NCBI GenBank assembly: GCA_021831785.1
Contig: JAKBMB010000027.1
Location: forward strand, 1 to 64,000
Reading direction: 5' to 3'
DNA length: 64,000 nucleotides
Origin: Deltaproteobacteria bacterium
GTDB taxonomy: Bacteria > Desulfobacterota > Binatia > Binatales > Binataceae
The translations under genes and the position numbers were made by a program. Shown piece by piece: positions 1-64,000 of the stretch; position 1 is the first letter of the stretch; every line of letters starts with the position of its first letter. The notes under the pieces were generated by a model. It had not been told where the DNA came from and ran no database searches. It worked only from the letters and a program-made list of their open reading frames with translations.

Positions 1-1
1 T

Positions 2-142
2 ACGATGATGATGGAAGGCCGCCCGGACAAGGGAATGCCCACGTGGTCGGGGTTCTTCGATGTGGATGACGCCGACCAAATCTATCAGTACGTCAAAGCG
101 CGGAGCGTCGGTTTAGTGGGGCCCGGACGGCCCAGCGACTAG
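2..142 (+). CDS. C-terminal end of a c-type cytochrome associated with a PQQ dehydrogenase (partial)
   Basis: Only the last 46 codons are present; the gene begins before the window. The readable residues include EGRPDKGMPTW, then an acidic stretch and IYQYVKARS. This is the usual end of small cytochromes c that accept electrons from PQQ-dependent alcohol dehydrogenases: the GRP-KGMP-W segment carries the Met haem ligand, and a final helix reads I-x-YVKARS. The haem CXXCH lies outside the window. The pqq biosynthesis genes directly downstream support a role as XoxG/MxaG-like electron acceptor, but which dehydrogenase it serves cannot be seen. Family assignment is from remembered motifs. Confidence 0.72.
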   Translation, partial: TMMMEGRPDKGMPTWSGFFDVDDADQIYQYVKARSVGLVGPGRPSD

Positions 143-198
143 ACGCTTAGTGCCTCTGGCGTAAAAGGAAAGTTGCTTATTAAATTCCGGTTCGGTAC

Positions 199-227
199 TT
201 GACAAGGGGCGAATCAAGGAATAGATA
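199..227 (+). promoter_or_regulatory. Possible sigma-70 promoter of pqqA
   Basis: TTGACA at 199-204 is followed after 17 bases by TAGATA at 222-227. The -35 is a perfect match; the -10 is weak. It lies about 70 bases upstream of pqqA, in an A/T-richer stretch than the coding surroundings. Position and spacing fit; there is no other support. Confidence 0.4.
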
Positions 228-298
228 AAGTTATGCGTGCCTGCGGGGCACAAGTCGTCGGGCGCGGCAGTTTTATTTTCTATGGAGGGGAAATCAGT

Positions 299-373
299 AT
301 GGAGTGGACAAAACCTGCCTTCGAAGATCTTCGGCTCGGTTTCGAGCTAACGCTCTATATCTACAATCGTTAG
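299..373 (+). CDS. pqqA: PqqA, peptide precursor of PQQ
   Basis: A 24-residue peptide beginning MEWTKPAFEDLR and ending LYIYNR. It has the diagnostic Glu16-x3-Tyr20 pair (F-E-L-T-L-Y) whose side chains PqqE cross-links and which become the PQQ skeleton. A strong ribosome site, GGAGGGG at 284-290, lies 8 bases before the ATG. It is the first gene of pqqABCDE. A hairpin with a T-rich tail follows it, which would let the precursor be made in excess over the enzymes. Too short for ordinary gene finding, but the motif and context make it near certain. Confidence 0.95.
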   Translation: MEWTKPAFEDLRLGFELTLYIYNR

Positions 374-381
374 GGGATTGT

Positions 382-420
382 GCTAGGGAGCGTTCTGGCT
401 CCCTAGCCTCCTCTTTTTCT
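382..420 (+). terminator. Terminator-like hairpin between pqqA and pqqB
   Basis: GCTAGGGAGC (382-391) and GCTCCCTAGC (398-407) form a perfect 10-bp stem with a 6-base loop. A T-rich tract containing CTCTTTTTCT follows (411-420). This looks like an intrinsic terminator that is probably leaky, because pqqB to pqqE have no obvious promoter of their own. It could set the ratio of PqqA to the enzymes, or alternatively act as an mRNA-stabilising 3' structure. Confidence 0.72.
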
Positions 421-527
421 AACCGTTCGTGGCGTGCTCCACTTTGACCTGAAGGTGAAGGGGGGCGCAGAAACGGTCGCCGGGTTGCTCGCCTGTGCGC
501 GTGCGTGCTTGAGGCGTCCGCCATACA

Positions 528-1442
528 GTGATAGTTCGTGTACTCGGTTCGGCAGCCGGGGGTGGATTCCCGCAGTGGAACTGTAACTGTGCTAATTGCG
601 CCGGGCTGCGCAAAGGGTTGATTAAGACCAGGGCCCGTACGCAGTCGTCAATCGCCGTCAGTGACACCGGCGAGAGCTGGGTCCTTTTTAACGCTTCTCC
701 CGATATTCGCGCACAGATCGAAAGCTTTGCTCTGCTGCAGCCCGGAAGGGCCGTCAGAGACATAAGTATCGTCGGCGTGGTGCTCGTCGACAGTCAAATT
801 GACCATGCGACGGGGCTGTTGTTTTTGCGCGAAGGCAGCCCGCTTCACGTTTACTGCACGGACATGGTCTATCAGGACCTGACCGGCGGGTTCCCGGTGT
901 TAAATATGCTTGCGCATTATTGCGGCGTCGAGCGACACCGGATTGAGCTGAGCGTGAGCGGGGAGTTTTCTATTCCTCAATTGCACGGCCTGCGCTTTGT
1001 CGCTGCACCCTTGGAAAGCAAGGCGCCGCCGTATTCTGCGCACCGCTATGACCCACATCCGGGCGACACGATTGGCGTGCTGCTCGAAGACCGGCATAGC
1101 GGCAAGAGGCTTTTCTACGCGCCGGCGCTCGGCAAGCTTGAGCCGCGCATACTGGCGCTGATGGAACAGGCGGATTGCGTGCTTGCCGACGGGACTTTCT
1201 GGCGCGACGACGAGCTGCTGCGCGCGGGAATCTCGAACAAGCGCGCGGCTGAGATGGGCCATTTGTCACAGTCGGGCCGGGGTGGGATGATAGAGGTGAT
1301 GCACGGACTAAAAAAGCCGCGCAAGGTGTTGATACACATCAACAACACCAATCCTATCCTGAGAGAAGACTCGCCCGAACGCGCCGAACTCAACCGTGAG
1401 GGAATCGAAGTTGCCTTCGACGGGATGGAGATAGTTCTCTAA
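528..1442 (+). CDS. pqqB: PqqB, PQQ biosynthesis metallo-hydrolase-like oxygenase
   Basis: 304 residues with the PqqB N-terminus ([17 protein letters not shown]) and a CNCANC cysteine cluster at about residues 18-23. These features and the metallo-beta-lactamase fold identify PqqB, an iron-dependent enzyme proposed to hydroxylate the cross-linked Glu-Tyr intermediate. Relatives carry a degenerate hydrolase metal motif; here [10 protein letters not shown] stands in that place. The start is GTG at 528, which places the conserved N-terminus correctly. Second gene of the cluster, 154 bases after pqqA, with pqqC starting 28 bases after its stop. Confidence 0.95.
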
Positions 1443-1470
1443 CCCAAACCGCGCACAACGGGTCCCGCAA

Positions 1471-2199
1471 ATGGCCGCAACGCCTCCGTGGAGCAGAGAA
1501 GAGTTCGAGCAGAAGCTGCGCGAACGCGGCGCGGCTTACCATATTCATCATCCCTATCACATCATGATGAACGAGGGGCGCCTCAACCGCGAGCAAGTTC
1601 AGGGTTGGGTGCTCAACCGCTTCTACTATCAGATAAATATCCCGCGTAAGGACGCGGCGATTTTGGCCCAGTGTCCCGACCGGGAAGTGCGCCGACGCTG
1701 GATCAAGCGCATCATCGATCACGACGGTAAAGAAGGCGAGGCGGGCGGAATCGAGGCCTGGATAAGGCTCGGCCAGGCGTGCGGCCTTGAGCGTGGCGAG
1801 ATAGTCTCGCTGCGCGCCGTGCTGCCGGCGGTGCGCTTTGCGGTCGACGCTTACGTCAATTTCGCGCGCATCGCGCCGTGGCAGGAGGCGGTATGCGCCT
1901 CGCTGACGGAGCTGTTCGCGACCAACATTCATCGGGTGCGGCTGGAAAACTGGCCGCGTCATTACCCGTGGATCGACTCCGGCGGCTACGACTATTTCCG
2001 CCGCCGCATCGCTGAGGCCTCGCAGGATGTCGAGTACGGGCTTGAGGTGACGTTGGCGCACTTTACCACGCGCGAGCTGCAGGAGCGCGCGCTGGAGATC
2101 TTGCAGTTCAAGTTGGACATTCTATGGTCGATGCTCGACGCGATGTACGTGGCTTACGTGGACAAGCTCGCGCCTTCGCGCCGGGCGCTCGAACGATAA
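1471..2199 (+). CDS. pqqC: PqqC, pyrroloquinoline-quinone synthase
   Basis: 242 residues. PqqC is a cofactor-free oxidase that performs the last ring closure and eight-electron oxidation to PQQ. The sequence matches the all-helical haem-oxygenase-like fold: [14 protein letters not shown] near the start, [17 protein letters not shown] at about 49-65, IIDHDG around 84-89, and [12 protein letters not shown] at about 155-166. These segments contain the His, Tyr and Arg residues of the pocket. Length is normal. ATG at 1471 is in a tight operon; pqqD begins 3 bases after the stop. Confidence 0.96.
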
Positions 2200-2202
2200 G
2201 CC

Positions 2203-2487
2203 GTGGCTGTCCCCGACCGTGACACGGTCCTTGTGGTCTCGAGCAAGTTTCGCTTGCAATGGGAACCGGCACAGCAGGCCTATGTTCTGCTTTATGCCGA
2301 GGGCATGATAAAACTCAATTCGAGTGCCGCAGAGGTGCTTAAGCGACTTGACGGGACGCGGACCTTGGCCGCTGTTATAGACGACCTCCAGCGCCAGTTC
2401 CCGAAGGCCGCGGTTGAAAACGACGTCAAGGAGTTTGTGAACGTCGCTCATGACCAGGGATGGATCAGCTTCAAACAACCTGCCTAA
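2203..2487 (+). CDS. pqqD: PqqD, PqqA-binding chaperone
   Basis: 94 residues of the PqqD family: small proteins that bind PqqA and present it to the radical SAM enzyme PqqE. Visible hallmarks are a short beta-rich start, then [23 protein letters not shown] followed by a helical C-terminal region with a winged-helix-like arrangement. The start is GTG at 2203, three bases after pqqC ends. The 3' end overlaps pqqE by 38 bases in another frame, so the two are probably translationally coupled; some relatives carry PqqD and PqqE fused. Confidence 0.93.
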
Positions 2488-3610
2488 GCCGCTGTGGCTG
2501 TGCGCAGAGCTGACTTACGCCTGCCCGCTTCAGTGCCCCTATTGCTCGAATCCGGTTGATTTCTCCCGCCAGCGCGACACGCTCAAAACAGGGGATTGGA
2601 TCCGTGTTCTGCGCGAGGCCCGGCTGATGGGGGCGGTGCAGCTAGGTTTCTCGGGCGGCGAGCCGCTGCTGCGCCGCGACCTCGAAGCGATGGTTGCCGA
2701 GGGCCGCCGCCTCGGCTACTACACCAACCTAATCACTTCGGCCGCGGGCCTGGGAGAGGAGCGGCTTAAAGCCCTTAAGCAGGCCGGACTTGACCACATC
2801 CAGATAAGTTTTCAGGCGAGCTCCAGAGCGCTGAGCGATTTCATGGCCGGAACCGAAATCTTCGAGCACAAGCTGGCCGCGGCCAGGCTGGTCAAGCAGT
2901 ACGGTTACGACATCGTGCTGAACTTTGTTGTCTATCGCGACAATATCGACCAGATCGACCTGATGCTCGAGATGGCAGGTGAGGTCGGCGCGGATTACGT
3001 CGAGCTTGCGAATGTCCAGTACTACGGCTGGGCGTTACTGAATCGGGACCGCTTGCTGCCCACGCGCGAGCAGTTGCAGCGCGCCGAAGCGATTGCGCAT
3101 GAGTACCAGGAGCGCTGGAAGGGGCGTATGCGCGTATTTTACGTGATTCCGGATTACTACGAAGAGCGGCCCAAAGCGTGTATGAACGGATGGGGCAGCA
3201 TCTTTTTGACCGTGGCCCCGGACGGCGTTGCGCTGCCCTGCCAGGCCGCCCGTCAGCTTCCCGGCATAGAATTTCCCAACGTACGCGACCATAGCGTGGA
3301 TTGGATCTGGAACGAATCGCCCGCCTTTAACCGGTTTCGCGGCTTCGACTGGATGAAGGAGCCTTGCCGAGGTTGTCCCGAGCGATTCAAAGACTTCGGC
3401 GGCTGCCGCTGCCAGGCTTACATGCTAACCGGCGACGCGGCGAACACGGACCCGGTTTGCAGCCTTGCTCCGCGTCACGATGTGGTTTTGTCCGCAATCG
3501 CCACGGCCAACGCCGCAGCCAGCGCGGACGACGGCAAACGCGACCCGCGCCGGCAAGATCCTGCGGTCATCTTCCGCAATGCCCGCAACTCGGCCAAGCT
3601 GAGCGCCTAA
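2450..3610 (+). CDS. pqqE: PqqE, radical SAM Glu-Tyr cross-linking enzyme
   Basis: 386 residues. The radical SAM motif CPLQCPYC has cluster ligands Cys25, Cys29 and Cys32, followed by SGGEPLLR. The C-terminal SPASM region carries further Cys ([12 protein letters not shown], then [19 protein letters not shown]) for auxiliary Fe-S clusters. PqqE joins the Glu and Tyr side chains of PqqA, with PqqD as partner. ATG at 2450 lies inside pqqD; the remaining N-terminus before the motif (about 24 residues) is of ordinary length. Some 20 residues of Ala-rich tail follow the last conserved segment. Confidence 0.95.
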
Positions 3611-3620
3611 AGGTGCTGCG

Positions 3621-4637
3621 ATGGCCCTCCCTGCGCTGCTCAGAACGGCCAGGGCCGTTTTGAGCCTGGGACCGGCCGAGCAGCTTCGGCCCGAGAAAGC
3701 CTTCGCCCGCGGCGGGCTGGCCGTAAGCGCGTGGGATCTATCCAAAAATTTCGGCAAGCTCAAGGCCGTGGACGGGATCGAGCTTCAAATCCGCGAGGGC
3801 GAGTTTTTTGGCCTGTTAGGCCCGAACGGTTCGGGCAAGACGACGACCATCCACATGCTCACAACGCTGGCGCGGCCGACCCATGGCGGCGCTACCGTCG
3901 CCGGCTGCGACGTTCGCGCCCAGCCGGTTTCGGTCAGGCGCCAGATCGGTTTGGTGTTTCAGGAGTCAGCGCTCGACCGCAATCTCACGGTTGAAGAGAA
4001 CCTTCGCTTCGCCGGCGCGTTGTACAAGATGCCAGCCGGGTTGGCGCGGGCGCGAATCGACGAGCTTTTGCAGCTTTTCAATCTTGACGCCAAGCGCCGT
4101 ACGCCGGCAGGGGAACTCTCTGGCGGGATGCGGCGCGCGGTTGACGTGGCGCGCGGCGTTTTGCATCGCCCGCGCGTGCTTTTTCTCGACGAGCCGACGC
4201 TTGGCCTCGATCCGGTCAACCGGCGGGCACTGTGGCAGTTTATCGCGCGGCTGCGGCGCGAAGAACGGGTCACGGTGCTCGTTACTACCCATTACCTCGA
4301 GGAAGCCGCCGCCTGCGACCAGGTGGCTTTCCTCAACGCGGGCAGGATAATTGGGCGCGGCGCTCCGGAGCACCTTATCAAGCAGTTCGGCGCCTACGTG
4401 CTCGAGGTCGAGAGCCCCGACCCAGACGGGATCACGGCCCACTTCAGCGCTCGCCTGGGCGTCGGCCTCAAGACCGACGCCAGCGTTAGCTTTCGCATAG
4501 CGGAAGAGCACTTTTCGATCGCGGGATTGGAAGCGGAACTCGATTCCCGCGTGCGGGCAATGCATCTGCGCCGCCCGGACCTCAACGATGTCTACCTGTG
4601 GCTGATACACGGCGGCTTCGGCGGGCGGGAGCGATAG
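3621..4637 (+). CDS. ABC transporter ATPase, DrrA/ABC-2 export type, PQQ-cluster linked
   Basis: 338 residues. Walker A GPNGSGKTTT at about 71-80, signature LSGGMRRAVDVARG and Walker B VLFLDEPTLGLDP are all present, and a C-terminal DrrA-like extension of about 100 residues follows. It forms a cytoplasmic dimer energising the membrane protein encoded next (4643). An ABC-2 exporter next to PQQ biosynthesis is a known arrangement (PQQ-dependent catabolism-associated ABC transporters), but the cargo is not established; export of PQQ or of a toxic intermediate is conjecture. The start is 11 bases after pqqE; the first ~30 residues precede the conserved fold, so a later start is possible. Confidence 0.88.
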   Translation: MALPALLRTARAVLSLGPAEQLRPEKAFARGGLAVSAWDLSKNFGKLKAVDGIELQIREGEFFGLLGPNGSGKTTTIHMLTTLARPTHGGATVAGCDVRAQPVSVRRQIGLVFQESALDRNLTVEENLRFAGALYKMPAGLARARIDELLQLFNLDAKRRTPAGELSGGMRRAVDVARGVLHRPRVLFLDEPTLGLDPVNRRALWQFIARLRREERVTVLVTTHYLEEAAACDQVAFLNAGRIIGRGAPEHLIKQFGAYVLEVESPDPDGITAHFSARLGVGLKTDASVSFRIAEEHFSIAGLEAELDSRVRAMHLRRPDLNDVYLWLIHGGFGGRER

Positions 4638-4642
4638 GGCCG

Positions 4643-5449
4643 ATGTGGCGTCCGCTGTGGGCCATCATCGAGCGCGAGCTCAAGTGGACGGTGCGCCAGC
4701 GCAGCCGGCTGGTGAGCGCGATGGTGCGCCCGCTGCTGTGGCTGCTCACCGTTGGCGTGGGCTTCGAGGCGATGCTGCGCGAGACCGGCGCGGCAAATTA
4801 CCGCGCCTTTCTGGTGCCGGGGCTGCTAGCGATGGTGCTGCTGTTCGGCGCGATGCTTGCCTCGCTGTCGATGGTTTACGATCGGGAGTCGGGCGTGCTG
4901 CGGATGTTGATCATGGCGCCGTTCGCGCATAGTTGGATAGTCGTTGCGCGGTGGATCAGTGCGACGCTGGTCGGGCTGGTGCAGGCGGCGATGCTGGTGG
5001 TGCTGCTCGGGGTAATGGGATATCTGAACGGCGGAATTTCCGCGCCGCTGCTCGCCGTTGGCCTGCTCGCCACGTCGATGACGTGCGCGTCGGTCGGTAT
5101 TCTAATCGCCGTTTCGACCCGCGCGCTCGACAACTTCGCGGTGGTGATGAATTTCGTGATCTTCCCGGTCTTTTTCTTAAGCGGTGCGCTATACCCGGTG
5201 CGTCACTTGCCGCCCTGGCTCAGGCTCGTCGCCTCGGTAAACCCGTTCAGCTATGGGGTGGACCTGCTCAAGCACGCGACGATCCGCGGCCCGGCGCCCT
5301 TCTTCGGCGCCGACTTCGGCATCGGCGCCGACCTGCTCGGGCTCGCGGCCTTTACCGCGGTCGCGGTTCTTGTGGCGGCGATCAGGTTCTCGCAGGATTC
5401 CGTATTGGAACCGCTCGCGCGGTGGCTCAGCAATGGCCGGGGGAACTAG
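4643..5449 (+). CDS. ABC-2 type transporter permease
   Basis: 268 residues from ATG 4643, six bases after the ATPase stop. An in-frame GTG at 4598 would give 283 residues but overlaps the ATPase, so I prefer 4643. About six hydrophobic helices are visible (LLWLLTVGVGF; FLVPGLLAMVLLFGAMLASL; VGLVQAAMLVVLLGVMG; LLAVGLLATSMTCASVGILI; FVIFPVFFLSGALYPV; LLGLAAFTAVAVLVAAI). The region before LPPWLR with NPFSYGVDLLKH is typical of ABC-2 membrane proteins of the DrrB type. It partners the preceding ATPase; substrate unknown. Confidence 0.87.
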   Translation: MWRPLWAIIERELKWTVRQRSRLVSAMVRPLLWLLTVGVGFEAMLRETGAANYRAFLVPGLLAMVLLFGAMLASLSMVYDRESGVLRMLIMAPFAHSWIVVARWISATLVGLVQAAMLVVLLGVMGYLNGGISAPLLAVGLLATSMTCASVGILIAVSTRALDNFAVVMNFVIFPVFFLSGALYPVRHLPPWLRLVASVNPFSYGVDLLKHATIRGPAPFFGADFGIGADLLGLAAFTAVAVLVAAIRFSQDSVLEPLARWLSNGRGN

Positions 5450-5579
5450 CGCCGCGTTGGGGCAAGCTCGAAGCGCCTTTTTAGCGCCGAAGGCTCAGCG
5501 ACCTGTAAGTTGCTTCGTCAGCGGGCGGATTTACGGCTATACCGGCATCAGCCGCCTTCAGCGCCGCGAGTAGCGGAAA

Positions 5580-8387
5580 ATGTCGTCGGGAAGCGAAGCC
5601 GCAAGCAAGCTTAACTCGTGCCTGCGCTCTAGCGAGCTGCCGTGCGCACGCTCCGTGCTTGCCAACGGCCTGCGCGTCATCGTATGTCGCCGTGCGGGCT
5701 CCGGTCAGGTCGGTGTGAACGTCTGCTATCACGCGGGCTCGGGCGCCGAAGAGCCGGGCAAGGCCGGCCTCGCCCATCTGGTTGAACATCTGATGTACGC
5801 GGGCGCCGAGCATCACCCGCGCAGCTATGTTTTGGCGCTGGAACAAGCCGGCGCCACGACCATAAACGCCAACGCCACCGAGGACTATAGCACCTACTTC
5901 GAGACCGTGCCCGTCGGCGCGCTTGACTTGGCGCTGTGGATGGAGGCTGAGCGCATGAGCTGCCTGCGCGGCGCCCTCGAGCAGGAGAAGCTGGACCGCG
6001 AGCGCGAGGTCGTCCGCAACGAAATACACCAGCGCGACAGCGAGCCCTTCGGCGATGTCAAGCGGATTATTCGCGCACACGCATATCCCGCGGGCCATCC
6101 TTACAGGCACATTGCGCTGGGCTCGGCCGAGGAGCTCGAGGCGGTGACTCTGGCGGACGTTGCGCGATGGCTTACCCGCTTCCACGGGGCAGCCAATGCG
6201 CTGGTCGTGATCGCCGGAGATGTCGCTCCGGATTCGGTGCCGGAGCGCGTTGAGCGTTTCTTTGGCGATATTGTCGCCGGTGCCGCGCCGCGCCCTTGGC
6301 CGCCATGGGTCGCGCCGCTGGCCGAACGTACGAACAGGCCGCTTTCGCATTCGAGCGGCAGAGCGCGCGTGTACAAGGTCTGGAATGTCCCCGCATGGAG
6401 CAACTACGACCATGCCATGCTCGAGCTCGGCGCCCACATGCTGGCCGCGGGCGCGGGCTCGATCCTTCACCGGCGTTTGGTCTGCGGACGAGAGCTGGCC
6501 GCGCAAATCGGCTTCGAGCTCAGCGAAGGCGAGTTGGGCTCACAGCTTCTGGTCTACGCCGACCCTAGATCCGAGTCGGCAGGCGCCGCCCTCGGCGAGG
6601 CTCTTGATCAGGAAGTCACGCGCTTTCTGCGAAGCGAACCGCCGCTCAATCGGCTCGACGCGGCGCGCATGATTGTGGTTGGCCGCGCGCTCGAAGACCT
6701 CGACCGCCTCACCGGCCCGAAGAGCCTGACGCACGCGCTGGCCGTGAGTGAGCTTCTGGCCGCGGATCCGGTCTTTTACCGCGAGCGCCTCGGGCGTATC
6801 GCGAGCGCCGATCCCAAGGATGTCCTTACAAGCGCGGCGCGCTGGCTTGGCGCCGGAGTCCTTACGTTGGAGGTGAGATCGTCTGCTGAGCGCCAACTAG
6901 CGCTTTGGGAGGCCGCGCCATGCCGTCCCGCGCGCGCCGTAATGCGATCACCGGCGGCGTGCGAATCGCCCGCTAGGAACGCGCCGTGCGTTCCCGCGCC
7001 CTCGGTGCGTTCAGCCGCCGCGGTGAAAGCCGGCTTGTCGGGGCTAGGGCCGGTTGAGCTGAAAAACGGCTTGACGCTCTTGCTCGTCGAGCGCGCGCCG
7101 GCGCCGCTGGCGCATGTGCGCTTGGTCCTGCGGGGCGCAGTGTGTGCCGAGCTTGCGTGGCATCCGCGAGGCTGCGGCCTTGCCGGCATGGCCGCAGCCA
7201 TGCTCGGCCGCGGCACTATCGCGCAGGAGGCGGTCCAGATCGAGCGCGAACTCGCAGCTCTGGGCGCGCAGTTTAAGAGCCGCCTCGGACTGGACGCCGC
7301 GACCTTGGCGCTCTCGGTGTTGAGCTTTAATCTCCCGTCCGCTCTAGAGTTGTTGGCTGAAATCGCCTTGCATCCCGTGTTTGCTCCTGAGGAGTTTCGC
7401 CGGGTTAGGCGCCGGCGTCTGGCTGAGATCGAGGGAGAAAAGGCGCGCCCTTTTGATTTCGCGCTGCGAGTGATGCCGCGCCTGGTCTTCGGCGATGCTC
7501 ATCCGTTCGCGCGGCCGCTTTCCGGATTGGGCGATCCATCCCGCCTTGAAGCGCTCGACCCCGGCCAACTCGCCGACTTTTATCAGCGATGGGCGCGGCC
7601 GGGCCTGGCAGCGCTTGTGGTGGTTGGCGAGATCCGTTCGCAGTCGCTGGTGTCATCGATCGAGAGTAGTTTCGGCGGTTGGATTGACCATGCCGCGGTC
7701 GCGAGCCGGACTATTTTGCCGGCGGTCGCGCAAGCCGAGTCCGTTAGGCCCGGCTCTATCTTTGCTGTCAACCGACCGGGTCCGATACAATCCGCGATTT
7801 CCGTCGGATGGTCCATCCTCCCGTTGCAGATCGCCGACGAGGCCGCCTGTCTTTTGGCTCGCGCGCTGGCGGCCGACATGTTCAGTTCACGCCTTAACCT
7901 GTTGCTGCGCGAACGGATGGGTTGCAGCTATGGCTTGCGCTCGTTTGCAGCGCAGGCAGCAGACGGCGGGCTTTACTTGATTCATGCCTCGGTGGCGGCA
8001 GATATGACCGGCGCAGCCGTCCGCGAAATCAGACGCGAGCTTGAGCAACTTTGCGCCGCCGGCGCCATAACGGAGGCCGAATTGGCCCGGGCGCGAACGT
8101 ACGTCGGCGCAAGGTTGGCGGCGCTCGCGGAGAGCGGCGCGCAGGCTGCCGACGCGGCGGAGACGATCGCTTCCCGCGGGCTTTGCCCGGATTACTACGA
8201 GCGCCTTCTAGCGCAGGTTCAGCGCGTCAGATCGCGCGATATAGTTCGCGCCGCGCGCCGCGCGCTGAATCCCGATGCGGCGGCCTGGCTCCTCGCTGCC
8301 GATATGAGCGTGGTCGGCGAGCAACTGCCCGAACTGGGGCGCGGCATTCGGCGGCTCGACGCTGAGGGCGCGCCGATCGCCTCGTGA
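5580..8387 (+). CDS. Two-domain M16 zinc protease, PqqF/PqqG-like fusion
   Basis: 935 residues, twice the size of a single M16 subunit. The N-terminal half has the inverted zinc motif H66-L-V-E69-H70 and a downstream Glu at about 148 (VVRNEI), so it should be catalytic. The C-terminal half (from about residue 480) keeps the M16 fold but has GLAGMAAAMLGRG where a zinc motif would be, so it is a non-catalytic partner. This is the architecture of the heterodimeric PqqF/PqqG protease that trims PqqA after cross-linking, here in one chain. Its position 131 bases after the PQQ transporter genes fits. A general processing peptidase is the alternative. Confidence 0.82.
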   Translation: MSSGSEAASKLNSCLRSSELPCARSVLANGLRVIVCRRAGSGQVGVNVCYHAGSGAEEPGKAGLAHLVEHLMYAGAEHHPRSYVLALEQAGATTINANATEDYSTYFETVPVGALDLALWMEAERMSCLRGALEQEKLDREREVVRNEIHQRDSEPFGDVKRIIRAHAYPAGHPYRHIALGSAEELEAVTLADVARWLTRFHGAANALVVIAGDVAPDSVPERVERFFGDIVAGAAPRPWPPWVAPLAERTNRPLSHSSGRARVYKVWNVPAWSNYDHAMLELGAHMLAAGAGSILHRRLVCGRELAAQIGFELSEGELGSQLLVYADPRSESAGAALGEALDQEVTRFLRSEPPLNRLDAARMIVVGRALEDLDRLTGPKSLTHALAVSELLAADPVFYRERLGRIASADPKDVLTSAARWLGAGVLTLEVRSSAERQLALWEAAPCRPARAVMRSPAACESPARNAPCVPAPSVRSAAAVKAGLSGLGPVELKNGLTLLLVERAPAPLAHVRLVLRGAVCAELAWHPRGCGLAGMAAAMLGRGTIAQEAVQIERELAALGAQFKSRLGLDAATLALSVLSFNLPSALELLAEIALHPVFAPEEFRRVRRRRLAEIEGEKARPFDFALRVMPRLVFGDAHPFARPLSGLGDPSRLEALDPGQLADFYQRWARPGLAALVVVGEIRSQSLVSSIESSFGGWIDHAAVASRTILPAVAQAESVRPGSIFAVNRPGPIQSAISVGWSILPLQIADEAACLLARALAADMFSSRLNLLLRERMGCSYGLRSFAAQAADGGLYLIHASVAADMTGAAVREIRRELEQLCAAGAITEAELARARTYVGARLAALAESGAQAADAAETIASRGLCPDYYERLLAQVQRVRSRDIVRAARRALNPDAAAWLLAADMSVVGEQLPELGRGIRRLDAEGAPIAS

Positions 8388-8551
8388 CCGGGCTACAAAG
8401 CGGCTAAAAAGCCGCCGGGGCCGAAGACTTAACGCCGCGGCGCCCAAGCCGCACGCGATTGGATAAGCCGCAGGGCTAGCCCTGAAGCGAAAAATTCTGG
8501 TCGATCTGAAGGGTTGATCGAAGAAAAGGGGCCTCTGGCGCGCCATTTGGA

Positions 8552-8745
8552 GTGCGCAGCAAGGCAACTCGGAACGACACGAAAGGTCCCAAAGATGCGG
8601 TTGAAGGTAACGCGATTGCGGCGGGCAAGCGAGAGCTTCCGATTCAGTTCGGTCAGGAACAACTCACTTCCTACGGCGGGCCGGAATTGCTGCGCTGCTT
8701 CCTGCGGCTCATCGGGCTTCAGGCGCGAATCCGGCGCGCGTTAGG
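8552..8745 (+). pseudogene. IS1380-like transposase, N-terminal remnant
   Basis: A frame opening at GTG 8552 contains LPIQFGQEQLTSYGGPELLRCF, close to the start of IS1380-type transposases as I remember them (LTSYGG-LEL then an Arg-rich helix). Similarity stops around 8745, after IRRAL. The remaining frame to 9052 is antisense to other genes and has no family resemblance. The matching C-terminal piece is found on the same strand at about 9790-10065, with unrelated minus-strand genes between. Probably a decayed insertion sequence; the family call is from memory. Confidence 0.45.
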
Positions 8746-8896
8746 TAAGCACCGGCTCGGCGGCGACTGCCGTGTGCGGCGAGCGTGCGCGCCATCGCAC
8801 GCCATTGCGCACGCCGAAGACGTTGCGGGTATGAGGGTTGGCGCCGCCCAGCACCGAGAAGTAGCGTGGATCGCTCATCGATACCGTGTGCGGCAT
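8741..8896 (-). CDS. Small unknown protein (51 residues) after the rhodanese-CBS gene
   Basis: ATG at 8896 lies 10 bases after the stop of the rhodanese-CBS gene with GAGGGGTGG just upstream as a possible ribosome site. The product starts MPHTVSMSDPRYFSVLGG and ends AAEPVLT. I do not recognise it. It is polar with no membrane segment. Its 3' end runs up to the transposase remnant on the other strand, so it may be the 5' part of a longer gene cut off at that junction. Position as the second gene of a two-gene operon is the main support. Confidence 0.4.
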   Translation of the reverse strand: MPHTVSMSDPRYFSVLGGANPHTRNVFGVRNGVRWRARSPHTAVAAEPVLT

Positions 8897-8906
8897 CTTC
8901 CACCCC

Positions 8907-9650
8907 TCAGCGCTCGCCGGGCGCGTACCTTCCGGCGTACTGACCGCGCGCGAGCGTCACCAGCAGGTACGCATTCTTCCGCAGCAGCGTCGCCGCAAGC
9001 GCGCGCGTCATGTCGGGACGAATCGTCTGCGGCGCCGGATTCATGCATTTGATCGCGGGCCGCGCGCTCGCCTCGCCATCGCTCGCTCCCGCCGCTGCGG
9101 CAGCACTCTCGATCGCTCCCAGGACGACGCCGTCGCCGTTCAGCACCACCGCCGACACCTGCCGCCCCAGCGTGGCTGGCGGCGCCGGATCGGAGGGCTT
9201 CAGATGCACAAGGTCGTCGCGCACCCACTCTCCCACCGCGTGCCGGCGCGAGTACCTGATCCAGGCGGCGCGGATCTGCGGCGCGAGATTGTTGATGAAA
9301 AACGGCAAGGCGCGCATCCGCTCTGCCGCTGTCGCTCGCGGTTCCGAGGGAAGCCCGCGCACGATCCAGTCGGCCTTGCCGCGAAAATAATGAAGCACGC
9401 GCCTATAACCCATCAGTTCGAGCTGCGCCGCAGCCCGCCCGCTCATGTCTCAAAGCGAGTCGCGGCAATAGACGATGATCGGACGTTCCAGATCCAGGAC
9501 CGCCCCGGCCTCGCCGATCACCCGGCCAAGCGGCAGATGGATCGCGCCGCGGATATGACAGACCCGGTACTCGTGCGCGGGCAGGACGTCGATGACTTGC
9601 GCGCCCGCGGCGATCGAATCCAGGACCTCACGATGGTCAATCATGCGCAA
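8907..9650 (-). CDS. Rhodanese-CBS domain protein with in-frame TGA; candidate selenoprotein
   Basis: Read through TGA 9450-9452 this is 247 residues. Residues 1-66 form the first part of a rhodanese domain (IDHREVLD, VIDVLPAHEY, HIRGAIHLPL, then IVYCRDSL with the presumed catalytic Cys). TGA is next. The frame then continues without shift as DMSGRAAAQLELMGYRRV and GKADWIVRGLP, the normal second part of the same domain. The C-terminal half looks like a CBS pair (VVLNGDGVVLG; MNPAPQTIRPD). I recall relatives having Cys at the TGA position (YC-x-D-x2-C-D-x-S). A hairpin suited to a bacterial SECIS follows. Alternatives are a nonsense mutation or restart at ATG 9446. No Sec machinery genes are in the window. 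Confidence 0.7.
9419..9437 (-). promoter_or_regulatory. Candidate bacterial SECIS hairpin
   Basis: Counting from the base after TGA on the minus strand, bases 13-20 (CGGGCTGC) pair with bases 24-31 (GCAGCTCG). This is an 8-bp stem with one G-U pair, closed by the 3-base loop GGC at bases 21-23. The loop begins 20 bases after the TGA and its first base is G. These values fall in the range I know for bacterial SECIS elements (apical loop about 16-37 bases downstream, small loop with an early G, stem of at least 4 bp). GC-rich coding DNA forms such hairpins by chance, so this is supporting, not decisive. Confidence 0.5.
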
Positions 9651-9789
9651 GAGAGGCCGCTCCCGAAGGGCCGCGCTCCGCGACAGGCGCGGAATCGTTC
9701 GCTGCTATTTGCGAGCGAATTCGGTCAGGACATCGAACTGCATCCGTCCGTCCAGCAACGGACCGATCGATTGCTTCGAGACCCGGCTC

Positions 9790-10065
9790 AAGCTGGCGGC
9801 CAGGGGACTTGAGCTGCGCGTTGTCGTGTACCGCAAGCGGGTTCATCACCAGAGCCCCAAGAACTACCAACTCGACCTATTCTCACTCGACGACGGTTAC
9901 TTCGAATACTCTGCGGTGGCGACCAATCTCAGCCTCACCACGCAGGCGTTGTGGTACTTCGCCGCCGGCCTCGCTCGAATCTCGGGCCGCAAGGTCCTGC
10001 GCTGCTCCTCGAACTCCACCACCGAAAGCCTCTATGACCGAATCGCGGACCGCCTTGCCGCCTGA
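9790..10065 (+). pseudogene. IS1380-like transposase, C-terminal remnant
   Basis: The frame ending at 10065 contains VVVYRKRVHHQSPKNYQLDLF, then DDGYFEYSAVATNLSL and ALWYF, the last third of IS1380-family transposases (KNYQLDLF-DPDDG-YEYSA is a remembered family signature). The HEKT-ELK segment expected after WYF is missing; the sequence jumps to ISGRKVLRCSSN and DRIADRLAA, so there is an internal deletion. Upstream in the same frame there is no resemblance. Together with 8552-8745 it brackets the rhodanese-CBS pair. Confidence 0.6.
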
Positions 10066-10094
10066 ATTATTTTCGCTTTAGGGCTAACAGGCTC

Positions 10095-10481
10095 TTAGCC
10101 GCGCGGATAGTCGGCCTTTTGCGGAATGACGTGCCGCACTCCGCCGCGCGGCTCGGGATGGTCGCCGCGGTAGCGCGGAATCAGATGGATGTGGACGTGA
10201 AAGACGCTCTGTCCAGCCGCGCCGCCGACGTTCACGCCGATATTGTAGCCGTCGGGCTTGAGCTCTTGGGCGAGGCTCTTGCGCCGAGCCACGAGAAGCT
10301 CCGCGCAGGCGGCGATTTCATCAGGTGACAGCTCGAAGAAATCGGCGCAATGCCGCAATGGGATGATCAGCGTATGCCCCGGGCTTACCGGGTATGTGTC
10401 GGGCGTCGCGTACGCCAGTTCGTTGCGCCCGCAAACCGCGCGCGGCGCGCAGAACAAGCACGGATTGTTCGGGTCCCTCAT
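10095..10481 (-). CDS. HIT-family nucleotide hydrolase coupled to qmoC
   Basis: 128 residues with the histidine triad HVHIHLIPRY near the C-terminus and an N-terminal CLFC / CGRN cysteine pair. HIT proteins of this branch hydrolyse adenylated substrates (AMP esters, Ap4A, AMP-NH2), and some HIT enzymes are known to split adenosine 5'-phosphosulfate. Its ATG overlaps the qmoC stop (10478-10481), so it is the last cistron of sat-aprBA-qmoABC. The operon position makes APS or another adenylyl compound a plausible substrate; that is inference. Length is typical for a single-domain HIT protein. Confidence 0.9.
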   Translation of the reverse strand: MRDPNNPCLFCAPRAVCGRNELAYATPDTYPVSPGHTLIIPLRHCADFFELSPDEIAACAELLVARRKSLAQELKPDGYNIGVNVGGAAGQSVFHVHIHLIPRYRGDHPEPRGGVRHVIPQKADYPRG

Positions 10482-11650
10482 TTCGCCGCACTTGGGGCGC
10501 CGGCGACCAAGCTTCGCGCGTCAAGCAGCGATTGCGTGTAAAGCATCGCCGCCGTCCGGTAGACCACATGCCCGAACTTGGAATACGGGAAGTAGACCAG
10601 GAGGAAAAATACCAACGTCAGATGAACGAAGTACGTCGGATACGCCAGCGCGGCAAGCCCGGCTAGCCGCAGGGATTCGCACGCGAACCCGCTGGCCACG
10701 GCGAGCAGCAGAACAATCAGAAACAGCCAGTCGGTGTAAGTGCTTTTCTGCGCTCGCGCCTGCTCCCCGATCCGATGCCAAAGGAAAACGGCGAGCCCGG
10801 CCACCAGCGCGGTCCCGCTTACGTTGCCGAGAATTTTCACCGGATGCCACAGCGGCCAGGGCGTCAGATAGCCGAAGAAGTGAATCCCGATTCCCACGGA
10901 GGTGGTGGTCGCCACCAGGCCTAAAAAGCCGTAAAAAACCGCCAGGTGGGTTTTATAGAGATGCGTTTGATGAGTGGGGCGAGTTCCCACCGAATCTTCG
11001 TTGCAGCGTTTGAATTTTCCGTGTCTCAGAATGTCCGCTATCACGTGCGCGAGCGCAGCGCCAAGATTAGCGTCGCGGCCGCCGTCGGCCGCCCCGCGCC
11101 GCAGCGCCAACCAGTAGCGCACGCCCCCGGCGAGCGCGCCCACGATAGCGAGACCGACGGCGATATCGAACAGCGCCTCGACGTAAAAATCCGGGAAGAG
11201 CTTGGCGAAAACGATTCTGCCTTCCGGCAGCGCGGTGAGGCGGTCGAGCCCGGCGAGTATGGCGAGCAGAATCGCCACCGGCAACGCGAACAAGAGCGGC
11301 AGATATTTCGGTTCGCTTAGCGCCGCCCCGAGGAAGCCGGGCGCCGCGTAATGGCCGATGCTGTAGTCGCGCAGCGCCGCCATCACGCTGGCCGGCTTGG
11401 CGTCGCGCGGGCAATAAGCGCTGCACTCGCCGCACTGATGGCACATCCAGATCGATGGGTTGGCGAGCGCGCGCTCCTTTAACCCCCACTGCACCCATAT
11501 CATCTCTTTACGCGGAAAGGGATTGTCCGCGGTCGATATGGGGCACACGGTCGAGCATGTGCCGCACTGGTAGCAGAAGGAGAGGTCGCGCGCGTCAAGG
11601 TCCATTATCCGGCGCTTGAAATCGAGGTCCGGTTCAAGCTTCTCGATCAT
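10478..11650 (-). CDS. qmoC: QmoC, quinone-interacting membrane-bound oxidoreductase subunit C
   Basis: 390 residues. The N-terminal HdrC-like domain has two 4Fe-4S motifs, CYQCGTCSTVCP at about 26-37 and CHQCGECSAYCP at about 70-81. The C-terminal part is a cytochrome b-like (HdrE/NarI-type) membrane domain with about six helices and His residues in helices (HLYKTHLAVFYGFLG; WHPVKILG; YFVHLTLVF). This fusion is characteristic of QmoC, which links the HdrA-like subunits QmoA/B to the menaquinone pool and thus to APS reductase. It starts directly after qmoB stops. Confidence 0.93.
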   Translation of the reverse strand: MIEKLEPDLDFKRRIMDLDARDLSFCYQCGTCSTVCPISTADNPFPRKEMIWVQWGLKERALANPSIWMCHQCGECSAYCPRDAKPASVMAALRDYSIGHYAAPGFLGAALSEPKYLPLLFALPVAILLAILAGLDRLTALPEGRIVFAKLFPDFYVEALFDIAVGLAIVGALAGGVRYWLALRRGAADGGRDANLGAALAHVIADILRHGKFKRCNEDSVGTRPTHQTHLYKTHLAVFYGFLGLVATTTSVGIGIHFFGYLTPWPLWHPVKILGNVSGTALVAGLAVFLWHRIGEQARAQKSTYTDWLFLIVLLLAVASGFACESLRLAGLAALAYPTYFVHLTLVFFLLVYFPYSKFGHVVYRTAAMLYTQSLLDARSLVAGAPSAAK

Positions 11651-13786
11651 CTAGAACCCTTTCATCGGGTTGGGGCCGACTTGTCTTATTGTCTCGGCGA
11701 GCTCTGCGAGCACGGAAGGAAGCTTATCGTAGTCCGAAATTGCGACTTCGACCACCTGCACGCGCTCCGGCTCGAGCATCAGCCGTCCGAGAGTCTCCCG
11801 CATGTTTGCCATCCGCTTTTCGAGCAGCTCGCTGCCCTGGATAAAGTGGCACTGGTAGTCTTCGCCGGACTTGCAGCCCAAAAGCGCTACCCCGTCGAAG
11901 CCGCGCGAAACCGCGTCGGTAATCAGCACGCTGTTGACCGAGCCGATGCAGCGCACGGGTATTACGCGTATCGACGCGGGATATTCCAAGCGGTTGATGC
12001 CCGCCATGTCGAGCGCCGGATAAGCGTCGTTTTCGCAGGCCAAAGCCAGGATCCTCGGCTTGTCGGCATCGCCCTCCGGTATCTCAACCGACGTGATCAT
12101 GGTCGAGAGGATATCCACCGAGTAGTCGGCAAACGAGATTATCTGCACCGGGCAGGCTCCCATACAGATGCCGCAACGGCGGCAGCGATTGGGATTGAGC
12201 ACCGGGTTGCGCTTTTCGTTGAGCTCGAGCGCGCCGAACGGGCACTCCTGCGTGCAGCGTCCGCACGAGGTACACTTCTGCATGAAAAACGCGGGGTACG
12301 ACATGTCGCCCACACGCGGATGGACCGCCTGGCCGGCGGAGCTCTTTTCGATCGATTGCATCGCCTTGAGCGCTGCGGCGCGCCCGTCGCGAGCGGCGGC
12401 CGCCATGTCCATCGCCTGGCGCGCGGCGCCAGCCGAATATATTCCGGTGCGGCGGGTTTCGTACGGGAAACAAACGAAATTGGAGTCGGCAAAGCCGAAT
12501 TTTGTCACCGGCAGCCCTTCGCCCTGCAAGTAGCGCAGGCCTAGCGCGCTTTCACCATCGGCGGTGCTGGGCGTCATCCCCGCGGCGAGAACGATGAGGT
12601 CGATCTCCAGCGTCGCGCCCGGACCCAGCGCAGTATCGCTGACCTCGACGATGAGATTGTGCTCGCGGTCCTCGGCGACCCGCTCCACCTGGCCCTGCGA
12701 GAGCAGAACGCCCGGATCGCCCTGGACGCTGCGGTAGAAGTATTCGTACTGCCCCGGCGTCTGCATATCGCCGTAAAACACATACGCGAGCGCATCAGGC
12801 CTGAGCTCGCGCACGTAAAGGGCTTGCTTGAGCGCGACCAGGCTCGAGACGTTGCCGCCGTATGGCAGATGCGCGTCGTCGTCGCGCCCGTCGCACAAGA
12901 GGAAGAGCACGCGGCGGGCCGGCCGCCGGTCTGAAGGCCGGATAAGTTCGCCCCTTTTGGCCATGCCTTCGAACTCAAGACTGGTCGTGACGTTCGGGTA
13001 GACGCCGAGCCCATAGCGTTCGCACTTTGCCGTCGCTGTCGGCTGCCAGCCGGTGGCGGCCACGATCGCGCCGACGGTATCTTCAATCGTGCCCTCGGCA
13101 GTGCGCACTACGACCTTGAATTGCCCCGGCTCTCCTTCGGCGGATTCGACCTTCGAGGAAAGGTGAATCGTAACGTTCGGCAAAGCCCCGAGCTGCCGCG
13201 CCTGGTCCGCGACGGTAATCTCTTGCGGGGCTTGATAGGGAAAGCGCTTAGGAAACTGGCGGTAAAAATGGCTCGCCCAGCCGCCCAGTTCGCTTTGTCG
13301 CTCCACGATTACCACGCGAAAGCCGCATCGCGCCGCGCTCAGCGCGGCGCTTACCCCGGCGACTCCGCCGCCGACGACGAGCACGGCGCGCGTGTTCGCT
13401 TGAACGTACGGCTCGGGTCGGGCGACCCTGCGCGCGCGCTCAATCCCCATCCGAAGATAATCCGCCGCCAGGTCTTGCGTCTCGGGATGGTTCGGCGGAT
13501 GGCTCCACGCCACTTGCTCGCGCAAATTCACGCGCTCGACCGTTGCGCCGGGAATTCTGAAAACGTCGGTGTTGACCCGTGGGGAGCAGGCGGCGATCAC
13601 CACCGCTTCGACCGCGCCCTGCGCGACGTCGTCCCGGATAAGCCGCGCGTCCTCCAGGCAGAAGGCCGGCGATTTGCGCGCCAGACACCCTGCTTGGCTC
13701 GCAGCCGCCGCCAATTGCTCGGTATCGACCGCGTCTGCGATTACGCAGCCGGAGCAGATGTAAGCGCCCAGCTTTTTACTCGCCAT
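11651..13786 (-). CDS. qmoB: QmoB, HdrA/MvhD-like flavoprotein subunit
   Basis: 711 residues from ATG 13786 (MASKKLGAYICSGCVIADAV). Order: N-terminal HdrA-like segment with CSGC; FAD site VLVVGGGVAGVSAALSA around 135-150; two ferredoxin motifs (CTSCGRCTQECP and CRRCGICMGACP); and a C-terminal MvhD/FrhD-like domain with VIPVRCIGSVNSVLI, LLGCKSGEDYQCHF and related cysteines. This is QmoB, the electron-bifurcation-type partner of QmoA in the membrane complex serving APS reductase. The frame is open another 71 codons upstream, but that overlaps qmoA and looks random. Confidence 0.93.
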   Translation of the reverse strand: MASKKLGAYICSGCVIADAVDTEQLAAAASQAGCLARKSPAFCLEDARLIRDDVAQGAVEAVVIAACSPRVNTDVFRIPGATVERVNLREQVAWSHPPNHPETQDLAADYLRMGIERARRVARPEPYVQANTRAVLVVGGGVAGVSAALSAARCGFRVVIVERQSELGGWASHFYRQFPKRFPYQAPQEITVADQARQLGALPNVTIHLSSKVESAEGEPGQFKVVVRTAEGTIEDTVGAIVAATGWQPTATAKCERYGLGVYPNVTTSLEFEGMAKRGELIRPSDRRPARRVLFLLCDGRDDDAHLPYGGNVSSLVALKQALYVRELRPDALAYVFYGDMQTPGQYEYFYRSVQGDPGVLLSQGQVERVAEDREHNLIVEVSDTALGPGATLEIDLIVLAAGMTPSTADGESALGLRYLQGEGLPVTKFGFADSNFVCFPYETRRTGIYSAGAARQAMDMAAAARDGRAAALKAMQSIEKSSAGQAVHPRVGDMSYPAFFMQKCTSCGRCTQECPFGALELNEKRNPVLNPNRCRRCGICMGACPVQIISFADYSVDILSTMITSVEIPEGDADKPRILALACENDAYPALDMAGINRLEYPASIRVIPVRCIGSVNSVLITDAVSRGFDGVALLGCKSGEDYQCHFIQGSELLEKRMANMRETLGRLMLEPERVQVVEVAISDYDKLPSVLAELAETIRQVGPNPMKGF

Positions 13787-13787
13787 C

Positions 13788-15164
13788 TCAGCTCCCGGCC
13801 GCGCGGGCGAGCGCCTCGATCGCCATCGCCGCAGCCGCGGTAGCGTCCTGGACCGACGTTGCCACGTCAAACGGACCCCTGGCACATCCCGCGGCAAAAA
13901 TTCCGTCCTGCGGCTCGGCGCCGGCAAACCAGTCCTGATCCACCCGAAACGGGCCCGCCTGCAGCGCAGAAGGCGCGGTCTCGCGGCGAAGCGATTCACT
14001 GCCGGGCCGACGTGCTCCGTTGTTTCGCGATTCGGACAGACTGGATTCCATGCCGGTTGCGAGCACCAGCAAATCGACCTTCAAGTTTGTCTTGCGCGCC
14101 GAGAGGATATCTTCGGCTTCGACCACAAGCCGCCCGCTTTGCGGATCCAGAGCGACCTTTGCGATCTTCCCCTTCTGCACCGTGACAAAAGGGTCGCTGA
14201 GCACTTTTTTGGCGAAAAATTCGTAGGTCCCCGGCGTGCGCAGATCGATATAAAAAATATGGGCGTGTGCGTTCGGATTGCGCTCTCGCAGATAAACCGC
14301 CTGCTTGAGCGAGGCTAGGCAGCAAATCGTCGAGCAGTAGCCAAGATGGTTCTGGTCGCGTGAACCCGCGCACTGGACGAAGGCGGCGCTCTCGACCGGC
14401 GCGCCGTCGGAAGGCCGCACGATGCGGCCGTGGGTCGGCCCGTTGGGCGCCGCCATCCGCTCCATCATCACGTTGGTGATCACGTCGGCGTATTTGCCGA
14501 AGCCCAAATTATCGATTCGGCTGGCGTCGTATGGTTTCCAGCCGGTGGCGATGATGATCGCGCCCGCTCTGAGCACGATCGCCCGCGGCTCCATTTTAAG
14601 ATCGATCGCGCCGTACTCGCACACCTCCACGCAGCGCGCGCATTCGCTGAGAGAGCACGCGTCGTCGTCGATCGCGTACTTCATCGGAAACGCCATGTCA
14701 TGCGGCCGGTAGATCGCCTTGGTCTTCCCGAGGCCGAAGTTGAACGCGTCGGGGCGCTCAGCCGGGCACACCGCCACACACGCGTTGCAGGCGGTGCAGC
14801 GGTCATTCACGTAGCGCGGGCGGATCAGGACCCGCACCTCGAAATTTCCGGGGGCGCCGCCGACCGTCTCAACCTGCGCCATAGTGAAGAACCTGATTTT
14901 CGGATTATCTTTGATCCGGCGAAAGTTGATCTCCAAACCGCAGTAAGGCGGGCAAAGCTTCGGGAAGTACTTGTAGAGCTGCGCGACGCGGCCGCCGAGG
15001 TAGGGCTCCTTCTCGATTATGATCGATTCGTAGCCGGCCTCCGCCGCCTCGACCGCCGCGGTGATGCCGGCGATTCCGCCGCCGACGATCAAAATCGCGC
15101 GAGAGACTTCCGCGGCGCCGGCGCTACGGTCCGCAGAAACCGGCGATTGCGCTTGCGCGGCCAT
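13788..15164 (-). CDS. qmoA: QmoA, HdrA-like flavoprotein subunit
   Basis: 458 residues. FAD-binding motif ILIVGGGIAGITAAVEAAEAG at about 24-43. The Cys segment CPPYCGLEINFRRI, a 4Fe-4S motif CTACNACVAVCP and CARCVEVCEYGAI follow, then VQCAGSRDQNHLGYCSTICC, the typical HdrA core motif. The family is the HdrA-like flavoprotein that accepts or donates electrons to AprAB at the cytoplasmic face. qmoB starts one base after its stop. A tail of about 60 residues at the C-terminus (RNNGARRPGSE) is less conserved in appearance. Confidence 0.93.
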   Translation of the reverse strand: MAAQAQSPVSADRSAGAAEVSRAILIVGGGIAGITAAVEAAEAGYESIIIEKEPYLGGRVAQLYKYFPKLCPPYCGLEINFRRIKDNPKIRFFTMAQVETVGGAPGNFEVRVLIRPRYVNDRCTACNACVAVCPAERPDAFNFGLGKTKAIYRPHDMAFPMKYAIDDDACSLSECARCVEVCEYGAIDLKMEPRAIVLRAGAIIIATGWKPYDASRIDNLGFGKYADVITNVMMERMAAPNGPTHGRIVRPSDGAPVESAAFVQCAGSRDQNHLGYCSTICCLASLKQAVYLRERNPNAHAHIFYIDLRTPGTYEFFAKKVLSDPFVTVQKGKIAKVALDPQSGRLVVEAEDILSARKTNLKVDLLVLATGMESSLSESRNNGARRPGSESLRRETAPSALQAGPFRVDQDWFAGAEPQDGIFAAGCARGPFDVATSVQDATAAAAMAIEALARAAGS

Positions 15165-15361
15165 CGGCTACCAAGCCTCATCCGGCGGCGTCGCAGTTTT
15201 TCCGCGGCCCGCGGCGAATGCGCCCGCAGGGCCGTAGGTGCTGGCCTGCGCCTTGCGCGGCAACCCGGCGCGTCGGTTTCGTGCGCTCCTCAACCGGCAA
15301 GCCGCGCGCGTCAAGCTCCGAACGTTGTCCCCGCGCATCTTTACGTCAGACCATACCGGGT

Positions 15362-17239
15362 CTAAGGAAGCAGAGCGACGTAAGGCTTTTTAACCACCGC
15401 CCATTCGTTTTTGTCGGCATCGAAGCGCGAAACGCTAAAGCACTTCCAGTTGGCGTCGTCGAGTTTGGGAAAATCACCGCGATAATAGTAGCCCGGCCAG
15501 CGTGTTTCTTCGCGGAACAGCACATGGCGCACATGAGCCTCGGCGCAGTAGTAGCGGTCCCAAACTTCCCAGGCGCGCAAAAGGTCGTGTAGATCGGCGG
15601 CAGCCATATGTGACAGGTCCTCGCGCAGCACGTGCAGCAGCTCAAGGCCGCGCTTGAGCGTGGGCGCGTTGGTGATATAGCCGGCCCCTTGTCCGGCGCA
15701 ATATTCGTCCATGATTTTCTGAAGTCTGAGCAGGGCTTGCTTGGGATTGATCGCCTCAGGATTCACCTCGCCGCGCGTGACCAGAGCGCGCGTCTTCTCG
15801 TACACCTCGAGCGGAGCGAACAGGGTCTTTTTTATCTCTTCGATCCGATCCGGCTCCGGGGCCGCCGCCTGAGGGTTGTCGCCGATGTAGGCCACCGCCG
15901 CCTTGCCCGCCAACCGGCCCTCAGTGTAGGAGCCCGAGGAGAACTTATGGGCCGACCCGCCGACGCCGTCGCCGGCCGCGAACAGGCCGCGTACCGTAGT
16001 CATGCGGTTGTAGCCCCAAAAGTACTCCTTGGGCGCGATATCTTCGGGGCCGCTCACCCACGCGCCCGTGCCCGAGGCGTGCGAGCCCATCAGATACGGT
16101 TCGGTCAGCACCACCTCGGAGGGCATCTTGGCGGGGTCGACGTTATCGGAGGCCCACAGCAGCGCCTGCGACATGGTCATGTCCAGGAAGTCCTCCCAGG
16201 CCTCCGATTCAATCTCGCGCAGCTTCTTCGGGTCGTTCTGAACCTGCGCAAACATGGCCTGCAGGGCTTGGTCAGTGCGCAGATAATGCGGGCCGTTGCC
16301 TGCCAGGTGGTCGCGGATCATCTGATGATTGCGCAGCGGCGTGGGGATCGGCTTGCCGCCGCCGTAGGGCAGCCATTCCTGGAGCAAATCGGCCCACTTC
16401 TTCTCGACCTCTTCGCCGTAAGCGTTCTTGAGCACCGCCTTGAACAGCAAAAACCACATGCCGACCGGCCCATAGCCGTCCTTGAAGCGGGCGACGACCA
16501 GCCGATGCTCCATCTGCGTCATCTCGGCGCCGGCAGTGATCATCAGCTTGTATACCGAGCCGGTGTTCCACGGCGCGTACCAGATGCGCCCCAGGCCTTC
16601 GCCGACGGCGTGGGGCCGGAACACCTGCGTCGCGCCGCCGGCCGCGCAGATCACCGCCTTGGCCTTGAAAACGTATATCTTGGGGTCGCGCACGCTGAAA
16701 CCCACCGCGCCCGCGACGCGGCCCGGGTCGTCCTTGTCCAGGAGCAGATGGGAGATGAAAATGCGCTCGTAGATGTTCTGTTCGCCCAGCGCCTTCTTGG
16801 CTGCTTCGGCGACGATCGGCTTGTACGACTCGCCGTGGATCATCACCTGCCAGCGGCCCTCGCGCTTGTAGCGGCCCTCGGGGGTCTTGAAGAACGGCAA
16901 CCCCCACTCCTCGAACATGTGGACCGTCGAATCTACGTGGCGCGCGATGTCATACACCAAATCTTCGCGTGACAACCCCATCAGGTCCTGGCGCACGTAG
17001 CGCACAAAGTCCTCGGGCTGGTTCTCTCCCCACTTCATGCCCATGTAGCAATTGATAGCCGAGAGCCCCATCGCCACCGCGCCGCTGCGCTCGATCGCTG
17101 CCTTCTCCGCCAGCACCACGCGAAGCCCCTTGGCCTTGGCCCAGTACGCCGCCTCGTGCGCCGCGCCGCATCCCGCCATCCCGCCGCCGCAGATCAAAAT
17201 GTCGCAATCGACGACCTCGGTTTCCGGCGTGACCATCAC
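15362..17239 (-). CDS. aprA: AprA, adenylylsulfate reductase alpha subunit
   Basis: 625 residues. FAD-binding start CDILICGGGMAGCGAAHEAA, then AVAMGLSAINCYMGMKWGEN and DFVRYVRQDLMGLSRED, HMFEEWGLPFF, and ASGTGAWVSGPED. These are hallmarks of dissimilatory APS reductase alpha subunits of the fumarate reductase/succinate dehydrogenase flavoprotein superfamily. AprA carries FAD and forms the site where APS and AMP plus sulfite interconvert. AprB is encoded just upstream and QmoABC downstream, giving the electron route to the membrane. The direction (sulfate reduction or sulfite oxidation) cannot be told without dsr genes, which are not in this window. Confidence 0.97.
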   Translation of the reverse strand: MMVTPETEVVDCDILICGGGMAGCGAAHEAAYWAKAKGLRVVLAEKAAIERSGAVAMGLSAINCYMGMKWGENQPEDFVRYVRQDLMGLSREDLVYDIARHVDSTVHMFEEWGLPFFKTPEGRYKREGRWQVMIHGESYKPIVAEAAKKALGEQNIYERIFISHLLLDKDDPGRVAGAVGFSVRDPKIYVFKAKAVICAAGGATQVFRPHAVGEGLGRIWYAPWNTGSVYKLMITAGAEMTQMEHRLVVARFKDGYGPVGMWFLLFKAVLKNAYGEEVEKKWADLLQEWLPYGGGKPIPTPLRNHQMIRDHLAGNGPHYLRTDQALQAMFAQVQNDPKKLREIESEAWEDFLDMTMSQALLWASDNVDPAKMPSEVVLTEPYLMGSHASGTGAWVSGPEDIAPKEYFWGYNRMTTVRGLFAAGDGVGGSAHKFSSGSYTEGRLAGKAAVAYIGDNPQAAAPEPDRIEEIKKTLFAPLEVYEKTRALVTRGEVNPEAINPKQALLRLQKIMDEYCAGQGAGYITNAPTLKRGLELLHVLREDLSHMAAADLHDLLRAWEVWDRYYCAEAHVRHVLFREETRWPGYYYRGDFPKLDDANWKCFSVSRFDADKNEWAVVKKPYVALLP

Positions 17240-17412
17240 AGAACCTCCCGAGCTAAACTAGCGCGCTGCGCTGACCGCCGCGCGGTGTCAGGGTTAAGTC
17301 GCACTTGTTGTTTGCGCCGCCGAACGGCTAATCTGTCACGTTCGCGCCGCTTATCCCGTGCGCCATGGACGTCTCACCGCGGGAGCGCGCGCTCGCCGGC
17401 GCGGCGCCCGTT

Positions 17413-17859
17413 TTAGGGGGCGATGACCGGCAGTTTATCGACCCCCAAGAACTTCTCTTGTCCACAAAGGCTAGAATTCTTCAGTTCCGCGATGTTCGGC
17501 TCCACCAAACCGTGAAACGGCTCGATCGAGCCCCATGGGGTGGTACGAATCGGGTACCGAAACCGCTTGGTCTCGTTGTTGCGAAATTTAACCGTCCAGA
17601 TAATCGAGTCGGTGCCGCGCAAGGGCGCCAAGCGCGCGCCTAACGGCACCACGTCGGCATAACCACGCATCTCGATGGCCGTCTGGGGGCAGGTCTTCAC
17701 ACAGGAATAGCATTCCCAGCATTGGTCCGGCTCCTGGTTATAGGCCTTGCCCAGCGCCTTGTCCAGCAGCATCAGGTCGTTGGGGCAGATGTACATGCAG
17801 GCGGGACGGTCGAGCGCTTGGCACCCGTCGCACTTGTTCGGGTTGACAAATGTCGGCAC
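17413..17859 (-). CDS. aprB: AprB, adenylylsulfate reductase beta subunit
   Basis: 148 residues with two 4Fe-4S motifs: CDGCQALDRPACMYICP at about 10-26, which has the insertion typical of AprB, and CWECYSCVKTCP at about 47-58. The C-terminal half (RYPIRTTPWGSIEPFHG) is the extended tail that wraps AprA. The start is ATG with a purine-rich GGGAGGTG upstream. 173 bases separate it from aprA. It passes electrons between AprA FAD and the Qmo complex. Confidence 0.96.
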   Translation of the reverse strand: MPTFVNPNKCDGCQALDRPACMYICPNDLMLLDKALGKAYNQEPDQCWECYSCVKTCPQTAIEMRGYADVVPLGARLAPLRGTDSIIWTVKFRNNETKRFRYPIRTTPWGSIEPFHGLVEPNIAELKNSSLCGQEKFLGVDKLPVIAP

Positions 17860-18002
17860 CGTTCACCTCCCCCGCGCCGGCGGCCAGAGTCCGAGATTCA
17901 CCAAACGGTTGGCACAAGGCAGGCCGCGCATAATCGCTCCTGTTGAATTCGCCGAACTTTGCGTCCTAATTCCCAGACCCACTCCGGCGCTTTCTCGTCG
18001 TT

Positions 18003-19205
18003 TTAAGACGGCCGCGGCTCGCTTCCCGCGCGGCCCTGCTGTCCGGCATAGTGCCTGCGCAAAATTTCCAGCACCTCGGGGCGGCTGAAATGCTCCGGAA
18101 CCTGATCACCCTCGGCCAGCATCTTGCGCAGCGCGGTGCCGCTCACCATCAGGCGGTCTACCGCGCCGTGCGGACAGGTGCGCGCGGACGCCATCCCGTC
18201 GCACTTGTGGCAGTAGAACGTCCAGTCGAGCTTGAGCGGCTTGATTTCGAGGGCGTCGCGCGGAATCCGGTCGAAGATTTTTTGCGCGTCGAACGGCCCG
18301 TAAAAATTTCCCACGCCGGCATGGTCGCGGCCAACTATCAGGTGGCTGCAGCCGAAGTTTTGGCGGAAAACGGCGTCCAACAGGGCCTCGCGCGGACCGG
18401 CATAGCGCATCTCAATCGGTACCCCGGCTTGGATGCAAGTGTCCTTGACGAAGTAGTTCTCCACCACCGCGTTAACCGCCTCTACGCGCACCTCGGCGGG
18501 AATGTCCCCGGGCTTAAGTTTGCCGAGCTTCTGATGGATTAGCAAGCCGTCGCAGACCTCGATCGCGATTTTAGCCAGATACTCGTGCGAGCGATGCATC
18601 GGGTTGCGTAGCTGCAGACCGGCAACCGTGCTCCAGCCGCGAGCGGTGAACGCCGCGCGGGCTTGCTCGGGACGCAGGTAAATGTCCGGGTAGCGTTCGG
18701 GATACGCGCCTTCGCTGAACACCGCGACCGGTCCGCCCAGATTAACCTCGCCCTCGGCCAGGACGCTCGCCACTCCCGGATGGCCCGCGTCGGTGGTCCC
18801 GAACACCTCCTTGCATTGGTAGTGCTTGTCCGCCTCGTAAATGTCGCGAAGCTCAAGACAGCCCAGCAGTTCGCCGCTCTCCGCGTCGGCCAGCGCCACT
18901 TCCTGACCGAGGCGCAGTTCGCGCGCGCGCTCGCGCGTTGTCGAAAGCGTGATCGGCACGGGCCAGAAAACGCCCGCAGCGGCGCGAAAATCGGCGCAGA
19001 CCGACTTCCAGTCGTCGTGCCCCATGAAGCCTTCCAACGGCGTGTAGGCTCCGATCCCGAGCATCACGAGGTCGCTGGCCTCCCGCGAGGAAAGCGGAAT
19101 CTTAACCAGCGTCTGCGCGCGGCGCTGAGCTTCGGTCTTAGCGGCGCCGGAGAGCAAAAGCGGCTTGAGCTGTCGCGCGCCGCCGTGCGGACTTACCAAA
19201 CCCAT
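18003..19205 (-). CDS. sat: Sat, ATP sulfurylase (dissimilatory type)
   Basis: 400 residues. The nucleotide-binding [13 protein letters not shown] motif and the [17 protein letters not shown] motif are intact. [15 protein letters not shown] is the zinc-binding CX2C...C segment found in prokaryotic homodimeric Sat. It interconverts ATP plus sulfate with APS plus pyrophosphate; beside aprBA-qmoABC it completes the sulfate/sulfite branch. First gene of the minus-strand operon, 143 bases before aprB. Confidence 0.97.
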
Positions 19206-19351
19206 GTGATTTCCCCCGCTATCCCGCCAAAGTTTTTCTGCGGCGCTCCCGTTGCCCCGACGTCCGTCTTTAGCAAAGTCGTGGGCGCCGACAGAAAATG
19301 CCGCCTGGTCAGGCGTCGCGCGGCCCGTCTCCGCGCTGTCGCCGTGGTCGT

Positions 19352-20584
19352 TTACACTGCGCCTTCAGCGCGAAGCTCTTCAATCTCGCCGGTCTTGTAG
19401 CCGAGCAGTTCGCTCAAGACCTCTGCCGTATGTTCTCCGAGCAAGGGCGAAGACTTGATCTCGACCGGGCTGTCGGAAAGGACGATAGGGCAGCCCACGG
19501 TCTTAAAGCTTTTGCGCTGCGCATGGGGAACGTCGGCGATCATGCCGCGGCGGGCGAGAGCTTCGTCCTCGATGAGGTCTTTTGTCGATAACACGGGCCC
19601 GCACGGCACGTCGACCTCGTTAAATATCCGCGTGACCTCGAACTTAGTATGCCGCATGGTCCACTGCTCGATAACCGCGAAAACTTCCTTGCGATGTTCG
19701 AGACGGGCTTCCGGCGTGGCGAAGGCCGGATCTTCAGCCAGTTCCGGGCGTCCGATGGTCCGCGCCAGCGCCGGCCAGATTTGCGCTTGGATGATGACGT
19801 AGACGTAATCGTTCGGGCCGCCCGGCTTGCAGCGAAAGGCCGAACCCGGATGCCCGCCGCCGGTAGCATTACCGGCGCGCGGCACCGCGTCGCCGAAGGT
19901 CTTGTTGGGGTATTCCTTGAGCGGACCGCGCATCAGACGCTGTTGGTCGCGTATTTTGACCCGACAAAGGTTGAGCACCGCGTCCTGCATCGCAACCTCA
20001 ACCCGCTGCCCCCTGCCGGTGCTCGCGCGCTGATAAAGCGCGGCCAGGATGCCGGCAACGGCGTGAATCCCGGTGCCTGAGTCGCCGATTTGCGCGCCGG
20101 TGCAGGTCGGCGGACCGTCCTCCCATCCGGTGGTGCTCATCGCGCCGCCCATCGCCTGGGCGACCGTCTCGTATGCCTTGCAGTCGGCGTATGGTCCTGG
20201 TCCGAAGCCCTTGATCGAAGCGTAGATGAGCCGCGGGTTGAGCTCGCGCAGGCGTTGCCACGTAAAGCCCGCGCGATCCAGCGCTCCGGGGCCGAAATTT
20301 TCCACCAGCACATCGGCGCGTCCGATCAGTTGTTCGAGAATCAGCTTGCCCTTCGGCGACTTGAAGTTGAGCGTAACGCTGCGCTTGTTACAGTTGAGCA
20401 GAGTGAAGTACAAGGAATCAACTCCCGGCACGTCGCGAAGCTGCCCGCGGGTGATATCGCCGCGCCCGGGCGTCTCGATTTTGATCACGTCCGCCCCGAG
20501 CCAGGCCAATATCTGGGTGCACGACGGACCCGCTTGAACGTGACTCATGTCCAGGACGCGCACGCCGTCTAAAGCTTTTCCCAT
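19352..20584 (-). CDS. Family III CoA-transferase
   Basis: 410 residues of the CaiB/BaiF/formyl-CoA transferase family. The start ([34 protein letters not shown]) and [17 protein letters not shown] are typical; the catalytic Asp is expected at about residue 170 in the [20 protein letters not shown] region. It moves CoA between an acyl-CoA and a free acid. The neighbour is a ThDP-dependent lyase, so it probably activates the lyase substrate. Automatic annotation would say formyl-CoA:oxalate CoA-transferase; I leave the acid open because the lyase does not look like a true oxalyl-CoA decarboxylase. Confidence 0.85.
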
Positions 20585-20720
20585 CGGCTAAACCTCGCTG
20601 CGATGCTTTTGCAAACCTCGCCCGAACTCGGGCTTGAGCGCCGGCGCGCGCTGCGCCGCGCTCGCATGACCGTTATAACGGCTCTGGCCGGCTCCCTTCG
20701 GTAATAACTGCTATCCGCGG

Positions 20721-22433
20721 TTATTTGTACATGGTCTGGTTCATCGTGCCCGGCGCGAACGCGTCGGGATCGATCCAGACGTTGATCAGCGCGCATTTGC
20801 CGGACTCCCGAGCACGTCTTAGCGCCGGGCCGATCTGCGCCGGGTCGCGCACGTCCTCGCCGTAGCCGCCCAGCATGCGCGCGAACTCGTCGAAGCGCAC
20901 GTTGCCCAGGTAGTTTGCGACTTCGCCGCGCTGCGTGCCGTACTTCGCTATCTGGCCGTAGCGGATCTGATTCATGTGCGAGTTATTTCCCACCACGCCG
21001 ATGAACGGCAGCTTAAACCGCACGCAGGTCTCGAAGTCCCATCCGGTCAGCCCGAAGGCGCCGTCGCCGAACAGGCATACGACCTCCTTGCTTGGGTGAA
21101 CGTACTTGGCGGCCATCGCGAACGGCGTCCCGACTCCCAGCGTGCCCAGCGGCCCCGGGTCCATCCATTGGCCGGGCGCCTTGGGCTGAATCACGCCGGC
21201 CGAAAACGTCACCACATCGCCGCCGTCGCCGATGAAGATCGAGTCTTGGGTGAGAAACTCGTTGATCTCGTGCGCTAGGCGCAAGGGATGAATCGGCGTC
21301 GTATCGGAAAGACGCCTGGCCAGAAGCCCTTCTTCAAGACGCAACTCCTCGGCGCGAAGCTCTTTCTTCCATTCCTCGCGCGATTTCGCGCCGTTGTCGA
21401 TAACACCCGACGCAGCTTGAGCGGTCGCGGTTAAGATTGCGCCGGCGTCGCCGACCAGTCCCAGCGAAACATCGCGGTTCTTGCCCACCGTGCGGTAGTC
21501 AAGATCGATCTGCACTACGGTTGCGTCGGAGCGGAGCCGCCGCCCGTAGCCCATCCTGAAGTCAAAGGGCGTGCCGACGATGACGATAACGTCGGCCCGG
21601 TCGAAAGCGTAGCGGCGGGTCTGATGGAAGTGATGCTCGTCGCCCGGCGCCAGCGTACCGCGCGCCGCGCCGTTCGTGTAAGCCGGTATATTAAGCTTGC
21701 GGCAAAATTCGACCGCCGCCGCGTCGGCGCGGCAAGTCCATACCTGCGTGCCGAGTAGGACGCAAGGCCGCTTCGACTTGACCAGAATTTCGGCGAGCTT
21801 CTCGACGTCGGCCGGGTCGCCGACGCTCTTAGTGGACGCGCGATACCTGTCCGGGGCGGGAATCCGCGCGCTTGCGACAGCGGCCTTTGCATCCAATACG
21901 TCGCGCGGAATCTCGAGAAACGACGGGCCCGGGGCACCGTGATAGCTCTCGCGAAAGGCCATGCTTATCATATCGGCGATACGCTCGGTGGCGGGCACCG
22001 TGGCGGCAAACTTGGTGATCGGGCGCATGATGTCGACGTGGGGCAGGTCCTGCAGCGAGCCCATCTTATGCTGGCTCAGCGCGCCCTGTCCCCCGATCAG
22101 CAGCATCGGGCTCTCCGCGCGAAAGGCATTGGCCACCCCGGTAATCGCGTCGGTGGTGCCGGGTCCGGCCGTCACCACGGCGCAGCCGGGCTTGCCGGAC
22201 ACACGCGCATAGCCGTCGGCGGCGTGCGCCGCGACCTGTTCGTGACGCACGTCGATGATGTCGATGCCTTCGTCCAGACAGCCGTCGTAAATGTCGATTA
22301 TGTGGCCGCCGCACAGCGTGAAAATTACGTCCACGCCTTCGTTCTTGAGCGCTTTGGCTACCAGGTGGCCGCCGGAGATCTTACCATCGTTCACTGCCGA
22401 ATGTGGGGCGGCTCCTGGCGTTATCCTAGCCAT
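20721..22433 (-). CDS. ThDP-dependent 2-hydroxyacyl-CoA lyase / oxalyl-CoA decarboxylase-like enzyme
   Basis: 570 residues, full length for the family. The N-terminal Pyr domain has RHEQVAAHAADGYARVSG with the catalytic Glu, and the C-terminal PP domain has GDGAFGLTGWDFETC...NN, the ThDP/Mg motif. The LCGGHIIDIYDGC segment near the start resembles the ILVBL/HACL2 branch more than E. coli or Oxalobacter oxalyl-CoA decarboxylase, which have a different sequence there. With a CoA-transferase and a FadR-type regulator alongside, it likely cleaves a 2-hydroxyacyl-CoA to formyl-CoA and an aldehyde or ketone, or decarboxylates oxalyl-CoA. An acetolactate-synthase-like enzyme is a third option. Confidence 0.75.
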   Translation of the reverse strand: MARITPGAAPHSAVNDGKISGGHLVAKALKNEGVDVIFTLCGGHIIDIYDGCLDEGIDIIDVRHEQVAAHAADGYARVSGKPGCAVVTAGPGTTDAITGVANAFRAESPMLLIGGQGALSQHKMGSLQDLPHVDIMRPITKFAATVPATERIADMISMAFRESYHGAPGPSFLEIPRDVLDAKAAVASARIPAPDRYRASTKSVGDPADVEKLAEILVKSKRPCVLLGTQVWTCRADAAAVEFCRKLNIPAYTNGAARGTLAPGDEHHFHQTRRYAFDRADVIVIVGTPFDFRMGYGRRLRSDATVVQIDLDYRTVGKNRDVSLGLVGDAGAILTATAQAASGVIDNGAKSREEWKKELRAEELRLEEGLLARRLSDTTPIHPLRLAHEINEFLTQDSIFIGDGGDVVTFSAGVIQPKAPGQWMDPGPLGTLGVGTPFAMAAKYVHPSKEVVCLFGDGAFGLTGWDFETCVRFKLPFIGVVGNNSHMNQIRYGQIAKYGTQRGEVANYLGNVRFDEFARMLGGYGEDVRDPAQIGPALRRARESGKCALINVWIDPDAFAPGTMNQTMYK

Positions 22434-22469
22434 GATTTCGCTCTCCCTCCTCGGTCCGAATCGCGAAAG

Positions 22470-23216
22470 TTAACCCAAATCATGGACGTTGGCGGCGACG
22501 TGAGCTGCAAGGTTTAGCGCGTGCTCGCGTACCAGCGCTTCGGCCGCAACCGTGTCACGCCGCTCCAACGCCTCAATAATGTTCATGTGGTCGACGATCG
22601 AACGAGCGAAACGCTGCTTCTCGCCGATCGTTCGCCGGCGAATCGCCCGCATATGCACCAGAATGCCGTTTGCGATCCGCGCCAGCAGCGCGTTGTGGCT
22701 CATTTCGATGATGCGCTGATGGAAGCGCAGATTGGCCTCGGAATATTCATCGAGCTTAGCCTCGATTCGCCCGCCGTCGAACTCGGTGAAAAACGCGCGC
22801 AGCGCGGCGGTTTCCCGATCGCTTGCCTCGACCGTGGCCAGCCTGGCGGCCATGCTTTCCAGCGCCGCCCATACGGTGATGATTTCGATTATCTCCGCCT
22901 TCGATTTTCGCACCACGTAGACGCCGCGCCGCGCGACCGTCCTGAGCAAGCCTTCCTGCTCCAGGCGCGCGATCGCGCTGCGAATCGGGGTCCGGCTGAT
23001 CCCCAACTGCTGCGCCAACCTTCGTTCGTCCAGGCGCAAATCCTCGCCGACCCGGTAGATGTCCCTGGCCATGATGGCTTGACGCAGCGCCTCGTAGGCG
23101 CGCGCCGTGACGGTGAGGTCCGGCCTTAGCCGTTTAAGCCGCAGGCTGCGCGCGCTCCGGCGGGTGCGCCATGCGGTCTTGGCGGTTAGCGATAAATCGC
23201 TCGACGGGGTTTCCAT
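22470..23216 (-). CDS. GntR-family regulator, FCD (FadR-like) subfamily
   Basis: 248 residues from ATG 23216 (METPSSDLSLT). The winged-helix domain lies at about 35-100 (YEALRQAIMARDIYRVGEDLRLDERRLAQQL and ISRTPIRSAIARLEQEGLL), followed by the all-helical FCD ligand domain with RFHQRIIEMSHNALL and DHMNIIEALERRD. FCD domains bind small carboxylates with a metal. Directly upstream of the CoA-transferase/lyase pair in the same direction, it probably senses their substrate. A TGGTATACCA palindrome precedes the gene, consistent with autoregulation. The frame extends further upstream, but that overlaps the control region. Confidence 0.88.
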   Translation of the reverse strand: METPSSDLSLTAKTAWRTRRSARSLRLKRLRPDLTVTARAYEALRQAIMARDIYRVGEDLRLDERRLAQQLGISRTPIRSAIARLEQEGLLRTVARRGVYVVRKSKAEIIEIITVWAALESMAARLATVEASDRETAALRAFFTEFDGGRIEAKLDEYSEANLRFHQRIIEMSHNALLARIANGILVHMRAIRRRTIGEKQRFARSIVDHMNIIEALERRDTVAAEALVREHALNLAAHVAANVHDLG

Positions 23217-23253
23217 AAAAGACCAAAGTCCTCCGCGTCCGCTCATTGGTATT

Positions 23254-23263
23254 TGGTATACCA
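23254..23263. promoter_or_regulatory. Operator-like palindrome for the GntR/FCD regulator
   Basis: TGGTATACCA is a perfect 10-base palindrome about 38 bases before the regulator start. It fits the TGGTnnACCA pattern usual for FadR/FCD proteins. A further GGT half-site (ATTGGT) lies directly beside it. Probably the autoregulatory site for the gntR-lyase-CoA-transferase unit. Confidence 0.6.
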
Positions 23264-23347
23264 GATGCCATCTGCTGATCAAGCCCCGAGCCTCGCGCCC
23301 ATGCCGGCGAAACCTGCTGCGCAAAAATCGATCGCCGGCAAGCGCGC

Positions 23348-24061
23348 CTAATCCAGCCTTTGCCCGCCCGAGCGGCGTGCGCGCGGACGCCGCCAGGAAA
23401 CCAAGGCTGCCACCAGACCGATGATTGCCATGCCCGCCCAGAAGAGCCATTCGGGCAACGGCGGACCGGCGCCTGGCCAAGCCAGCACGGCTTGCGCGAA
23501 CATCTGCCACGACGACAGCGCAAGCTTGATCCCGATCCAGCCGACGATCACGTACGCTGCATCCTCAAGCTCGGGGAAGCGCCTTAAAAGCCCGACCGCG
23601 AGCGTGGTGGCGACCCGCATTCCGACGATCCCGAGAGCGGCGCCGGTGTAGACCACCCAGAGCTTGCGCGAAACCCCGATCGCCACCACAATAGAGTCCA
23701 CGGCGAAGGCCGCGTCCACCAGTTCCACCGCTGCGGTCGTGCGCCAGAAGCCCATCGCGCAGGCGGCTTTTCGGGGCCGATGCGGCGGGCTCTGGCCGCG
23801 GGCGAGATAGGCGAGGGCGAGATAACCTAGATAGGCGGCGCCGGCGGCCTGGAGCCACCAGCTTTCCATTAGCCACTGGGCGCCGAGCAACCCCACGGCG
23901 CGAAAAGCGAGAGCGCCGCCCATACCATAGAGCAGCGCTCTTGACTGCCACTGCGGCTTGAGATGCTGCACGGTTACGGCGAGCACCAGGATGTTGTCTG
24001 CCGACAGCAACCATTCAAGCACCACCAGGGTCAATATCGCGGCGAAGTCCTCAATTCGCAT
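23348..24061 (-). CDS. TerC-family integral membrane protein
   Basis: 237 residues, about seven hydrophobic helices. The family motifs EWLLSADNILVLAV near the start and VELVDAAFAVDSIVVAIG in the middle carry the paired acidic and Asn residues that line the metal path in TerC/Alx proteins. Members export Mn2+ or act in tellurite resistance and protein secretion stress. No riboswitch of the yybP-ykoY type could be found upstream. It is divergent from the kdp operon, with a 935-base control region between. Confidence 0.86.
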   Translation of the reverse strand: MRIEDFAAILTLVVLEWLLSADNILVLAVTVQHLKPQWQSRALLYGMGGALAFRAVGLLGAQWLMESWWLQAAGAAYLGYLALAYLARGQSPPHRPRKAACAMGFWRTTAAVELVDAAFAVDSIVVAIGVSRKLWVVYTGAALGIVGMRVATTLAVGLLRRFPELEDAAYVIVGWIGIKLALSSWQMFAQAVLAWPGAGPPLPEWLFWAGMAIIGLVAALVSWRRPRARRSGGQRLD

Positions 24062-24675
24062 GAAGCGTTTTACCCGTACGAGGTGCGGCAGGCAGGCAGG
24101 CCCCGTTGATGCCGCCGCACCCGGTGATGTCTGACAGGCCGGAGATTTCCTCGAGCTCCAGTGCGATGTGTCGGTGCAAGAACGGTGGCCGCCGCGTCAA
24201 CGCCGCCCGCGCCGAGAAGCCGGCGCAAGCATCGCCGGCCCGATCAACGGCTGCTAATCGCGGCTCCAGATTCTGCGTCACTTGTAGTGTGGACAAAGCT
24301 TGTTTCCACCTTTTAAAAGTTCGAAGTCGATATTCGGCGCGAGAAGCCGCGCCGTCGTTTTAATGCTAAGAGGAAACGGTTTTTCTATCAGCCCGCGCCG
24401 CCGCGCGCTTCGGCAGAAGCCGCCGCAGAATTCGGGAGATAAGTTCCGGCGCGGTGGCGTCGGCGCCGCGGGCCGACGATAAGACGTGGGATTTTCGACG
24501 CGATGAACTCTCCATCGCAGTCTTTATGCCGCAAGCGGGGGCCATGGGCAAGGAACGCCGCCCCCGCGCGCGCCGAGAGTGTCGGCGTGCGCGGGCATTC
24601 CGGCGGAGCAGCCTGCCGCTCCGGTTCGGCGAGCCCGCGGCCGGCGCGCGAATCCGACGCGCTGGCGCATCTCAA
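24062..24675. other. Intergenic stretch without a recognised gene
   Basis: Between terC and the kdp control elements no frame on either strand shows a recognisable family, a good ribosome site or a sensible start. Several frames of 60-114 codons are open, but they are Arg- and Ala-rich, as expected of chance frames in GC-rich DNA. The stretch includes a locally A/T-rich part (24290-24320) that may hold the terC promoter. I see nothing else in it. Confidence 0.5.
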
Positions 24676-24722
24676 GACATTTTAAATTGCACGACGGCAT
24701 TGCGTCATTTTGAAATGACGCA
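24676..24722. promoter_or_regulatory. Tandem activator-binding sites upstream of the kdp sigma-54 promoter
   Basis: TGCGTCATTT (24701-24710) and AAATGACGCA (24713-24722) form a perfect inverted repeat around a central TG. A second, poorer copy, GACATTTTAAATTGC, lies at 24676-24690, about 29 bases centre to centre. The spacing of roughly three helical turns and location 45-95 bases before the -24 element are usual for NtrC-type enhancer sites. The core CATTTTGAAAT reappears upstream of the second sigma-54 promoter (59110-59129). The likely binder is the regulator encoded at 33895-35226. Confidence 0.65.
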
Positions 24723-24767
24723 TGCTGCTAGGCGCCCGAAAATGTCCGCCTCTAGCGCAGTTTTACG

Positions 24768-24784
24768 TTGGCACGAGGCGTGCT
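24768..24784 (+). promoter_or_regulatory. Sigma-54 (-24/-12) promoter of the kdp operon
   Basis: TTGGCACGAGGCGTGCT matches the sigma-54 consensus YTGGCACGrNNNTTGCW at all defined positions but one. The invariant GG (24770-24771) and GC (24782-24783) have the required spacing. Transcription should start near 24795, leaving a leader of about 200 bases before the first small gene. Activator sites lie just upstream, and an NtrC-type regulator with GAFTGA is at the end of the operon. Confidence 0.75.
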
Positions 24785-24996
24785 CAACAACATCATGATG
24801 TGCGTTCAATTAAGTGCCGCAGCCGAGGATGCGGAGCGAGCGGCCGGGCAGAAAGAAATGCGTTCATCCCGACGCTCCATGTCGAACGTTTTCCTGAGGG
24901 ACCGAGGTTTTTGCTTGCGCGGTGTTCTCGCAATGTGGTCTGCGGGGCGATTGCGCACCGCGGCGGCGCGAAATTCGAGTCGAGGACAATGAGCCG

Positions 24997-25092
24997 ATGG
25001 ATCTGGGACTGTGGCTGGCGGCGATGTTTTTGCTCGGAATGATCAGCATGGGTCTTTGCTACGCTTTCCTCGTCGCCTGCGAAAATATCTGA
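24997..25092 (+). CDS. Small membrane protein preceding kdpF (31 residues)
   Basis: A 31-residue hydrophobic peptide: MDLGLWLAAMFLLGMISMGL followed by CYAFLVACENI. It is one membrane helix. GTG of kdpF lies 11 bases after its stop. I recall similar short proteins in front of kdpF in other genomes, so it may be a conserved accessory peptide of the K+ pump, possibly stabilising the complex as KdpF does. Below the size usually annotated; the hydrophobic pattern and position are the evidence. Confidence 0.7.
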   Translation: MDLGLWLAAMFLLGMISMGLCYAFLVACENI

Positions 25093-25103
25093 GGTGCTCG
25101 CCG

Positions 25104-25184
25104 GTGATCGTCCTAACTGTGATCGTAACTGCGTTCTTATTTGTGTACCTATTTGCGGCCCTGATACGGCCCGAGTGGTTCTAG
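25104..25184 (+). CDS. kdpF: KdpF, small subunit of the K+-transporting ATPase
   Basis: 26 residues starting with GTG: one helix (VLTVIVTAFLFVYLFAALI) ending RPEWF. The LFxYLxxALxRPExF ending is diagnostic of KdpF, which sits at the KdpA-KdpB interface and stabilises the complex. 138 bases separate it from kdpA. Confidence 0.9.
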   Translation: MIVLTVIVTAFLFVYLFAALIRPEWF

Positions 25185-25322
25185 AAAGCTGCGGCGCGTG
25201 AAGCCGAACGGGTCGATGAAATTACCCAGATGAGCGCGAGGTTTCTTCGAACGGGCGCCGGCGGTCTCGGTATTTGAGGCCGCGAAGGCGGCGGAACCGG
25301 CGCTAGCGCAGAGGTCGATACG

Positions 25323-27140
25323 ATGTGGCTCTTGCCGATAGCACTGATGGCGACCGCGACGGCGTTGGCGATTCCTCTAAGTCGTTATGCCGCGTGGATA
25401 ATGGAGGGCGAATATCGCCCGCCGCGCATACTGGCCTGGTTCGAGAGGCGAATCGACAGCGGCTCTCAGACTTGGAAGCAGTATGCGGCGGCGCTCTTGA
25501 TCTTCAACGCCGTGCTCTTTGTCTACGGCTTCGCGGTCCTCGCGCTGCAGCCGGTGATGCCCTTAAACCCGCAGCACAAGGGGATGCTTGCTCCCACGAC
25601 CATCTTCAACTCGGTCGCTTCCTTCATGACCAACACCAATCTTCAGCATTACGCGGGCGAGGTACATCTTTCGAATTTCAGCCAGATATTTTTTGTCATT
25701 TTAAACCAGTACCTCTCTGCGGGCGTCGGCTTCTGCGCGCTCACCGCGATAATCCGCGCGTTTCGCGGCCAAAAGCTGGTCGGCAACTTCTTCGCCGATA
25801 TGTGGCGCGTAGTGATGTACATGTTCGTGCCGGCGGCGCTTATTTCGGGCGTGCTGTTTATCCAGCAGGGGATGCCGATGACCTATCAAAGCGCTTACCA
25901 GGTCTCTACCTTGGAGCCTGCGGCGATGGGCACCACCGACAGCGGTCAGGCCAAGCCGCAGACCATCGTGGTCGGCCCGGTGGGCGCGGTGATTCCGATC
26001 AAGATGCTGGGCACCAACGGCGGTGGGTTTTACGGCATGAACTCCGCCCATCCGCTTGAAAACCCCAGCGCCTGGAGCAACTTCATCACCACTTTGGACA
26101 TGATGCTTTTCCCGTTCACGCTGGTGTTGATGTACGGCCGGATGCTGAAGCGCCGGCGCCACTCCTGGGTGATCTTCTGCGTGATGGCGCTGCTGATGGC
26201 CGGCACGATCGTCTGGGCGATCTACTTCGACACGCTCAAGCCCAACCCGGGTCTGACCGCGCATCCCGCGAGCAAAACGTTTACCATCCCCAGCGCACGG
26301 TCGCCGGGCGGCAAGCAGGAGTTTACGCTGCCCGCCGTCGCCAGGCTGCCGGTCGATCAGCATCTGGGCAATTTGGAGGGCAAGGAGCTGCGCTTCGGCA
26401 CCTCGGCCGGCGCCACGTTCGCGGCGGTCACGGTTGACGTCACCTGCGGCGCGGTGAACTGCGAACACGATAGCCTCAATCCCATCGCAGCGCTGTCGCC
26501 GATGGCCGGAATGTGGGTCAACTGCATTTTCGGCGGCAAGGGCGTGGGGATGATTAATCTGCTGCTGTTCTTGATTGTCGGAGTGTTTCTAGCGGGCCAG
26601 ATGGTGGGCCGCACCCCCGAGTACTTGGGTAAGAAGGTGGGCGCTCGCGAGATGAAGCTCGCGATGATCGCGCTTTTGGTCCACCCGATCATGATCCTCG
26701 GGCCGACCGGGCTTTTCGCGGCCACGACCTGGGGCACCATGGCGACAAACAACCCCGGCGCGCACGGTTTTTCCCAGATGTTGTACCAGTTCTCGTCCTC
26801 CTCGGCGAACAACGGCTCGGCATTCGACGGGCTGGCGGTGACGACCGGTTTCAATGACAATCCCAACCCGCCGCCGGCCGGCCGGCAATGGGACATCGCG
26901 ACCGGCTTGGTGATGCTGTTCAGCCGCTACTTGCCTATCGTGGCTCCGCTCGCGATGGCGGCGAGTCTGGGGTACAAAAAGCCGACGCCGTTCGGGCTCG
27001 GAACTCTGCGCGACGACACCACCACTTTCGGCTGCCTATTGTTCGGCACGATCGTGGTGGTCGGCGCGCTGCTGTTTTTGCCGGTGGCTGCGCTGGGTCC
27101 GCTCGCCGAGCACCTGGGCCCGATTCCGTTTGGCGGCTGA
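25323..27140 (+). CDS. kdpA: KdpA, potassium-selective channel-like subunit
   Basis: 605 residues, about ten membrane helices. The selectivity-filter loops are recognisable: SVASFMTNTNLQHYAGE, LGTNGGGFYGMNSAHP, GGKGVGMINLLLFLIVG and the last near NNGSAFDGL. This is the K+-binding subunit of the Kdp P-type pump in the inner membrane. An unusually long soluble insertion (about residues 315-390: PNPGLTAHPASKTFTIPSA to CGAVNCEHDS) lies between helices. ATG at 25323. Confidence 0.96.
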   Translation: MWLLPIALMATATALAIPLSRYAAWIMEGEYRPPRILAWFERRIDSGSQTWKQYAAALLIFNAVLFVYGFAVLALQPVMPLNPQHKGMLAPTTIFNSVASFMTNTNLQHYAGEVHLSNFSQIFFVILNQYLSAGVGFCALTAIIRAFRGQKLVGNFFADMWRVVMYMFVPAALISGVLFIQQGMPMTYQSAYQVSTLEPAAMGTTDSGQAKPQTIVVGPVGAVIPIKMLGTNGGGFYGMNSAHPLENPSAWSNFITTLDMMLFPFTLVLMYGRMLKRRRHSWVIFCVMALLMAGTIVWAIYFDTLKPNPGLTAHPASKTFTIPSARSPGGKQEFTLPAVARLPVDQHLGNLEGKELRFGTSAGATFAAVTVDVTCGAVNCEHDSLNPIAALSPMAGMWVNCIFGGKGVGMINLLLFLIVGVFLAGQMVGRTPEYLGKKVGAREMKLAMIALLVHPIMILGPTGLFAATTWGTMATNNPGAHGFSQMLYQFSSSSANNGSAFDGLAVTTGFNDNPNPPPAGRQWDIATGLVMLFSRYLPIVAPLAMAASLGYKKPTPFGLGTLRDDTTTFGCLLFGTIVVVGALLFLPVAALGPLAEHLGPIPFGG

Positions 27141-27203
27141 ACGGCGCGGGCGTAAGTTCCCGTACTTTGACGCGCTGCGGGCGTGCCTTTGAGGAAAGGC
27201 CAA

Positions 27204-29369
27204 ATGAAGAATACAGAAGTGGCTCACGTCGCTCCTGAAACAATGCCGGCCGCGCCGCCGCTCCCTACGCCGCGGCGCATCCGACGCAGAGACTTATTCG
27301 CGCCGGACCTGTTGCGGGCCGCGCTAAAGCGAGCCTTTGTGATGCTGCGCCCGGACATCCAGTGGGCCAATCCGGTGATGTTCGTGGTGGAAGTCGGCGC
27401 GGTTTTGACCCTTCTCTTCGTGGTCCAGGCGGCGCTGGGGCAGTCCTCCAGCCAGGTTCGAGTCACCTATTTTGCGGCGCTGGATGCGTGGCTTTTTCTC
27501 ACGGTCTTGTTTGCGAATTTCGCCACGGCGCTGGCCGAAGCGCGCGGCAGGGCGCAGGCGGACTCCCTGCGGCAGACTCGGCGCGAGACGCCGGCCCTGC
27601 GGATGCGCGGAAAAGACATCGTTGAGCAGGTAAGGTCGAGCGAGCTCAGGCCGGGCGATCGCGTGGTCGTGTCGGCCGGGCAAATCATTCCGCGCGACGG
27701 CGAGATTATCGAAGGAATCGCGTCGGTCGACGAATCGGCGGTCACCGGCGAGTCGGCGCCGGTGATCCGCGAGGCCGGCGGCGATCGCTCGGGCGTGACC
27801 GGGGGCACCCGGGTGCTTTCGGACCGCATTGTCGTGCGCATAACCGCGGCGTCGGGCGAATCGTTCCTCGACCGGATGATCGCGCTGGTCGAGGGCGCGG
27901 TCCGCCAGCGCACGCCCAACGAAATCGCATTGACGCTGGTGCTCTCGGCCTTGACCCTGATGTTCCTTATCGTGGTGGTTCCGCTGTGGCCGATGGCCTA
28001 CAACGCGGAGCAATACATGGCGGGTTACCTGGGTACGTACGAACCGCTGCGGAGTCTGGGAAGCGACGTGCCGACGCTGGTGGCTTTGCTGGTCTGCCTG
28101 ATTCCGACCACGATCGGCGCGCTGCTTGCGGCGATCGGGATCGCCGGCATGGACCGCGCGCTGCAGGCCAATATCATCGCCAAGAGCGGCCGCGCGATCG
28201 AAACCGCCGGCGACGTCGATACCGTGCTGCTGGACAAAACCGGCACCATCACGATGGGCAACCGGCGCGCGACCGGCTTCATCCCGGTCGGCCGCTACTC
28301 GGTCGAGGAGCTCCGACGGCTCGCGGCGTTGTCCTCGTTGGCTGATGAGACCCCGGAAGGCAAAAGCATCGTGCGGGCCTTCGAGGAGCAGCAGCCGAAC
28401 CGGGAGCCGATGAGCATACTCTCCGGCGCCCGGTTTGTCCCGTTTACGGCGCAGACCCGGATGAGCGGGGTCGATCTTCCTTCGGGCGTTTTGGTGCGCA
28501 AGGGCGCACCGGACGCGGTGTTGAAGTTCATTGCCCAGCAAAACGCGGCCGCGCCGGCCGAGCTCAAGGAAGTCGTGGACACGGTCGCGGCGAAGGGCGC
28601 TACGCCGCTAGTGGTCGCTGAGGGGCCGAAGGTAGCCGGGGTCGTGGTGCTCGAGGACATTCTTAAGGCGGGCACCGGCGGACGCCTGGAGCGACTGCGC
28701 AAGATGGGCGTGCGGACCGTGATGATTACCGGCGACAACCCGCTCACCGCGGCGACCATTGCCAAGCAGGCCGGGGTCGACAGCTTCGTCGCCGAGGCGA
28801 CGCCCGAGTCAAAGCTCGCATACATCCGCGAAGAGCAACGGGAGGGCAAGTTGGTGGCCATGATCGGCGACGGCACCAACGACGCTCCGGCCCTGGCGCA
28901 AGCCGACGTAGGGCTGGCGATGAATTCCGGCACACAAGCGGCCAAAGAAGCGGGGAACATGGTGGACCTCGACAGCAATCCGACCAAGCTCATCGAGGCA
29001 GTCGAGATCGGCAAGCAGCTTTTGATGACGCGCGGCGCGCTGACGACCTTCTCGGTCGCCAACGACGTCGCCAAGTACTTCGCCATCGTGCCGGCGCTGT
29101 TCGCCAGCACTCTGCCGTGGCTCAAGCCGATGGACATCATGCACTTGCATTCGCCGACCTCGGCGATACTCTCTGCCGTCATCTTCAACGCGCTGATAAT
29201 ACCGGCGCTGATCCCGGTGGCGCTTAAGGGCGTGCGCTATCGGCCGGTGGGCGCGGACGCCTTGCTGCGGAAGAACCTGCTGGTCTGGGGCCTCGGCGGC
29301 GTGATCGTGCCCTTCATCGGCATCAAGCTGATCGACGTTGTGATGGTCGGGCTGCGCCTGGCTTCGTGA
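27204..29369 (+). CDS. kdpB: KdpB, catalytic P-type ATPase subunit
   Basis: 721 residues from ATG 27204, preceded by GAGGAAAGG; a GTG at 27183 is a less likely start. Motifs in order: TGES in the actuator loop, the phosphorylated Asp in [22 protein letters not shown] in the nucleotide domain and the hinge [16 protein letters not shown]. It hydrolyses ATP to drive K+ uptake through KdpA. The N-terminal tail is Pro-rich ([17 protein letters not shown]). Gene order and spacing are those of a standard kdpFABC operon. Confidence 0.97.
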
Positions 29370-29397
29370 TCTTTGCGCGCGTCATGGAGACGGAGAG

Positions 29398-30414
29398 ATG
29401 AGCCGGTACATTTCCACAAGCCTGTGGCTTTTGCTTTTCAGCGTGGTAATTCTCTGTGGAATTTATCCCGCGGTGCTATGGGTAGTAGGCCAGACGATTT
29501 TTCCCTTTCAGGCCAACGGCAGCATACTGACCGGGCCCGACGGCAAGCCGGTGGGCTCTTTGCTAATAGCGCAGCCGTTTACCAAGGACGAGTACTTCCA
29601 TCCCCGCCCGTCGGCGGCGTCCTACGACGCCTCGGCCTCGGCCTCTTCGACCCTGGCTGCCTCAAACTACTTGCTGCGCGACCGCGTTGCGCGCGCGCTG
29701 GGCCCGATCGTCACCTACCGCAGCGGAGCAAGGGCCGGGCAACTCGTCGCGCCGGACATCGAGGCGTGGTTTCGCCTAGACCATTTCGCGGGCCAGCCGC
29801 ATATCGTCGCCCAATGGGCAGACGCTCACAACGAGCTGGCCGGGGCATGGGTCAACGCCGATCCCAGCCATGCCCAATACGTCGATACCTGGGCGAAAAG
29901 CCACCCGAGCGTAGTGGCGCACTGGATTAAGGACAATCCCGGCACTCCCCAACCCAAGGCCGCGGATCTCGCGGTCGCGTTTTTCGAAGCCTTTTCAAAG
30001 GAGAACCCGGGAAGCTTTCCTGCGGCTGTGACACGCCAGACCAGTGACGGCAAGACCGTGACAACGATCCAAGCGGTCAAGGAAGGAGGCGACATCCAGT
30101 CAATCTTTTTCGACATGTGGCGCCAGGACCATCCGACGGCTGATTTACGCGAGGTTCCCGCGGATATGGTGATGACCTCCGGCTCGGGCTTGGATCCGCA
30201 TATAACCCTGCAAAACGCGCTCTATCAACTGGATCGAGTGGCGACCAAGTGGGCGGCGGACACCCAGCGTGATCCGGTCAAAATCCGCCAGGAGATTCAT
30301 GCCCTGCTCGAGGAGAACGCACAGGCGCCCTTTGGCGGACTGGTAGGCGAGGAAATGGTCAACGTGCTCAGCGTCAATCTTCAACTGCGCAAGCGGTACG
30401 GCAACCCCTCCTAA
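29398..30414 (+). CDS. kdpC: KdpC with a large insertion
   Basis: 338 residues against a usual length of about 190-200. The N-terminal helix (LWLLLFSVVILCGIYPAVLWVVGQ), FHPRPSAASYDASASASSTLAASN and the C-terminal VPADMVMTSGSGLDPHITLQNA plus RVNVL-like end are normal KdpC. Between them, about residues 105-245, is an extra domain of some 130 residues: DIEAWFR, a run of HIVAQWADAHNELAGAWVN-like segments and PKAADLAVAFFEAF. It is polar and rich in Trp and His and should lie on the periplasmic side. KdpC stabilises the pump and helps nucleotide binding; the insert function is unknown. Confidence 0.93.
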   Translation: MSRYISTSLWLLLFSVVILCGIYPAVLWVVGQTIFPFQANGSILTGPDGKPVGSLLIAQPFTKDEYFHPRPSAASYDASASASSTLAASNYLLRDRVARALGPIVTYRSGARAGQLVAPDIEAWFRLDHFAGQPHIVAQWADAHNELAGAWVNADPSHAQYVDTWAKSHPSVVAHWIKDNPGTPQPKAADLAVAFFEAFSKENPGSFPAAVTRQTSDGKTVTTIQAVKEGGDIQSIFFDMWRQDHPTADLREVPADMVMTSGSGLDPHITLQNALYQLDRVATKWAADTQRDPVKIRQEIHALLEENAQAPFGGLVGEEMVNVLSVNLQLRKRYGNPS

Positions 30415-30415
30415 T

Positions 30416-31903
30416 ATGCGGCTGAAATTTCCGCTGCTCGCGGCAGCGATGGTACTGGCGCTGGGGCTGAATTGCGTGGGCGCGGCAACCGGGCTGGCGC
30501 AAACTTCGGCGATAGGCGCTTCGCCGGCTTTGGCGCAAGACAGTCTGGGAGCGGGTCTGCTTGGGCCGCGCGTGCTGCCCGAAGTTACCGCTGCTAGCGG
30601 TGGCACCGCGACCAGCGCCGCTTCGCCGGCTTCCGGCAGTTCCACGTCTGCAACGAGTAATTCGACCCTGGGCGCGATTGGGCAAGACTTGTCAGCGCTG
30701 CAGAGCGAGGCGGCCGGCGCGCAGAAAGCCTTGCACGACGAGTACGGGCTCAATCTGCACGGTCTCGTTGCGGCGTCGTATCTCTACAACTTCGACCGTC
30801 CGGTGACCGGCAACAATTTGTTTCGAGTCTACGACTATTTCGGCACCAACAGCGTTGAGTTGGACCAAGGCGAGCTGTATCTGGAACGCTCCGTCCCGGG
30901 CCAGCTCGGTTTTGTGCTCGACCTTAATACGTTCAATACGGGCTTTAAGCAATACGGCAGCGTCACCACCTACTGGGACGTGCCGGGGCCGCGCGGCGGC
31001 TGTCCGGGCAGCCCTTGTAGCTGGCTTGACCCGACGCGGGCTTATCTTTCTTACACCATCCCGGTCGGCAACGGCATTTTGCTGACGGCGGGCAACCAGT
31101 ACTCGCTCATCGGCTACGAAGTCATTCCGAGTTGGCAGAACGTGAATCTTTTTCAGTCCATCGGCTATGTGTTCGAGAACGAGCCTTTCACTACCGACGG
31201 TATCCGCGGGCACTACGACTTCAACAGCCAGGTTGGGCTCACGCTGGGCGTCAACAACGGCTGGAACGCGCTGGCCTCGCAGAACTACCTGCAAAGCTTC
31301 GAGGGTCAGCTCGTGCTCAAGCCGTTCCCCTGGCTCTCGTATACCTTGGGCGGCATGTACGGCAACGTCGAGGCCAACTCCAGCGCCAGAAGCGGCATCG
31401 TCGATAACATCGTGACCGTGACCCCGACCGACAAGCTGAGCGTGACCGCGGAGTACTACTGGGGTCATCAGGATAGCGGCGCGTTTTTGCCCGCGCCCAT
31501 CGTCGAGGCGCCGGTTTATCCGTTCAATCCGCTGCTCTACGCTTTTCCGGCCGGCGTGCTGACGCACGGCGCGAACTGGTGGGGGACCGGGACTTGGATC
31601 GCCTACAATTTAACCGAGCGCCTTCAGCTTGGTCTGCGCGGCGAGGTGTTAGACGACGAGAACGGCTTTCTGACCGGGATTCCCCAGCAGCTATGGGAGG
31701 TTACCACCGGGTTCAACTACAAGGTGACCGAATGGCTCTTAACCCGCTTTGAGGTCCGCCACGACCAGTCCACCGCGCATCCCTTCCCCAGCGCCGCTCG
31801 CGAGGTCGCCTTTTCCTGCCCCGGGCTCGGCTCGTGCAGTGCCAGTGCCCACACTTTCTCCGGCATGGACACCGTGATGGTCACGGTGATCTACTTCTTC
31901 TAG
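30416..31903 (+). CDS. Outer-membrane beta-barrel protein (BBP2-like porin) in the kdp operon
   Basis: 495 residues. A signal peptide (LKFPLLAAAMVLALGLNCVG) is followed by a Ser/Thr/Ala-rich linker and a short helical part, then a barrel with alternating hydrophobic and aromatic residues ending in the outer-membrane signature (MVTVIYFF). The LNLHGLVAASYLYNFDRP start and WGTGTWIAYNL resemble the putative porin family BBP2, from memory often found with kdp in Acidobacteria-like genomes. It starts two bases after kdpC and could carry K+ across the outer membrane. Confidence 0.8.
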   Translation: MRLKFPLLAAAMVLALGLNCVGAATGLAQTSAIGASPALAQDSLGAGLLGPRVLPEVTAASGGTATSAASPASGSSTSATSNSTLGAIGQDLSALQSEAAGAQKALHDEYGLNLHGLVAASYLYNFDRPVTGNNLFRVYDYFGTNSVELDQGELYLERSVPGQLGFVLDLNTFNTGFKQYGSVTTYWDVPGPRGGCPGSPCSWLDPTRAYLSYTIPVGNGILLTAGNQYSLIGYEVIPSWQNVNLFQSIGYVFENEPFTTDGIRGHYDFNSQVGLTLGVNNGWNALASQNYLQSFEGQLVLKPFPWLSYTLGGMYGNVEANSSARSGIVDNIVTVTPTDKLSVTAEYYWGHQDSGAFLPAPIVEAPVYPFNPLLYAFPAGVLTHGANWWGTGTWIAYNLTERLQLGLRGEVLDDENGFLTGIPQQLWEVTTGFNYKVTEWLLTRFEVRHDQSTAHPFPSAAREVAFSCPGLGSCSASAHTFSGMDTVMVTVIYFF

Positions 31904-32107
31904 CCCGGTGTCTTGCCTTAGGCGTAGGCCGCGGGTTGGCTGCTCGCCGATGGTTGCTGGAGAGCGGCGCTTAACTGCCAGCTTCTCCCTTTGCCGAACT
32001 TGGCGCGAAAGCGTTAAAGTTTACGCTAGGCATCGTGACCGTCGAAAACGAGGGTTATCGGCGTTCGGCTTTTTTTGAACGCGTTTTGCACCGCCGCGCG
32101 AGATGAA

Positions 32108-33916
32108 ATGAAGACCCTGTCGCTGCGCAGCCGGATTCGCAACGCGGCGCTGCTGCTTCTGGCACTCATGGTGGTCTTGGGCGCCTACGCTCTTCCTCGC
32201 GTATACCGCTTAGGCGGCGCGATCAGGCGCACCCTGTACCGCAATTACGTGAGCGTGGAGGCGGCGCAGCATATGCACGCCGCCCTGCGCGAGTTGCAGT
32301 TGGCCGAGCGGGACGGTCGAGCGCGGGAGGCACTGGCGCGAGACAGCCAAACCTTCGAACACTGGATGGATGTGGAGAATCACGACCTCACCGAAGTGGG
32401 GGAGCCGGAGTTGGCCGCGGACCTCGAACGTCGCGGGAAGCGGTTGTTCGAGGAAATCGCGGCCGGACCACCAGGCGTTCGTCATGACCGGCAGTTCAGC
32501 GAACTGCACGACCGTCTTGACGAGCTGATCGAGATGAACCGCGCGGCGATGTTCCGGGCCGACGGCCGCGCCGTGCGCCTTGCGTCCCGCCTGACTTATG
32601 AATTCGCCTTTGGGCTGCTGGCGTTCCTATTCCTTGGGGCGCTGATGTCGTGGTGGATCGGTTGGGCGATTTCTAGGCCGCTGACCGAGCTCAGCGACCG
32701 CTTGCGGGGAATAAGCCAGCGCAGACCGCAGGTGCGCCTGGGGCCGCAAACGCTCGCCGAACTCAACACCGTAGCACGCGAGTTCAACTTGATGGCAGAA
32801 AAAATCGAGCAGTTCGAGAAGCTCAACGTCCAGCGCCTGCTTTACGAGAAGAGCAAGACCGAGGCGATTATCGAGAGCCTGGAGGACGGCGTTATTTTGA
32901 TCGATTCGGAGGGCGTGGTCGTGCATCTCAACGAGATTGCCGCGATTATCCTCGGAATCGAACCCGCGCAGGCGTTGGGCAGCCGTCTGGATGACTTGGA
33001 TACCAACCAGCCGCATTATGTTAGGGTGAGAGAAGCCCTGCGCGGGCTGGGCAAATCCAAGTCCGAGACGCAACGGGTCGAGTTCCAGCTCCACGTGCGC
33101 GGGCGCGATCATCACTATATTCTGAAGGCCGCGCCCCTGCGGCAGTCCGACGGCAAGCCTCTGGGAAAGCTTATCACCCTGCAGGACGTCACCTATCTGC
33201 GAGATCAAGAGCGAGTGCGGGCCAGCCTGGTGGCAACGTTGTCGCACGAATTGAGAACGCCGCTGGCTTCGCTTACGCTGTCGGCCGAGCTTTTGGGGCG
33301 CGAGCCGGCTAACCTCGGCCCCCGGCAACTCGAACTTTTGCGCGCCATCGCGGAGGAGTGCGCAAGGATGCGGCAGTTGACCGACGGTCTGCTCAGCCTG
33401 GCCCGCAGCGAGCTTGCCTCGATAGCGTTAAAGCGCGAGCTTTTGGACTTGGCGCGAATCACCGGCGAGGTTACCGCCAGGTTTGCGATCCAAGCCGAGC
33501 AGAAAAACATCGAACTTAAGACGCGCATCGAGCCGGTGCCGCCGATCAGGGGAGACCCTGTCAAGCTCTCGTGGGTGCTGTCGAATCTGCTCGGCAATGC
33601 CCTGCGCTATACCGCGCAAGACGGCCGCATCGAGGTCGCGGTGCAGCCCGAGAACGGGTCGGTGCGGCTTGAAGTGCGCGACTCGGGTCTAGGTATTGCG
33701 CCTGAGCTTAAGGACTCCATTTTCGAGCGCTTTGCGCAGTACGATGCCAACGGGGCGCAGACCGGCGTGGCCGGACTAGGGCTCGCTATTGCCAAGGAAA
33801 TCGTCGAGGCTCACGGGGGCCGCATCTTCGTTGAAAGCGCGGTTGGCCAGGGGAGCAGGTTCGTGGTCACGCTGCCGGTCGCGACGGAGCCCGGATGGCA
33901 AGACTACTCATCGTAG
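32108..33916 (+). CDS. Sensor histidine kinase (HAMP-PAS-HisKA), kdp-linked
   Basis: 602 residues from ATG 32108. Order: transmembrane helix (about 12-28), periplasmic helical sensor of about 130 residues, second helix (about 180-205), HAMP, PAS (AIIESLEDGVILIDSEGVVVHLNEIAA), HisKA with phospho-His380 in LSHELRTPLAS, and an ATPase domain with N, DSGLGI and GLGLAIAKEIVEAHGG boxes. It lacks the Usp and KdpD domains, so it is not KdpD. It overlaps the response regulator by 22 bases and probably phosphorylates it. Located right after the kdp genes, it likely governs them. Confidence 0.87.
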   Translation: MKTLSLRSRIRNAALLLLALMVVLGAYALPRVYRLGGAIRRTLYRNYVSVEAAQHMHAALRELQLAERDGRAREALARDSQTFEHWMDVENHDLTEVGEPELAADLERRGKRLFEEIAAGPPGVRHDRQFSELHDRLDELIEMNRAAMFRADGRAVRLASRLTYEFAFGLLAFLFLGALMSWWIGWAISRPLTELSDRLRGISQRRPQVRLGPQTLAELNTVAREFNLMAEKIEQFEKLNVQRLLYEKSKTEAIIESLEDGVILIDSEGVVVHLNEIAAIILGIEPAQALGSRLDDLDTNQPHYVRVREALRGLGKSKSETQRVEFQLHVRGRDHHYILKAAPLRQSDGKPLGKLITLQDVTYLRDQERVRASLVATLSHELRTPLASLTLSAELLGREPANLGPRQLELLRAIAEECARMRQLTDGLLSLARSELASIALKRELLDLARITGEVTARFAIQAEQKNIELKTRIEPVPPIRGDPVKLSWVLSNLLGNALRYTAQDGRIEVAVQPENGSVRLEVRDSGLGIAPELKDSIFERFAQYDANGAQTGVAGLGLAIAKEIVEAHGGRIFVESAVGQGSRFVVTLPVATEPGWQDYSS

Positions 33917-35226
33917 ACGACGAGAAGAACATCCGTCGCAGCCTTGCGATGTTCTTCGAGTCGCTCGGGCACAAGGCGCAGGCTGTCGAGAGCGCCCGGC
34001 AGGCGCTGGGCGCATTGGCCGAGATTCCGTTCGATCTGGTGCTTGCCGACTACAAGATGGCCGAGATGAACGGGCTTGAGCTGCTCGTCGAGGTCAAGCG
34101 AACGCACCCGAACTGTCTAGTGATCTTGATGACGGCGTACGCGACAGTGGAAAACGCGGTCGCGGCAATGAAGGCCGGCGCCTATGACTATGTGACCAAG
34201 CCTTTTCTGCTGGAACAGATTCGCCATATAGTCGAGCGCGCCATTCAGTTGCAAAACCTGCGCCTGGAGAACCGCGCGCTGCGCCAGGCTATCGACGAAG
34301 ATCCGCTGCTCGCCTCGCGCAGCCCGTCTATGCTGCGTCTGCTCGAAAGCGCGCGGCAGGCGGCGGCGAGCGACGCAATTCTGATGCTGACGGGCGAGAG
34401 TGGTACGGGCAAGAACATACTGGCGCGCCAGATCCATCGCTGGAGCCCGCGCGAGCAGCGTCCGTTCGTGGTCGTTAACTGCACCACGCTGTCCGAGCAG
34501 TTGCTCGAGAGCGAGCTATTTGGCCACGTGCGCGGAGCGTTCACCGGCGCGATCAAAGACAAGCCCGGGCGCTTGGAAGCCGCCGCGGACGGCACCGTTT
34601 TTCTCGACGAGATAGCCGACCTTTCATCCGCGCTGCAGGCCAAATTTCTCCGCTTCGTGCAGGAGCAGAGCTTCGAGCGCGTGGGCGATGACCGCACGAT
34701 CAGGATCGACGCCCGGATCATCGCGGCGTCCAACCGCGACTTGGCGGCTGAGGTCGCGGCGCACCGTTTCCGCGACGATCTGTTTTATCGGCTCAACGTT
34801 ATTACCCTGCGTGTCCCGCCGCTGCGGGAGCGTGCGGAGGACATCCCGGCGCTGGCCGAATGGCTGCTCAAAGCCGCGAGCCTGCGCAACCGTCGTCCAC
34901 CGATGAAGCTCGCGCCTGCCGCCGCCGCGGCGTTGAGCGGATATCATTGGCCGGGAAACGTGCGCGAGTTGCGCAACGCCATCGAGCGCGCCGTGGTCTT
35001 GAGCCGCAGCGACTTGATCACCGCGGAAGACCTGCCGGACTCGGTATTTCGCGAGGCGTCCGAGGCGCGGTCCCGCACCGCGCACAGCGCGACCCTCGAC
35101 GAGGTGGAGCGCGAGCACATAACCCGAGTGCTGGCGGAAAGCGCCACTCTGGAGGAAGCAGCGGCTGTGCTAGGCGTCAACCCGACCACGCTATGGCGCA
35201 AGCGCAAACGCTACGGCCTCGAGTAG
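33895..35226 (+). CDS. NtrC-type sigma-54 response regulator, probable kdp activator
   Basis: 443 residues. Receiver domain with phosphoacceptor Asp52 (FDLVLADYKMAEMNG) and KP; AAA+ domain with Walker A GESGTGKN, the sigma-54 loop GAFTGA, Walker B VFLDEIADLSS and the arginine finger region; C-terminal Fis-type helix-turn-helix (EEAAAVLGVNPTTLWRKRKRYG). It activates sigma-54 RNA polymerase, matching the -24/-12 promoter and inverted-repeat sites before kdpF. Classical KdpE is a winged-helix OmpR type, so this operon is controlled differently. Confidence 0.93.
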   Translation: MARLLIVDDEKNIRRSLAMFFESLGHKAQAVESARQALGALAEIPFDLVLADYKMAEMNGLELLVEVKRTHPNCLVILMTAYATVENAVAAMKAGAYDYVTKPFLLEQIRHIVERAIQLQNLRLENRALRQAIDEDPLLASRSPSMLRLLESARQAAASDAILMLTGESGTGKNILARQIHRWSPREQRPFVVVNCTTLSEQLLESELFGHVRGAFTGAIKDKPGRLEAAADGTVFLDEIADLSSALQAKFLRFVQEQSFERVGDDRTIRIDARIIAASNRDLAAEVAAHRFRDDLFYRLNVITLRVPPLRERAEDIPALAEWLLKAASLRNRRPPMKLAPAAAAALSGYHWPGNVRELRNAIERAVVLSRSDLITAEDLPDSVFREASEARSRTAHSATLDEVEREHITRVLAESATLEEAAAVLGVNPTTLWRKRKRYGLE

Positions 35227-35312
35227 AAAATCTCGTGTGACAAAATAACCTAGTACGCTGTCCCGCAAATAGCTTGCACAATTTGCGCACATCCTCACGC
35301 CGCTTGCGCGGC

Positions 35313-35553
35313 TGTCATCCTGAGCGCTCCTCTTCTCTCATGCTGAACCCTTCGCGTGTCATGCCGAGCGAAGCGAGGAATCCCGGCGTTGGTGGAGCTT
35401 TTGCTGCATTGAGACCCTTCGCTACGCTCAGGGCGGCCGCTTTGCGGCTGCCCCAGCGGACAACGGCTCAGGGTAAACTCCGCGAAGCGTCAACGCGAAG
35501 CGATTTGCCTGGCAGCAGCTTAGCGAACCAGATCGCTGCGCGCAGAATGACGG
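35313..35553. repeat. Dispersed repeat with GTCATCCTGAG / CAGAATGAC ends
   Basis: A non-coding stretch opening TGTCATCCTGAGCG and closing CGCAGAATGACGG, with inner pieces such as CATGCCGAGCGAAGCGAGGAATC, here cut as GAGCGAAGCGAGGAATC, and GAGACCCTTCGCTACGCTC. I recognise this kind of sequence as a repeat that occurs in many copies in diverse bacterial genomes, with near-inverted ends. It fills the space between the regulator and the M20 gene. No reading frame is convincing. Confidence 0.6.
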
Positions 35554-35601
35554 CCACGCGAGCATGCACATCGCGCGGCGCGTGATAAAGCCGCGGCCGG
35601 A

Positions 35602-36738
35602 TCAAGCGTTCTGCCAGCGTTGAATGATCATTCGATACGCCTCGAAGGCCTGCTCGATCTTCGAGACGTGGCAATATTCGTCGGTCTGATGCGCCATCTC
35701 GATTTCGCCGGGGCCGAGGATGACCGTTGGCACGCCGCCGTAAGCAGGTGTTAGCGCGCCGGCGTCGGTGAAATAAGGTGCCAGGGCGGGCTCCGGCCGT
35801 CGGCCGAGCAAGGACTCCATGATTTCGCAGATTTCTTGGACCCAAGGATGACCGGGGTCGGTTCCGACGCCGGCCATATCGAGCGTAGTTTCCAGCTCGT
35901 CCAGCTCGGGGGCAAGGTAGTCAGCCAGCTTGCTCCGCAGTTGCGCATGGTCCATGCCAAGCGGAATGCGGATATCGATTCCGACCTCGGCAAAGTCGGG
36001 CACCGAGTTCACGTTAAGCCCGCCCGACACCGTGCCGACGTTGAGCGTCGGGCTGCCCATCGCCGGGTGTGCCGGCGCGTCAAAGCCGTAGCGCTCCAGC
36101 TTAGCAATGACCCGCGCCGCTTTGTACACCGCGTTGACACCTTCGTGGGGAATCGAGGCGTGAGCGGTGCGCCCTCGCGTGCGCGCCTTGAGCCACAAGG
36201 CGCCTTTGTGGCCGGCCAAGGGACGATTCCCGGTCGGCTCGGCGACCACTATCGCGCCCGCCTCGCCCAGGGCGGCGGCGCCGAGCGCCGCCACCTGAAA
36301 GGCGCCGGCGGAGCCAGTTTCTTCGCCCGCGGTGATCACCATGACCACGCCGGGGCCTCGCTCGAGGTCCTTGCCCATCTCGAGCGCCGCGGCGACGAAG
36401 GCCGCGACGCCGCTTTTGGTGTCGCTCGAGCCGCGTCCGAAGAGCTTGCCGCCGCTCATCTCGGCGCCGAACGGTTCCACCTTCCAAGGCCGCGCGCCCA
36501 GCGGCACCACGTCGACGTGGCCGGTGAAGCAAAGCGGCTTTTTCCCACGGCGGCCCGCGAGCCGGGCGATAAGTGTCGTCCGCGAATCGGCAAATTCATG
36601 GTAGGCGACGGAAAAACCCGCGGCTTGTAGAAGACCGCCGAGGTAATGATTACACTCGCGCTCGTTGCCGGGCGGATTGACGGTATTGAAACGGACAAGA
36701 CGGCGGGTAAGCTCGACCGCGTTAGATGCCGGGTTCAT
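35602..36738 (-). CDS. M20 zinc peptidase/deacylase, ArgE/DapE-like
   Basis: 378 residues from ATG 36738. Metal ligands are visible in CFTGHVDVVPLG, GRGSSDTKSGVAAF and TAGEETGSAG, and a final His in GPGEIEMAHQTDEY, the ArgE/DapE/CPG2 pattern. The dimerisation domain lies in the middle (GRTAHASIPHEGVNAVYKA). Substrate not determined; an N-acyl amino acid is likely. Its ATG overlaps the stop of malonyl-CoA decarboxylase (ATGA), so both are cotranscribed. A malonyl-group or N-acyl removal role is suggested only by position. Confidence 0.85.
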   Translation of the reverse strand: MNPASNAVELTRRLVRFNTVNPPGNERECNHYLGGLLQAAGFSVAYHEFADSRTTLIARLAGRRGKKPLCFTGHVDVVPLGARPWKVEPFGAEMSGGKLFGRGSSDTKSGVAAFVAAALEMGKDLERGPGVVMVITAGEETGSAGAFQVAALGAAALGEAGAIVVAEPTGNRPLAGHKGALWLKARTRGRTAHASIPHEGVNAVYKAARVIAKLERYGFDAPAHPAMGSPTLNVGTVSGGLNVNSVPDFAEVGIDIRIPLGMDHAQLRSKLADYLAPELDELETTLDMAGVGTDPGHPWVQEICEIMESLLGRRPEPALAPYFTDAGALTPAYGGVPTVILGPGEIEMAHQTDEYCHVSKIEQAFEAYRMIIQRWQNA

Positions 36739-38174
36739 GGTTTCGCCTCCGCGCGGGCGCCGCTCTGCGGTTTCGCCTGCCACAGCGGCGCTATTTCCTC
36801 GAACTCGCGCTCAAGCCTGGGGGACATCGCAATTTCGCCGCCGCGCACGAAGCGTTCGTGGTTGTGCTCCAATTCCCCAGGCAGGTAGCGGTAGTTTGCC
36901 ATCACGCCGAACGATCGGCTTAGACCATACGGGCGCAGGTTGGCAAACGGGTTGATGCGCTCGAGCCGAGCGCCGTTGGCCAGATGAAAATGCGCGACCT
37001 GGTCGAGAGCCGTGCCGTCGCGCTTGAGCCGCGTGAGATAGACCAGCGCCAGGCGTGAGAGCGGGGCCGCCAGCACCCGGCGATGCTCAAGCGGGCGCTC
37101 AAGCAACCGGCGCAGCGCGTCCACCGCGTCGCCGCTTCTCGCGCGCCGGGTGAGCACGCCGGCGTAGTCCCGCAGCAGCCGAGCGAGCCTTTCCCGCGTA
37201 AATTGCTTGGCCCCGGTATTCGCGTCGTCGGCGCGCAGCGCCGGCGCGAAATCCGGCAGCGGCGAGAGCGTGATATAGCGCCTGATGCCTGCAAACTCGG
37301 CGCTCAGTTCTTCCATGACCTGCTTGATCAGAAAGCTGCCGAACGAGATCCCGCGCAGTCCCTTAAGGCAGTTATTAATCGAGTAAAAGACCGCGGTGTC
37401 GGCCGCGGCCGGGTCCGCCACCGGGGCGTCGAGATCGAGCAAAGGCTCAAGCGCGGTGACCGGCCCACGCGTGAGCGCGACTTCAACGAAGATTAGCGGC
37501 TCCTCGGGCAAGGCGGGATGAAAAAAGCCAAAGCAACGGCGGTCGCCGGCCAGACGCCGGCGCAGGTCGGGCCAACCGTTGATCTCGTGTACCGATTCGT
37601 ACTGGATGAGCTTTTCCAAAACTTCCGCGCAAGTGTGCCAGTCGATGCGTTCTAAGCGCAAAAAGCCGCGGTTGAACCAGGAGCCGAGCAGATGCTTCAG
37701 GTCGAAGTCTACGCCCGCGAGATCGGACCGGGATGGGAGCAGCCCCAATAGATGCGCGCGCATCGCAACCAGCGTCCGCGTGCCGCCGGGAGCGAAATTG
37801 ATGCGCCGAAACAGCTCCTGGCGCGGCGCCTCAACCGTCGCGGACAGAGCGATGAACACATCAGGATTGGGCGATTCGTGGTACCTGCGGGCCGCCCGCT
37901 CGATCGCAGCCGGATCCGGGTCAAACTCGCGCGCCAGCAGATCGAAAAGCGCGTCTCGTGAAGCGGCGTCCATGGAATGGTAGGCCGCAATCACGTCGCG
38001 GGCCAGCGCCACCCCAGAAGCCTCGCCCCGCTCGGAAAGCAGAAAGCGGCAGAGCGCACGGGTGCGCTCAACCGGCGATGGGCGGCCTCGCCAGTTGAGC
38101 GCGCCGCGTCCGTCCTGGCTCAAGGAATGGGCAGGATATGCGGGCTTAGGGCGCGCAACCTTAAGATGTCGCAC
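36735..38174 (-). CDS. Malonyl-CoA decarboxylase
   Basis: 479 residues, GTG start at 38174. The N-terminal helical domain and the GNAT-like catalytic domain are recognisable: HLLGSWFNRGFLRLERIDW, FGFFHPALPEEPLIFVEVALT, AVFYSINNCLKGLRGISFGS, RYITLSPLPDFA, and near the end HLANGARLERINPFANL and YGLSRSFGVMANYRYLPGELEHN-type sequence with catalytic Ser and His. It converts malonyl-CoA to acetyl-CoA and CO2. Malonyl-CoA synthetase is divergent next door, forming a malonate-use pair. Confidence 0.94.
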   Translation of the reverse strand: MRHLKVARPKPAYPAHSLSQDGRGALNWRGRPSPVERTRALCRFLLSERGEASGVALARDVIAAYHSMDAASRDALFDLLAREFDPDPAAIERAARRYHESPNPDVFIALSATVEAPRQELFRRINFAPGGTRTLVAMRAHLLGLLPSRSDLAGVDFDLKHLLGSWFNRGFLRLERIDWHTCAEVLEKLIQYESVHEINGWPDLRRRLAGDRRCFGFFHPALPEEPLIFVEVALTRGPVTALEPLLDLDAPVADPAAADTAVFYSINNCLKGLRGISFGSFLIKQVMEELSAEFAGIRRYITLSPLPDFAPALRADDANTGAKQFTRERLARLLRDYAGVLTRRARSGDAVDALRRLLERPLEHRRVLAAPLSRLALVYLTRLKRDGTALDQVAHFHLANGARLERINPFANLRPYGLSRSFGVMANYRYLPGELEHNHERFVRGGEIAMSPRLEREFEEIAPLWQAKPQSGARAEAKP

Positions 38175-38375
38175 GAGCGCGCTCGTCCCGGCCCCGCCTG
38201 CCGGCTGGCAAAATGTGAGTCGTTTGGCGCATCGAGATGCTCTTAAAACGCGTATCGGCTTAGCTGATCGGCGCTCTCCGCTTGTGCCGCCAACTTGATA
38301 TTAGTTTAGGATATTGGCTGTCGAGTCTAAAGCCGAACCGAGTTCTGGGTTGGCCGAAGGCGCGGACGAGGGTCA

Positions 38376-39890
38376 ATGTACGCGAACCTTTACACTTTGT
38401 TCGCCGGCCGCTTCCCGACCGATATGTCGAAAATCGCCATCGAAACCGGCGACGGGCGGCGCTACACTTACGGCGAGCTTGACCAATATAGCGCACGCCT
38501 TGCCGGCCATTTTCGGCGCCTGGGGCTGATGCCCGGCGAGCGGGTCGCCGTTTCGGTCGAGAACTCGCCGCAGGCGCTGTTTGCGTATCTCGGCTGCCTG
38601 CGCGCGGGGCTCATCTACTTACCGCTTAACACCGCTTATCAACGCAGCGAGTTGACCTACTTCATCAAGGATGCCGAGCCGCGGGCAATCGTATGCCGGC
38701 CCGAAGCGGCGGCAATCGCGCGCGAGATCGCGCCGGCGGCGTTGGTCGAGACGCTGGATGCACGCGGCGAAGGCTCGCTGGTGGAGGCGTCGCGCGGATT
38801 GCCGGCGGACTTCAGCCCGGTCGGGCGCGGTCCCGATGACAGCACGGCAATTCTGTATACTTCCGGGACGACCGGCAAGCCTAAGGGAGTGATGCTCAGC
38901 ACGCGCAATCTGGCCGTTAACGCGATGGCCTTGACCGACGCCTGGGGAATGAACGGTGATGACGTATTGCTGCATATGCTGCCGCTTTTTCACGCCCATG
39001 GTCTCTTCGTGGCCGCTCACTGCGCGCTGCTCAGCGCGTCGAAGATGTGGCTGACGGCGCGCTTCGAGGCCGGCGCGGCGCTAAAGCTTCTACCGTGCTC
39101 GACCGTCTTTATGGGCGTCCCCACGCACTATGGGCGCTTGCTGGCCGATACCGGGTTAAACCGAGAGCTCTGCCGCGACATGCGGCTTTTCACCTGCGGC
39201 TCGGCGCCTCTGCCGGTAGAGACGTTTCACAGGTTTGAGCAGCGCACGGGCAATTTTATTTTGGAACGCTACGGCATGACCGAGACTCTCATCACGACCT
39301 CGAACCCGCTCAATGGGCCGCGCATCGCCGGCAGCGTCGGGCCCGCTCTGCCCGGCGTCTCGGTGCGCGTGGTCGATGAACACGGCCGGCCGGCGCCGAC
39401 CGGCACCAACGGACAGGTGCAGGTCAAGGGCGACAACGTTTTCCACGGCTACTGGAAGCAGCCGAACAAAATCGCGCGGGACTTCACCGGCGACGGCTTC
39501 TTCAACACCGGCGACATCGGCCGCCTGGAGCACAGCGGCTACTTGTTTCTGGTCGGGCGCGCCAAAGACTTGATCATCAGCGGCGGGTATAACGTTTACC
39601 CTAAGGAGCTTGAGTTGGTCATCGATCGCATCGAGGGAGTCGCGGAATCCGCGGTTTTCGGCGTGCCTCATCCCGACTTCGGCGAGGCGGTTGTGGCTGC
39701 GGTAGTGCGCAGCGGCAGGGCCGAATGTCCGGCGGCGCCCGAGATCATCGAGCGGCTCAAGGGCGAAGTGGCAAACTACAAGGTACCCAAACGGGTCGTG
39801 TTCATTGACGCGCTGCCGCGCAACGCGATGGGGAAAGTGCAGAAAGGTCTGCTCTCCAGGCATTACGACGCCTTGTTCGGCGGCACGTAG
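38376..39890 (+). CDS. matB: Malonyl-CoA synthetase (MatB-type acyl-CoA ligase)
   Basis: 504 residues of the acyl-adenylate family: P-loop ILYTSGTTGKPKGVMLSTRN, HMLPLFHAHGL, ERYGMTET, GFFNTGDIGRLE and the terminal Lys region (PRNAMGKVQKGLL). The length and the divergent malonyl-CoA decarboxylase make MatB the best call: malonate + ATP + CoA to malonyl-CoA. In MatB enzymes an Arg in the pocket selects the second carboxylate, which I cannot place with certainty. It lies 201 bases from the decarboxylase, with a shared control region. Confidence 0.88.
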   Translation: MYANLYTLFAGRFPTDMSKIAIETGDGRRYTYGELDQYSARLAGHFRRLGLMPGERVAVSVENSPQALFAYLGCLRAGLIYLPLNTAYQRSELTYFIKDAEPRAIVCRPEAAAIAREIAPAALVETLDARGEGSLVEASRGLPADFSPVGRGPDDSTAILYTSGTTGKPKGVMLSTRNLAVNAMALTDAWGMNGDDVLLHMLPLFHAHGLFVAAHCALLSASKMWLTARFEAGAALKLLPCSTVFMGVPTHYGRLLADTGLNRELCRDMRLFTCGSAPLPVETFHRFEQRTGNFILERYGMTETLITTSNPLNGPRIAGSVGPALPGVSVRVVDEHGRPAPTGTNGQVQVKGDNVFHGYWKQPNKIARDFTGDGFFNTGDIGRLEHSGYLFLVGRAKDLIISGGYNVYPKELELVIDRIEGVAESAVFGVPHPDFGEAVVAAVVRSGRAECPAAPEIIERLKGEVANYKVPKRVVFIDALPRNAMGKVQKGLLSRHYDALFGGT

Positions 39891-39934
39891 GGAGCTTCGC
39901 CTAGTTGGTTACGGCCGCTCTGCCGCCTCGCGTT

Positions 39935-40108
39935 ATGTGCCGAGCCGAAAAGGGCTGCGCGAGCGCGGCTATAGTCCGCGAGACTCTCTGCCTGGTATCG
40001 CGCGAACACATCGAGGACGATCGCCGCCGGCCGCGAGCCGCCATCCTTGAGGGGGCGCAAGTCAAGCTTGACGAAGCGGCCGGGCGCTGCCCCATGAGCG
40101 GTCTTTAG
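39935..40108 (+). CDS. Possible small unknown protein (57 residues)
   Basis: An ATG frame giving MCRAEKGCASAAIVRETLCL and then a charged stretch (REHIEDDRRRPRAAILEGAQ) ending GRCPMSGL. Codon use looks like the neighbours, but there is no recognised family and no clear ribosome site. It fills part of the 314-base gap between matB and the ABC importer genes. Could be chance. Confidence 0.3.
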   Translation: MCRAEKGCASAAIVRETLCLVSREHIEDDRRRPRAAILEGAQVKLDEAAGRCPMSGL

Positions 40109-40204
40109 GCTAATTTTTGGCGGGGCGCTGCGGGCGACTCGGCCGCCAATGAGCGCCTGCACGGGCGTCGCGCGGCGGACTCGCGGACGTGGGAGGAACA
40201 CATC

Positions 40205-41566
40205 GTGGCCGACATCACCACTAAGGGGCGGCGCTTGGCGATCGGACGACGCCGTTTTTTGCGCATGGCAGGCGCGGCCGGAGCGTTGAGCATTGCGCCC
40301 TCGGCGCTTGCGGGCGACCTCTGGGCGCAGCAGAAGAGCTACCCGGCGCTCAGCACCTTTCCCGCCGGAGTGGCCGGCGAGACGGCTTTCGTCGGCGTCA
40401 CCGTGCCGCTCACCGGACCCTATTCATCGGAGGGCAGGGATCAGCAATACGGCAACGAGCTTGCGCTCGAGCATCTGAACCGCGGCGGCGGCCTGGTGAA
40501 CAAGATCAAGACGCTTTCAGGCCGCGGCGTACTCGGCAAGCGCCTAATCTACAAAATCGCCGATTCGCAGACCCAGCCCAACACCGCGGTCGAAGCGCAA
40601 ACCCGCTTCATCCACCAGAACCAGGCGATTCTCATGACCGGAGGCCTGAGCAGCGCGGTCTCGGTGGCCCTGGAGAAGTTGGCGCAAAGGGAGTTTGTCG
40701 TGTACATGATTGGCGGCAGCGGCTCGAACGACACCACCGGCAAGGACTGTCAGCGCTATGCCTTTCGGTCGCAGCCTTCCGCCTATATGGCGGCAAAAGC
40801 GCTGGCGCCGGTGGTGGTCAAAGCGCTGGGGAGCAAACGAAAGGCGGTATATCTGGTTCCCGATTACACTTACGGCCACACCGTGTATGAGTCGACCAGC
40901 GAGTTCACCGGAAAGCTGGGCTGGACCGCTGTCGGCAAGCAGGTGGTGGCGGTCGGCACGACGGACTTCAGCCCCTACCTGGTCAACATCGCCAACAGCG
41001 GCGCCGACGTGTTCGTCAACATCACCTTCGGACTCGACGCGGTCGCCTCGTCAAAGCAGGCCAAGGAGTTCGGCGTCCTCGACAAGATGAAAATGGTGGT
41101 GCCGAACATTTCGCCCTTCCAAGCCACGCAGGTGGGCGCCGAGATAATGCAAGGCGTGTACGGCACCTTGGACTTCTGGTGGACGCTCGCCGAGCGCAAC
41201 GAGATGGCGCGCATCTTCGTTGACACGTTCGCGGCCAAGTATCACTATAGGCCGCGCTGGACGGCGCATATCGCGTACACCCAGATGCTGGTCTGGGCAG
41301 ACGCGGTCGAGCGCGCCGCCACCTTCTATCCGCCGGCCGTTATCAAGACGCTCGAGGACGGACACAAGCTGGAGATGCCGCTCGGGACGGTTTACTACCG
41401 GGCCTGCGATCACCAGCAGGTGCGCGCCGTGCCGGTCGTGGTGGGTAAGAAGCCGAGCGCGATGCGCAATTCCGAGGATTTCTTCGGCCTGGTCGCAATG
41501 GTACCGGGAGCATCGGTCCTGCCGCCGTGCGACTTATTCGGATGCAAACTCGGCCCCTATGTCTGA
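40205..41566 (+). CDS. ABC importer substrate-binding protein (branched-chain/amide type), Tat-exported
   Basis: 453 residues. The N-terminus has a twin-arginine signal (GRRRFLRMAGAAGALSIAPSALA). The body is a type I periplasmic-binding fold: FVGVTVPLTGPYSSEGRDQQYG, AIADSQTQPNTAVEAQTRFI-like segment, GGLSSAVSVALEKLA, YLVPDYTYGHTVYESTSEF and MVVPNISPFQAT. It should bind an amino acid, amide, nitrile or aromatic acid in the periplasm and hand it to the permease pair downstream. The nitrilase at the operon end hints at a nitrile or amide. Confidence 0.85.
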   Translation: MADITTKGRRLAIGRRRFLRMAGAAGALSIAPSALAGDLWAQQKSYPALSTFPAGVAGETAFVGVTVPLTGPYSSEGRDQQYGNELALEHLNRGGGLVNKIKTLSGRGVLGKRLIYKIADSQTQPNTAVEAQTRFIHQNQAILMTGGLSSAVSVALEKLAQREFVVYMIGGSGSNDTTGKDCQRYAFRSQPSAYMAAKALAPVVVKALGSKRKAVYLVPDYTYGHTVYESTSEFTGKLGWTAVGKQVVAVGTTDFSPYLVNIANSGADVFVNITFGLDAVASSKQAKEFGVLDKMKMVVPNISPFQATQVGAEIMQGVYGTLDFWWTLAERNEMARIFVDTFAAKYHYRPRWTAHIAYTQMLVWADAVERAATFYPPAVIKTLEDGHKLEMPLGTVYYRACDHQQVRAVPVVVGKKPSAMRNSEDFFGLVAMVPGASVLPPCDLFGCKLGPYV

Positions 41567-41773
41567 CTGCATGTTGGGGGATTCGCGGCAGCGAAGGCTC
41601 GGGCCGGCCGGTGTCAGACGGCGTGTCCTGGGGCGCCCGCGGCAAAGTAGCGAAATCTTCCTTGCGCAAGCTGCCGAACGGCGCGCGCCTTGGCGGCGCG
41701 TCGCAGAGCGCCGCGCCCCGGCTTGGGAACCGCGGCGCTGTCCCCGCGGCCCGGTCTCGCGGCAGGCCGCGCG

Positions 41774-42658
41774 ATGGCGGTCATGATTAGCTGGCCGCTC
41801 CTCTTCTCTCAACTATTCAACGGGCTCGCGCTCGGCGCGCTTCTCGCGCTGACCAGCGCCGGTCTCACGATAATATACGGCGCGTTGGGCGTGGTGAACT
41901 TCGCCCACGGTGCGTTCTTTATGGTCGGCGCGTACGCCGGCTATCTGGCTTTCGCCTACACCGATTCATTCGTCTTGGCGATGGCCGTCGGGGCGCTGTT
42001 CGCGGCCGGGGTTGGGATTCTGCTCGAACGGAGCCTCATCCGTTTTTATTACGCGCGCCCGCCGGAAGACCAGATTCTGCTCACCTTTGGCCTGGCCATC
42101 GTCCTGGTCGAGTTGGTGCGCGCCGTCTTCGGCAGTTTGAGCAGGCGTGTTGCGGTTCCGGCGTGGGGCGCCGGGGTGGTGAACCTGGGCTTCATGATCT
42201 ATCCGCGCTACCGGCTGGAAGCGCTCAGCATCGTCGCGCTCACGCTGTCCGTCCTCGGCCTGTTGCTGTACCGCACGCGCCAAGGGTTCATCGTGCGCGC
42301 GGGAATCGAAGACTCTCTTATGGTGAGCATGCTCGGGATCAACGTGGCCCGAATCTTCCTTCTGGTTTTCGCGCTGGGCGCCATGGCCGCCGGCTTCGCC
42401 GGGATCGTGGACGCCCCCATCGTGACCGTGAATCCCGACATGGGACAGGACCTGCTGGTGCGCGCGTTCGTGGTAATCGTGATCGGCGGCGTCGGCTCGT
42501 TCGGCGGCGCCGTTCTGGGCGGACTGATCGCCGGGGAAATATTAAGCCTCACCGCGATGATCAACCCCGCTTACTCGGACGTGATGCTTTATGCGGCGAT
42601 GGCCGCGGTATTGATTCTTCGGCCCCAGGGCTTAATGGGGGCCGAGGGCCGCAGATGA
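41774..42658 (+). CDS. LivH-type ABC permease
   Basis: 294 residues from ATG 41774 (MISWPLLFSQLFNGLALGAL); in-frame codons upstream overlap non-coding sequence and are Arg-rich. About eight helices; GLTIIYGALGVVNFAHGAFFM and LGALAAGFAGIVDAP-type motifs, with GGVGSFGGAVLGGLIAGEI near the C-terminus, are typical of branched-chain amino acid permeases LivH. It forms the membrane channel with the LivM half of the next gene, whose ATG overlaps the stop. Confidence 0.92.
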   Translation: MAVMISWPLLFSQLFNGLALGALLALTSAGLTIIYGALGVVNFAHGAFFMVGAYAGYLAFAYTDSFVLAMAVGALFAAGVGILLERSLIRFYYARPPEDQILLTFGLAIVLVELVRAVFGSLSRRVAVPAWGAGVVNLGFMIYPRYRLEALSIVALTLSVLGLLLYRTRQGFIVRAGIEDSLMVSMLGINVARIFLLVFALGAMAAGFAGIVDAPIVTVNPDMGQDLLVRAFVVIVIGGVGSFGGAVLGGLIAGEILSLTAMINPAYSDVMLYAAMAAVLILRPQGLMGAEGRR

Positions 42659-44679
42659 ATCGGGCGCGGGGCGACGGCGGCCTGACGCAAAGCGGCGCGG
42701 AGCAGACCGGCCGGCCGGTCCGCGGAAGATGGAGAAGGCGCGCCGGCGGCGAGACCCTTAAGCGGGTCTGGCCTGAGGCGGGAATGCTGGTTGGGCTCGC
42801 GGCTGCGCCCTTGATTGCGCCGCATCTCGGCATCACGCTCGACATGGCGTGCCGGATGCTTATCTGGGGCATCTTCGGCTTGGGTTTCGATATTTTGTTC
42901 GGGTACACCGGCTTGCTCTCGTTCGGTCAGAGCGCTTTTTTCGGCACCGGCGGCTTCGTCGCCGCCTGGCTGCTGGTCTCGCATGCGATCAGCAATTCGC
43001 TTCTGGCCCTGGCGCTTGGAGTCGTCGCGGCCGCGCTGCTCGGACTCGTGATCGGTTTTGTGTCGCTGCGCACAGTGGGGATTTATTTCGCCATGATCAC
43101 GGTGGCCTTCGGGCAGATGCTCTATTTTCTGGAAAATTCGCCCCTGTCGCGCTGGACCGGCGGCGAAAACGGTTTGCCGGGGGTCCCCAAGCCGGAGGTC
43201 TCGCTGGGCATGCTGTCGATTGCCGTCGCCTCCGGCCGCGCCACGTACTATTTCGTCGCGGCGTTTTTTTTCGCCGGGTTTTGGCTGGCGCGACGTATCA
43301 TTCAATCCCCGTTCGGCGCAGTGCTCTGCGCCATTCGAGACAACACCGCTCGAGCCGCGGCGCTGGGCCACGCGGTGAACGGCTATCGTCTGGCGGCTTT
43401 CGTGGCGGCGGCCGCCTACGGGGGCTTGGCCGGCGGTCTTTTAGGTTACTTGCAGGGCTACATGCCGCCCGACGCGTTCAGCCTCGACACTTCGGGCCGG
43501 CTCGTGATCCAGAGCGTTATCGGCGGCGCCGGAACCCTCGTCGGTCCGCTGCTCGGCGCGAGCATCTGGATCTACCTGCGCGAAGTGCTGCAAGAGGTTC
43601 CGGGGATCGGCAACCTGTGGAAGCTGATCCTGGGAGTCGCCTTCGTCGCGTTGGTCACGCTTTTTCGCCGAGGGGTCTGTGGGGAATTAAGAGCGCTGAT
43701 GCGCCGCGAGGCCGGCGCGGCGCGTGGACCGGATGAGCAGGCGTTGGCCTTGAGCGCACGAAGCGTGCGGCCACGCCCTGGGCACAGCATGCTAATGACA
43801 CCGGCCGACCAGGCGACGGCAGCAGTGCGACAGGCGGCCGCGGTGGAGCGGGCAACGGCGGCCGCAACCTCGGCCGCGCCAGCAGCAGGCCGCTACGAAC
43901 CTGAGCGCGGGCGGCCGCCGGCAATAGAAGCGCGCGGCTTGACCAAGCGCTATGGCGGCGTGCGCGCGATCGATAATGTCTCGCTGGCGGTCGCCCACGG
44001 CGAGCTGAGAGCGCTGATCGGACCCAACGGCGCGGGCAAGACCACGCTGCTTAGAATGCTCGCCGGCGAGGTCCGTCCGAGCGCCGGCAACGTATACCTG
44101 CGCGGCGAACGAATTACCGGAATGACGACCACCGCCATTTGCCATCGCGGGCTTAGCAAAACCAACCAGATCAATCAGTTGTTCCCGCAGCTCTCGGTCT
44201 ACGAAAACCTGGTAATCCCGGTGCTGGCGCGCAAGCGCGGGCGGTTTAAGCTTGACCTGCTGCGCGACGTCCAGCGCGTCGGCGGGCTGCCCGAGGACAT
44301 CGAGCCGATTCTCGCCGCGGTCGGCCTTGGCGAGCGCGCGCGGCTGCCGGTGAGCGCCCTTTCTTACGGCGACAAGCGGCGTCTCGAACTCGGCCTTGCG
44401 CTTGCGACCGCTCCCCAGGTCCTGCTGCTCGACGAGCCGTTGGCCGGCTTGAGCCCGGCCGAGCGTCGCCGCGCGGTCGAGATGCTGCGAGGCTTGCGCC
44501 AGGGATGCACGATGATCATCGTCGAGCACGACATGGACGCGGTGTTCGCGCTCGCTGACAGCATCAGCGTGCTGCACGACGGCCGGATGCTCGCGCAAGG
44601 GACCCCCGATTCCATTCAACGCGACCCGATGGTGCAGCAAGCGTATCTGGGAGGCGCGGGCGGCGATGAGTCTGCTTGA
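42655..44679 (+). CDS. Fused LivM permease and LivG ATPase
   Basis: 674 residues in one chain. Residues about 35-345 are a LivM-type permease (FGYTGLLSFGQSAFFGTG, SVIGGAGTLVGPLLGA). A 70-residue Ala/Arg-rich linker follows. From about 430 is a LivG ATPase with Walker A GPNGAGKTTLLRML, the Q-loop, a YGDKRRLELGLALA signature (a degenerate LSGGQ) and Walker B VLLLDEPLAGLSP. Usually these are two genes. ATG 42655 overlaps the livH stop (ATGA). The open frame extending before it to 42163 overlaps livH in another frame and is not coding. Confidence 0.88.
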   Translation: MNRARGDGGLTQSGAEQTGRPVRGRWRRRAGGETLKRVWPEAGMLVGLAAAPLIAPHLGITLDMACRMLIWGIFGLGFDILFGYTGLLSFGQSAFFGTGGFVAAWLLVSHAISNSLLALALGVVAAALLGLVIGFVSLRTVGIYFAMITVAFGQMLYFLENSPLSRWTGGENGLPGVPKPEVSLGMLSIAVASGRATYYFVAAFFFAGFWLARRIIQSPFGAVLCAIRDNTARAAALGHAVNGYRLAAFVAAAAYGGLAGGLLGYLQGYMPPDAFSLDTSGRLVIQSVIGGAGTLVGPLLGASIWIYLREVLQEVPGIGNLWKLILGVAFVALVTLFRRGVCGELRALMRREAGAARGPDEQALALSARSVRPRPGHSMLMTPADQATAAVRQAAAVERATAAATSAAPAAGRYEPERGRPPAIEARGLTKRYGGVRAIDNVSLAVAHGELRALIGPNGAGKTTLLRMLAGEVRPSAGNVYLRGERITGMTTTAICHRGLSKTNQINQLFPQLSVYENLVIPVLARKRGRFKLDLLRDVQRVGGLPEDIEPILAAVGLGERARLPVSALSYGDKRRLELGLALATAPQVLLLDEPLAGLSPAERRRAVEMLRGLRQGCTMIIVEHDMDAVFALADSISVLHDGRMLAQGTPDSIQRDPMVQQAYLGGAGGDESA

Positions 44680-45364
44680 GGTCGATCGGATTAACGCCTA
44701 CTATGGCGACTCCCACATTCTGTTCGACGTCTCGTTGCGCGTCGAGGCGCGCGAGACCTTGGCGCTGCTCGGGCGCAACGGCGCCGGCAAAAGCACCACG
44801 CTCAAGTCGATTATGGGCGTACTCGCCCCGCGCTCGGGCAGGGTCTTGTTGGATGGACAGCCGATACACGGGCTTCGCCCGTTCGAGGTTGCCCGTCTCG
44901 GCGTGCAGCTAGTGCCTGAGGACCGGCGAATTTTCGCCGGCCTCAGCGTCGAGGAAAACCTCGAATTGGCCGCGTTGACGGCGCCCCATGCGCTGGACCC
45001 GGCGCAAATTTTCACGCATTTCCCACAACTCGGACAGCGGCGCAAAAACCGCGGCCGCGACCTTTCCGGCGGGGAGCAGCAGATGCTTGCCGTGGCGCGC
45101 GCGCTGGTGCGCGACCCCAAGCTGATTTTGCTGGACGAGCCGTTCGAGGGGCTCGCGCCGGTGCTCGTCCAGGAGTTGGTGCGCGCGATTCGGCGCTTGG
45201 CCGAACAGGGGCGGACCATCGCCATCGTCGAGCAGAACGTGACCGCAACATTGAGTCTTGCCCAGCGCTGCTATATCCTGAGCAACGGCCACGTGGTGCA
45301 CGAGGGGGCAGCGCGCGAGCTGCGAAAGTCCCCGGAGATTATGGGCCGCTACTTAGGTCTTTGA
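44666..45364 (+). CDS. LivF-type ABC ATPase
   Basis: 232 residues. Walker A GRNGAGKSTTLKS, signature LSGGEQQMLAVARAL, Walker B LILLDEPFEGLAP, and a Q-loop with VPEDRRIF typical of LivF. Pairs with the fused LivG domain to power the importer. Start overlaps the previous gene by 14 bases. Size and motifs leave little doubt. Confidence 0.94.
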   Translation: MSLLEVDRINAYYGDSHILFDVSLRVEARETLALLGRNGAGKSTTLKSIMGVLAPRSGRVLLDGQPIHGLRPFEVARLGVQLVPEDRRIFAGLSVEENLELAALTAPHALDPAQIFTHFPQLGQRRKNRGRDLSGGEQQMLAVARALVRDPKLILLDEPFEGLAPVLVQELVRAIRRLAEQGRTIAIVEQNVTATLSLAQRCYILSNGHVVHEGAARELRKSPEIMGRYLGL

Positions 45365-45405
45365 AGGATCCCCGGGCACGGCTGCTGGGCAAGGAGGCGG
45401 CTGCA

Positions 45406-46506
45406 ATGGAAGGCTATCCGAGCTATAAAGTTGCAATCGCGCACGTCAGTCCGGTGTTTTTGGACACGCCGGCGACCGTGGCCAAGGCGTGCTCGATCAT
45501 CGAAGAAGCGGCGCGCCACGGCGCGCAACTCGTCGCCTTTCCCGAGACCTACGTGCCGGCCTTCCCGCTCTGGTCGGCGCTGCAGGCGCCCATCTACAGC
45601 CACAACTTTTTCCTGCGCCTGGCCCGCAGCGCGCTGCGCATACCGGGGCCGGAGCTTGAACGCGTGGCGCGCATCGCGCGCGGCGCGCAAGTGTTTGTCT
45701 CGCTGGGCATCAACGAGGGCACCGCGGCCAGCGTCGGATGCCTCTGGAACGCCAACGTGTTGATCGGCGACGACGGCGCGATTTTGAACCATCATCGCAA
45801 GCTGGTGCCCACGTTCTACGAAAAGCTGACCTGGGCCAACGGCGACGGCGCCGGTCTGCGGGTTAGCGAAACGCGCCTAGGCCGTGTCGGGATGCTAATC
45901 TGCGGCGAGAACACCAATCCGCTGGCGCGCTACGCTTTGATGGCACAGGGCGAGCAGCTTCATATCGCGAGCTACCCGCCGCTGTGGCCGACCCGCGACC
46001 CGCGCACCGCAGGCGCTAATTACGACCTCGCCGACGCCATCCGCATTCGCGCGGCCGCGCATTCGTTTGAAGCGAAATGCTTTACGCTGGTCGCCGCAGG
46101 TTATCTCGACCCGGCCTCGCGCGAGGTCCTGTTGGCCTGCGGTCCCGAGGCCGGACGCCTCATGGACGAGAGCCCGCGCGGCGCCTCGATGGCGATCGAT
46201 CCGACCGGCAAGCCGCTCGGCGGCGTGATGTGTGAGACCGAGGGCATCCTATACGCCGACATCGACCTCGCCGCCTGCGTCGAGCCCAAGCAATTTCACG
46301 ATATCACCGGCGGCTACAACCGCTTCGACGTTTTCCGCCTCACGGTCAATCGTGCCGCAAATCGGCCGATCAGTTTTGCCGACACGATGCCGGCGGAAGG
46401 CGACGCGGCGGCCTCGTTGGGTTCTCCGGCCGCAGCCTACCGCCGCGACAGCGTGACGCCGGAAGAGCCGCCCGGCGTTCAGGCTAAGCCTCCCTCCGCG
46501 GCTTAG
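45406..46506 (+). CDS. Nitrilase-family carbon-nitrogen hydrolase
   Basis: 366 residues from ATG 45406, with GGAGG upstream; TTG at 45361 would also be in frame. Catalytic triad: Glu in FPETYVPAFP, Lys in HHRKLVPT, Cys in GMLICGENTNPLARY. The CGEN-x-NPL pattern and length fit true nitrilases or cyanide hydratase-like enzymes more than amidases. It starts after the importer genes and probably acts on what they take up: nitrile to acid plus ammonia. The tail of about 40 residues (GDAAASLGSPAAA) is poorly conserved. Confidence 0.9.
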   Translation: MEGYPSYKVAIAHVSPVFLDTPATVAKACSIIEEAARHGAQLVAFPETYVPAFPLWSALQAPIYSHNFFLRLARSALRIPGPELERVARIARGAQVFVSLGINEGTAASVGCLWNANVLIGDDGAILNHHRKLVPTFYEKLTWANGDGAGLRVSETRLGRVGMLICGENTNPLARYALMAQGEQLHIASYPPLWPTRDPRTAGANYDLADAIRIRAAAHSFEAKCFTLVAAGYLDPASREVLLACGPEAGRLMDESPRGASMAIDPTGKPLGGVMCETEGILYADIDLAACVEPKQFHDITGGYNRFDVFRLTVNRAANRPISFADTMPAEGDAAASLGSPAAAYRRDSVTPEEPPGVQAKPPSAA

Positions 46507-46529
46507 CGCCACCGCGCTCCGGTTTTTCT

Positions 46530-46720
46530 ACTCCCTCGCCCGCGAAGCCGGAGAGGGCTGGGGCGGGGGTGCTGAGCCGGGCGCAGAGCACAGCGATTGT
46601 TGTTTCTTAATGGTCCCTCACCCGCCAGCCGCGTGCTGCGCCCGTCGGCTGGCGGCCTCTCCCGACTGGGAGAGACGTTAAGACCGCCGCTAATCCCCGT
46701 CCGCAAGCGGACGGGGCGCA
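46530..46720. repeat. Repeat-rich intergenic region with three hairpins
   Basis: Contains CTCCCTCGCCCGCGAAGC-type sequence followed by GGAGAGGGCTGGGGCGGGGG (a repeat common between genes in many genomes), then GCCAGCCG...CGGCTGGC, and at 46695-46716 CCCCGTCCGC-AA-GCGGACGGGG, a perfect 10-bp inverted repeat. The last may act as a terminator for the nitrilase operon, but no T-run follows. No gene is seen. Confidence 0.6.
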
Positions 46721-46770
46721 AGAATTATTCACCGAACTTTGCACTCGGGAGACTAGCGGAAGTAGCAAGG

Positions 46771-47424
46771 TCACCGTGACTCAGCAACTGGAGCGGGTGA
46801 GGGCAGGCAACTTCCGTCGGTCTCAGCTAATCGACTTTTAGCCTCGCTTTTAGCTTTGCCGCTGGCTTGCTCGGCGGCTTTGCAGTACCATCTGAACGCC
46901 TCGGCTGGATTTTGAGGCGTGCCTTCTCCGCCGCGAAGCATATCCCCGAGCACCACCATCGATGGGACACGACCCTGTTCCGCCGCGGCCATAAAACATC
47001 GGAACGCCTGTTTCGCGTTGACGTCAACGCCCAAGCCTTTCCGGTAAATAACACCCAACAGCTCTTGGGCCAACGGGTTTCCCTGCTTCGCTGACTTCTC
47101 GGACCAGTCACGAGCTTGTGTGTAGTCCTTTGTTGCACCCTTACCAATGAAGTACAGGTAGCCGAGATTGTTCTGCGCCATTGAGTCATCTTTATTCGCG
47201 GCCTTCTCGTACAATTCCTTTGCCCGGTTCGGATCCTCCTCTGTACCCCACCCCCAGAGGTACAGGTCGCCCTCGTCTGTCTGCGCCGACGCATAGTTTT
47301 GCTCGGCCGCTTTTCCGAACAGGTTCCGGGCTTGGTCGTAATCCTGCGGCGCGCCCCCCACGCCGAGCTCGTAGATTTCGCCTAAGGTGTCCTGGCCAAG
47401 CGGACTGCCCTTCGCCGCGGCCAA
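46771..47424 (-). CDS. Sel1-repeat protein, probably truncated at the 5' end
   Basis: 217 residues from the TTG at 47424. At least four Sel1/TPR-like repeats of about 36 residues are visible (LGQDTLGEIYELGVGGAPQD; AQTDEGDLYLWGWGTEEDP; AQNNLGYLYFIGKGATKDY; AQELLGVIYRKGLGVDVN). The frame continues upstream without ATG into a repeat (about 47480-47552), so the original start and any signal peptide are probably lost. Sel1 proteins are usually secreted or periplasmic scaffolds. A protein starting at TTG is possible but less likely than a broken gene. Confidence 0.65.
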   Translation of the reverse strand: MAAAKGSPLGQDTLGEIYELGVGGAPQDYDQARNLFGKAAEQNYASAQTDEGDLYLWGWGTEEDPNRAKELYEKAANKDDSMAQNNLGYLYFIGKGATKDYTQARDWSEKSAKQGNPLAQELLGVIYRKGLGVDVNAKQAFRCFMAAAEQGRVPSMVVLGDMLRGGEGTPQNPAEAFRWYCKAAEQASGKAKSEAKSRLAETDGSCLPSPAPVAESR

Positions 47425-47479
47425 ATCCGAATAATACTTGGCTTGGAACAGGCGGCCCCGAAAACTGCAGAATATAGTG

Positions 47480-47552
47480 ACAGGCAGACTTTCAGCTTGG
47501 CCTTCTACCGTGGGGCAGGCTTTCAGCCTGTCATCTCAGGCTGGAAGCCTGA
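47480..47552. repeat. Inverted GC-rich repeat (CAGGCTTTCAGCCTG type)
   Basis: CAGGCTTTCAGCCTG (47516-47530) and CAGGCTGGAAGCCTG (47537-47551) form nested inverted repeats; a third, imperfect copy (CAGGCAGACTTTCAGCTTGG) begins at 47481. This type of sequence is dispersed in several genomes, from memory. It separates the broken Sel1 gene from the NiCoT gene. Confidence 0.6.
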
Positions 47553-47655
47553 GCCGTCTCATAGGGTCTAAATTTTTGCAATGCTCAATAGCGACTCGAA
47601 AGCGGCTAGCTCCCCACGGCTGCGAAGGCGGAGGGCTGAGGCCTGCTCAGAGGGC

Positions 47656-48846
47656 TTAGTCGGTAGCGCCTTGCGGCGAAGGCTGCTCGAGCGGCTCGCC
47701 TGCTGCGGCGCCTCGGAGGCGCCGATAATGGAGCGCGGCGAGGCACCATACGATAAGCATTGCGCCGACGATGACGAGGCCCAGCGCGGTGAGGCTCAAA
47801 TTTTCGAGGGCGCGCCAGAATGGACCCGTCAAATGCCATCGCAGGCTCAAAAGCTGCAGCCAGTCGATGGCGGCAACGCCCAGGGCGACGCCCGCGGAGA
47901 GCGCAGTGAGCCCCAGATTGAAGGTGACCTTGCGCTTTGCGTCGCCCATGGCCCAATCATAAGCCTTCATCATCAGAACGCCGTCGGCCGTATCGACCAG
48001 GGTCATACCCGCGGTAAACAGCAGCGGCAGAAGCATTGCTACCACCAGGGGTGAGCGGCCATCAGCCGCGGTTTGGGCTGAGATGCCGAATAAAGCGGCC
48101 ACTGTCGCAGTGTCAAATCCGAGCCCAAAAATCATGCCCACAGGCAGCATCTGCCAGCTCGCATCGATTCGACGATAAATAAAGGCGAACAGCCGGCCGC
48201 CCAAACCTGCGGGTCCATGCGCTTGTGCCGAATCGCTCTCGCTGCGCTCTGCGCCGTGGGAACCGCCGGGCGCTGCGGCCGACACGGATTCGGCGCCGCC
48301 TCGGCCGCTCGCCGCGCGGTCCGGGCTATCGCGCAATTGACGCCACAGGCGGCGCGCAATCGCCAGATTGAGCATCCCGATGACGGTCAGAAATCCCGCC
48401 GAGGCGGCGCGGCTTATAAACTCGCCAAGCTGTCTTGTCTCCGACGCATGGTTGAGCGGTCCGCGCACCAGGAGCATCAGCCCCAACGCCAGCATCCAAA
48501 CCGCCGCCGAATGGCCGACGGCAAAGAAAAAGCCGACCGCGACCGGCATCCGACCGTCCTGGCGAAGCTTTCGCGTGACGTTGTCGATGGCCGCTATGTG
48601 ATCGGCATCGAAAGCATGCTGCAGACCGAGCAAGTAGGCCAGTACACCGGTCCATGCCAGCGGCCTCGCTGCGCGCGCCGCGGCCAACAGACCGAGCCAC
48701 GTCAGAAGATTAAACGCGAGCAAGCCCCAGGCCAGGCGCTTGACGCGCCAAGCCGCGGCCGCGATAAGGTCGGCGCCGAGAGTTGCATCTTCGGCGGCCA
48801 GCTTTTGGACCGAGAGATGATGCACGGCGATAAGGGTCTCCACCAC
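47656..48846 (-). CDS. NiCoT-family nickel/cobalt permease
   Basis: 396 residues. The family motif LQHAFDADHIAAIDN lies at about residues 73-88; GLGFDTATVAALFGIS and LLFTAGMTLVDTADGVLM are the other signature segments. About eight helices, with a hydrophilic loop rich in Ser/Gly/His between them (GRGGAESVSAAAPGGSHGAE). It imports Ni2+ or Co2+ with high affinity across the inner membrane. GTG or ATG start at 48846; no nickel enzyme is nearby in the window. Confidence 0.9.
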   Translation of the reverse strand: MVETLIAVHHLSVQKLAAEDATLGADLIAAAAWRVKRLAWGLLAFNLLTWLGLLAAARAARPLAWTGVLAYLLGLQHAFDADHIAAIDNVTRKLRQDGRMPVAVGFFFAVGHSAAVWMLALGLMLLVRGPLNHASETRQLGEFISRAASAGFLTVIGMLNLAIARRLWRQLRDSPDRAASGRGGAESVSAAAPGGSHGAERSESDSAQAHGPAGLGGRLFAFIYRRIDASWQMLPVGMIFGLGFDTATVAALFGISAQTAADGRSPLVVAMLLPLLFTAGMTLVDTADGVLMMKAYDWAMGDAKRKVTFNLGLTALSAGVALGVAAIDWLQLLSLRWHLTGPFWRALENLSLTALGLVIVGAMLIVWCLAALHYRRLRGAAAGEPLEQPSPQGATD

Positions 48847-48885
48847 CGCGGAGAATTGTCATGCCGCACGCGGCGGTCCTAAATG

Positions 48886-49407
48886 TCAGTGCGCCAAAAG
48901 CGCGTACAGAACGCCGCCGATGACGATGAGCACCCCGGGATTGACGTGTCGCCACATCAGAATGCTGAGCGTGCTGGCGGCGATCAGCAGCGCCACTAGG
49001 TTGTGGATGGAAAGCACAGCGATGGCGTAGGTCCCGGAGAGCATCAGCCCGATGATCACCGGGGCCATCCCATAATGGATTGAGGCGCGCCAGGGCGAGT
49101 CGCGGTAGCGCTCCCAGAGCCGGTTTGCAAACAACGTAATGATGCAGTCGGGCAAAAAGAAGGCGAGCCCTACGGCCAACGCGCCCAATGCTCCCTTGAG
49201 CCGATAGCCGATGACCAGGACCATCAACATGTTCGGGCCCGGCGCCACCTGGCCGATGCTATAGATGTCGCGGAACTGGCGGTCGGTGAGCCAATGGAAG
49301 CGCTCGACCGTCAGGTATTGCATCTCCGGCAAGATCGGCGTGCCGCCGCCGATCGCAAGAACCGACAGCAACGCGAACACTCCGACCATGTCCACCAATC
49401 GATTCAT
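48886..49407 (-). CDS. Chromate transporter half (ChrA, second domain)
   Basis: 173 residues from ATG 49407 (MNRLVDMVGVFALLSVLAIG). GGGTPILPEMQYLTVERFHWLTDRQFRDIY, then QVAPGPNMLMVLVIGYRL, match the CHR domain. It is the second of a pair of single-domain ChrA proteins (48886 and 49419), which act as a two-subunit permease exporting chromate or a related anion. The pair lies 11 bases apart. Confidence 0.85.
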   Translation of the reverse strand: MNRLVDMVGVFALLSVLAIGGGTPILPEMQYLTVERFHWLTDRQFRDIYSIGQVAPGPNMLMVLVIGYRLKGALGALAVGLAFFLPDCIITLFANRLWERYRDSPWRASIHYGMAPVIIGLMLSGTYAIAVLSIHNLVALLIAASTLSILMWRHVNPGVLIVIGGVLYALLAH

Positions 49408-49418
49408 CAAGCTCCTTC

Positions 49419-50063
49419 TCAGTGGCGGAACCAGCCGCGCCGCAAGTCGCGCCGAAAATGGGGCACCCCAGGGTTGACCCGGCCCACGATTGGCCGATAC
49501 AGCCATATCGCGATCGGAGCGATCAGCAGCAGGGCCAGCGGCAGAGAAAGATGGAGCACGCTCACCGCGACAAACGTCAGCGCGATAAGCGTGATATCGA
49601 TCAGCCGGCGGAATTGGTAATGGCCGAGCTGCACGGTGAGGGCCACCAGGAGACCCACCGCCGCCGCCGCCACGCCGGTCAGAAAGTAGCCGACGACCTG
49701 AAAGTGGAGCTCTCCCTGCCATAACACCGCCAAGGCCAGCACCACTATCGTGCCCGGCAAGGTCATGCCGACGACGGCCAGCGCCGCACCCAGCGCGCCG
49801 CGCATGCGGTCGCCGATGATCACGCTTAGGTTTATGGCGTTAAGGCCGGGCAGGGTCTCGCTGACCTCGAGCGCGTCGAGAAACTCCTCGTCCTCCATCC
49901 AGTGTTGTCCCCGCACCAGGTACTCGCGCATGTAAGCGACGACACCGCCGCCAAAGCTTATCGCTCCGAGCGTTAAAAAGATGCGAAAAAGACCGCGAAG
50001 GCTTATTTGCGGCCGGGCCGGCGGCTCACTCTTTATTTCTGACGACGGCTTTTCCAAGTCCAT
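49419..50063 (-). CDS. Chromate transporter half (ChrA, first domain)
   Basis: 214 residues from ATG 50063 (MDLEKPSSEIKSEPPARPQI). Gene product has LGAISFGGGVVAYMREYLV and FLDALEVSETLPGLNAINLSVIIGD, the first CHR-domain motifs, and about six helices. The 5' end overlaps the 3' end of the unknown gene at 50026-50913 by about 38 bases, so translation may be coupled. Together with the next gene it makes one full ChrA. Confidence 0.85.
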   Translation of the reverse strand: MDLEKPSSEIKSEPPARPQISLRGLFRIFLTLGAISFGGGVVAYMREYLVRGQHWMEDEEFLDALEVSETLPGLNAINLSVIIGDRMRGALGAALAVVGMTLPGTIVVLALAVLWQGELHFQVVGYFLTGVAAAAVGLLVALTVQLGHYQFRRLIDITLIALTFVAVSVLHLSLPLALLLIAPIAIWLYRPIVGRVNPGVPHFRRDLRRGWFRH

Positions 50064-50913
50064 AAACCAGTGCGGTTTTAGTGGCGCCCATTTGGACCCA
50101 GTCCTCGGCGTTAAGCTGGAACTGATGGTAAAACGACTCGGCAAGAGCCCAAACCTTTTTCGGCACCACTTCGGGGCGCTCGAAGTGAAGCTGAAAGGCA
50201 AATTCGCCGGTCAACGGCTGGCGCGTGGCGTGATTGCGCCAGATGGCCACGTTGGCCTTCGCCGTCATCTTGCCGGAGAAATCGATCTCGCCGAGCTGCA
50301 CCAACTCTTCGTCGATCACGAGGCCGTTGACCACAACCATCACCGCCTTAGGGTTGGCGCCCAAGCCCCGCAGAGCGGGAAACACCTGAGAAATAATTTC
50401 GAAACGCTGCATCAGGACCAGGTTGGGGCTGTCAAGCTCGCAATTATGCGAGAACACGCTGCGGTGCGCACCAAGCTTATCTCGCCCCGGAAGCAGCTCC
50501 TCCTTAAACTTGATCGTATACACGCACGGCAACAGCGGGCGCACGTCAACCGCGGCGGCCAGCTCTTTGTCCGGATGGCGAAACTTGAGCACCATCTCGT
50601 AGCGATACTCGGGCGTACCGCGTTTGATCGGCGTGCGCGTGCGCAGGATAAAGCCGTTGTTATAGAGGCGAAAGTGCGGCGTGTCGTAAAAGAGCACCTC
50701 GCGCACTTGAACCTTGCCGAGATCTTCCGGTTTCGAAAGCTTGGCGCCGAGCGCTTTGGCTGTGCGGCGAGCCACCTTCCAGAAGTCGCGATACGAGTGC
50801 TGCTTAAGGAAGCGCTCGGGCTTTACTAAAATCTTAAATTCGCGGTATTGAAGCGGATGGACTACGCTCGCCAGGGAGCCGATAAGCCTTCGCTGGGTTG
50901 CGGCTACAGCCAT
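50026..50913 (-). CDS. Unknown protein, possibly CYTH-like
   Basis: 295 residues. No firm family. The order of alternating charged strands (YREFKILVKPERF; YEMVLKFRHPDKELAAAVDVRPLL; TIKFKEELLPGRDK) with many Lys/Arg and Glu resembles the CYTH/triphosphate tunnel fold, but this is a structural guess. No signal peptide or membrane helix. It overlaps the first ChrA gene and may be its operon partner. Confidence 0.75.
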   Translation of the reverse strand: MAVAATQRRLIGSLASVVHPLQYREFKILVKPERFLKQHSYRDFWKVARRTAKALGAKLSKPEDLGKVQVREVLFYDTPHFRLYNNGFILRTRTPIKRGTPEYRYEMVLKFRHPDKELAAAVDVRPLLPCVYTIKFKEELLPGRDKLGAHRSVFSHNCELDSPNLVLMQRFEIISQVFPALRGLGANPKAVMVVVNGLVIDEELVQLGEIDFSGKMTAKANVAIWRNHATRQPLTGEFAFQLHFERPEVVPKKVWALAESFYHQFQLNAEDWVQMGATKTALVYGLGKAVVRNKE

Positions 50914-51126
50914 CTGGTACTACCTTTGTTACCTTTGGAGCATTGACGTATCATTCCGCTAGCGCCGCGTCAATTATCGGCGCTTAGCGTCAGGACGCGC
51001 CGGCTGGGGCCTTGGAGGCTCGGTCGGGCCCGCGCGAGCCGGGAACCACAGCGAACACGCCCACTCGATTCTATTCCTCGCGCGCGCACATTGCGCAGCG
51101 CAGCCTCCCCGCAAAGGGCGCATCAC

Positions 51127-52263
51127 ATGGATACCTATGATTTTATCGTAGTCGGCGGCGGAATCGCTGGAGCATCCGCCGGCTTTGCGCTGGCCGAGCA
51201 CGGCGCCGTCGCGGTGCTCGAGCGCGAAGAGCAGGTCGGCTATCACGCCACCGGAAGGTCTGCGGCGCTTTTCACAGCGGCAAACAGCGCGCTTACGGTG
51301 CGCGGCCTGACACTGGCCAGCAAGGATTTTCTTGTGAACCCTCCTGCCGGCTTCAGCGGCACGCCTTTGCTCCAGCCGCGCGGCGCCTTGTTTATCGGAC
51401 GGCCCGACCAACAGGGCCTGCTCGATGAGCTTATCGCGCGGACCAGCGCGCTCGCCCACGCGTTTCATCGCATCGACACCGCGCAGGCGAAGGCGATGGT
51501 GCCGGTGCTGCGCGAAGAATACGTGGCCGGCGCCGTATACGAGCCCCACAGCATGGGTATCGAGGTTCATGCGCTGCACCAGGGGTTCTTGCGCGGAATC
51601 AAGCGGCACGGCGGCGCGGTTTTTACCGGCGCCGAGGTTAGGCTGCTAAAACGCGAGAGCCGCCGATGGTTGGCGCGAACCGCCACGCGGAGCTTCGCCG
51701 CGCCGGTCGTGATAAATGCCGGCGGCGCGTGGGCCGACCGGATCGCGGCGATAGCAGAGCTTCGGCCGGTGAATTTACAGCCGATGCGCCGCACTGTAGT
51801 CCTGTTCGATCCGCCGCCCACAGCGGACCCGCGGGGTTGGCCCGCCGTGCTCGACATCGGGGAACAATTCTATTTCAAACCCGAAAGCGGAAAAATTCTC
51901 GCCTCTCCGGCCGACGAGACGCCGATGGAGCCGTGCGACGCCTACGCTGACGAGCTTGACATCGCGCTCGCGATTGACCGGATCAACGCTGCCGCCGACC
52001 TGCCCGTGCGTCATATCACAAAGCGATGGGCGGGACTGCGCACGTTCGCGCCCGACCGGCTTCCGGTGGTCGGTTACGATCCGGAGGTGGAAGGCTTTTT
52101 CTGGTTCGCCGGACAGGGCGGTTTCGGCATCCATACCTCTGCGGCGATGGGGCGCTTGTGCGCAAGCCTCGTGCTTGGGCGCGGAATGCCGTCCGGTCTC
52201 GCCGCGCTCGGGCTGAGCGAAGCCCAGTTGTCGCCGGCTCGGTTCAAGAGCCGCCCGCAATGA
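51127..52263 (+). CDS. FAD-dependent oxidoreductase, DAO family
   Basis: 378 residues from ATG 51127 (MDTYDFIVVGGGIAGASAGF), the FAD-binding GxGxxG motif. Later segments INAGGAWADRIAAI and KRWAGLRTFAPDRLPVVGYDP with GGFGIHTSAAMGRL are typical of glycine/D-amino acid oxidases and dehydrogenases. Substrate unclear. The gene stands alone on the plus strand with no related neighbours; the preceding ATG-free 200 bases show no repeats. Confidence 0.9.
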   Translation: MDTYDFIVVGGGIAGASAGFALAEHGAVAVLEREEQVGYHATGRSAALFTAANSALTVRGLTLASKDFLVNPPAGFSGTPLLQPRGALFIGRPDQQGLLDELIARTSALAHAFHRIDTAQAKAMVPVLREEYVAGAVYEPHSMGIEVHALHQGFLRGIKRHGGAVFTGAEVRLLKRESRRWLARTATRSFAAPVVINAGGAWADRIAAIAELRPVNLQPMRRTVVLFDPPPTADPRGWPAVLDIGEQFYFKPESGKILASPADETPMEPCDAYADELDIALAIDRINAAADLPVRHITKRWAGLRTFAPDRLPVVGYDPEVEGFFWFAGQGGFGIHTSAAMGRLCASLVLGRGMPSGLAALGLSEAQLSPARFKSRPQ

Positions 52264-52518
52264 GCGTCGTTACGCCTGGCCGACCGGCGGGAGACGGCTA
52301 TCACATTATCCGGGCGTGGGCGAGCACCTTCTGACGAGCACCTGCTATCGGGGCCTCGTCACGCGCGCGATTTTGCGATGAATGCTTTCTCCCCTTGCCG
52401 CGGTGAACTTTCCGCTTGAGTGCGGCGATTGTTGCGCACGCTGCCCCAAGGCGCGTTTATTTCAAGCGGCTTCGCGGACTCGTGGCGCCCGGGCACGATT
52501 TAGAGCAAGCTTAGAGCT

Positions 52519-52956
52519 ATGGCGGAAGCCCGGTTCTGGATCGGAATTCACGGTGTAGTCACCGACGGCCCCAAGCTGCTGGTGCTTCGAAGGTGCGCAG
52601 GGATGGCCTATAAGCCGGGCCATTGGGACCTGCCCGGAGGACATCTGGCGCTGAGCGAGAGTTTCGAACAATGCCTGATGCGCGAGGTGGAGGAAGAAAC
52701 CGGACTCCAGGTCGAGGTCGGCCGTCTGCTGGGCCTGATCAGGCGGCCTTCGGAGCCGTTCGTTCAGGCTCTGTACTCGTGCAAGCCGGCCTCGACGACA
52801 TCGGTGCTGCGCATCCGGCTCAGACCGGATGAACACGCCGAAGCGCGCTGGGTCGCCGTCAAGGAAATACGGGCTATAGGCCCGCTCATCCCGTACCTCG
52901 AGCAGCTCGTGCACTGCGGTCTGCTCGAGGAAGCGACGAAGTCCGCCGCCGGCTAG
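52519..52956 (+). CDS. Nudix hydrolase
   Basis: 145 residues. Nudix box GGHLALSESFEQCLMREVEEETGL (GX5EX7REUXEEXGU) is intact at about 43-65; the flanking WDLPG is typical. It hydrolyses nucleoside diphosphate derivatives; substrate unknown. The 3' end overlaps the stop of the opposite-strand glycosylase by four bases. Confidence 0.9.
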   Translation: MAEARFWIGIHGVVTDGPKLLVLRRCAGMAYKPGHWDLPGGHLALSESFEQCLMREVEEETGLQVEVGRLLGLIRRPSEPFVQALYSCKPASTTSVLRIRLRPDEHAEARWVAVKEIRAIGPLIPYLEQLVHCGLLEEATKSAAG

Positions 52957-53963
52957 CTCACCCAACCCTTTTCGCTGAGACTTGCGAGTATCAGGTGAAG
53001 GTAGATTAGGCCTTGGTAGGGCGACCAGCGCTTCACGACGCGACGGGTCGCCTGATAGTCGGCTTTGTCGGGCAGCTTCATCCAGCGAAAGAGCTTTTTC
53101 CGGCCGGAAATATCGTCGGCCGGGAAGACGTTGAGCCGCCCTAGTCCGCGCAAAAGCGCATACTCGGCGCTCCAGCGTCCGACGCCGCGCAGCCGCGACA
53201 GATCGCTCGATGCCGCCTCGTCGGTCAACGCGCTTAAGCCGTGAAAGCAGGCTGGGTCGCGCGCTAACAATTCGGCCAGTTTTGAGAGGGCTACCGCTTT
53301 CTGGCGGCTGAGTCCGACCGCCTTGAGCGATTCCGGCGCGACCTCCGCCAGGTCCTGCGGCCGTATGAAACCCCAAGCCCGGGCGCTTGCGCCGCTAAAG
53401 CCAGGGCCCCAGTTGGCGCAAAGCCGGTTCAGCAGCGCAATGCCGAGCGTCAGCGTTATCTGCTGGCAGGCGATCGCGTTGACCAACGTTTCGAACAAGG
53501 TGGGAAAACGCGGCGGTCGAAAACCTACGAAGCGAGCGGCAAGCTCTTCAAGCAGGGCGTCGGTATGCGCGAGCTCATAAAAAGGAGTGAGGTCGAGCTC
53601 CAACCCCAGCATCAGGCGCAAAACGCGCGCGACCTCTTCCTCTTCGCGCGGCTCGATGCGCGAAGCGCTCGTCACGGCGACCTCAAGCTCAGGTTTTTTC
53701 GGCGGCCCGACCTGACAAACCGCGATCTCGAACGGCGCATTGCCCAGCGCCAAGACACGCCGATACGTTGTGCCATCCCAGCGATCAACCGCATTGTGGG
53801 GACGCCGGCGCAACAGCCAAACCGTGAGGTCAAGCCGAAACGGCGGACGCACGCTCAGGCGAAAAACCCTCTGCCGCACCGGCGCATAGAGAATCGGCGG
53901 GTTCAACAGCACCGCGCGCCGGGAGCGCTGCGAATGGCGATCAAGTTCGCTGTGCGGTTTCAC
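52953..53963 (-). CDS. DNA-3-methyladenine glycosylase, AlkA-like
   Basis: 336 residues. The HhH-GPD fold is visible: RLRGVGRWSAEYALLRGLGR, with catalytic Asp in NVFPADDISGRKKLF, and TLVNAIACQQITLTLGIALL in the middle. The N-terminal part is a non-catalytic AlkA-type domain (about residues 1-130). It excises alkylated bases. Size is larger than many AlkA proteins because of the N-terminal extension of about 30 residues (SELDRHSQRSRRAVLLNPP). Confidence 0.87.
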   Translation of the reverse strand: MKPHSELDRHSQRSRRAVLLNPPILYAPVRQRVFRLSVRPPFRLDLTVWLLRRRPHNAVDRWDGTTYRRVLALGNAPFEIAVCQVGPPKKPELEVAVTSASRIEPREEEEVARVLRLMLGLELDLTPFYELAHTDALLEELAARFVGFRPPRFPTLFETLVNAIACQQITLTLGIALLNRLCANWGPGFSGASARAWGFIRPQDLAEVAPESLKAVGLSRQKAVALSKLAELLARDPACFHGLSALTDEAASSDLSRLRGVGRWSAEYALLRGLGRLNVFPADDISGRKKLFRWMKLPDKADYQATRRVVKRWSPYQGLIYLHLILASLSEKGWVS

Positions 53964-54045
53964 CAGAAATCCGTATCAGATAAATCGGTCTCCGGCGCAA
54001 CGGGTAGAAATCAGCCCGCGCGCGATTGCCGCAGTCGCGATAACC

Positions 54046-54103
54046 TGGTGCGAGAGGGGGGACTTGAACCCCCACGCCTTGCGGCACCGGATCCTAAGTC
54101 CTT
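54046..54103 (-). tRNA. 3' fragment of tRNA-Leu (TAG anticodon), probable integration scar
   Basis: On the minus strand the sequence runs through an anticodon loop CTTAGGA (anticodon TAG), a long Leu-type variable arm (TGCCGCAAGGCGT), a T-arm GGGGGTTCAAGTCCCCC, then CTCTCGC, A, CCA. The matching 5' acceptor strand GCGAGAG, D-arm and half of the anticodon stem are absent upstream. Such 3' tRNA pieces are what integrase-type elements leave or carry at their attachment sites. It is therefore unlikely to be a working tRNA. Confidence 0.75.
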
Positions 54104-54206
54104 AACCTGATGTTTTCCGAGATCAGCTCATGTCATATAACGCAGGAAATATAAGGGTTTCTGGCCAACCGACATCATCTCATATCCTGTGGATAAATCC
54201 GGAAAT

Positions 54207-54224
54207 GGGCACTAAGTGGGCACT
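54207..54224. repeat. Direct repeat GGGCACT-AAGT-GGGCACT beside the tRNA fragment
   Basis: GGGCACT occurs twice, separated by AAGT, 104 bases beyond the tRNA fragment. Short direct repeats in this position are common near attachment sites of tRNA-targeted elements, often next to the integrase gene. The surrounding 54104-54320 is otherwise non-coding and contains A/T-rich sequence; I find no integrase frame. Confidence 0.4.
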
Positions 54225-54320
54225 GAGCGCACTCATTTTTCGAGCGCCCGTACATCCAGAGATATTGACGAATGGATGGATAAACGTACATACTTAACGA
54301 GCCCAGCGGCTGAGACCTAA

Positions 54321-54629
54321 ATGCGGGTAGCGGGATTCGATTGGGATGAAGGCAACCGGTCCAAGTGCCAGAAGCACGGCGTTTCGACGGCGGCGGTCGA
54401 ATCCCTATTTCACAGGCCGATCGCCGTTCTACCGGATCCCCTGCACTCGAAATCTGAGGAACGCTTCAAGGCAATTGGCAAGACCGATAAAGGTCGCGGG
54501 ATTTTCGTCGTGTTCACCCTGCGGACGCGGCGCGGCAAAACGATCATTCGGCCAATTAGCGCACGGTACATGCACAGGAAGGAAATGGACCACTATGAAA
54601 AAGAAACTGCCACGCTTCCGAAGCGATAA
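54321..54629 (+). CDS. brnT: BrnT toxin
   Basis: 102 residues, ATG 54321. FDWDEGNRSKCQKHGVSTAAVES and the RPISARYMHRKEMDHYE end identify the BrnT family (RelE-like RNase toxin). The gene overlaps brnA by 35 bases, the usual toxin-first order. It probably stabilises the adjoining mobile region. Confidence 0.92.
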   Translation: MRVAGFDWDEGNRSKCQKHGVSTAAVESLFHRPIAVLPDPLHSKSEERFKAIGKTDKGRGIFVVFTLRTRRGKTIIRPISARYMHRKEMDHYEKETATLPKR

Positions 54630-54852
54630 AGAAGCCGAGGACTTTGTCGAAAAGGCCGATCTGACCGAGTATGACTTGTCCGCGATGCGACCGATCCGCT
54701 TCGAGTTTCAGCCCAAGAGCGAGCGAGTCAACATGCGCGTGCCCCGGCAACTGCTCGATGCGGTGCGGGCCTCCGCGGCCAAGGCGGGAGTTCCCTACCA
54801 GCGCTTCATCCGCCAGGCGCTGGAGGATGCGGTACAGCGGAAACGTGCGTGA
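54595..54852 (+). CDS. brnA: BrnA antitoxin
   Basis: 85 residues from ATG 54595 (MKKKLPRFRSDKEAEDFVEK). The C-terminal ribbon-helix-helix (RVNMRVPRQLLDAVRASAAK and AGVPYQRFIRQALEDAV) is the DNA-binding part of BrnA; the N-terminal FRSDKEAEDFVEKADLTEYD is the toxin-binding tail. It would repress its own operon with BrnT. Confidence 0.92.
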   Translation: MKKKLPRFRSDKEAEDFVEKADLTEYDLSAMRPIRFEFQPKSERVNMRVPRQLLDAVRASAAKAGVPYQRFIRQALEDAVQRKRA

Positions 54853-55070
54853 CATCGGACACTTTGGACACTTTACAGAGTGACAGAATTCGCGCCTCTT
54901 CGTTTTTGGGCAATTTTCGGGTCAGTTTTCCGGCTCGCGAGATCGCACTCTTGAGTTGCGCGATCACGTTTTTGAACCTGGTCTTGGGTATTAAGCAGCC
55001 AACAAAATGGCGGCTGGCTTTCGTAGTCAGCAGGTCGTCGCTCAGCCGCGGGAGTGGGCGCCCATGATTC

Positions 55071-55496
55071 TCAGCTTGTGGCTGAATTTGAATTTTTTCT
55101 TCTGCCTCGACGTCGTTTCCTCGTTCTGCCTCGCAGACCCTGGCGCTGCACGAACTGTGTTCCGGGCTCGTAGTCCGCAACGTTTCCGACGGCAAGACCA
55201 GTCCTGACCTTGCGTTGATTGAGCACCATCTGCGAGCCGGCCGCCCGAAGAATGGCGGTCTCAATCTCGCGTTCGTGTTTTTTGTTCTTAATGATGAAGA
55301 ACGAAAAATACAGGAGCTCTTTCGGATATTTCTTCTTATGGCTTGCCACTCTATTGAAGATGTTTCCCCGACCGCCGTATCGCGCAACTCCCATGGAGTC
55401 GTGCGCCAAGTAGACGCCTTGTACGTCGTCAGATTCTTCCCGCACATGCGTTGAGACTTCCCTCAAACAATCGTACGGTAGCTTCTCCCCCCACAA
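55071..55496 (-). CDS. GIY-YIG nuclease-fold small protein
   Basis: 141 residues from a TTG at 55496; the exact start is uncertain. The GIY-YIG core is visible: QGVYLAHDSMGVARYGGRGN, then FNRVASHKKKYPKELLYFSFFI, and HEREIETAILRAAGSQMVLN. A Arg/Lys-rich tail follows (RGRTRKRRRGRRK). It may be a nuclease or a DNA-repair-like accessory protein; catalytic capacity unproven. It lies in the island-like region behind BrnT/BrnA and reads in the opposite direction. Confidence 0.75.
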   Translation of the reverse strand: MWGEKLPYDCLREVSTHVREESDDVQGVYLAHDSMGVARYGGRGNIFNRVASHKKKYPKELLYFSFFIIKNKKHEREIETAILRAAGSQMVLNQRKVRTGLAVGNVADYEPGTQFVQRQGLRGRTRKRRRGRRKNSNSATS

Positions 55497-55647
55497 ATCT
55501 AAAGAGATGACTTGTCTTTGAAGGCCTCCCAGGACCCGGTATTAGGCGTCCCGACACAACGAGCCAATCGTCACCAGACCAAATCCTTTGTTCGATCTTC
55601 TTCGTGCTAGGTTTCTTGTTTTGCTCCTTCATTTTGCCTGCCACCAT
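55429..55647 (-). CDS. Possible small unknown protein (72 residues)
   Basis: Frame starting MVAGKMKEQNKKPSTKKIEQ and running through WSGDDWLVVSGRLIPGPG to ACAGRI. Looks protein-like in composition but matches no family I know. It overlaps the start of the GIY-YIG gene by 68 bases in another frame, so it could be a coupled partner or a chance frame. Confidence 0.4.
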   Translation of the reverse strand: MVAGKMKEQNKKPSTKKIEQRIWSGDDWLVVSGRLIPGPGRPSKTSHLFRFVGGEATVRLFEGSLNACAGRI

Positions 55648-56049
55648 CCTTCATTCGCCGAGGGTGATCCACCGTCATCGTGGCGTCCCTGAGGCGACGT
55701 GGCCTCCGCGTGCGTTGCGTCCATTGATCGCTTTCACGGGAGGCCAGCGCAACAGATGGCGCGGAAATTGCTTGTGTTTTCTGCATTTCGGCCCCGCCGT
55801 GCGCTGCGCAATGATGCCGGCATTCCAGCCGTGGGTTCTCCGGCACCATCCTCCCGCAGCGGGCGCGATAATAGAACGCTCTCGGCGCGCTGGCAGCGCA
55901 GCGAGCGCTCCCGCGGCTGCCTGTGGACTTGCGCAAATTTGTGCGCCCTGCCTCCCCAGCTGATTTAGCATTTAGCGAACTTTTGTGCGGCGACTCACCA
56001 GTCCGACGCCCTCCGGTCAAGGGGATAGAGAGAAGAAACCTCATCAAAA
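55648..56049. other. Intergenic stretch without a recognised gene
   Basis: Several overlapping frames on both strands (90-175 codons) have Arg/Ala/Pro-rich composition and no family match. I see no promoter motif that I trust. It probably holds the promoter of the kinase gene and the island edge. Confidence 0.45.
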
Positions 56050-57723
56050 TTGGAATGTGATAAGCTGGTGTTTGGGACTGTTCATGTTCACCGACAAGGG
56101 AAAGCTGCTGTTTGCGGCAGGTTGCCGTCAACAAAAGCTAGCGGTGCGCGCCAAGTGGGTCGGCAAAGCCTGAGTCAACGATTCCTGGTGGCGTTTCTGG
56201 TCACGGTGGTGCCGAGCATCCTCGCTCTCGCAGCGGTGACCATCTATTCGACACGATCCCTGGTTGCGGCAAACCGCAGGCTCGCGGAGATAAGTCTCTC
56301 CCTTGAGGCAATTCGGGGCCTGCACCTAAGCCTCAGCCGCGCCAGCGCGATCTTGAAGGAAGATTTGCTCACCGGCCGTGCGGACAAGCAAGAGGCGTTC
56401 ACGGCGTCGCTTGATTCAGTTGACAAGAAGCTTGCTACCTGTGCCTCCGTCACGTGCCACGAGGCGTCGCCACCTCTTACACCCAGAAAGATGGCGGCTA
56501 TGGTGGCGCACACGGCACAAGGGCTTAAAGAGGAAGGCGCGTTGGTCTTTGATGCTGCTCCCTCTGGAGGAGAGGCAGACCGTTCGAGGCGCCTGGCGAA
56601 CCTCGACGGCCTGATGCGCGCGACGGATCGACGCCTCTGGCTGATGTCAGGAACTCTTGCGGCTCGGGTCGAGACGCTGCGCGAGAAAGCCCAAACCATG
56701 GGCCGGCGGACCTTGGGCCTGGCCATCCTGCTCGCCGCCGTAGTCGCATTGCTAGGGTCCGGGGTGGCGGTCGCGTTCGGCACGTATGTCTCGCTCCCGA
56801 TTCGTGAACTGCTCATCGGGGTTAGGCAGGTTACCGCCGGAGACCGGAAATATCGGGTGAAAGCGCGAGGGTGGGGGGAAGTTGACGAGCTGGCTGGAGC
56901 GTTCAATGCGATGGTTGATGAGCTCGAGCGTCGCCGCGAGGAAATCGCCGAGTATAACCGCACGCTTGAAGAGCGGGTCCGGCTGCGTACCGAGGAACTC
57001 AGAAAAAAAGACGAAGCCCTGGCGCAATCTCAAAAACTTGCTTCCTTGGGAATGCTGGCAAGCGGAGTGGCTCATGAACTCAACAATCCGCTGACCAGTA
57101 TCATGATGAAGACAAAGCTGATGATTGAGGAGGTCGGCGAGACCTCGTCCTTTTACCACGAGCTCGAAAAGATCGACGAGAACGCGATCCGTTGCAAGAG
57201 GGTTATCGATGACCTTCGTGGTCTTTTACCCCGCAGCGAGGTGCACAAGACGCCGTGCCAAGTATCCGCGGTAGTCGCGGAGGCCCTGAACCTGGTCCGG
57301 CACGAGTTCGAACGCCGCAGGATTCAGGTTGTGTGTGAGGTGCCGGGCGCGCTTCCTCGGGTATTATGGGATCCAGAAAGAGTCGTGCGCGTGTTCACCA
57401 ATCTCTTCATGAACGCAGTCGAAGCGATCGGAGAGGATGGAAGAGTCGTTGTCAGAGCTTCAGTGCAAAACGGTTGGCTTAAGATGGAGGTAAGCGATAC
57501 CGGCGTGGGAATGCCGCATGAGAACCTGTCGCGCATTTTTGACCCCTTCTTTACTACCAAGTCCCACGGCACCGGGCTCGGCCTCTCACTCAGCCATGGC
57601 ATCGTGCGCGAGCACGGAGGCAGGATCGAGATCGAAAGCCGCACGGCCGAGATGGCCGGTGCCGGCGAACGGAGTGGAACGATAGTGAGGATTTTCTTTC
57701 CTCTCCCGGAGGCAGGTTCGTGA
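56050..57723 (+). CDS. Sensor histidine kinase with CX4CH motif in the sensor domain
   Basis: 557 residues if begun at the TTG 56050; GTG at 56155 (residue 36) is a likelier start, directly before the membrane helix FLVAFLVTVVPSILALAAV. The periplasmic sensor region (about 60-215) contains CASVTCHE, a CX4CH motif (Cys131, Cys136, His137) that could hold a c-type haem. Then TM2, HAMP (RELLIGVRQVTAGD), coiled coil, HisKA (SGVAHELNNPLTS), and ATPase boxes (DTGVGM, GTGLGLSLSHGIVREHGG). It belongs to the AtoS/ZraS-like NtrB type. It overlaps the regulator by four bases. Confidence 0.87.
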   Translation: MECDKLVFGTVHVHRQGKAAVCGRLPSTKASGARQVGRQSLSQRFLVAFLVTVVPSILALAAVTIYSTRSLVAANRRLAEISLSLEAIRGLHLSLSRASAILKEDLLTGRADKQEAFTASLDSVDKKLATCASVTCHEASPPLTPRKMAAMVAHTAQGLKEEGALVFDAAPSGGEADRSRRLANLDGLMRATDRRLWLMSGTLAARVETLREKAQTMGRRTLGLAILLAAVVALLGSGVAVAFGTYVSLPIRELLIGVRQVTAGDRKYRVKARGWGEVDELAGAFNAMVDELERRREEIAEYNRTLEERVRLRTEELRKKDEALAQSQKLASLGMLASGVAHELNNPLTSIMMKTKLMIEEVGETSSFYHELEKIDENAIRCKRVIDDLRGLLPRSEVHKTPCQVSAVVAEALNLVRHEFERRRIQVVCEVPGALPRVLWDPERVVRVFTNLFMNAVEAIGEDGRVVVRASVQNGWLKMEVSDTGVGMPHENLSRIFDPFFTTKSHGTGLGLSLSHGIVREHGGRIEIESRTAEMAGAGERSGTIVRIFFPLPEAGS

Positions 57724-59090
57724 CCCGCCCTGACGCGGCCCGCATCCTGGTAATCGACGACGAGCCTCACATCTGCGAGGCGATTGCACAGGCCTTGACG
57801 CGCGTAGGACATTTCGTCGACGCAGCGCCCGACTCCGAAACCGCGCTCGCCAAGCTCGACCGCTCCCTGTTCGACCTGGTGCTGTGCGATATCAAACTGC
57901 CCGGGATGAGCGGGGTGGATTTGCTGACGCGCATCAAGGAGGTCCACGAGGCACCGGTGGTGATGATCACCGGCTACGCCTCCATCGAGTCGGCTGTAAC
58001 GGCGATCAGGCGCGGCGCCGCTGACTACCTGCCCAAGCCTTTCACCCCAGAACAGCTCCGCCATGTGGTTGCCAAGGTGCTCACGCAAAGACGTCTTGCT
58101 GAAGAGAACGACTATCTCAAGGGGCAACTTCGCCTGCTCGCCGGTGAGGGCGGGGTTGTGGGCGAAAGCGTCGCAATGCGGCGGCTGTTGGCGCTGGCGC
58201 AGACCGTGGCCGTGAGCGATTCACCCGTGCTTGTCACGGGCGAGAGCGGAACCGGCAAGGAGGTTGTGGCGCGCTTCATCCACGCTGCGGGTCCGCGCAA
58301 AGACGGCCCCTTCGTCACGGTTAACTGCGCGGCAGTCCCGGCCGCTCTGCTTGAATCGGAACTCTTCGGCCATCGCCGCGGCGCCTTCACCGGGGCATTC
58401 TACAACCGCCGCGGCAGTTTCGAGCTGGCCAACGGTGGAGTGCTGTTTCTCGACGAGATAGCGGACATGTCGCTCGAAGCGCAAGCGAAGATTTTACGGG
58501 CACTGGAAGAACGTCACATTTGGCGCGTGGGTTCCGAAGAGCCGACGGTGATCAACGTGCGCATCCTGGCGGCAACCAACAAGGTCTTGGAAGAAGAGGT
58601 AAAGGCCCAAAGGTTTCGCGAGGACCTCTACTGGCGGCTCAACGTAGTGCAGATTGTGATGCCGCCGTTACGCGAACGGCCGGAAGATATCATCCCGCTC
58701 GCGCGGCATTTCCTCGCCATCCACGCGCGCGAGCTTAAGAAGAATGTGTCGGGCTTCTCAGATGAGGCACTTGCCGCTTTGACCCAGCATCCATGGCCCG
58801 GCAACGTGCGCGAGTTGCGCAACGTGGTCGAGCGCGCGGTAATCTTTGCGGAACCCGGCGAGCCGCTACGCCTGGCTCACTTGCCTTTAAACTTGCGCCA
58901 GTTATCTCAGCGCGAGACGGCCGTGCCGGCAAAATCTTTTCGCAGCCTGCGCGAGATGGAGCTTGAATACATGCGAGAGGTGGTTGAGGCCTGCGGCGGC
59001 AATTATGCGCGTGCGGTCGAAATCCTGGGAGTCTCGCGTGTAACGCTCTGGCGCAAGCTGGGCAGAGGTGGTGAACAAGATGCCGATTGA
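57720..59090 (+). CDS. NtrC-type sigma-54 response regulator
   Basis: 456 residues, GTG 57720. Receiver with Asp57 (FDLVLCDIKLPGMSG), AAA+ with GESGTGKE, sigma-54 loop GAFTGA, Walker B LFLDEIADMS, and C-terminal HTH (YARAVEILGVSRVTLWRKLG). The recognition-helix region TLWRK matches that of the first regulator (33895-35226). It lies next to a sigma-54 promoter with tandem inverted repeats (59110-59158), which it probably activates to run the cytochrome/molybdopterin operon. Confidence 0.93.
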   Translation: MTRPDAARILVIDDEPHICEAIAQALTRVGHFVDAAPDSETALAKLDRSLFDLVLCDIKLPGMSGVDLLTRIKEVHEAPVVMITGYASIESAVTAIRRGAADYLPKPFTPEQLRHVVAKVLTQRRLAEENDYLKGQLRLLAGEGGVVGESVAMRRLLALAQTVAVSDSPVLVTGESGTGKEVVARFIHAAGPRKDGPFVTVNCAAVPAALLESELFGHRRGAFTGAFYNRRGSFELANGGVLFLDEIADMSLEAQAKILRALEERHIWRVGSEEPTVINVRILAATNKVLEEEVKAQRFREDLYWRLNVVQIVMPPLRERPEDIIPLARHFLAIHARELKKNVSGFSDEALAALTQHPWPGNVRELRNVVERAVIFAEPGEPLRLAHLPLNLRQLSQRETAVPAKSFRSLREMELEYMREVVEACGGNYARAVEILGVSRVTLWRKLGRGGEQDAD

Positions 59091-59109
59091 CTGTTCGCCC
59101 GCGTCTTGC

Positions 59110-59158
59110 TGTTACATTTTGAAATAACAAATCATAACGCCTGTTTCTATTTGAAATA
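59110..59158. promoter_or_regulatory. Tandem activator sites upstream of the second sigma-54 promoter
   Basis: Site 1, TGTTACATTTTGAAATAACA (59110-59129), is an imperfect palindrome with the core CATTTTGAAAT. Site 2, TATTTGAAATA (59148-59158), is a shorter palindrome, 33 bases away centre to centre. Both have the ATTT-G-AAAT inverted core also seen before kdp (24701-24722). Location, about 75-125 bases before the -24 element, suits enhancer binding by the adjacent NtrC-type regulator. Confidence 0.65.
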
Positions 59159-59230
59159 ATTCTCGCCGGCGTCGTTCACGAAACTAGCGGTATTTTCGCG
59201 CATTTTCCCGGGTAGTCGCTGAGTTTTAGC

Positions 59231-59247
59231 TTGGCACCCGTCTTGCG
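59231..59247 (+). promoter_or_regulatory. Sigma-54 (-24/-12) promoter of the cytochrome/molybdopterin operon
   Basis: TTGGCACCCGTCTTGCG matches the consensus YTGGCACGrNNNTTGCW closely: TTGGCAC and TTGC are intact, and the GG (59233-59234) to GC (59245-59246) spacing is right. Expected start of transcription near 59258, about 90 bases before the cupin gene. Confidence 0.8.
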
Positions 59248-59344
59248 GTTGTGTGCCCGTAGGAGTTGAAAGGCGCGGCTTGGCGGCGAGGGCACGTGGG
59301 AGCGCCTGCGTGACCGCCGGATAAGGCCGCACGCGAGGACATGA

Positions 59345-59677
59345 TTGATGATACCTAGGGGGTCAACACGCGGAAGTGCCCTGCACTCAATCCAGCGTCC
59401 CGGCGTGAGGATGAGCGCACTTTTGCAGCGTGAGGGTTTGGAGGTAATGGCGGCCGAACTCGAGCCTGGCGCGGTCCTGGCTGAGGGTTATCTTTGGGGT
59501 CGAGACTCGTGGCACATAGTCGTGGCCGGCCAGGCGCTCTTCCAACAGGGAGACGAAAGCTGGGAACTACTCAAGGGAGAATCGCTTTGTCTCAGCGAGG
59601 TTCCCTACACCGTTGTCAACCCAACTCCGGAGCGCACAAGGCTGCTCAGCCTTTTGTTCACGCGCTCGCAGGAATGA
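59345..59677 (+). CDS. Small cupin-like protein
   Basis: 110 residues; several in-frame ATGs (59345, 59348, 59411) leave the start open. The strand pattern of the last 80 residues (LEVMAAELEPGAVLAEGY, HIVVAGQALFQQGDESWELL, SLCLSEVPYTVVNPT) looks like a single cupin/AraC-like barrel. The expected metal His residues are not clear. First gene after the sigma-54 promoter, so possibly a sensor or accessory of the complex. Confidence 0.6.
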   Translation: MMIPRGSTRGSALHSIQRPGVRMSALLQREGLEVMAAELEPGAVLAEGYLWGRDSWHIVVAGQALFQQGDESWELLKGESLCLSEVPYTVVNPTPERTRLLSLLFTRSQE

Positions 59678-59741
59678 CGATGGAGGCGAAAGCGCTGAGA
59701 CGACACCATGCCAATAAAACGAAAGTGAGGGCAAGAGAGAC

Positions 59742-60110
59742 ATGAGGCTTCAAGTTCGCTTCACAAGGATGCTTGCTTTGACGGCTGTCGTAATAGCTTG
59801 TGGTGCAGCACGCGCGTCCGCCGCGGACCTCGCTGCCGCACGCAAGAACTACGACACCTTCTGCGCCAAATGTCATGGCGACTCCGGCCAAGGGAACGGA
59901 TCCCAAGCGGCAACTCTTGGGACGAAGCCTGCGAGCTTCGCCGACTGCTCTGCGATGGCCAAGCTTTCTGACGACGCAATCTTCAAGGCGATCAAGGACG
60001 GCGGCAAGGCGGTTGGCAAGAGCCCGGAGATGCCCGCGGCGGGCGAAGCATTTGAAGATAGCGAGATTCGTGACCTGGTGACTTACGTGCGAAGCTTCTG
60101 CAGGAAGTGA
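59742..60110 (+). CDS. Monohaem c-type cytochrome
   Basis: 122 residues with a signal peptide (LALTAVVIACGAARASA), then haem motif CAKCH within YDTFCAKCHGDSGQGNG, and Met ligand probably in SPEMPAAGEAF. Class I cytochrome c, periplasmic. A GAGGGCAAGAGAG region precedes the ATG. As second gene of the operon it may carry electrons to or from the pentahaem and molybdopterin subunits. Confidence 0.9.
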   Translation: MRLQVRFTRMLALTAVVIACGAARASAADLAAARKNYDTFCAKCHGDSGQGNGSQAATLGTKPASFADCSAMAKLSDDAIFKAIKDGGKAVGKSPEMPAAGEAFEDSEIRDLVTYVRSFCRK

Positions 60111-60178
60111 ACGGCCCCTTGGGAGTCGGACGGGTGGTCTTCTGTAGGTTGTCGAGCTATAGCCCTTCCTGAATCGCG

Positions 60179-60745
60179 ATGAAGAGACTATACGTACTGG
60201 CCTTGCTGACCTGCTTTGTTGCAGTCGTTCTTGGCGCCGCGCTGTGGAAAATTCCGCGCCTGCCGTACTGGCACAAAGCGGTCCAGCCCATCGCCTTCAG
60301 CCACAAGAACCATCTGGCTCGCGGGGCTACTTGCTTTACCTGCCACGGCTGGGTCAGAAGCGAATCTTTTACCGGACATGCCATAGAGACCTTTGCGGGG
60401 CTCCCGGAAACCGACGCCTGCATGACCTGCCATGCGCTTGACATGAGGATTCTAAAGCGAAAGGGGAAAAACGCCAAAGTCAAGCCGGAGTTGGCGAAGC
60501 TTGCTCAATACGTGGAGAGCGGAAAGATCCCCTGGCAGCGCGTCTACCGGCTGCCTGGCTACGTCTTTTTTCCTCATCGCGTGCACATAGTGGCGGCCAA
60601 GGTCCAATGCTCCACCTGTCACGGCAATACGGCGGCGCAAGCAAAGCCGCTTAGCTTGCCGCTGGTTAATCAGCAAATGGACCGATGCCTGTCGTGTCAC
60701 CAACAACGGCACGCGTCGGTCGATTGCGACACGTGCCATCACTGA
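60179..60745 (+). CDS. Pentahaem c-type cytochrome
   Basis: 188 residues. N-terminal helix (YVLALLTCFVAVVLGAALW) may remain as an anchor. Five haem motifs CFTCH, CMTCH, CSTCH, CLSCH and CDTCH are visible, plus extra His residues (PIAFSHKNHLARG; VFFPHRVHIVAAKV) as axial ligands. The arrangement resembles the cytochrome c3/c7-type subunits that accompany CISM complexes such as alternative complex III. It should relay electrons between the membrane/periplasm and the molybdopterin subunit. Confidence 0.9.
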   Translation: MKRLYVLALLTCFVAVVLGAALWKIPRLPYWHKAVQPIAFSHKNHLARGATCFTCHGWVRSESFTGHAIETFAGLPETDACMTCHALDMRILKRKGKNAKVKPELAKLAQYVESGKIPWQRVYRLPGYVFFPHRVHIVAAKVQCSTCHGNTAAQAKPLSLPLVNQQMDRCLSCHQQRHASVDCDTCHH

Positions 60746-60754
60746 AGGCGTCCC

Positions 60755-60823
60755 ATGGATTACTCAGAGCATAAGCGCGGCGAGGCCGCATGGAGCAAGG
60801 ACGCTAAGGAGGGCAGGGAATGA
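60755..60823 (+). CDS. Possible 22-residue leader peptide before the molybdopterin gene
   Basis: ATG 60755 opens a very short frame (MDYSEHKRGEAAWSKDAKEG and RE) whose TGA overlaps the ATG of the next gene. Start-stop overlap suggests coupling, but the ribosome site is weak. Could be chance. Confidence 0.25.
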   Translation: MDYSEHKRGEAAWSKDAKEGRE

Positions 60824-63144
60824 CGGCCGGCGCACAGGATTTCAGCCGACGCGACTTCTTGAAAGTTGTCGGCACGGGAGCGGCGGCGGCCACGGCGGTA
60901 AATCTCGGCCTCGATGGGGTGCTCGCGCTTCAACGCAACCGCTCCGAGATAATCCCGCGTGATGGGCCCGAGTCATGGGGCACGACGCTATGCCAGCTCT
61001 GTCGCGGAGGCTGCGGCGTTAAGGCGCGCAAGATCGGCGAGCGAGTGGTGAAACTCGAAGGCAACCCGAGGCACCCGGTCAATCAGGGCGGCCTCTGCCC
61101 GGTCGGCCAAGCGGCGCTTGAGCTTCTTTATAACCCCGACCGGCTTAAGTCGCCGCTAAAGAGAAGCGGCGAGCGCGGCGCCGGCAAGTGGCAAAGCATC
61201 TCCTGGGAGGACGCGATAGGTTTAATCGTAGCGAAGCTCAAAGAGCTGGAAGGCCGCGGCGAGGCTCGCACGCTTGCAGTCTTATGCGGCGCGGACTCGG
61301 AACTTGCAAACCGCCTGACGCAGCGCTTTCTACAAGCTTACGGCTCACCCAATTTCATCGTCGATAGCATTGTCACACGCTCCTATGGCCAGGAGTTCGC
61401 GCAAGGAGTCGAAGGGCGTCTTGCCTACGACCTCGAGAACTCGGAGTACATTCTGAGCTTCGGCGCGCCTCTGGTTGAAGGTTGGATGTCGCCCGTGAGG
61501 CAGATGCGGGCAATCGCCGAGTTACATCGGGGGCGGCCCGGCCAACGCGGCCGGCTGGTCCAGGTTGAAAGCCGGCTCTCGCCGACCGCGGCCAAGGCCG
61601 ACGAGTGGGTTCCGGTCCGCCCGGGCACTGAGCTCTTCCTGGCTTTGGGGATAGCCCAAATTCTCGGCGAGGAGGATGGCTCTGTTGCCCTCTACAATGC
61701 TGCATTTGTCGATCAGCATGTCACTGGATTCTACGACTGCGTCGATGGGACCTGCGAGAAGCGCCAAGGTCTCAGGGCGCTGCTGGAGAAGCAGTTTCGT
61801 CCTGACAAAGTTGCGGCAATCACGGGCGTGTCGCCGCGCGTGATTACGCGGCTTGCGAACGAGTTTGCTAAGAATCGGCCGTCCGTCGCTATCCCCGGAG
61901 ACGGTCTGGTCGACGGGAGGTGGGGAGCGCTCGCCGCGACCGCCGTGCAAACCCTGAACGCGCTGGTGGGGAACATTGACCAGCCCGGCGGCGTCCTGGT
62001 ACGACCGGATCCGCCGGTTTCATTCACTACCCCGGTCAAGATGGCGCCGCCTCCGTCTGACATCTCGGGTACACCTGCACTTGAAACTCTCGAAAGCCTG
62101 GCTACGGCGACGCGCACGGCAAAGCCTCTCGGGATGGGTGCGCTTATCATCGTCGGTTCAAATCCCCTGTTCTCTCATCCATACCTCTTTGGCGAGACCT
62201 TCAAGAACGTTCCTTTCTTGGTTAGTTTCTCGGCCTTCATGGACGAAAGCGCGCAGCAGGCTGATCTTGTCCTTCCCGACTGCACGCCGCTTGAACGCTG
62301 GGACCTCCAGACGCAGATTCCCGGCTTCCCGTTGACCGTGGTTGGAGTATCCAGCCCCGTCATCGCCCCGCTTTACGGCTCCAAGCCGGCGGCAGAGGTG
62401 ATTCTCGGCCTCGCGCGTGCTATGGGCGGGAAGATCGCTGACTCGCTGCCCTGGAAGGAGCCTGAAGAGGCGCTAAGAGAGCTGACAGCCGAGCTATATC
62501 ATGCCCAAACCGGCGTGCTCTTCTCGCCGGGGGTTAAGCCCGCATACTCTCTACCGCTCACCGTACGGGGACCGGAGTGGCAAACGCAGCGTTTTGCGAC
62601 CTTTGAGGACTTCTTCCACGGGCTTGCGACGAGCGGCGGATGGGTTGACCCCCGCTACGAGTATGGCAACTACGCCAGAGTCCTAAAGACCAACACCGGC
62701 AAATTCGAGCTGTCATCCGTGGTTTCCTTTCTATCGACGCGGAGCGAGGCCGGCGAAACCGCGGATGACGGCGGTTACCCGTTTTTTCTGCACCTTTTCA
62801 AACCGCTTGCCTTTGTGAGCCGTGAAGCCGCGAATGCCCCGTTCTTACAGGAGATCGCGTGCGCGCCGCAGCGCTCACCCTGGGACTCCTGCGTAGAGAT
62901 GAACCCGACGGACGCCGCCAAACTGGGCATTCGCGACGGCGACGCGGTTTGTGTTGAATCCTCGGCCGATAGGCTGAAAACGCGCGCTCGGTTGTTCGCC
63001 GGAGCGATGCCCGGGGTCATAAATATCCCTTTGGGACAGGGTCATACTGCGCTTGGCCGATGGGCAAAGGGGCGGGGCGTCAATCCGCTGCGGCTAATCC
63101 GGGATGACGGCGGCCCGACCAGAGTTCGGGTTTACAAAACATAG
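60820..63144 (+). CDS. Tat-exported molybdopterin oxidoreductase-like catalytic subunit (CISM), no obvious Cys metal ligand
   Basis: 774 residues. Tat signal SRRDFLKVVGTGAAAATAV; Fe-S motif LCQLCRGGCG...LCPVGQ (CX2CX3CX26C type) at about 65-105; then the DMSO-reductase-family body (GSPNFIVDSIV; ILSFGAPLVEGW; IIVGSNPLFSHPYLF; ADLVLPDCTPLERWD) and C-terminal cofactor-binding domain (VEMNPTDAAKLGIRDGDAV). In PsrA/PhsA enzymes a Cys metal ligand follows GSPN by about ten residues; here the stretch DSIVTRSYGQEF has none. It may use another ligand or have lost metal binding, as in alternative complex III. Substrate unknown. Confidence 0.85.
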   Translation: MTAGAQDFSRRDFLKVVGTGAAAATAVNLGLDGVLALQRNRSEIIPRDGPESWGTTLCQLCRGGCGVKARKIGERVVKLEGNPRHPVNQGGLCPVGQAALELLYNPDRLKSPLKRSGERGAGKWQSISWEDAIGLIVAKLKELEGRGEARTLAVLCGADSELANRLTQRFLQAYGSPNFIVDSIVTRSYGQEFAQGVEGRLAYDLENSEYILSFGAPLVEGWMSPVRQMRAIAELHRGRPGQRGRLVQVESRLSPTAAKADEWVPVRPGTELFLALGIAQILGEEDGSVALYNAAFVDQHVTGFYDCVDGTCEKRQGLRALLEKQFRPDKVAAITGVSPRVITRLANEFAKNRPSVAIPGDGLVDGRWGALAATAVQTLNALVGNIDQPGGVLVRPDPPVSFTTPVKMAPPPSDISGTPALETLESLATATRTAKPLGMGALIIVGSNPLFSHPYLFGETFKNVPFLVSFSAFMDESAQQADLVLPDCTPLERWDLQTQIPGFPLTVVGVSSPVIAPLYGSKPAAEVILGLARAMGGKIADSLPWKEPEEALRELTAELYHAQTGVLFSPGVKPAYSLPLTVRGPEWQTQRFATFEDFFHGLATSGGWVDPRYEYGNYARVLKTNTGKFELSSVVSFLSTRSEAGETADDGGYPFFLHLFKPLAFVSREAANAPFLQEIACAPQRSPWDSCVEMNPTDAAKLGIRDGDAVCVESSADRLKTRARLFAGAMPGVINIPLGQGHTALGRWAKGRGVNPLRLIRDDGGPTRVRVYKT

Positions 63145-63177
63145 GAGCCGACGTGCAGCCGAGGAAGAGGTGAAGCC

Positions 63178-63900
63178 ATGCCAAGATGGGGAATGGTGAT
63201 AGACCTGGACAAGTGCACCGGATGTCAGGCGTGCGTAGTGGCCTGCAAACAGGAAAACAATGTGCCGTTTTCCGAAGAGAAAGAGGGGTCGGAGAACCGC
63301 AGAGAGATTCAGTGGCTCACGGTCATGGCCGTCGCGAAGGGCGAGTATCCGAATGTGGGGCTCACCTTCATGCCGATGATGTGCCAAATGTGTGACACGC
63401 CGCCGTGCGTTCGGATATGCCCGGTTGGCGCGACCTACCTGAACCGGGAGGGCCTTGTCGGCCAGATCTATCCTCGATGCATCGGCTGTCGTTACTGCGC
63501 CAACGCGTGCCCGTATCAGGTCAAGTATTTCAACTGGTTCTGGCCCGAGTGGCCCAAAGAGATGGAGGCGTCACTTAACTCCGACGTTTCGGTGCGTCCG
63601 AAAGGCGTGATCGAGAAGTGCACCTTTTGTGTTCAGCGCCTGCAGAAGGCCAGAGAACGGGCCGCGCTTGAGGGGCGCGAAGTTCGCAGCGAGGGCGAAT
63701 ACGTGCCTGCCTGCGTTGAAAGTTGCCCCGCTCAGGCGATGTATTTCGGCGACCTCGACGACCCCAAGACCCAGGTGAGGCGGCTTGCCCAAGATGCCAG
63801 GGCTTTCAGAATTATGGAGCACCTGGGGACCCGTCCGAAGGTTTATTACCTGAGAAAAGGAGGCTCAAGTGGAGACGAAAGCGGCGCCGGACAAGGATGA
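63178..63900 (+). CDS. Four-cluster 4Fe-4S ferredoxin subunit (PsrB/DmsB type)
   Basis: 240 residues. Cluster motifs: CTGCQACVVACK, CQMCDTPPCVRICP, CIGCRYCANACP, and CTFCVQRL with later Cys in VPACVESCPA. This is the electron-transfer subunit between the molybdopterin protein and the membrane NrfD subunit encoded next. No signal; it would travel with the Tat-exported partner. ATG at 63178. Confidence 0.95.
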   Translation: MPRWGMVIDLDKCTGCQACVVACKQENNVPFSEEKEGSENRREIQWLTVMAVAKGEYPNVGLTFMPMMCQMCDTPPCVRICPVGATYLNREGLVGQIYPRCIGCRYCANACPYQVKYFNWFWPEWPKEMEASLNSDVSVRPKGVIEKCTFCVQRLQKARERAALEGREVRSEGEYVPACVESCPAQAMYFGDLDDPKTQVRRLAQDARAFRIMEHLGTRPKVYYLRKGGSSGDESGAGQG

Positions 63901-64000
63901 GTTGCTCTTCGACTCGGTGTTGAAGACCGGCAAAGGGTTTTATGCGCTTTTCTGCCTAATGCTCGGGCTCTTCTTGTGGGGTGTCTACGGCTACTCGACG
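63869..64000 (+). CDS. NrfD-type quinone-linked membrane subunit (N-terminal, partial)
   Basis: GTG at 63869 with AAAGGAGG just upstream; the frame runs off the window end. 44 residues visible, with a first membrane helix (GFYALFCLMLGLFLWGVYGY). It overlaps the ferredoxin gene. NrfD/PsrC-like proteins couple quinone to the ferredoxin subunit in CISM complexes. Identity is from position and helix pattern. Confidence 0.75.
   Translation, partial: METKAAPDKDELLFDSVLKTGKGFYALFCLMLGLFLWGVYGYST

Follow-up and report, generated by a model that had tools for sequence, protein, structure and literature searches.

An in-frame TGA in a rhodanese-CBS gene of Binataceae, best explained as selenocysteine

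Is a rhodanese gene with a stop codon in its active-site loop a broken gene, two genes, or a selenoprotein gene? We asked this of a locus in a stretch of 64,000 nucleotides from a Binataceae genome (3.68 Mb, 34 contigs, 96% complete); we call the whole stretch the window. An initial annotation, made from the letters of the window, had read the gene as a selenoprotein candidate. That interpretation is supported by the exchange of TGA for TGC among relatives, by the decoding machinery and by a constrained hairpin, and we believe the best explanation of the locus is that it very probably encodes a selenoprotein.

Reading frame and domains

The minus-strand frame from 9650 to 8907 has 247 codons, a sole internal TGA at 9452-9450 (residue 67) and TGA as its terminal codon (Table 1). 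Our reading of the frame bore out what had been claimed for it: a single TGA interrupts the rhodanese-CBS frame, the TGA lies five residues past the rhodanese Cys (C-x4-U, with Cys at residue 62 and the TGA at codon 67), and there is no second disablement, as the protein continues without further lesion. The sequence around codon 67 is YCRDSL-TGA-DMSGRAA, and GC3 is high on either side of the TGA (0.79 and 0.80). A shared start position is possible in most full-length homologues.

Table 1. Features of the locus, in window coordinates.
Feature	Position	Strand	Remarks
Rhodanese-CBS gene, probable selenoprotein	8907..9650	-	247 codons with TGA read as Sec
Start and stop codons	9648-9650 (TTG); 8907-8909 (TGA)	-	alternative start ATG 9642-9644
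In-frame TGA, residue 67, probably read as selenocysteine	9450..9452	-	TGA in 10/13 genomes, TGC in 3/13
Active-site Cys62 codon (TGC) of the rhodanese	9465..9467	-	invariant, 15/15 aligned rows
SECIS-like hairpin	9419..9437	-	8 bp, loop GGC at 9427-9429
Rhodanese domain	9366..9629	-	Pfam span residues 8-95; fold match residues 1-106
Degenerate CBS pair	8910..9245	-	residues 136-247, predicted fold

The rhodanese profile (PF00581) matches the window protein at 47.1 bits, against a Pfam cut-off of 22.2, and the match spans the TGA. The CBS profile (PF00571) reaches 12.6 bits, below its cut-off of 24. Relatives of the same architecture vary in this respect, with CBS scores of 47.0 and 52.7 bits in two distant ones (L043 and L044), 15.2 bits in a close one (L034) and no match in another (L038). 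We also predicted the fold with AlphaFold from an alignment of the window protein with 14 relatives (15 rows; mean pLDDT 92.2, pTM 0.89). The first part of the model matches rhodaneses (3tp9, Z 17.2; BH2092, 3o3w, Z 16.0), and the last part matches CBS pairs (CBSX2 with AMP, 4gqy, Z 14.0; AcuB, 9s4z, Z 13.7). Because both halves have these fold matches, the name rhodanese-CBS given in the initial annotation is right, by profile for the rhodanese and by predicted fold for the CBS pair.

Codon 67 among relatives

We searched 148 genomes of the class. At E <= 1e-12 there was a match in 21, and the full family was found in 13. Leaving out the window itself, the full-family relatives are 55-62% identical to the window protein, and a damaged second copy in G440 is 51-59% identical. 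Codon 67 is TGA in ten of the 13 genomes (G000, which is the window genome, G432, G414, G431, G439, G411, G433, G429, G412 and G440) and TGC in the other three (G221, G149 and G264). The initial annotation had stated that relatives carry Cys here, and this was correct: besides the TGC genomes, the solved relative BH2092 has Cys. The proposed check of homologues for Cys or TGA gave only these two, with no third codon in the 14 full-family places across the 13 genomes. Although the codon script was limited to TGA and TGC, its output had a row for each of the 13 genomes, and another residue therefore cannot have gone unnoticed. The eight closest named loci (six TGA, two TGC) duplicate eight of the 13 genomes and were counted once; all eight are metagenome-assembled, with 'Candidatus Binatus soli' and 'Candidatus Binataceae bacterium' among them.

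A profile search of the same 148 genomes at E <= 1e-15 matched 42. Among these are three genomes from another family of the class (G513, G515 and G519), each with a relative that has the same TGA. The CBS pair is present in the G513 and G515 relatives, and the G519 relative ends at a contig end before the CBS region. A sample of 395 genomes of the phylum gave four matches (E <= 1e-15; 1e-20), all in the window's own family.

In a tree of 15 proteins the three Cys forms sit together beside one branch, with support of 53/73 and in half of 200 bootstrap trees. Since this branch support is weak, a single Sec-to-Cys change and several such changes can't be told apart.

We exclude chance mainly because the same TGA stands at the same codon in ten of 13 genomes; the nine of these besides the window genome have proteins with 55-62% identity to that of the window. 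With the TGA common to ten genome assemblies, a sequencing error is very unlikely. The same facts weigh on the reading that the gene is dead, either by a nonsense mutation or through an assembly error. A single stop is indeed how a fresh nonsense mutation looks, and damaged copies do occur, as the visibly frameshifted copy in G440 shows. However, a dead gene does not fit a TGA kept in so many relatives with TGC as the sole alternative, an absence of second lesions, and high GC3 on both sides, and we give this reading very little credence.

Another way to explain the stop is that UGA terminates translation and that the ATG at 9444-9446 restarts it, giving two cooperating polypeptides. This ATG is one codon past the TGA and opens a 179-codon ORF in the window. 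Among the ten TGA rows, however, the restart codon is ATG in only two; the others have CTT, TTA, TTG, CTG or CTC (TTG and CTG are potential start codons). Judging by the predicted fold, such a break would also interrupt the active-site loop within a single compact domain. We consider a split gene highly improbable.

The second G440 copy (L051 and L053; G440:C329) keeps the TGA and has its frameshift soon after it. It is either a decaying duplicate or an assembly fault.

Selenocysteine decoding genes

We looked for selA, selB, selC and selD, as the initial annotation had advised, and found all four in the window genome. The tRNA-Sec has the anticodon TCA and scores 71.4 bits (gathering score 47); SelA scores 582.5 bits, SelB 377.8 bits and SelD 382.7 bits. 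The tRNA-Sec model (RF01852) also gave 15 weaker matches in this genome, and the seven that we examined are ordinary Ser, Leu, Cys and Gly tRNAs. The SelD frame has a single in-frame TGA of its own, in the loop ARCKAAG-TGA (L026, G000:C4:205303-206229). Among the criteria for a bacterial selenoprotein are a UGA where homologues have Cys, and SelA, SelB, SelD and tRNA-Sec in the genome; the locus and its genome show both.

Across the ten TGA genomes, SelA is present in 10/10, SelB in 9/10 (absent from G412, 85% complete) and tRNA-Sec in 9/10 (absent from G439, 88% complete). Two of the Cys genomes, G221 and G264 (97% and 96% complete), are without SelA, SelB and tRNA-Sec. The third, G149 (L032/L013), has all three, and we conclude from this Cys form beside retained machinery that a change from Sec to Cys does not need machinery loss. 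SelA, SelB and tRNA-Sec are all present in G513 and G515; in G519, with its partial distant relative, we found tRNA-Sec and no match to SelA or SelB. With SelB in 119 of the 148 class genomes, its presence is a weak signal, and its absence from two Cys genomes is a stronger one.

A genome-wide reassignment of UGA, for example to Trp, has nothing in its favor except the open frame, and we regard it as practically excluded because the gene's own terminal stop is TGA, the residue is Cys in 3/3 non-TGA genomes, and tRNA-Sec and its factors are present.

Two observations concern the tRNA-Sec genes themselves. In the window genome the tRNA-Sec gene has, about 120 bases away, a 381-aa ORF (L001 1501-2859) that resembles a tyrosine integrase, an arrangement that would be expected if selC had served as the target of an element. 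G433 has two tRNA-Sec matches 4 kb apart on one contig.

A hairpin after the TGA

The hairpin that had been claimed for this place, 8 bp with a G-first 3-base loop 12 bases after the TGA, is there as described, with arms CGGGCUGC/GCAGCUCG and loop GGC. A SECIS is a stem-loop just 3' of the UGA whose small apical loop contains a G, which is the form seen here. We tried folding energy alone as evidence for a SECIS and rejected it: the z score is -2.50 for 48 nt, and the longer stretches are not unusual (-0.37 for 61 nt and +0.17 for 106 nt).

Codon identity points to constraint at the RNA level. At codons +4 to +11 past the TGA, 288/311 same-residue codon pairs among the ten TGA rows are identical (93%), against 2467/5054 (49%) in the remaining gene. 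We picked this span after the hairpin was known and left the second G440 copy out of these counts. Ranked by codon conservation, 76 windows of six codons had enough data, and the top six of them begin at +3 to +8.

For base pairing we used 14 TGA rows, including the frameshifted second G440 copy, and over these rows 95.5% of the hairpin cells are paired. One pair has changed on both sides, from U-A to C-G, in three rows, and another alternates between G-U and A-U. The three rows with the double change are one related group, so they may reflect a single event. In 500 shuffles, none reached the covariation score and none the number of double-changed cells; the percentage paired was reached by 13, the number of double-changed pairs by 263 and the number of pair types by all 500. 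The breaks among TGA rows are at pair 18-32 in G440a and at the outermost pair, 16-34, in 4/14 rows. In each Cys row one of the three pairs nearest the loop is disrupted (21-29 in G149, 23-27 in G221 and G264), and the three Cys rows together still have 87.5% of the hairpin cells paired. On the evidence of these alignments, the hairpin is under strong constraint at the RNA level.

The window genome's SelD gene also has an 8-bp hairpin after its TGA, with the same GGC loop.

From the aligned sequences and the gene content of the genome, we conclude that the UGA would almost certainly be decoded as Sec by the organism's own SelA, SelB, SelD and tRNA-Sec, directed by the hairpin.

Gene neighborhood

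Upstream of the gene, at 10095-15164 on the minus strand, the window has QmoABC/HdrA-like flavin and iron-sulfur genes and then a HIT-domain gene; we take the set at 10478-15164 to be QmoABC-like. We considered a functional link to this cluster and dropped it, as no ORF matching the QmoABC-like genes was found in the flanks of eight relative loci (L009-L016, up to about 6 kb each). Aside from ORFs that overlap the rhodanese, the sole window ORF matched in these flanks is 3621-4637, in L011 and L016. Five of the loci (L010 and L012-L015) share a different set of neighbors, judged by eye, which are presumably holo-ACP synthase-like, acyl-CoA dehydrogenase-like and ceramidase-like ORFs. Because the flanks differ, the neighborhood gives no function for the rhodanese-CBS gene.

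A plus-strand ORF (9592-10065) overlaps the 5' end of the rhodanese-CBS gene as well as the interval between this gene and the HIT gene. We take it to resemble a transposase remnant; it had no Pfam match, and a tblastn search with part of it gave no plasmid match.

What the protein may do

In the selenoprotein that we propose, a single rhodanese domain is joined to a CBS pair, and Cys62 and Sec67 (Cys62-x4-Sec67) would stand at the two ends of the active-site loop. Cys62 would accept a sulfane sulfur and become a persulfide. The selenolate of Sec67 could then attack the persulfide, releasing sulfide (or a reduced acceptor) and leaving a Cys-Sec bond, which a thioredoxin-type reductant would reset. 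The CBS pair might adjust this persulfide chemistry with the adenine-nucleotide level. We offer this function, persulfide reduction by Cys62/Sec67 with a thioredoxin-type reset and adjustment by adenylates, as a tentative proposal that could well be wrong. With Cys in place of Sec the protein would work in the same way at a lower rate, and this would account for the survival of a Cys protein in lineages that lost selenium decoding.

An alternative is that Sec67 holds cargo and is not a redox residue, either passing perselenide to SelD or donating sulfur to a tRNA or cofactor. Rhodanese domains can act in selenium transfer, as in the rhodanese-domain 2-selenouridine synthase cited in PMC5029168. 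The distribution of the family speaks against such a carrier: with SelB in 119 class genomes and the family in only 13 of the 148, the rhodanese-CBS protein is evidently unneeded for decoding, and the persistence of Cys forms in two genomes without SelA, SelB and tRNA-Sec argues against a role tied to selenium supply. We think a carrier role is unlikely.

The loop might also serve a phosphatase or an arsenate reductase. Cdc25/Acr2-type enzymes share the rhodanese fold, with the motif HC-x5-R. In our proteins, residue 68, six residues after Cys62, is an invariant Asp and not Arg in 15/15 rows, and we judge this use of the loop very unlikely.

If codon 67 is read as Sec, this is a form of rhodanese selenoprotein that keeps its usual cysteine and has a second residue of the active-site loop become Sec. 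The family would also offer one enzyme in natural Sec and Cys versions, carried by close relatives of which some have the selenium machinery and some lack it. Gene-calling programs for which TGA is only a stop would probably split or drop such genes here.

A similar in-frame TGA in rhodanese-ion-channel genes

Twelve class genomes have a rhodanese with YC[AG]x[FA]T-TGA, in which the TGA again comes five residues after the Cys and a long open frame follows (L047, L048/L088, L049/L086, L052, L084, L087, L090, L092, L098, L099, L100 and L102). Ion_trans_2 (Pfam) was present in 4/4 of these channel-type loci that were scanned. By script, 10 of the 12 contain the GYGD filter motif, which is also seen in L047; L090 was outside this check. 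The hairpins are more varied than in the rhodanese-CBS genes: that of L047 is clean (7 bp, loop GUG), and those of L048, L049 and L052 are bulged or weaker. Among the other TGA-bearing rhodanese matches that we examined, L089, L096 and L104 are Cys forms in which the TGA is an ordinary stop, and the motif patterns did not sort L091, L093, L101, L103 and L105.

The rhodanese-ion-channel loci are probably a second C-x4-U selenoprotein family. To our knowledge, no selenocysteine-gated ion channel has been described so far. The available part of the PMC13188914 table has no ion channel among the selenoproteins that it lists. The occurrence of this rhodanese motif on ion channels hints at regulation based on selenium. 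More speculatively, and we regard this as doubtful, the Cys-x4-Sec rhodanese may be a general redox or sulfane-sulfur sensing module in the class, mounted on a CBS pair and on K+-channel-like proteins. If that were true, selenium chemistry would have two uses, the tuning of enzymes that respond to adenylates and the gating of ion channels.

Comparison with known systems

Our searches of open-access PMC gave no paper combining Binatota with selenoprotein, none combining rhodanese, CBS domain and selenocysteine, and none combining CXXXXU with selenoprotein; an earlier mention of any of these may exist elsewhere. Binatota occurs together with selenocysteine in one paper (PMC9999580), and rhodanese together with selenoprotein in 49; PMC12013277 does not mention rhodanese. 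Rhodanese-like selenoproteins as such are an established kind (PMC13188914, PMC9312934, PMC1088965), which narrows the novelty of our case. The initial annotation had pointed to Sec-containing rhodaneses in metagenome surveys, and the Sargasso Sea survey does include a rhodanese-related selenoprotein (PMC1088965).

Rhodaneses with a thiol pair also exist without selenium, as two cases indicate. BH2092 of Bacillus halodurans (3nhv/3o3w) is the closest solved C-x4-C rhodanese that we found. Its loop reads YCWGPAC, with Cys aligned with both Cys62 and Sec67. It differs from the window protein in having Cys for Sec, and its chains of at most 144 residues leave no CBS pair. The window's own genome has a two-Cys rhodanese as well (L018, YCRGPYC). 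CBSX2 and AcuB resemble the CBS part only; the CBS sequence of the window protein is degenerate, and its nucleotide binding is putative.

PMC13188914 lists 119 selenoprotein families or subfamilies. Five are rhodanese-like forms, with the Sec motifs UxxS (form 1), UxxG (form 2), CxU (form 3, NF041203), UxxG (form 4) and UxxxxU (form 5, TsoB). Forms 1-4 are, like the window protein, rhodaneses with a predicted Sec, but the window protein retains its Cys, has the Sec five residues on and carries a C-terminal CBS pair. Against the model for the CxU form it scores 15 bits, under the cut-off of 115, and its spacing is five, not two. TsoB (NF045694) has two Sec with the same spacing of five as Cys62 and Sec67. 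It differs in having Sec at both positions, where the window protein has Cys at the first, and in being named a DsbD-like fusion. The TsoB model matches the window protein at 25.5 bits, far under its cut-off of 805 and over model positions 62-164 of 572, and all 15 aligned rows match it weakly. From the spacing and this weak profile match we infer that the second Sec of TsoB may align with Sec67. PMC13188914 counts a domain that recurs with its Sec at another position as a subfamily of its own. On this criterion, a C-x4-U rhodanese joined to a CBS pair would be a new subfamily of rhodanese-like selenoproteins, with TsoB the nearest to it in spacing.
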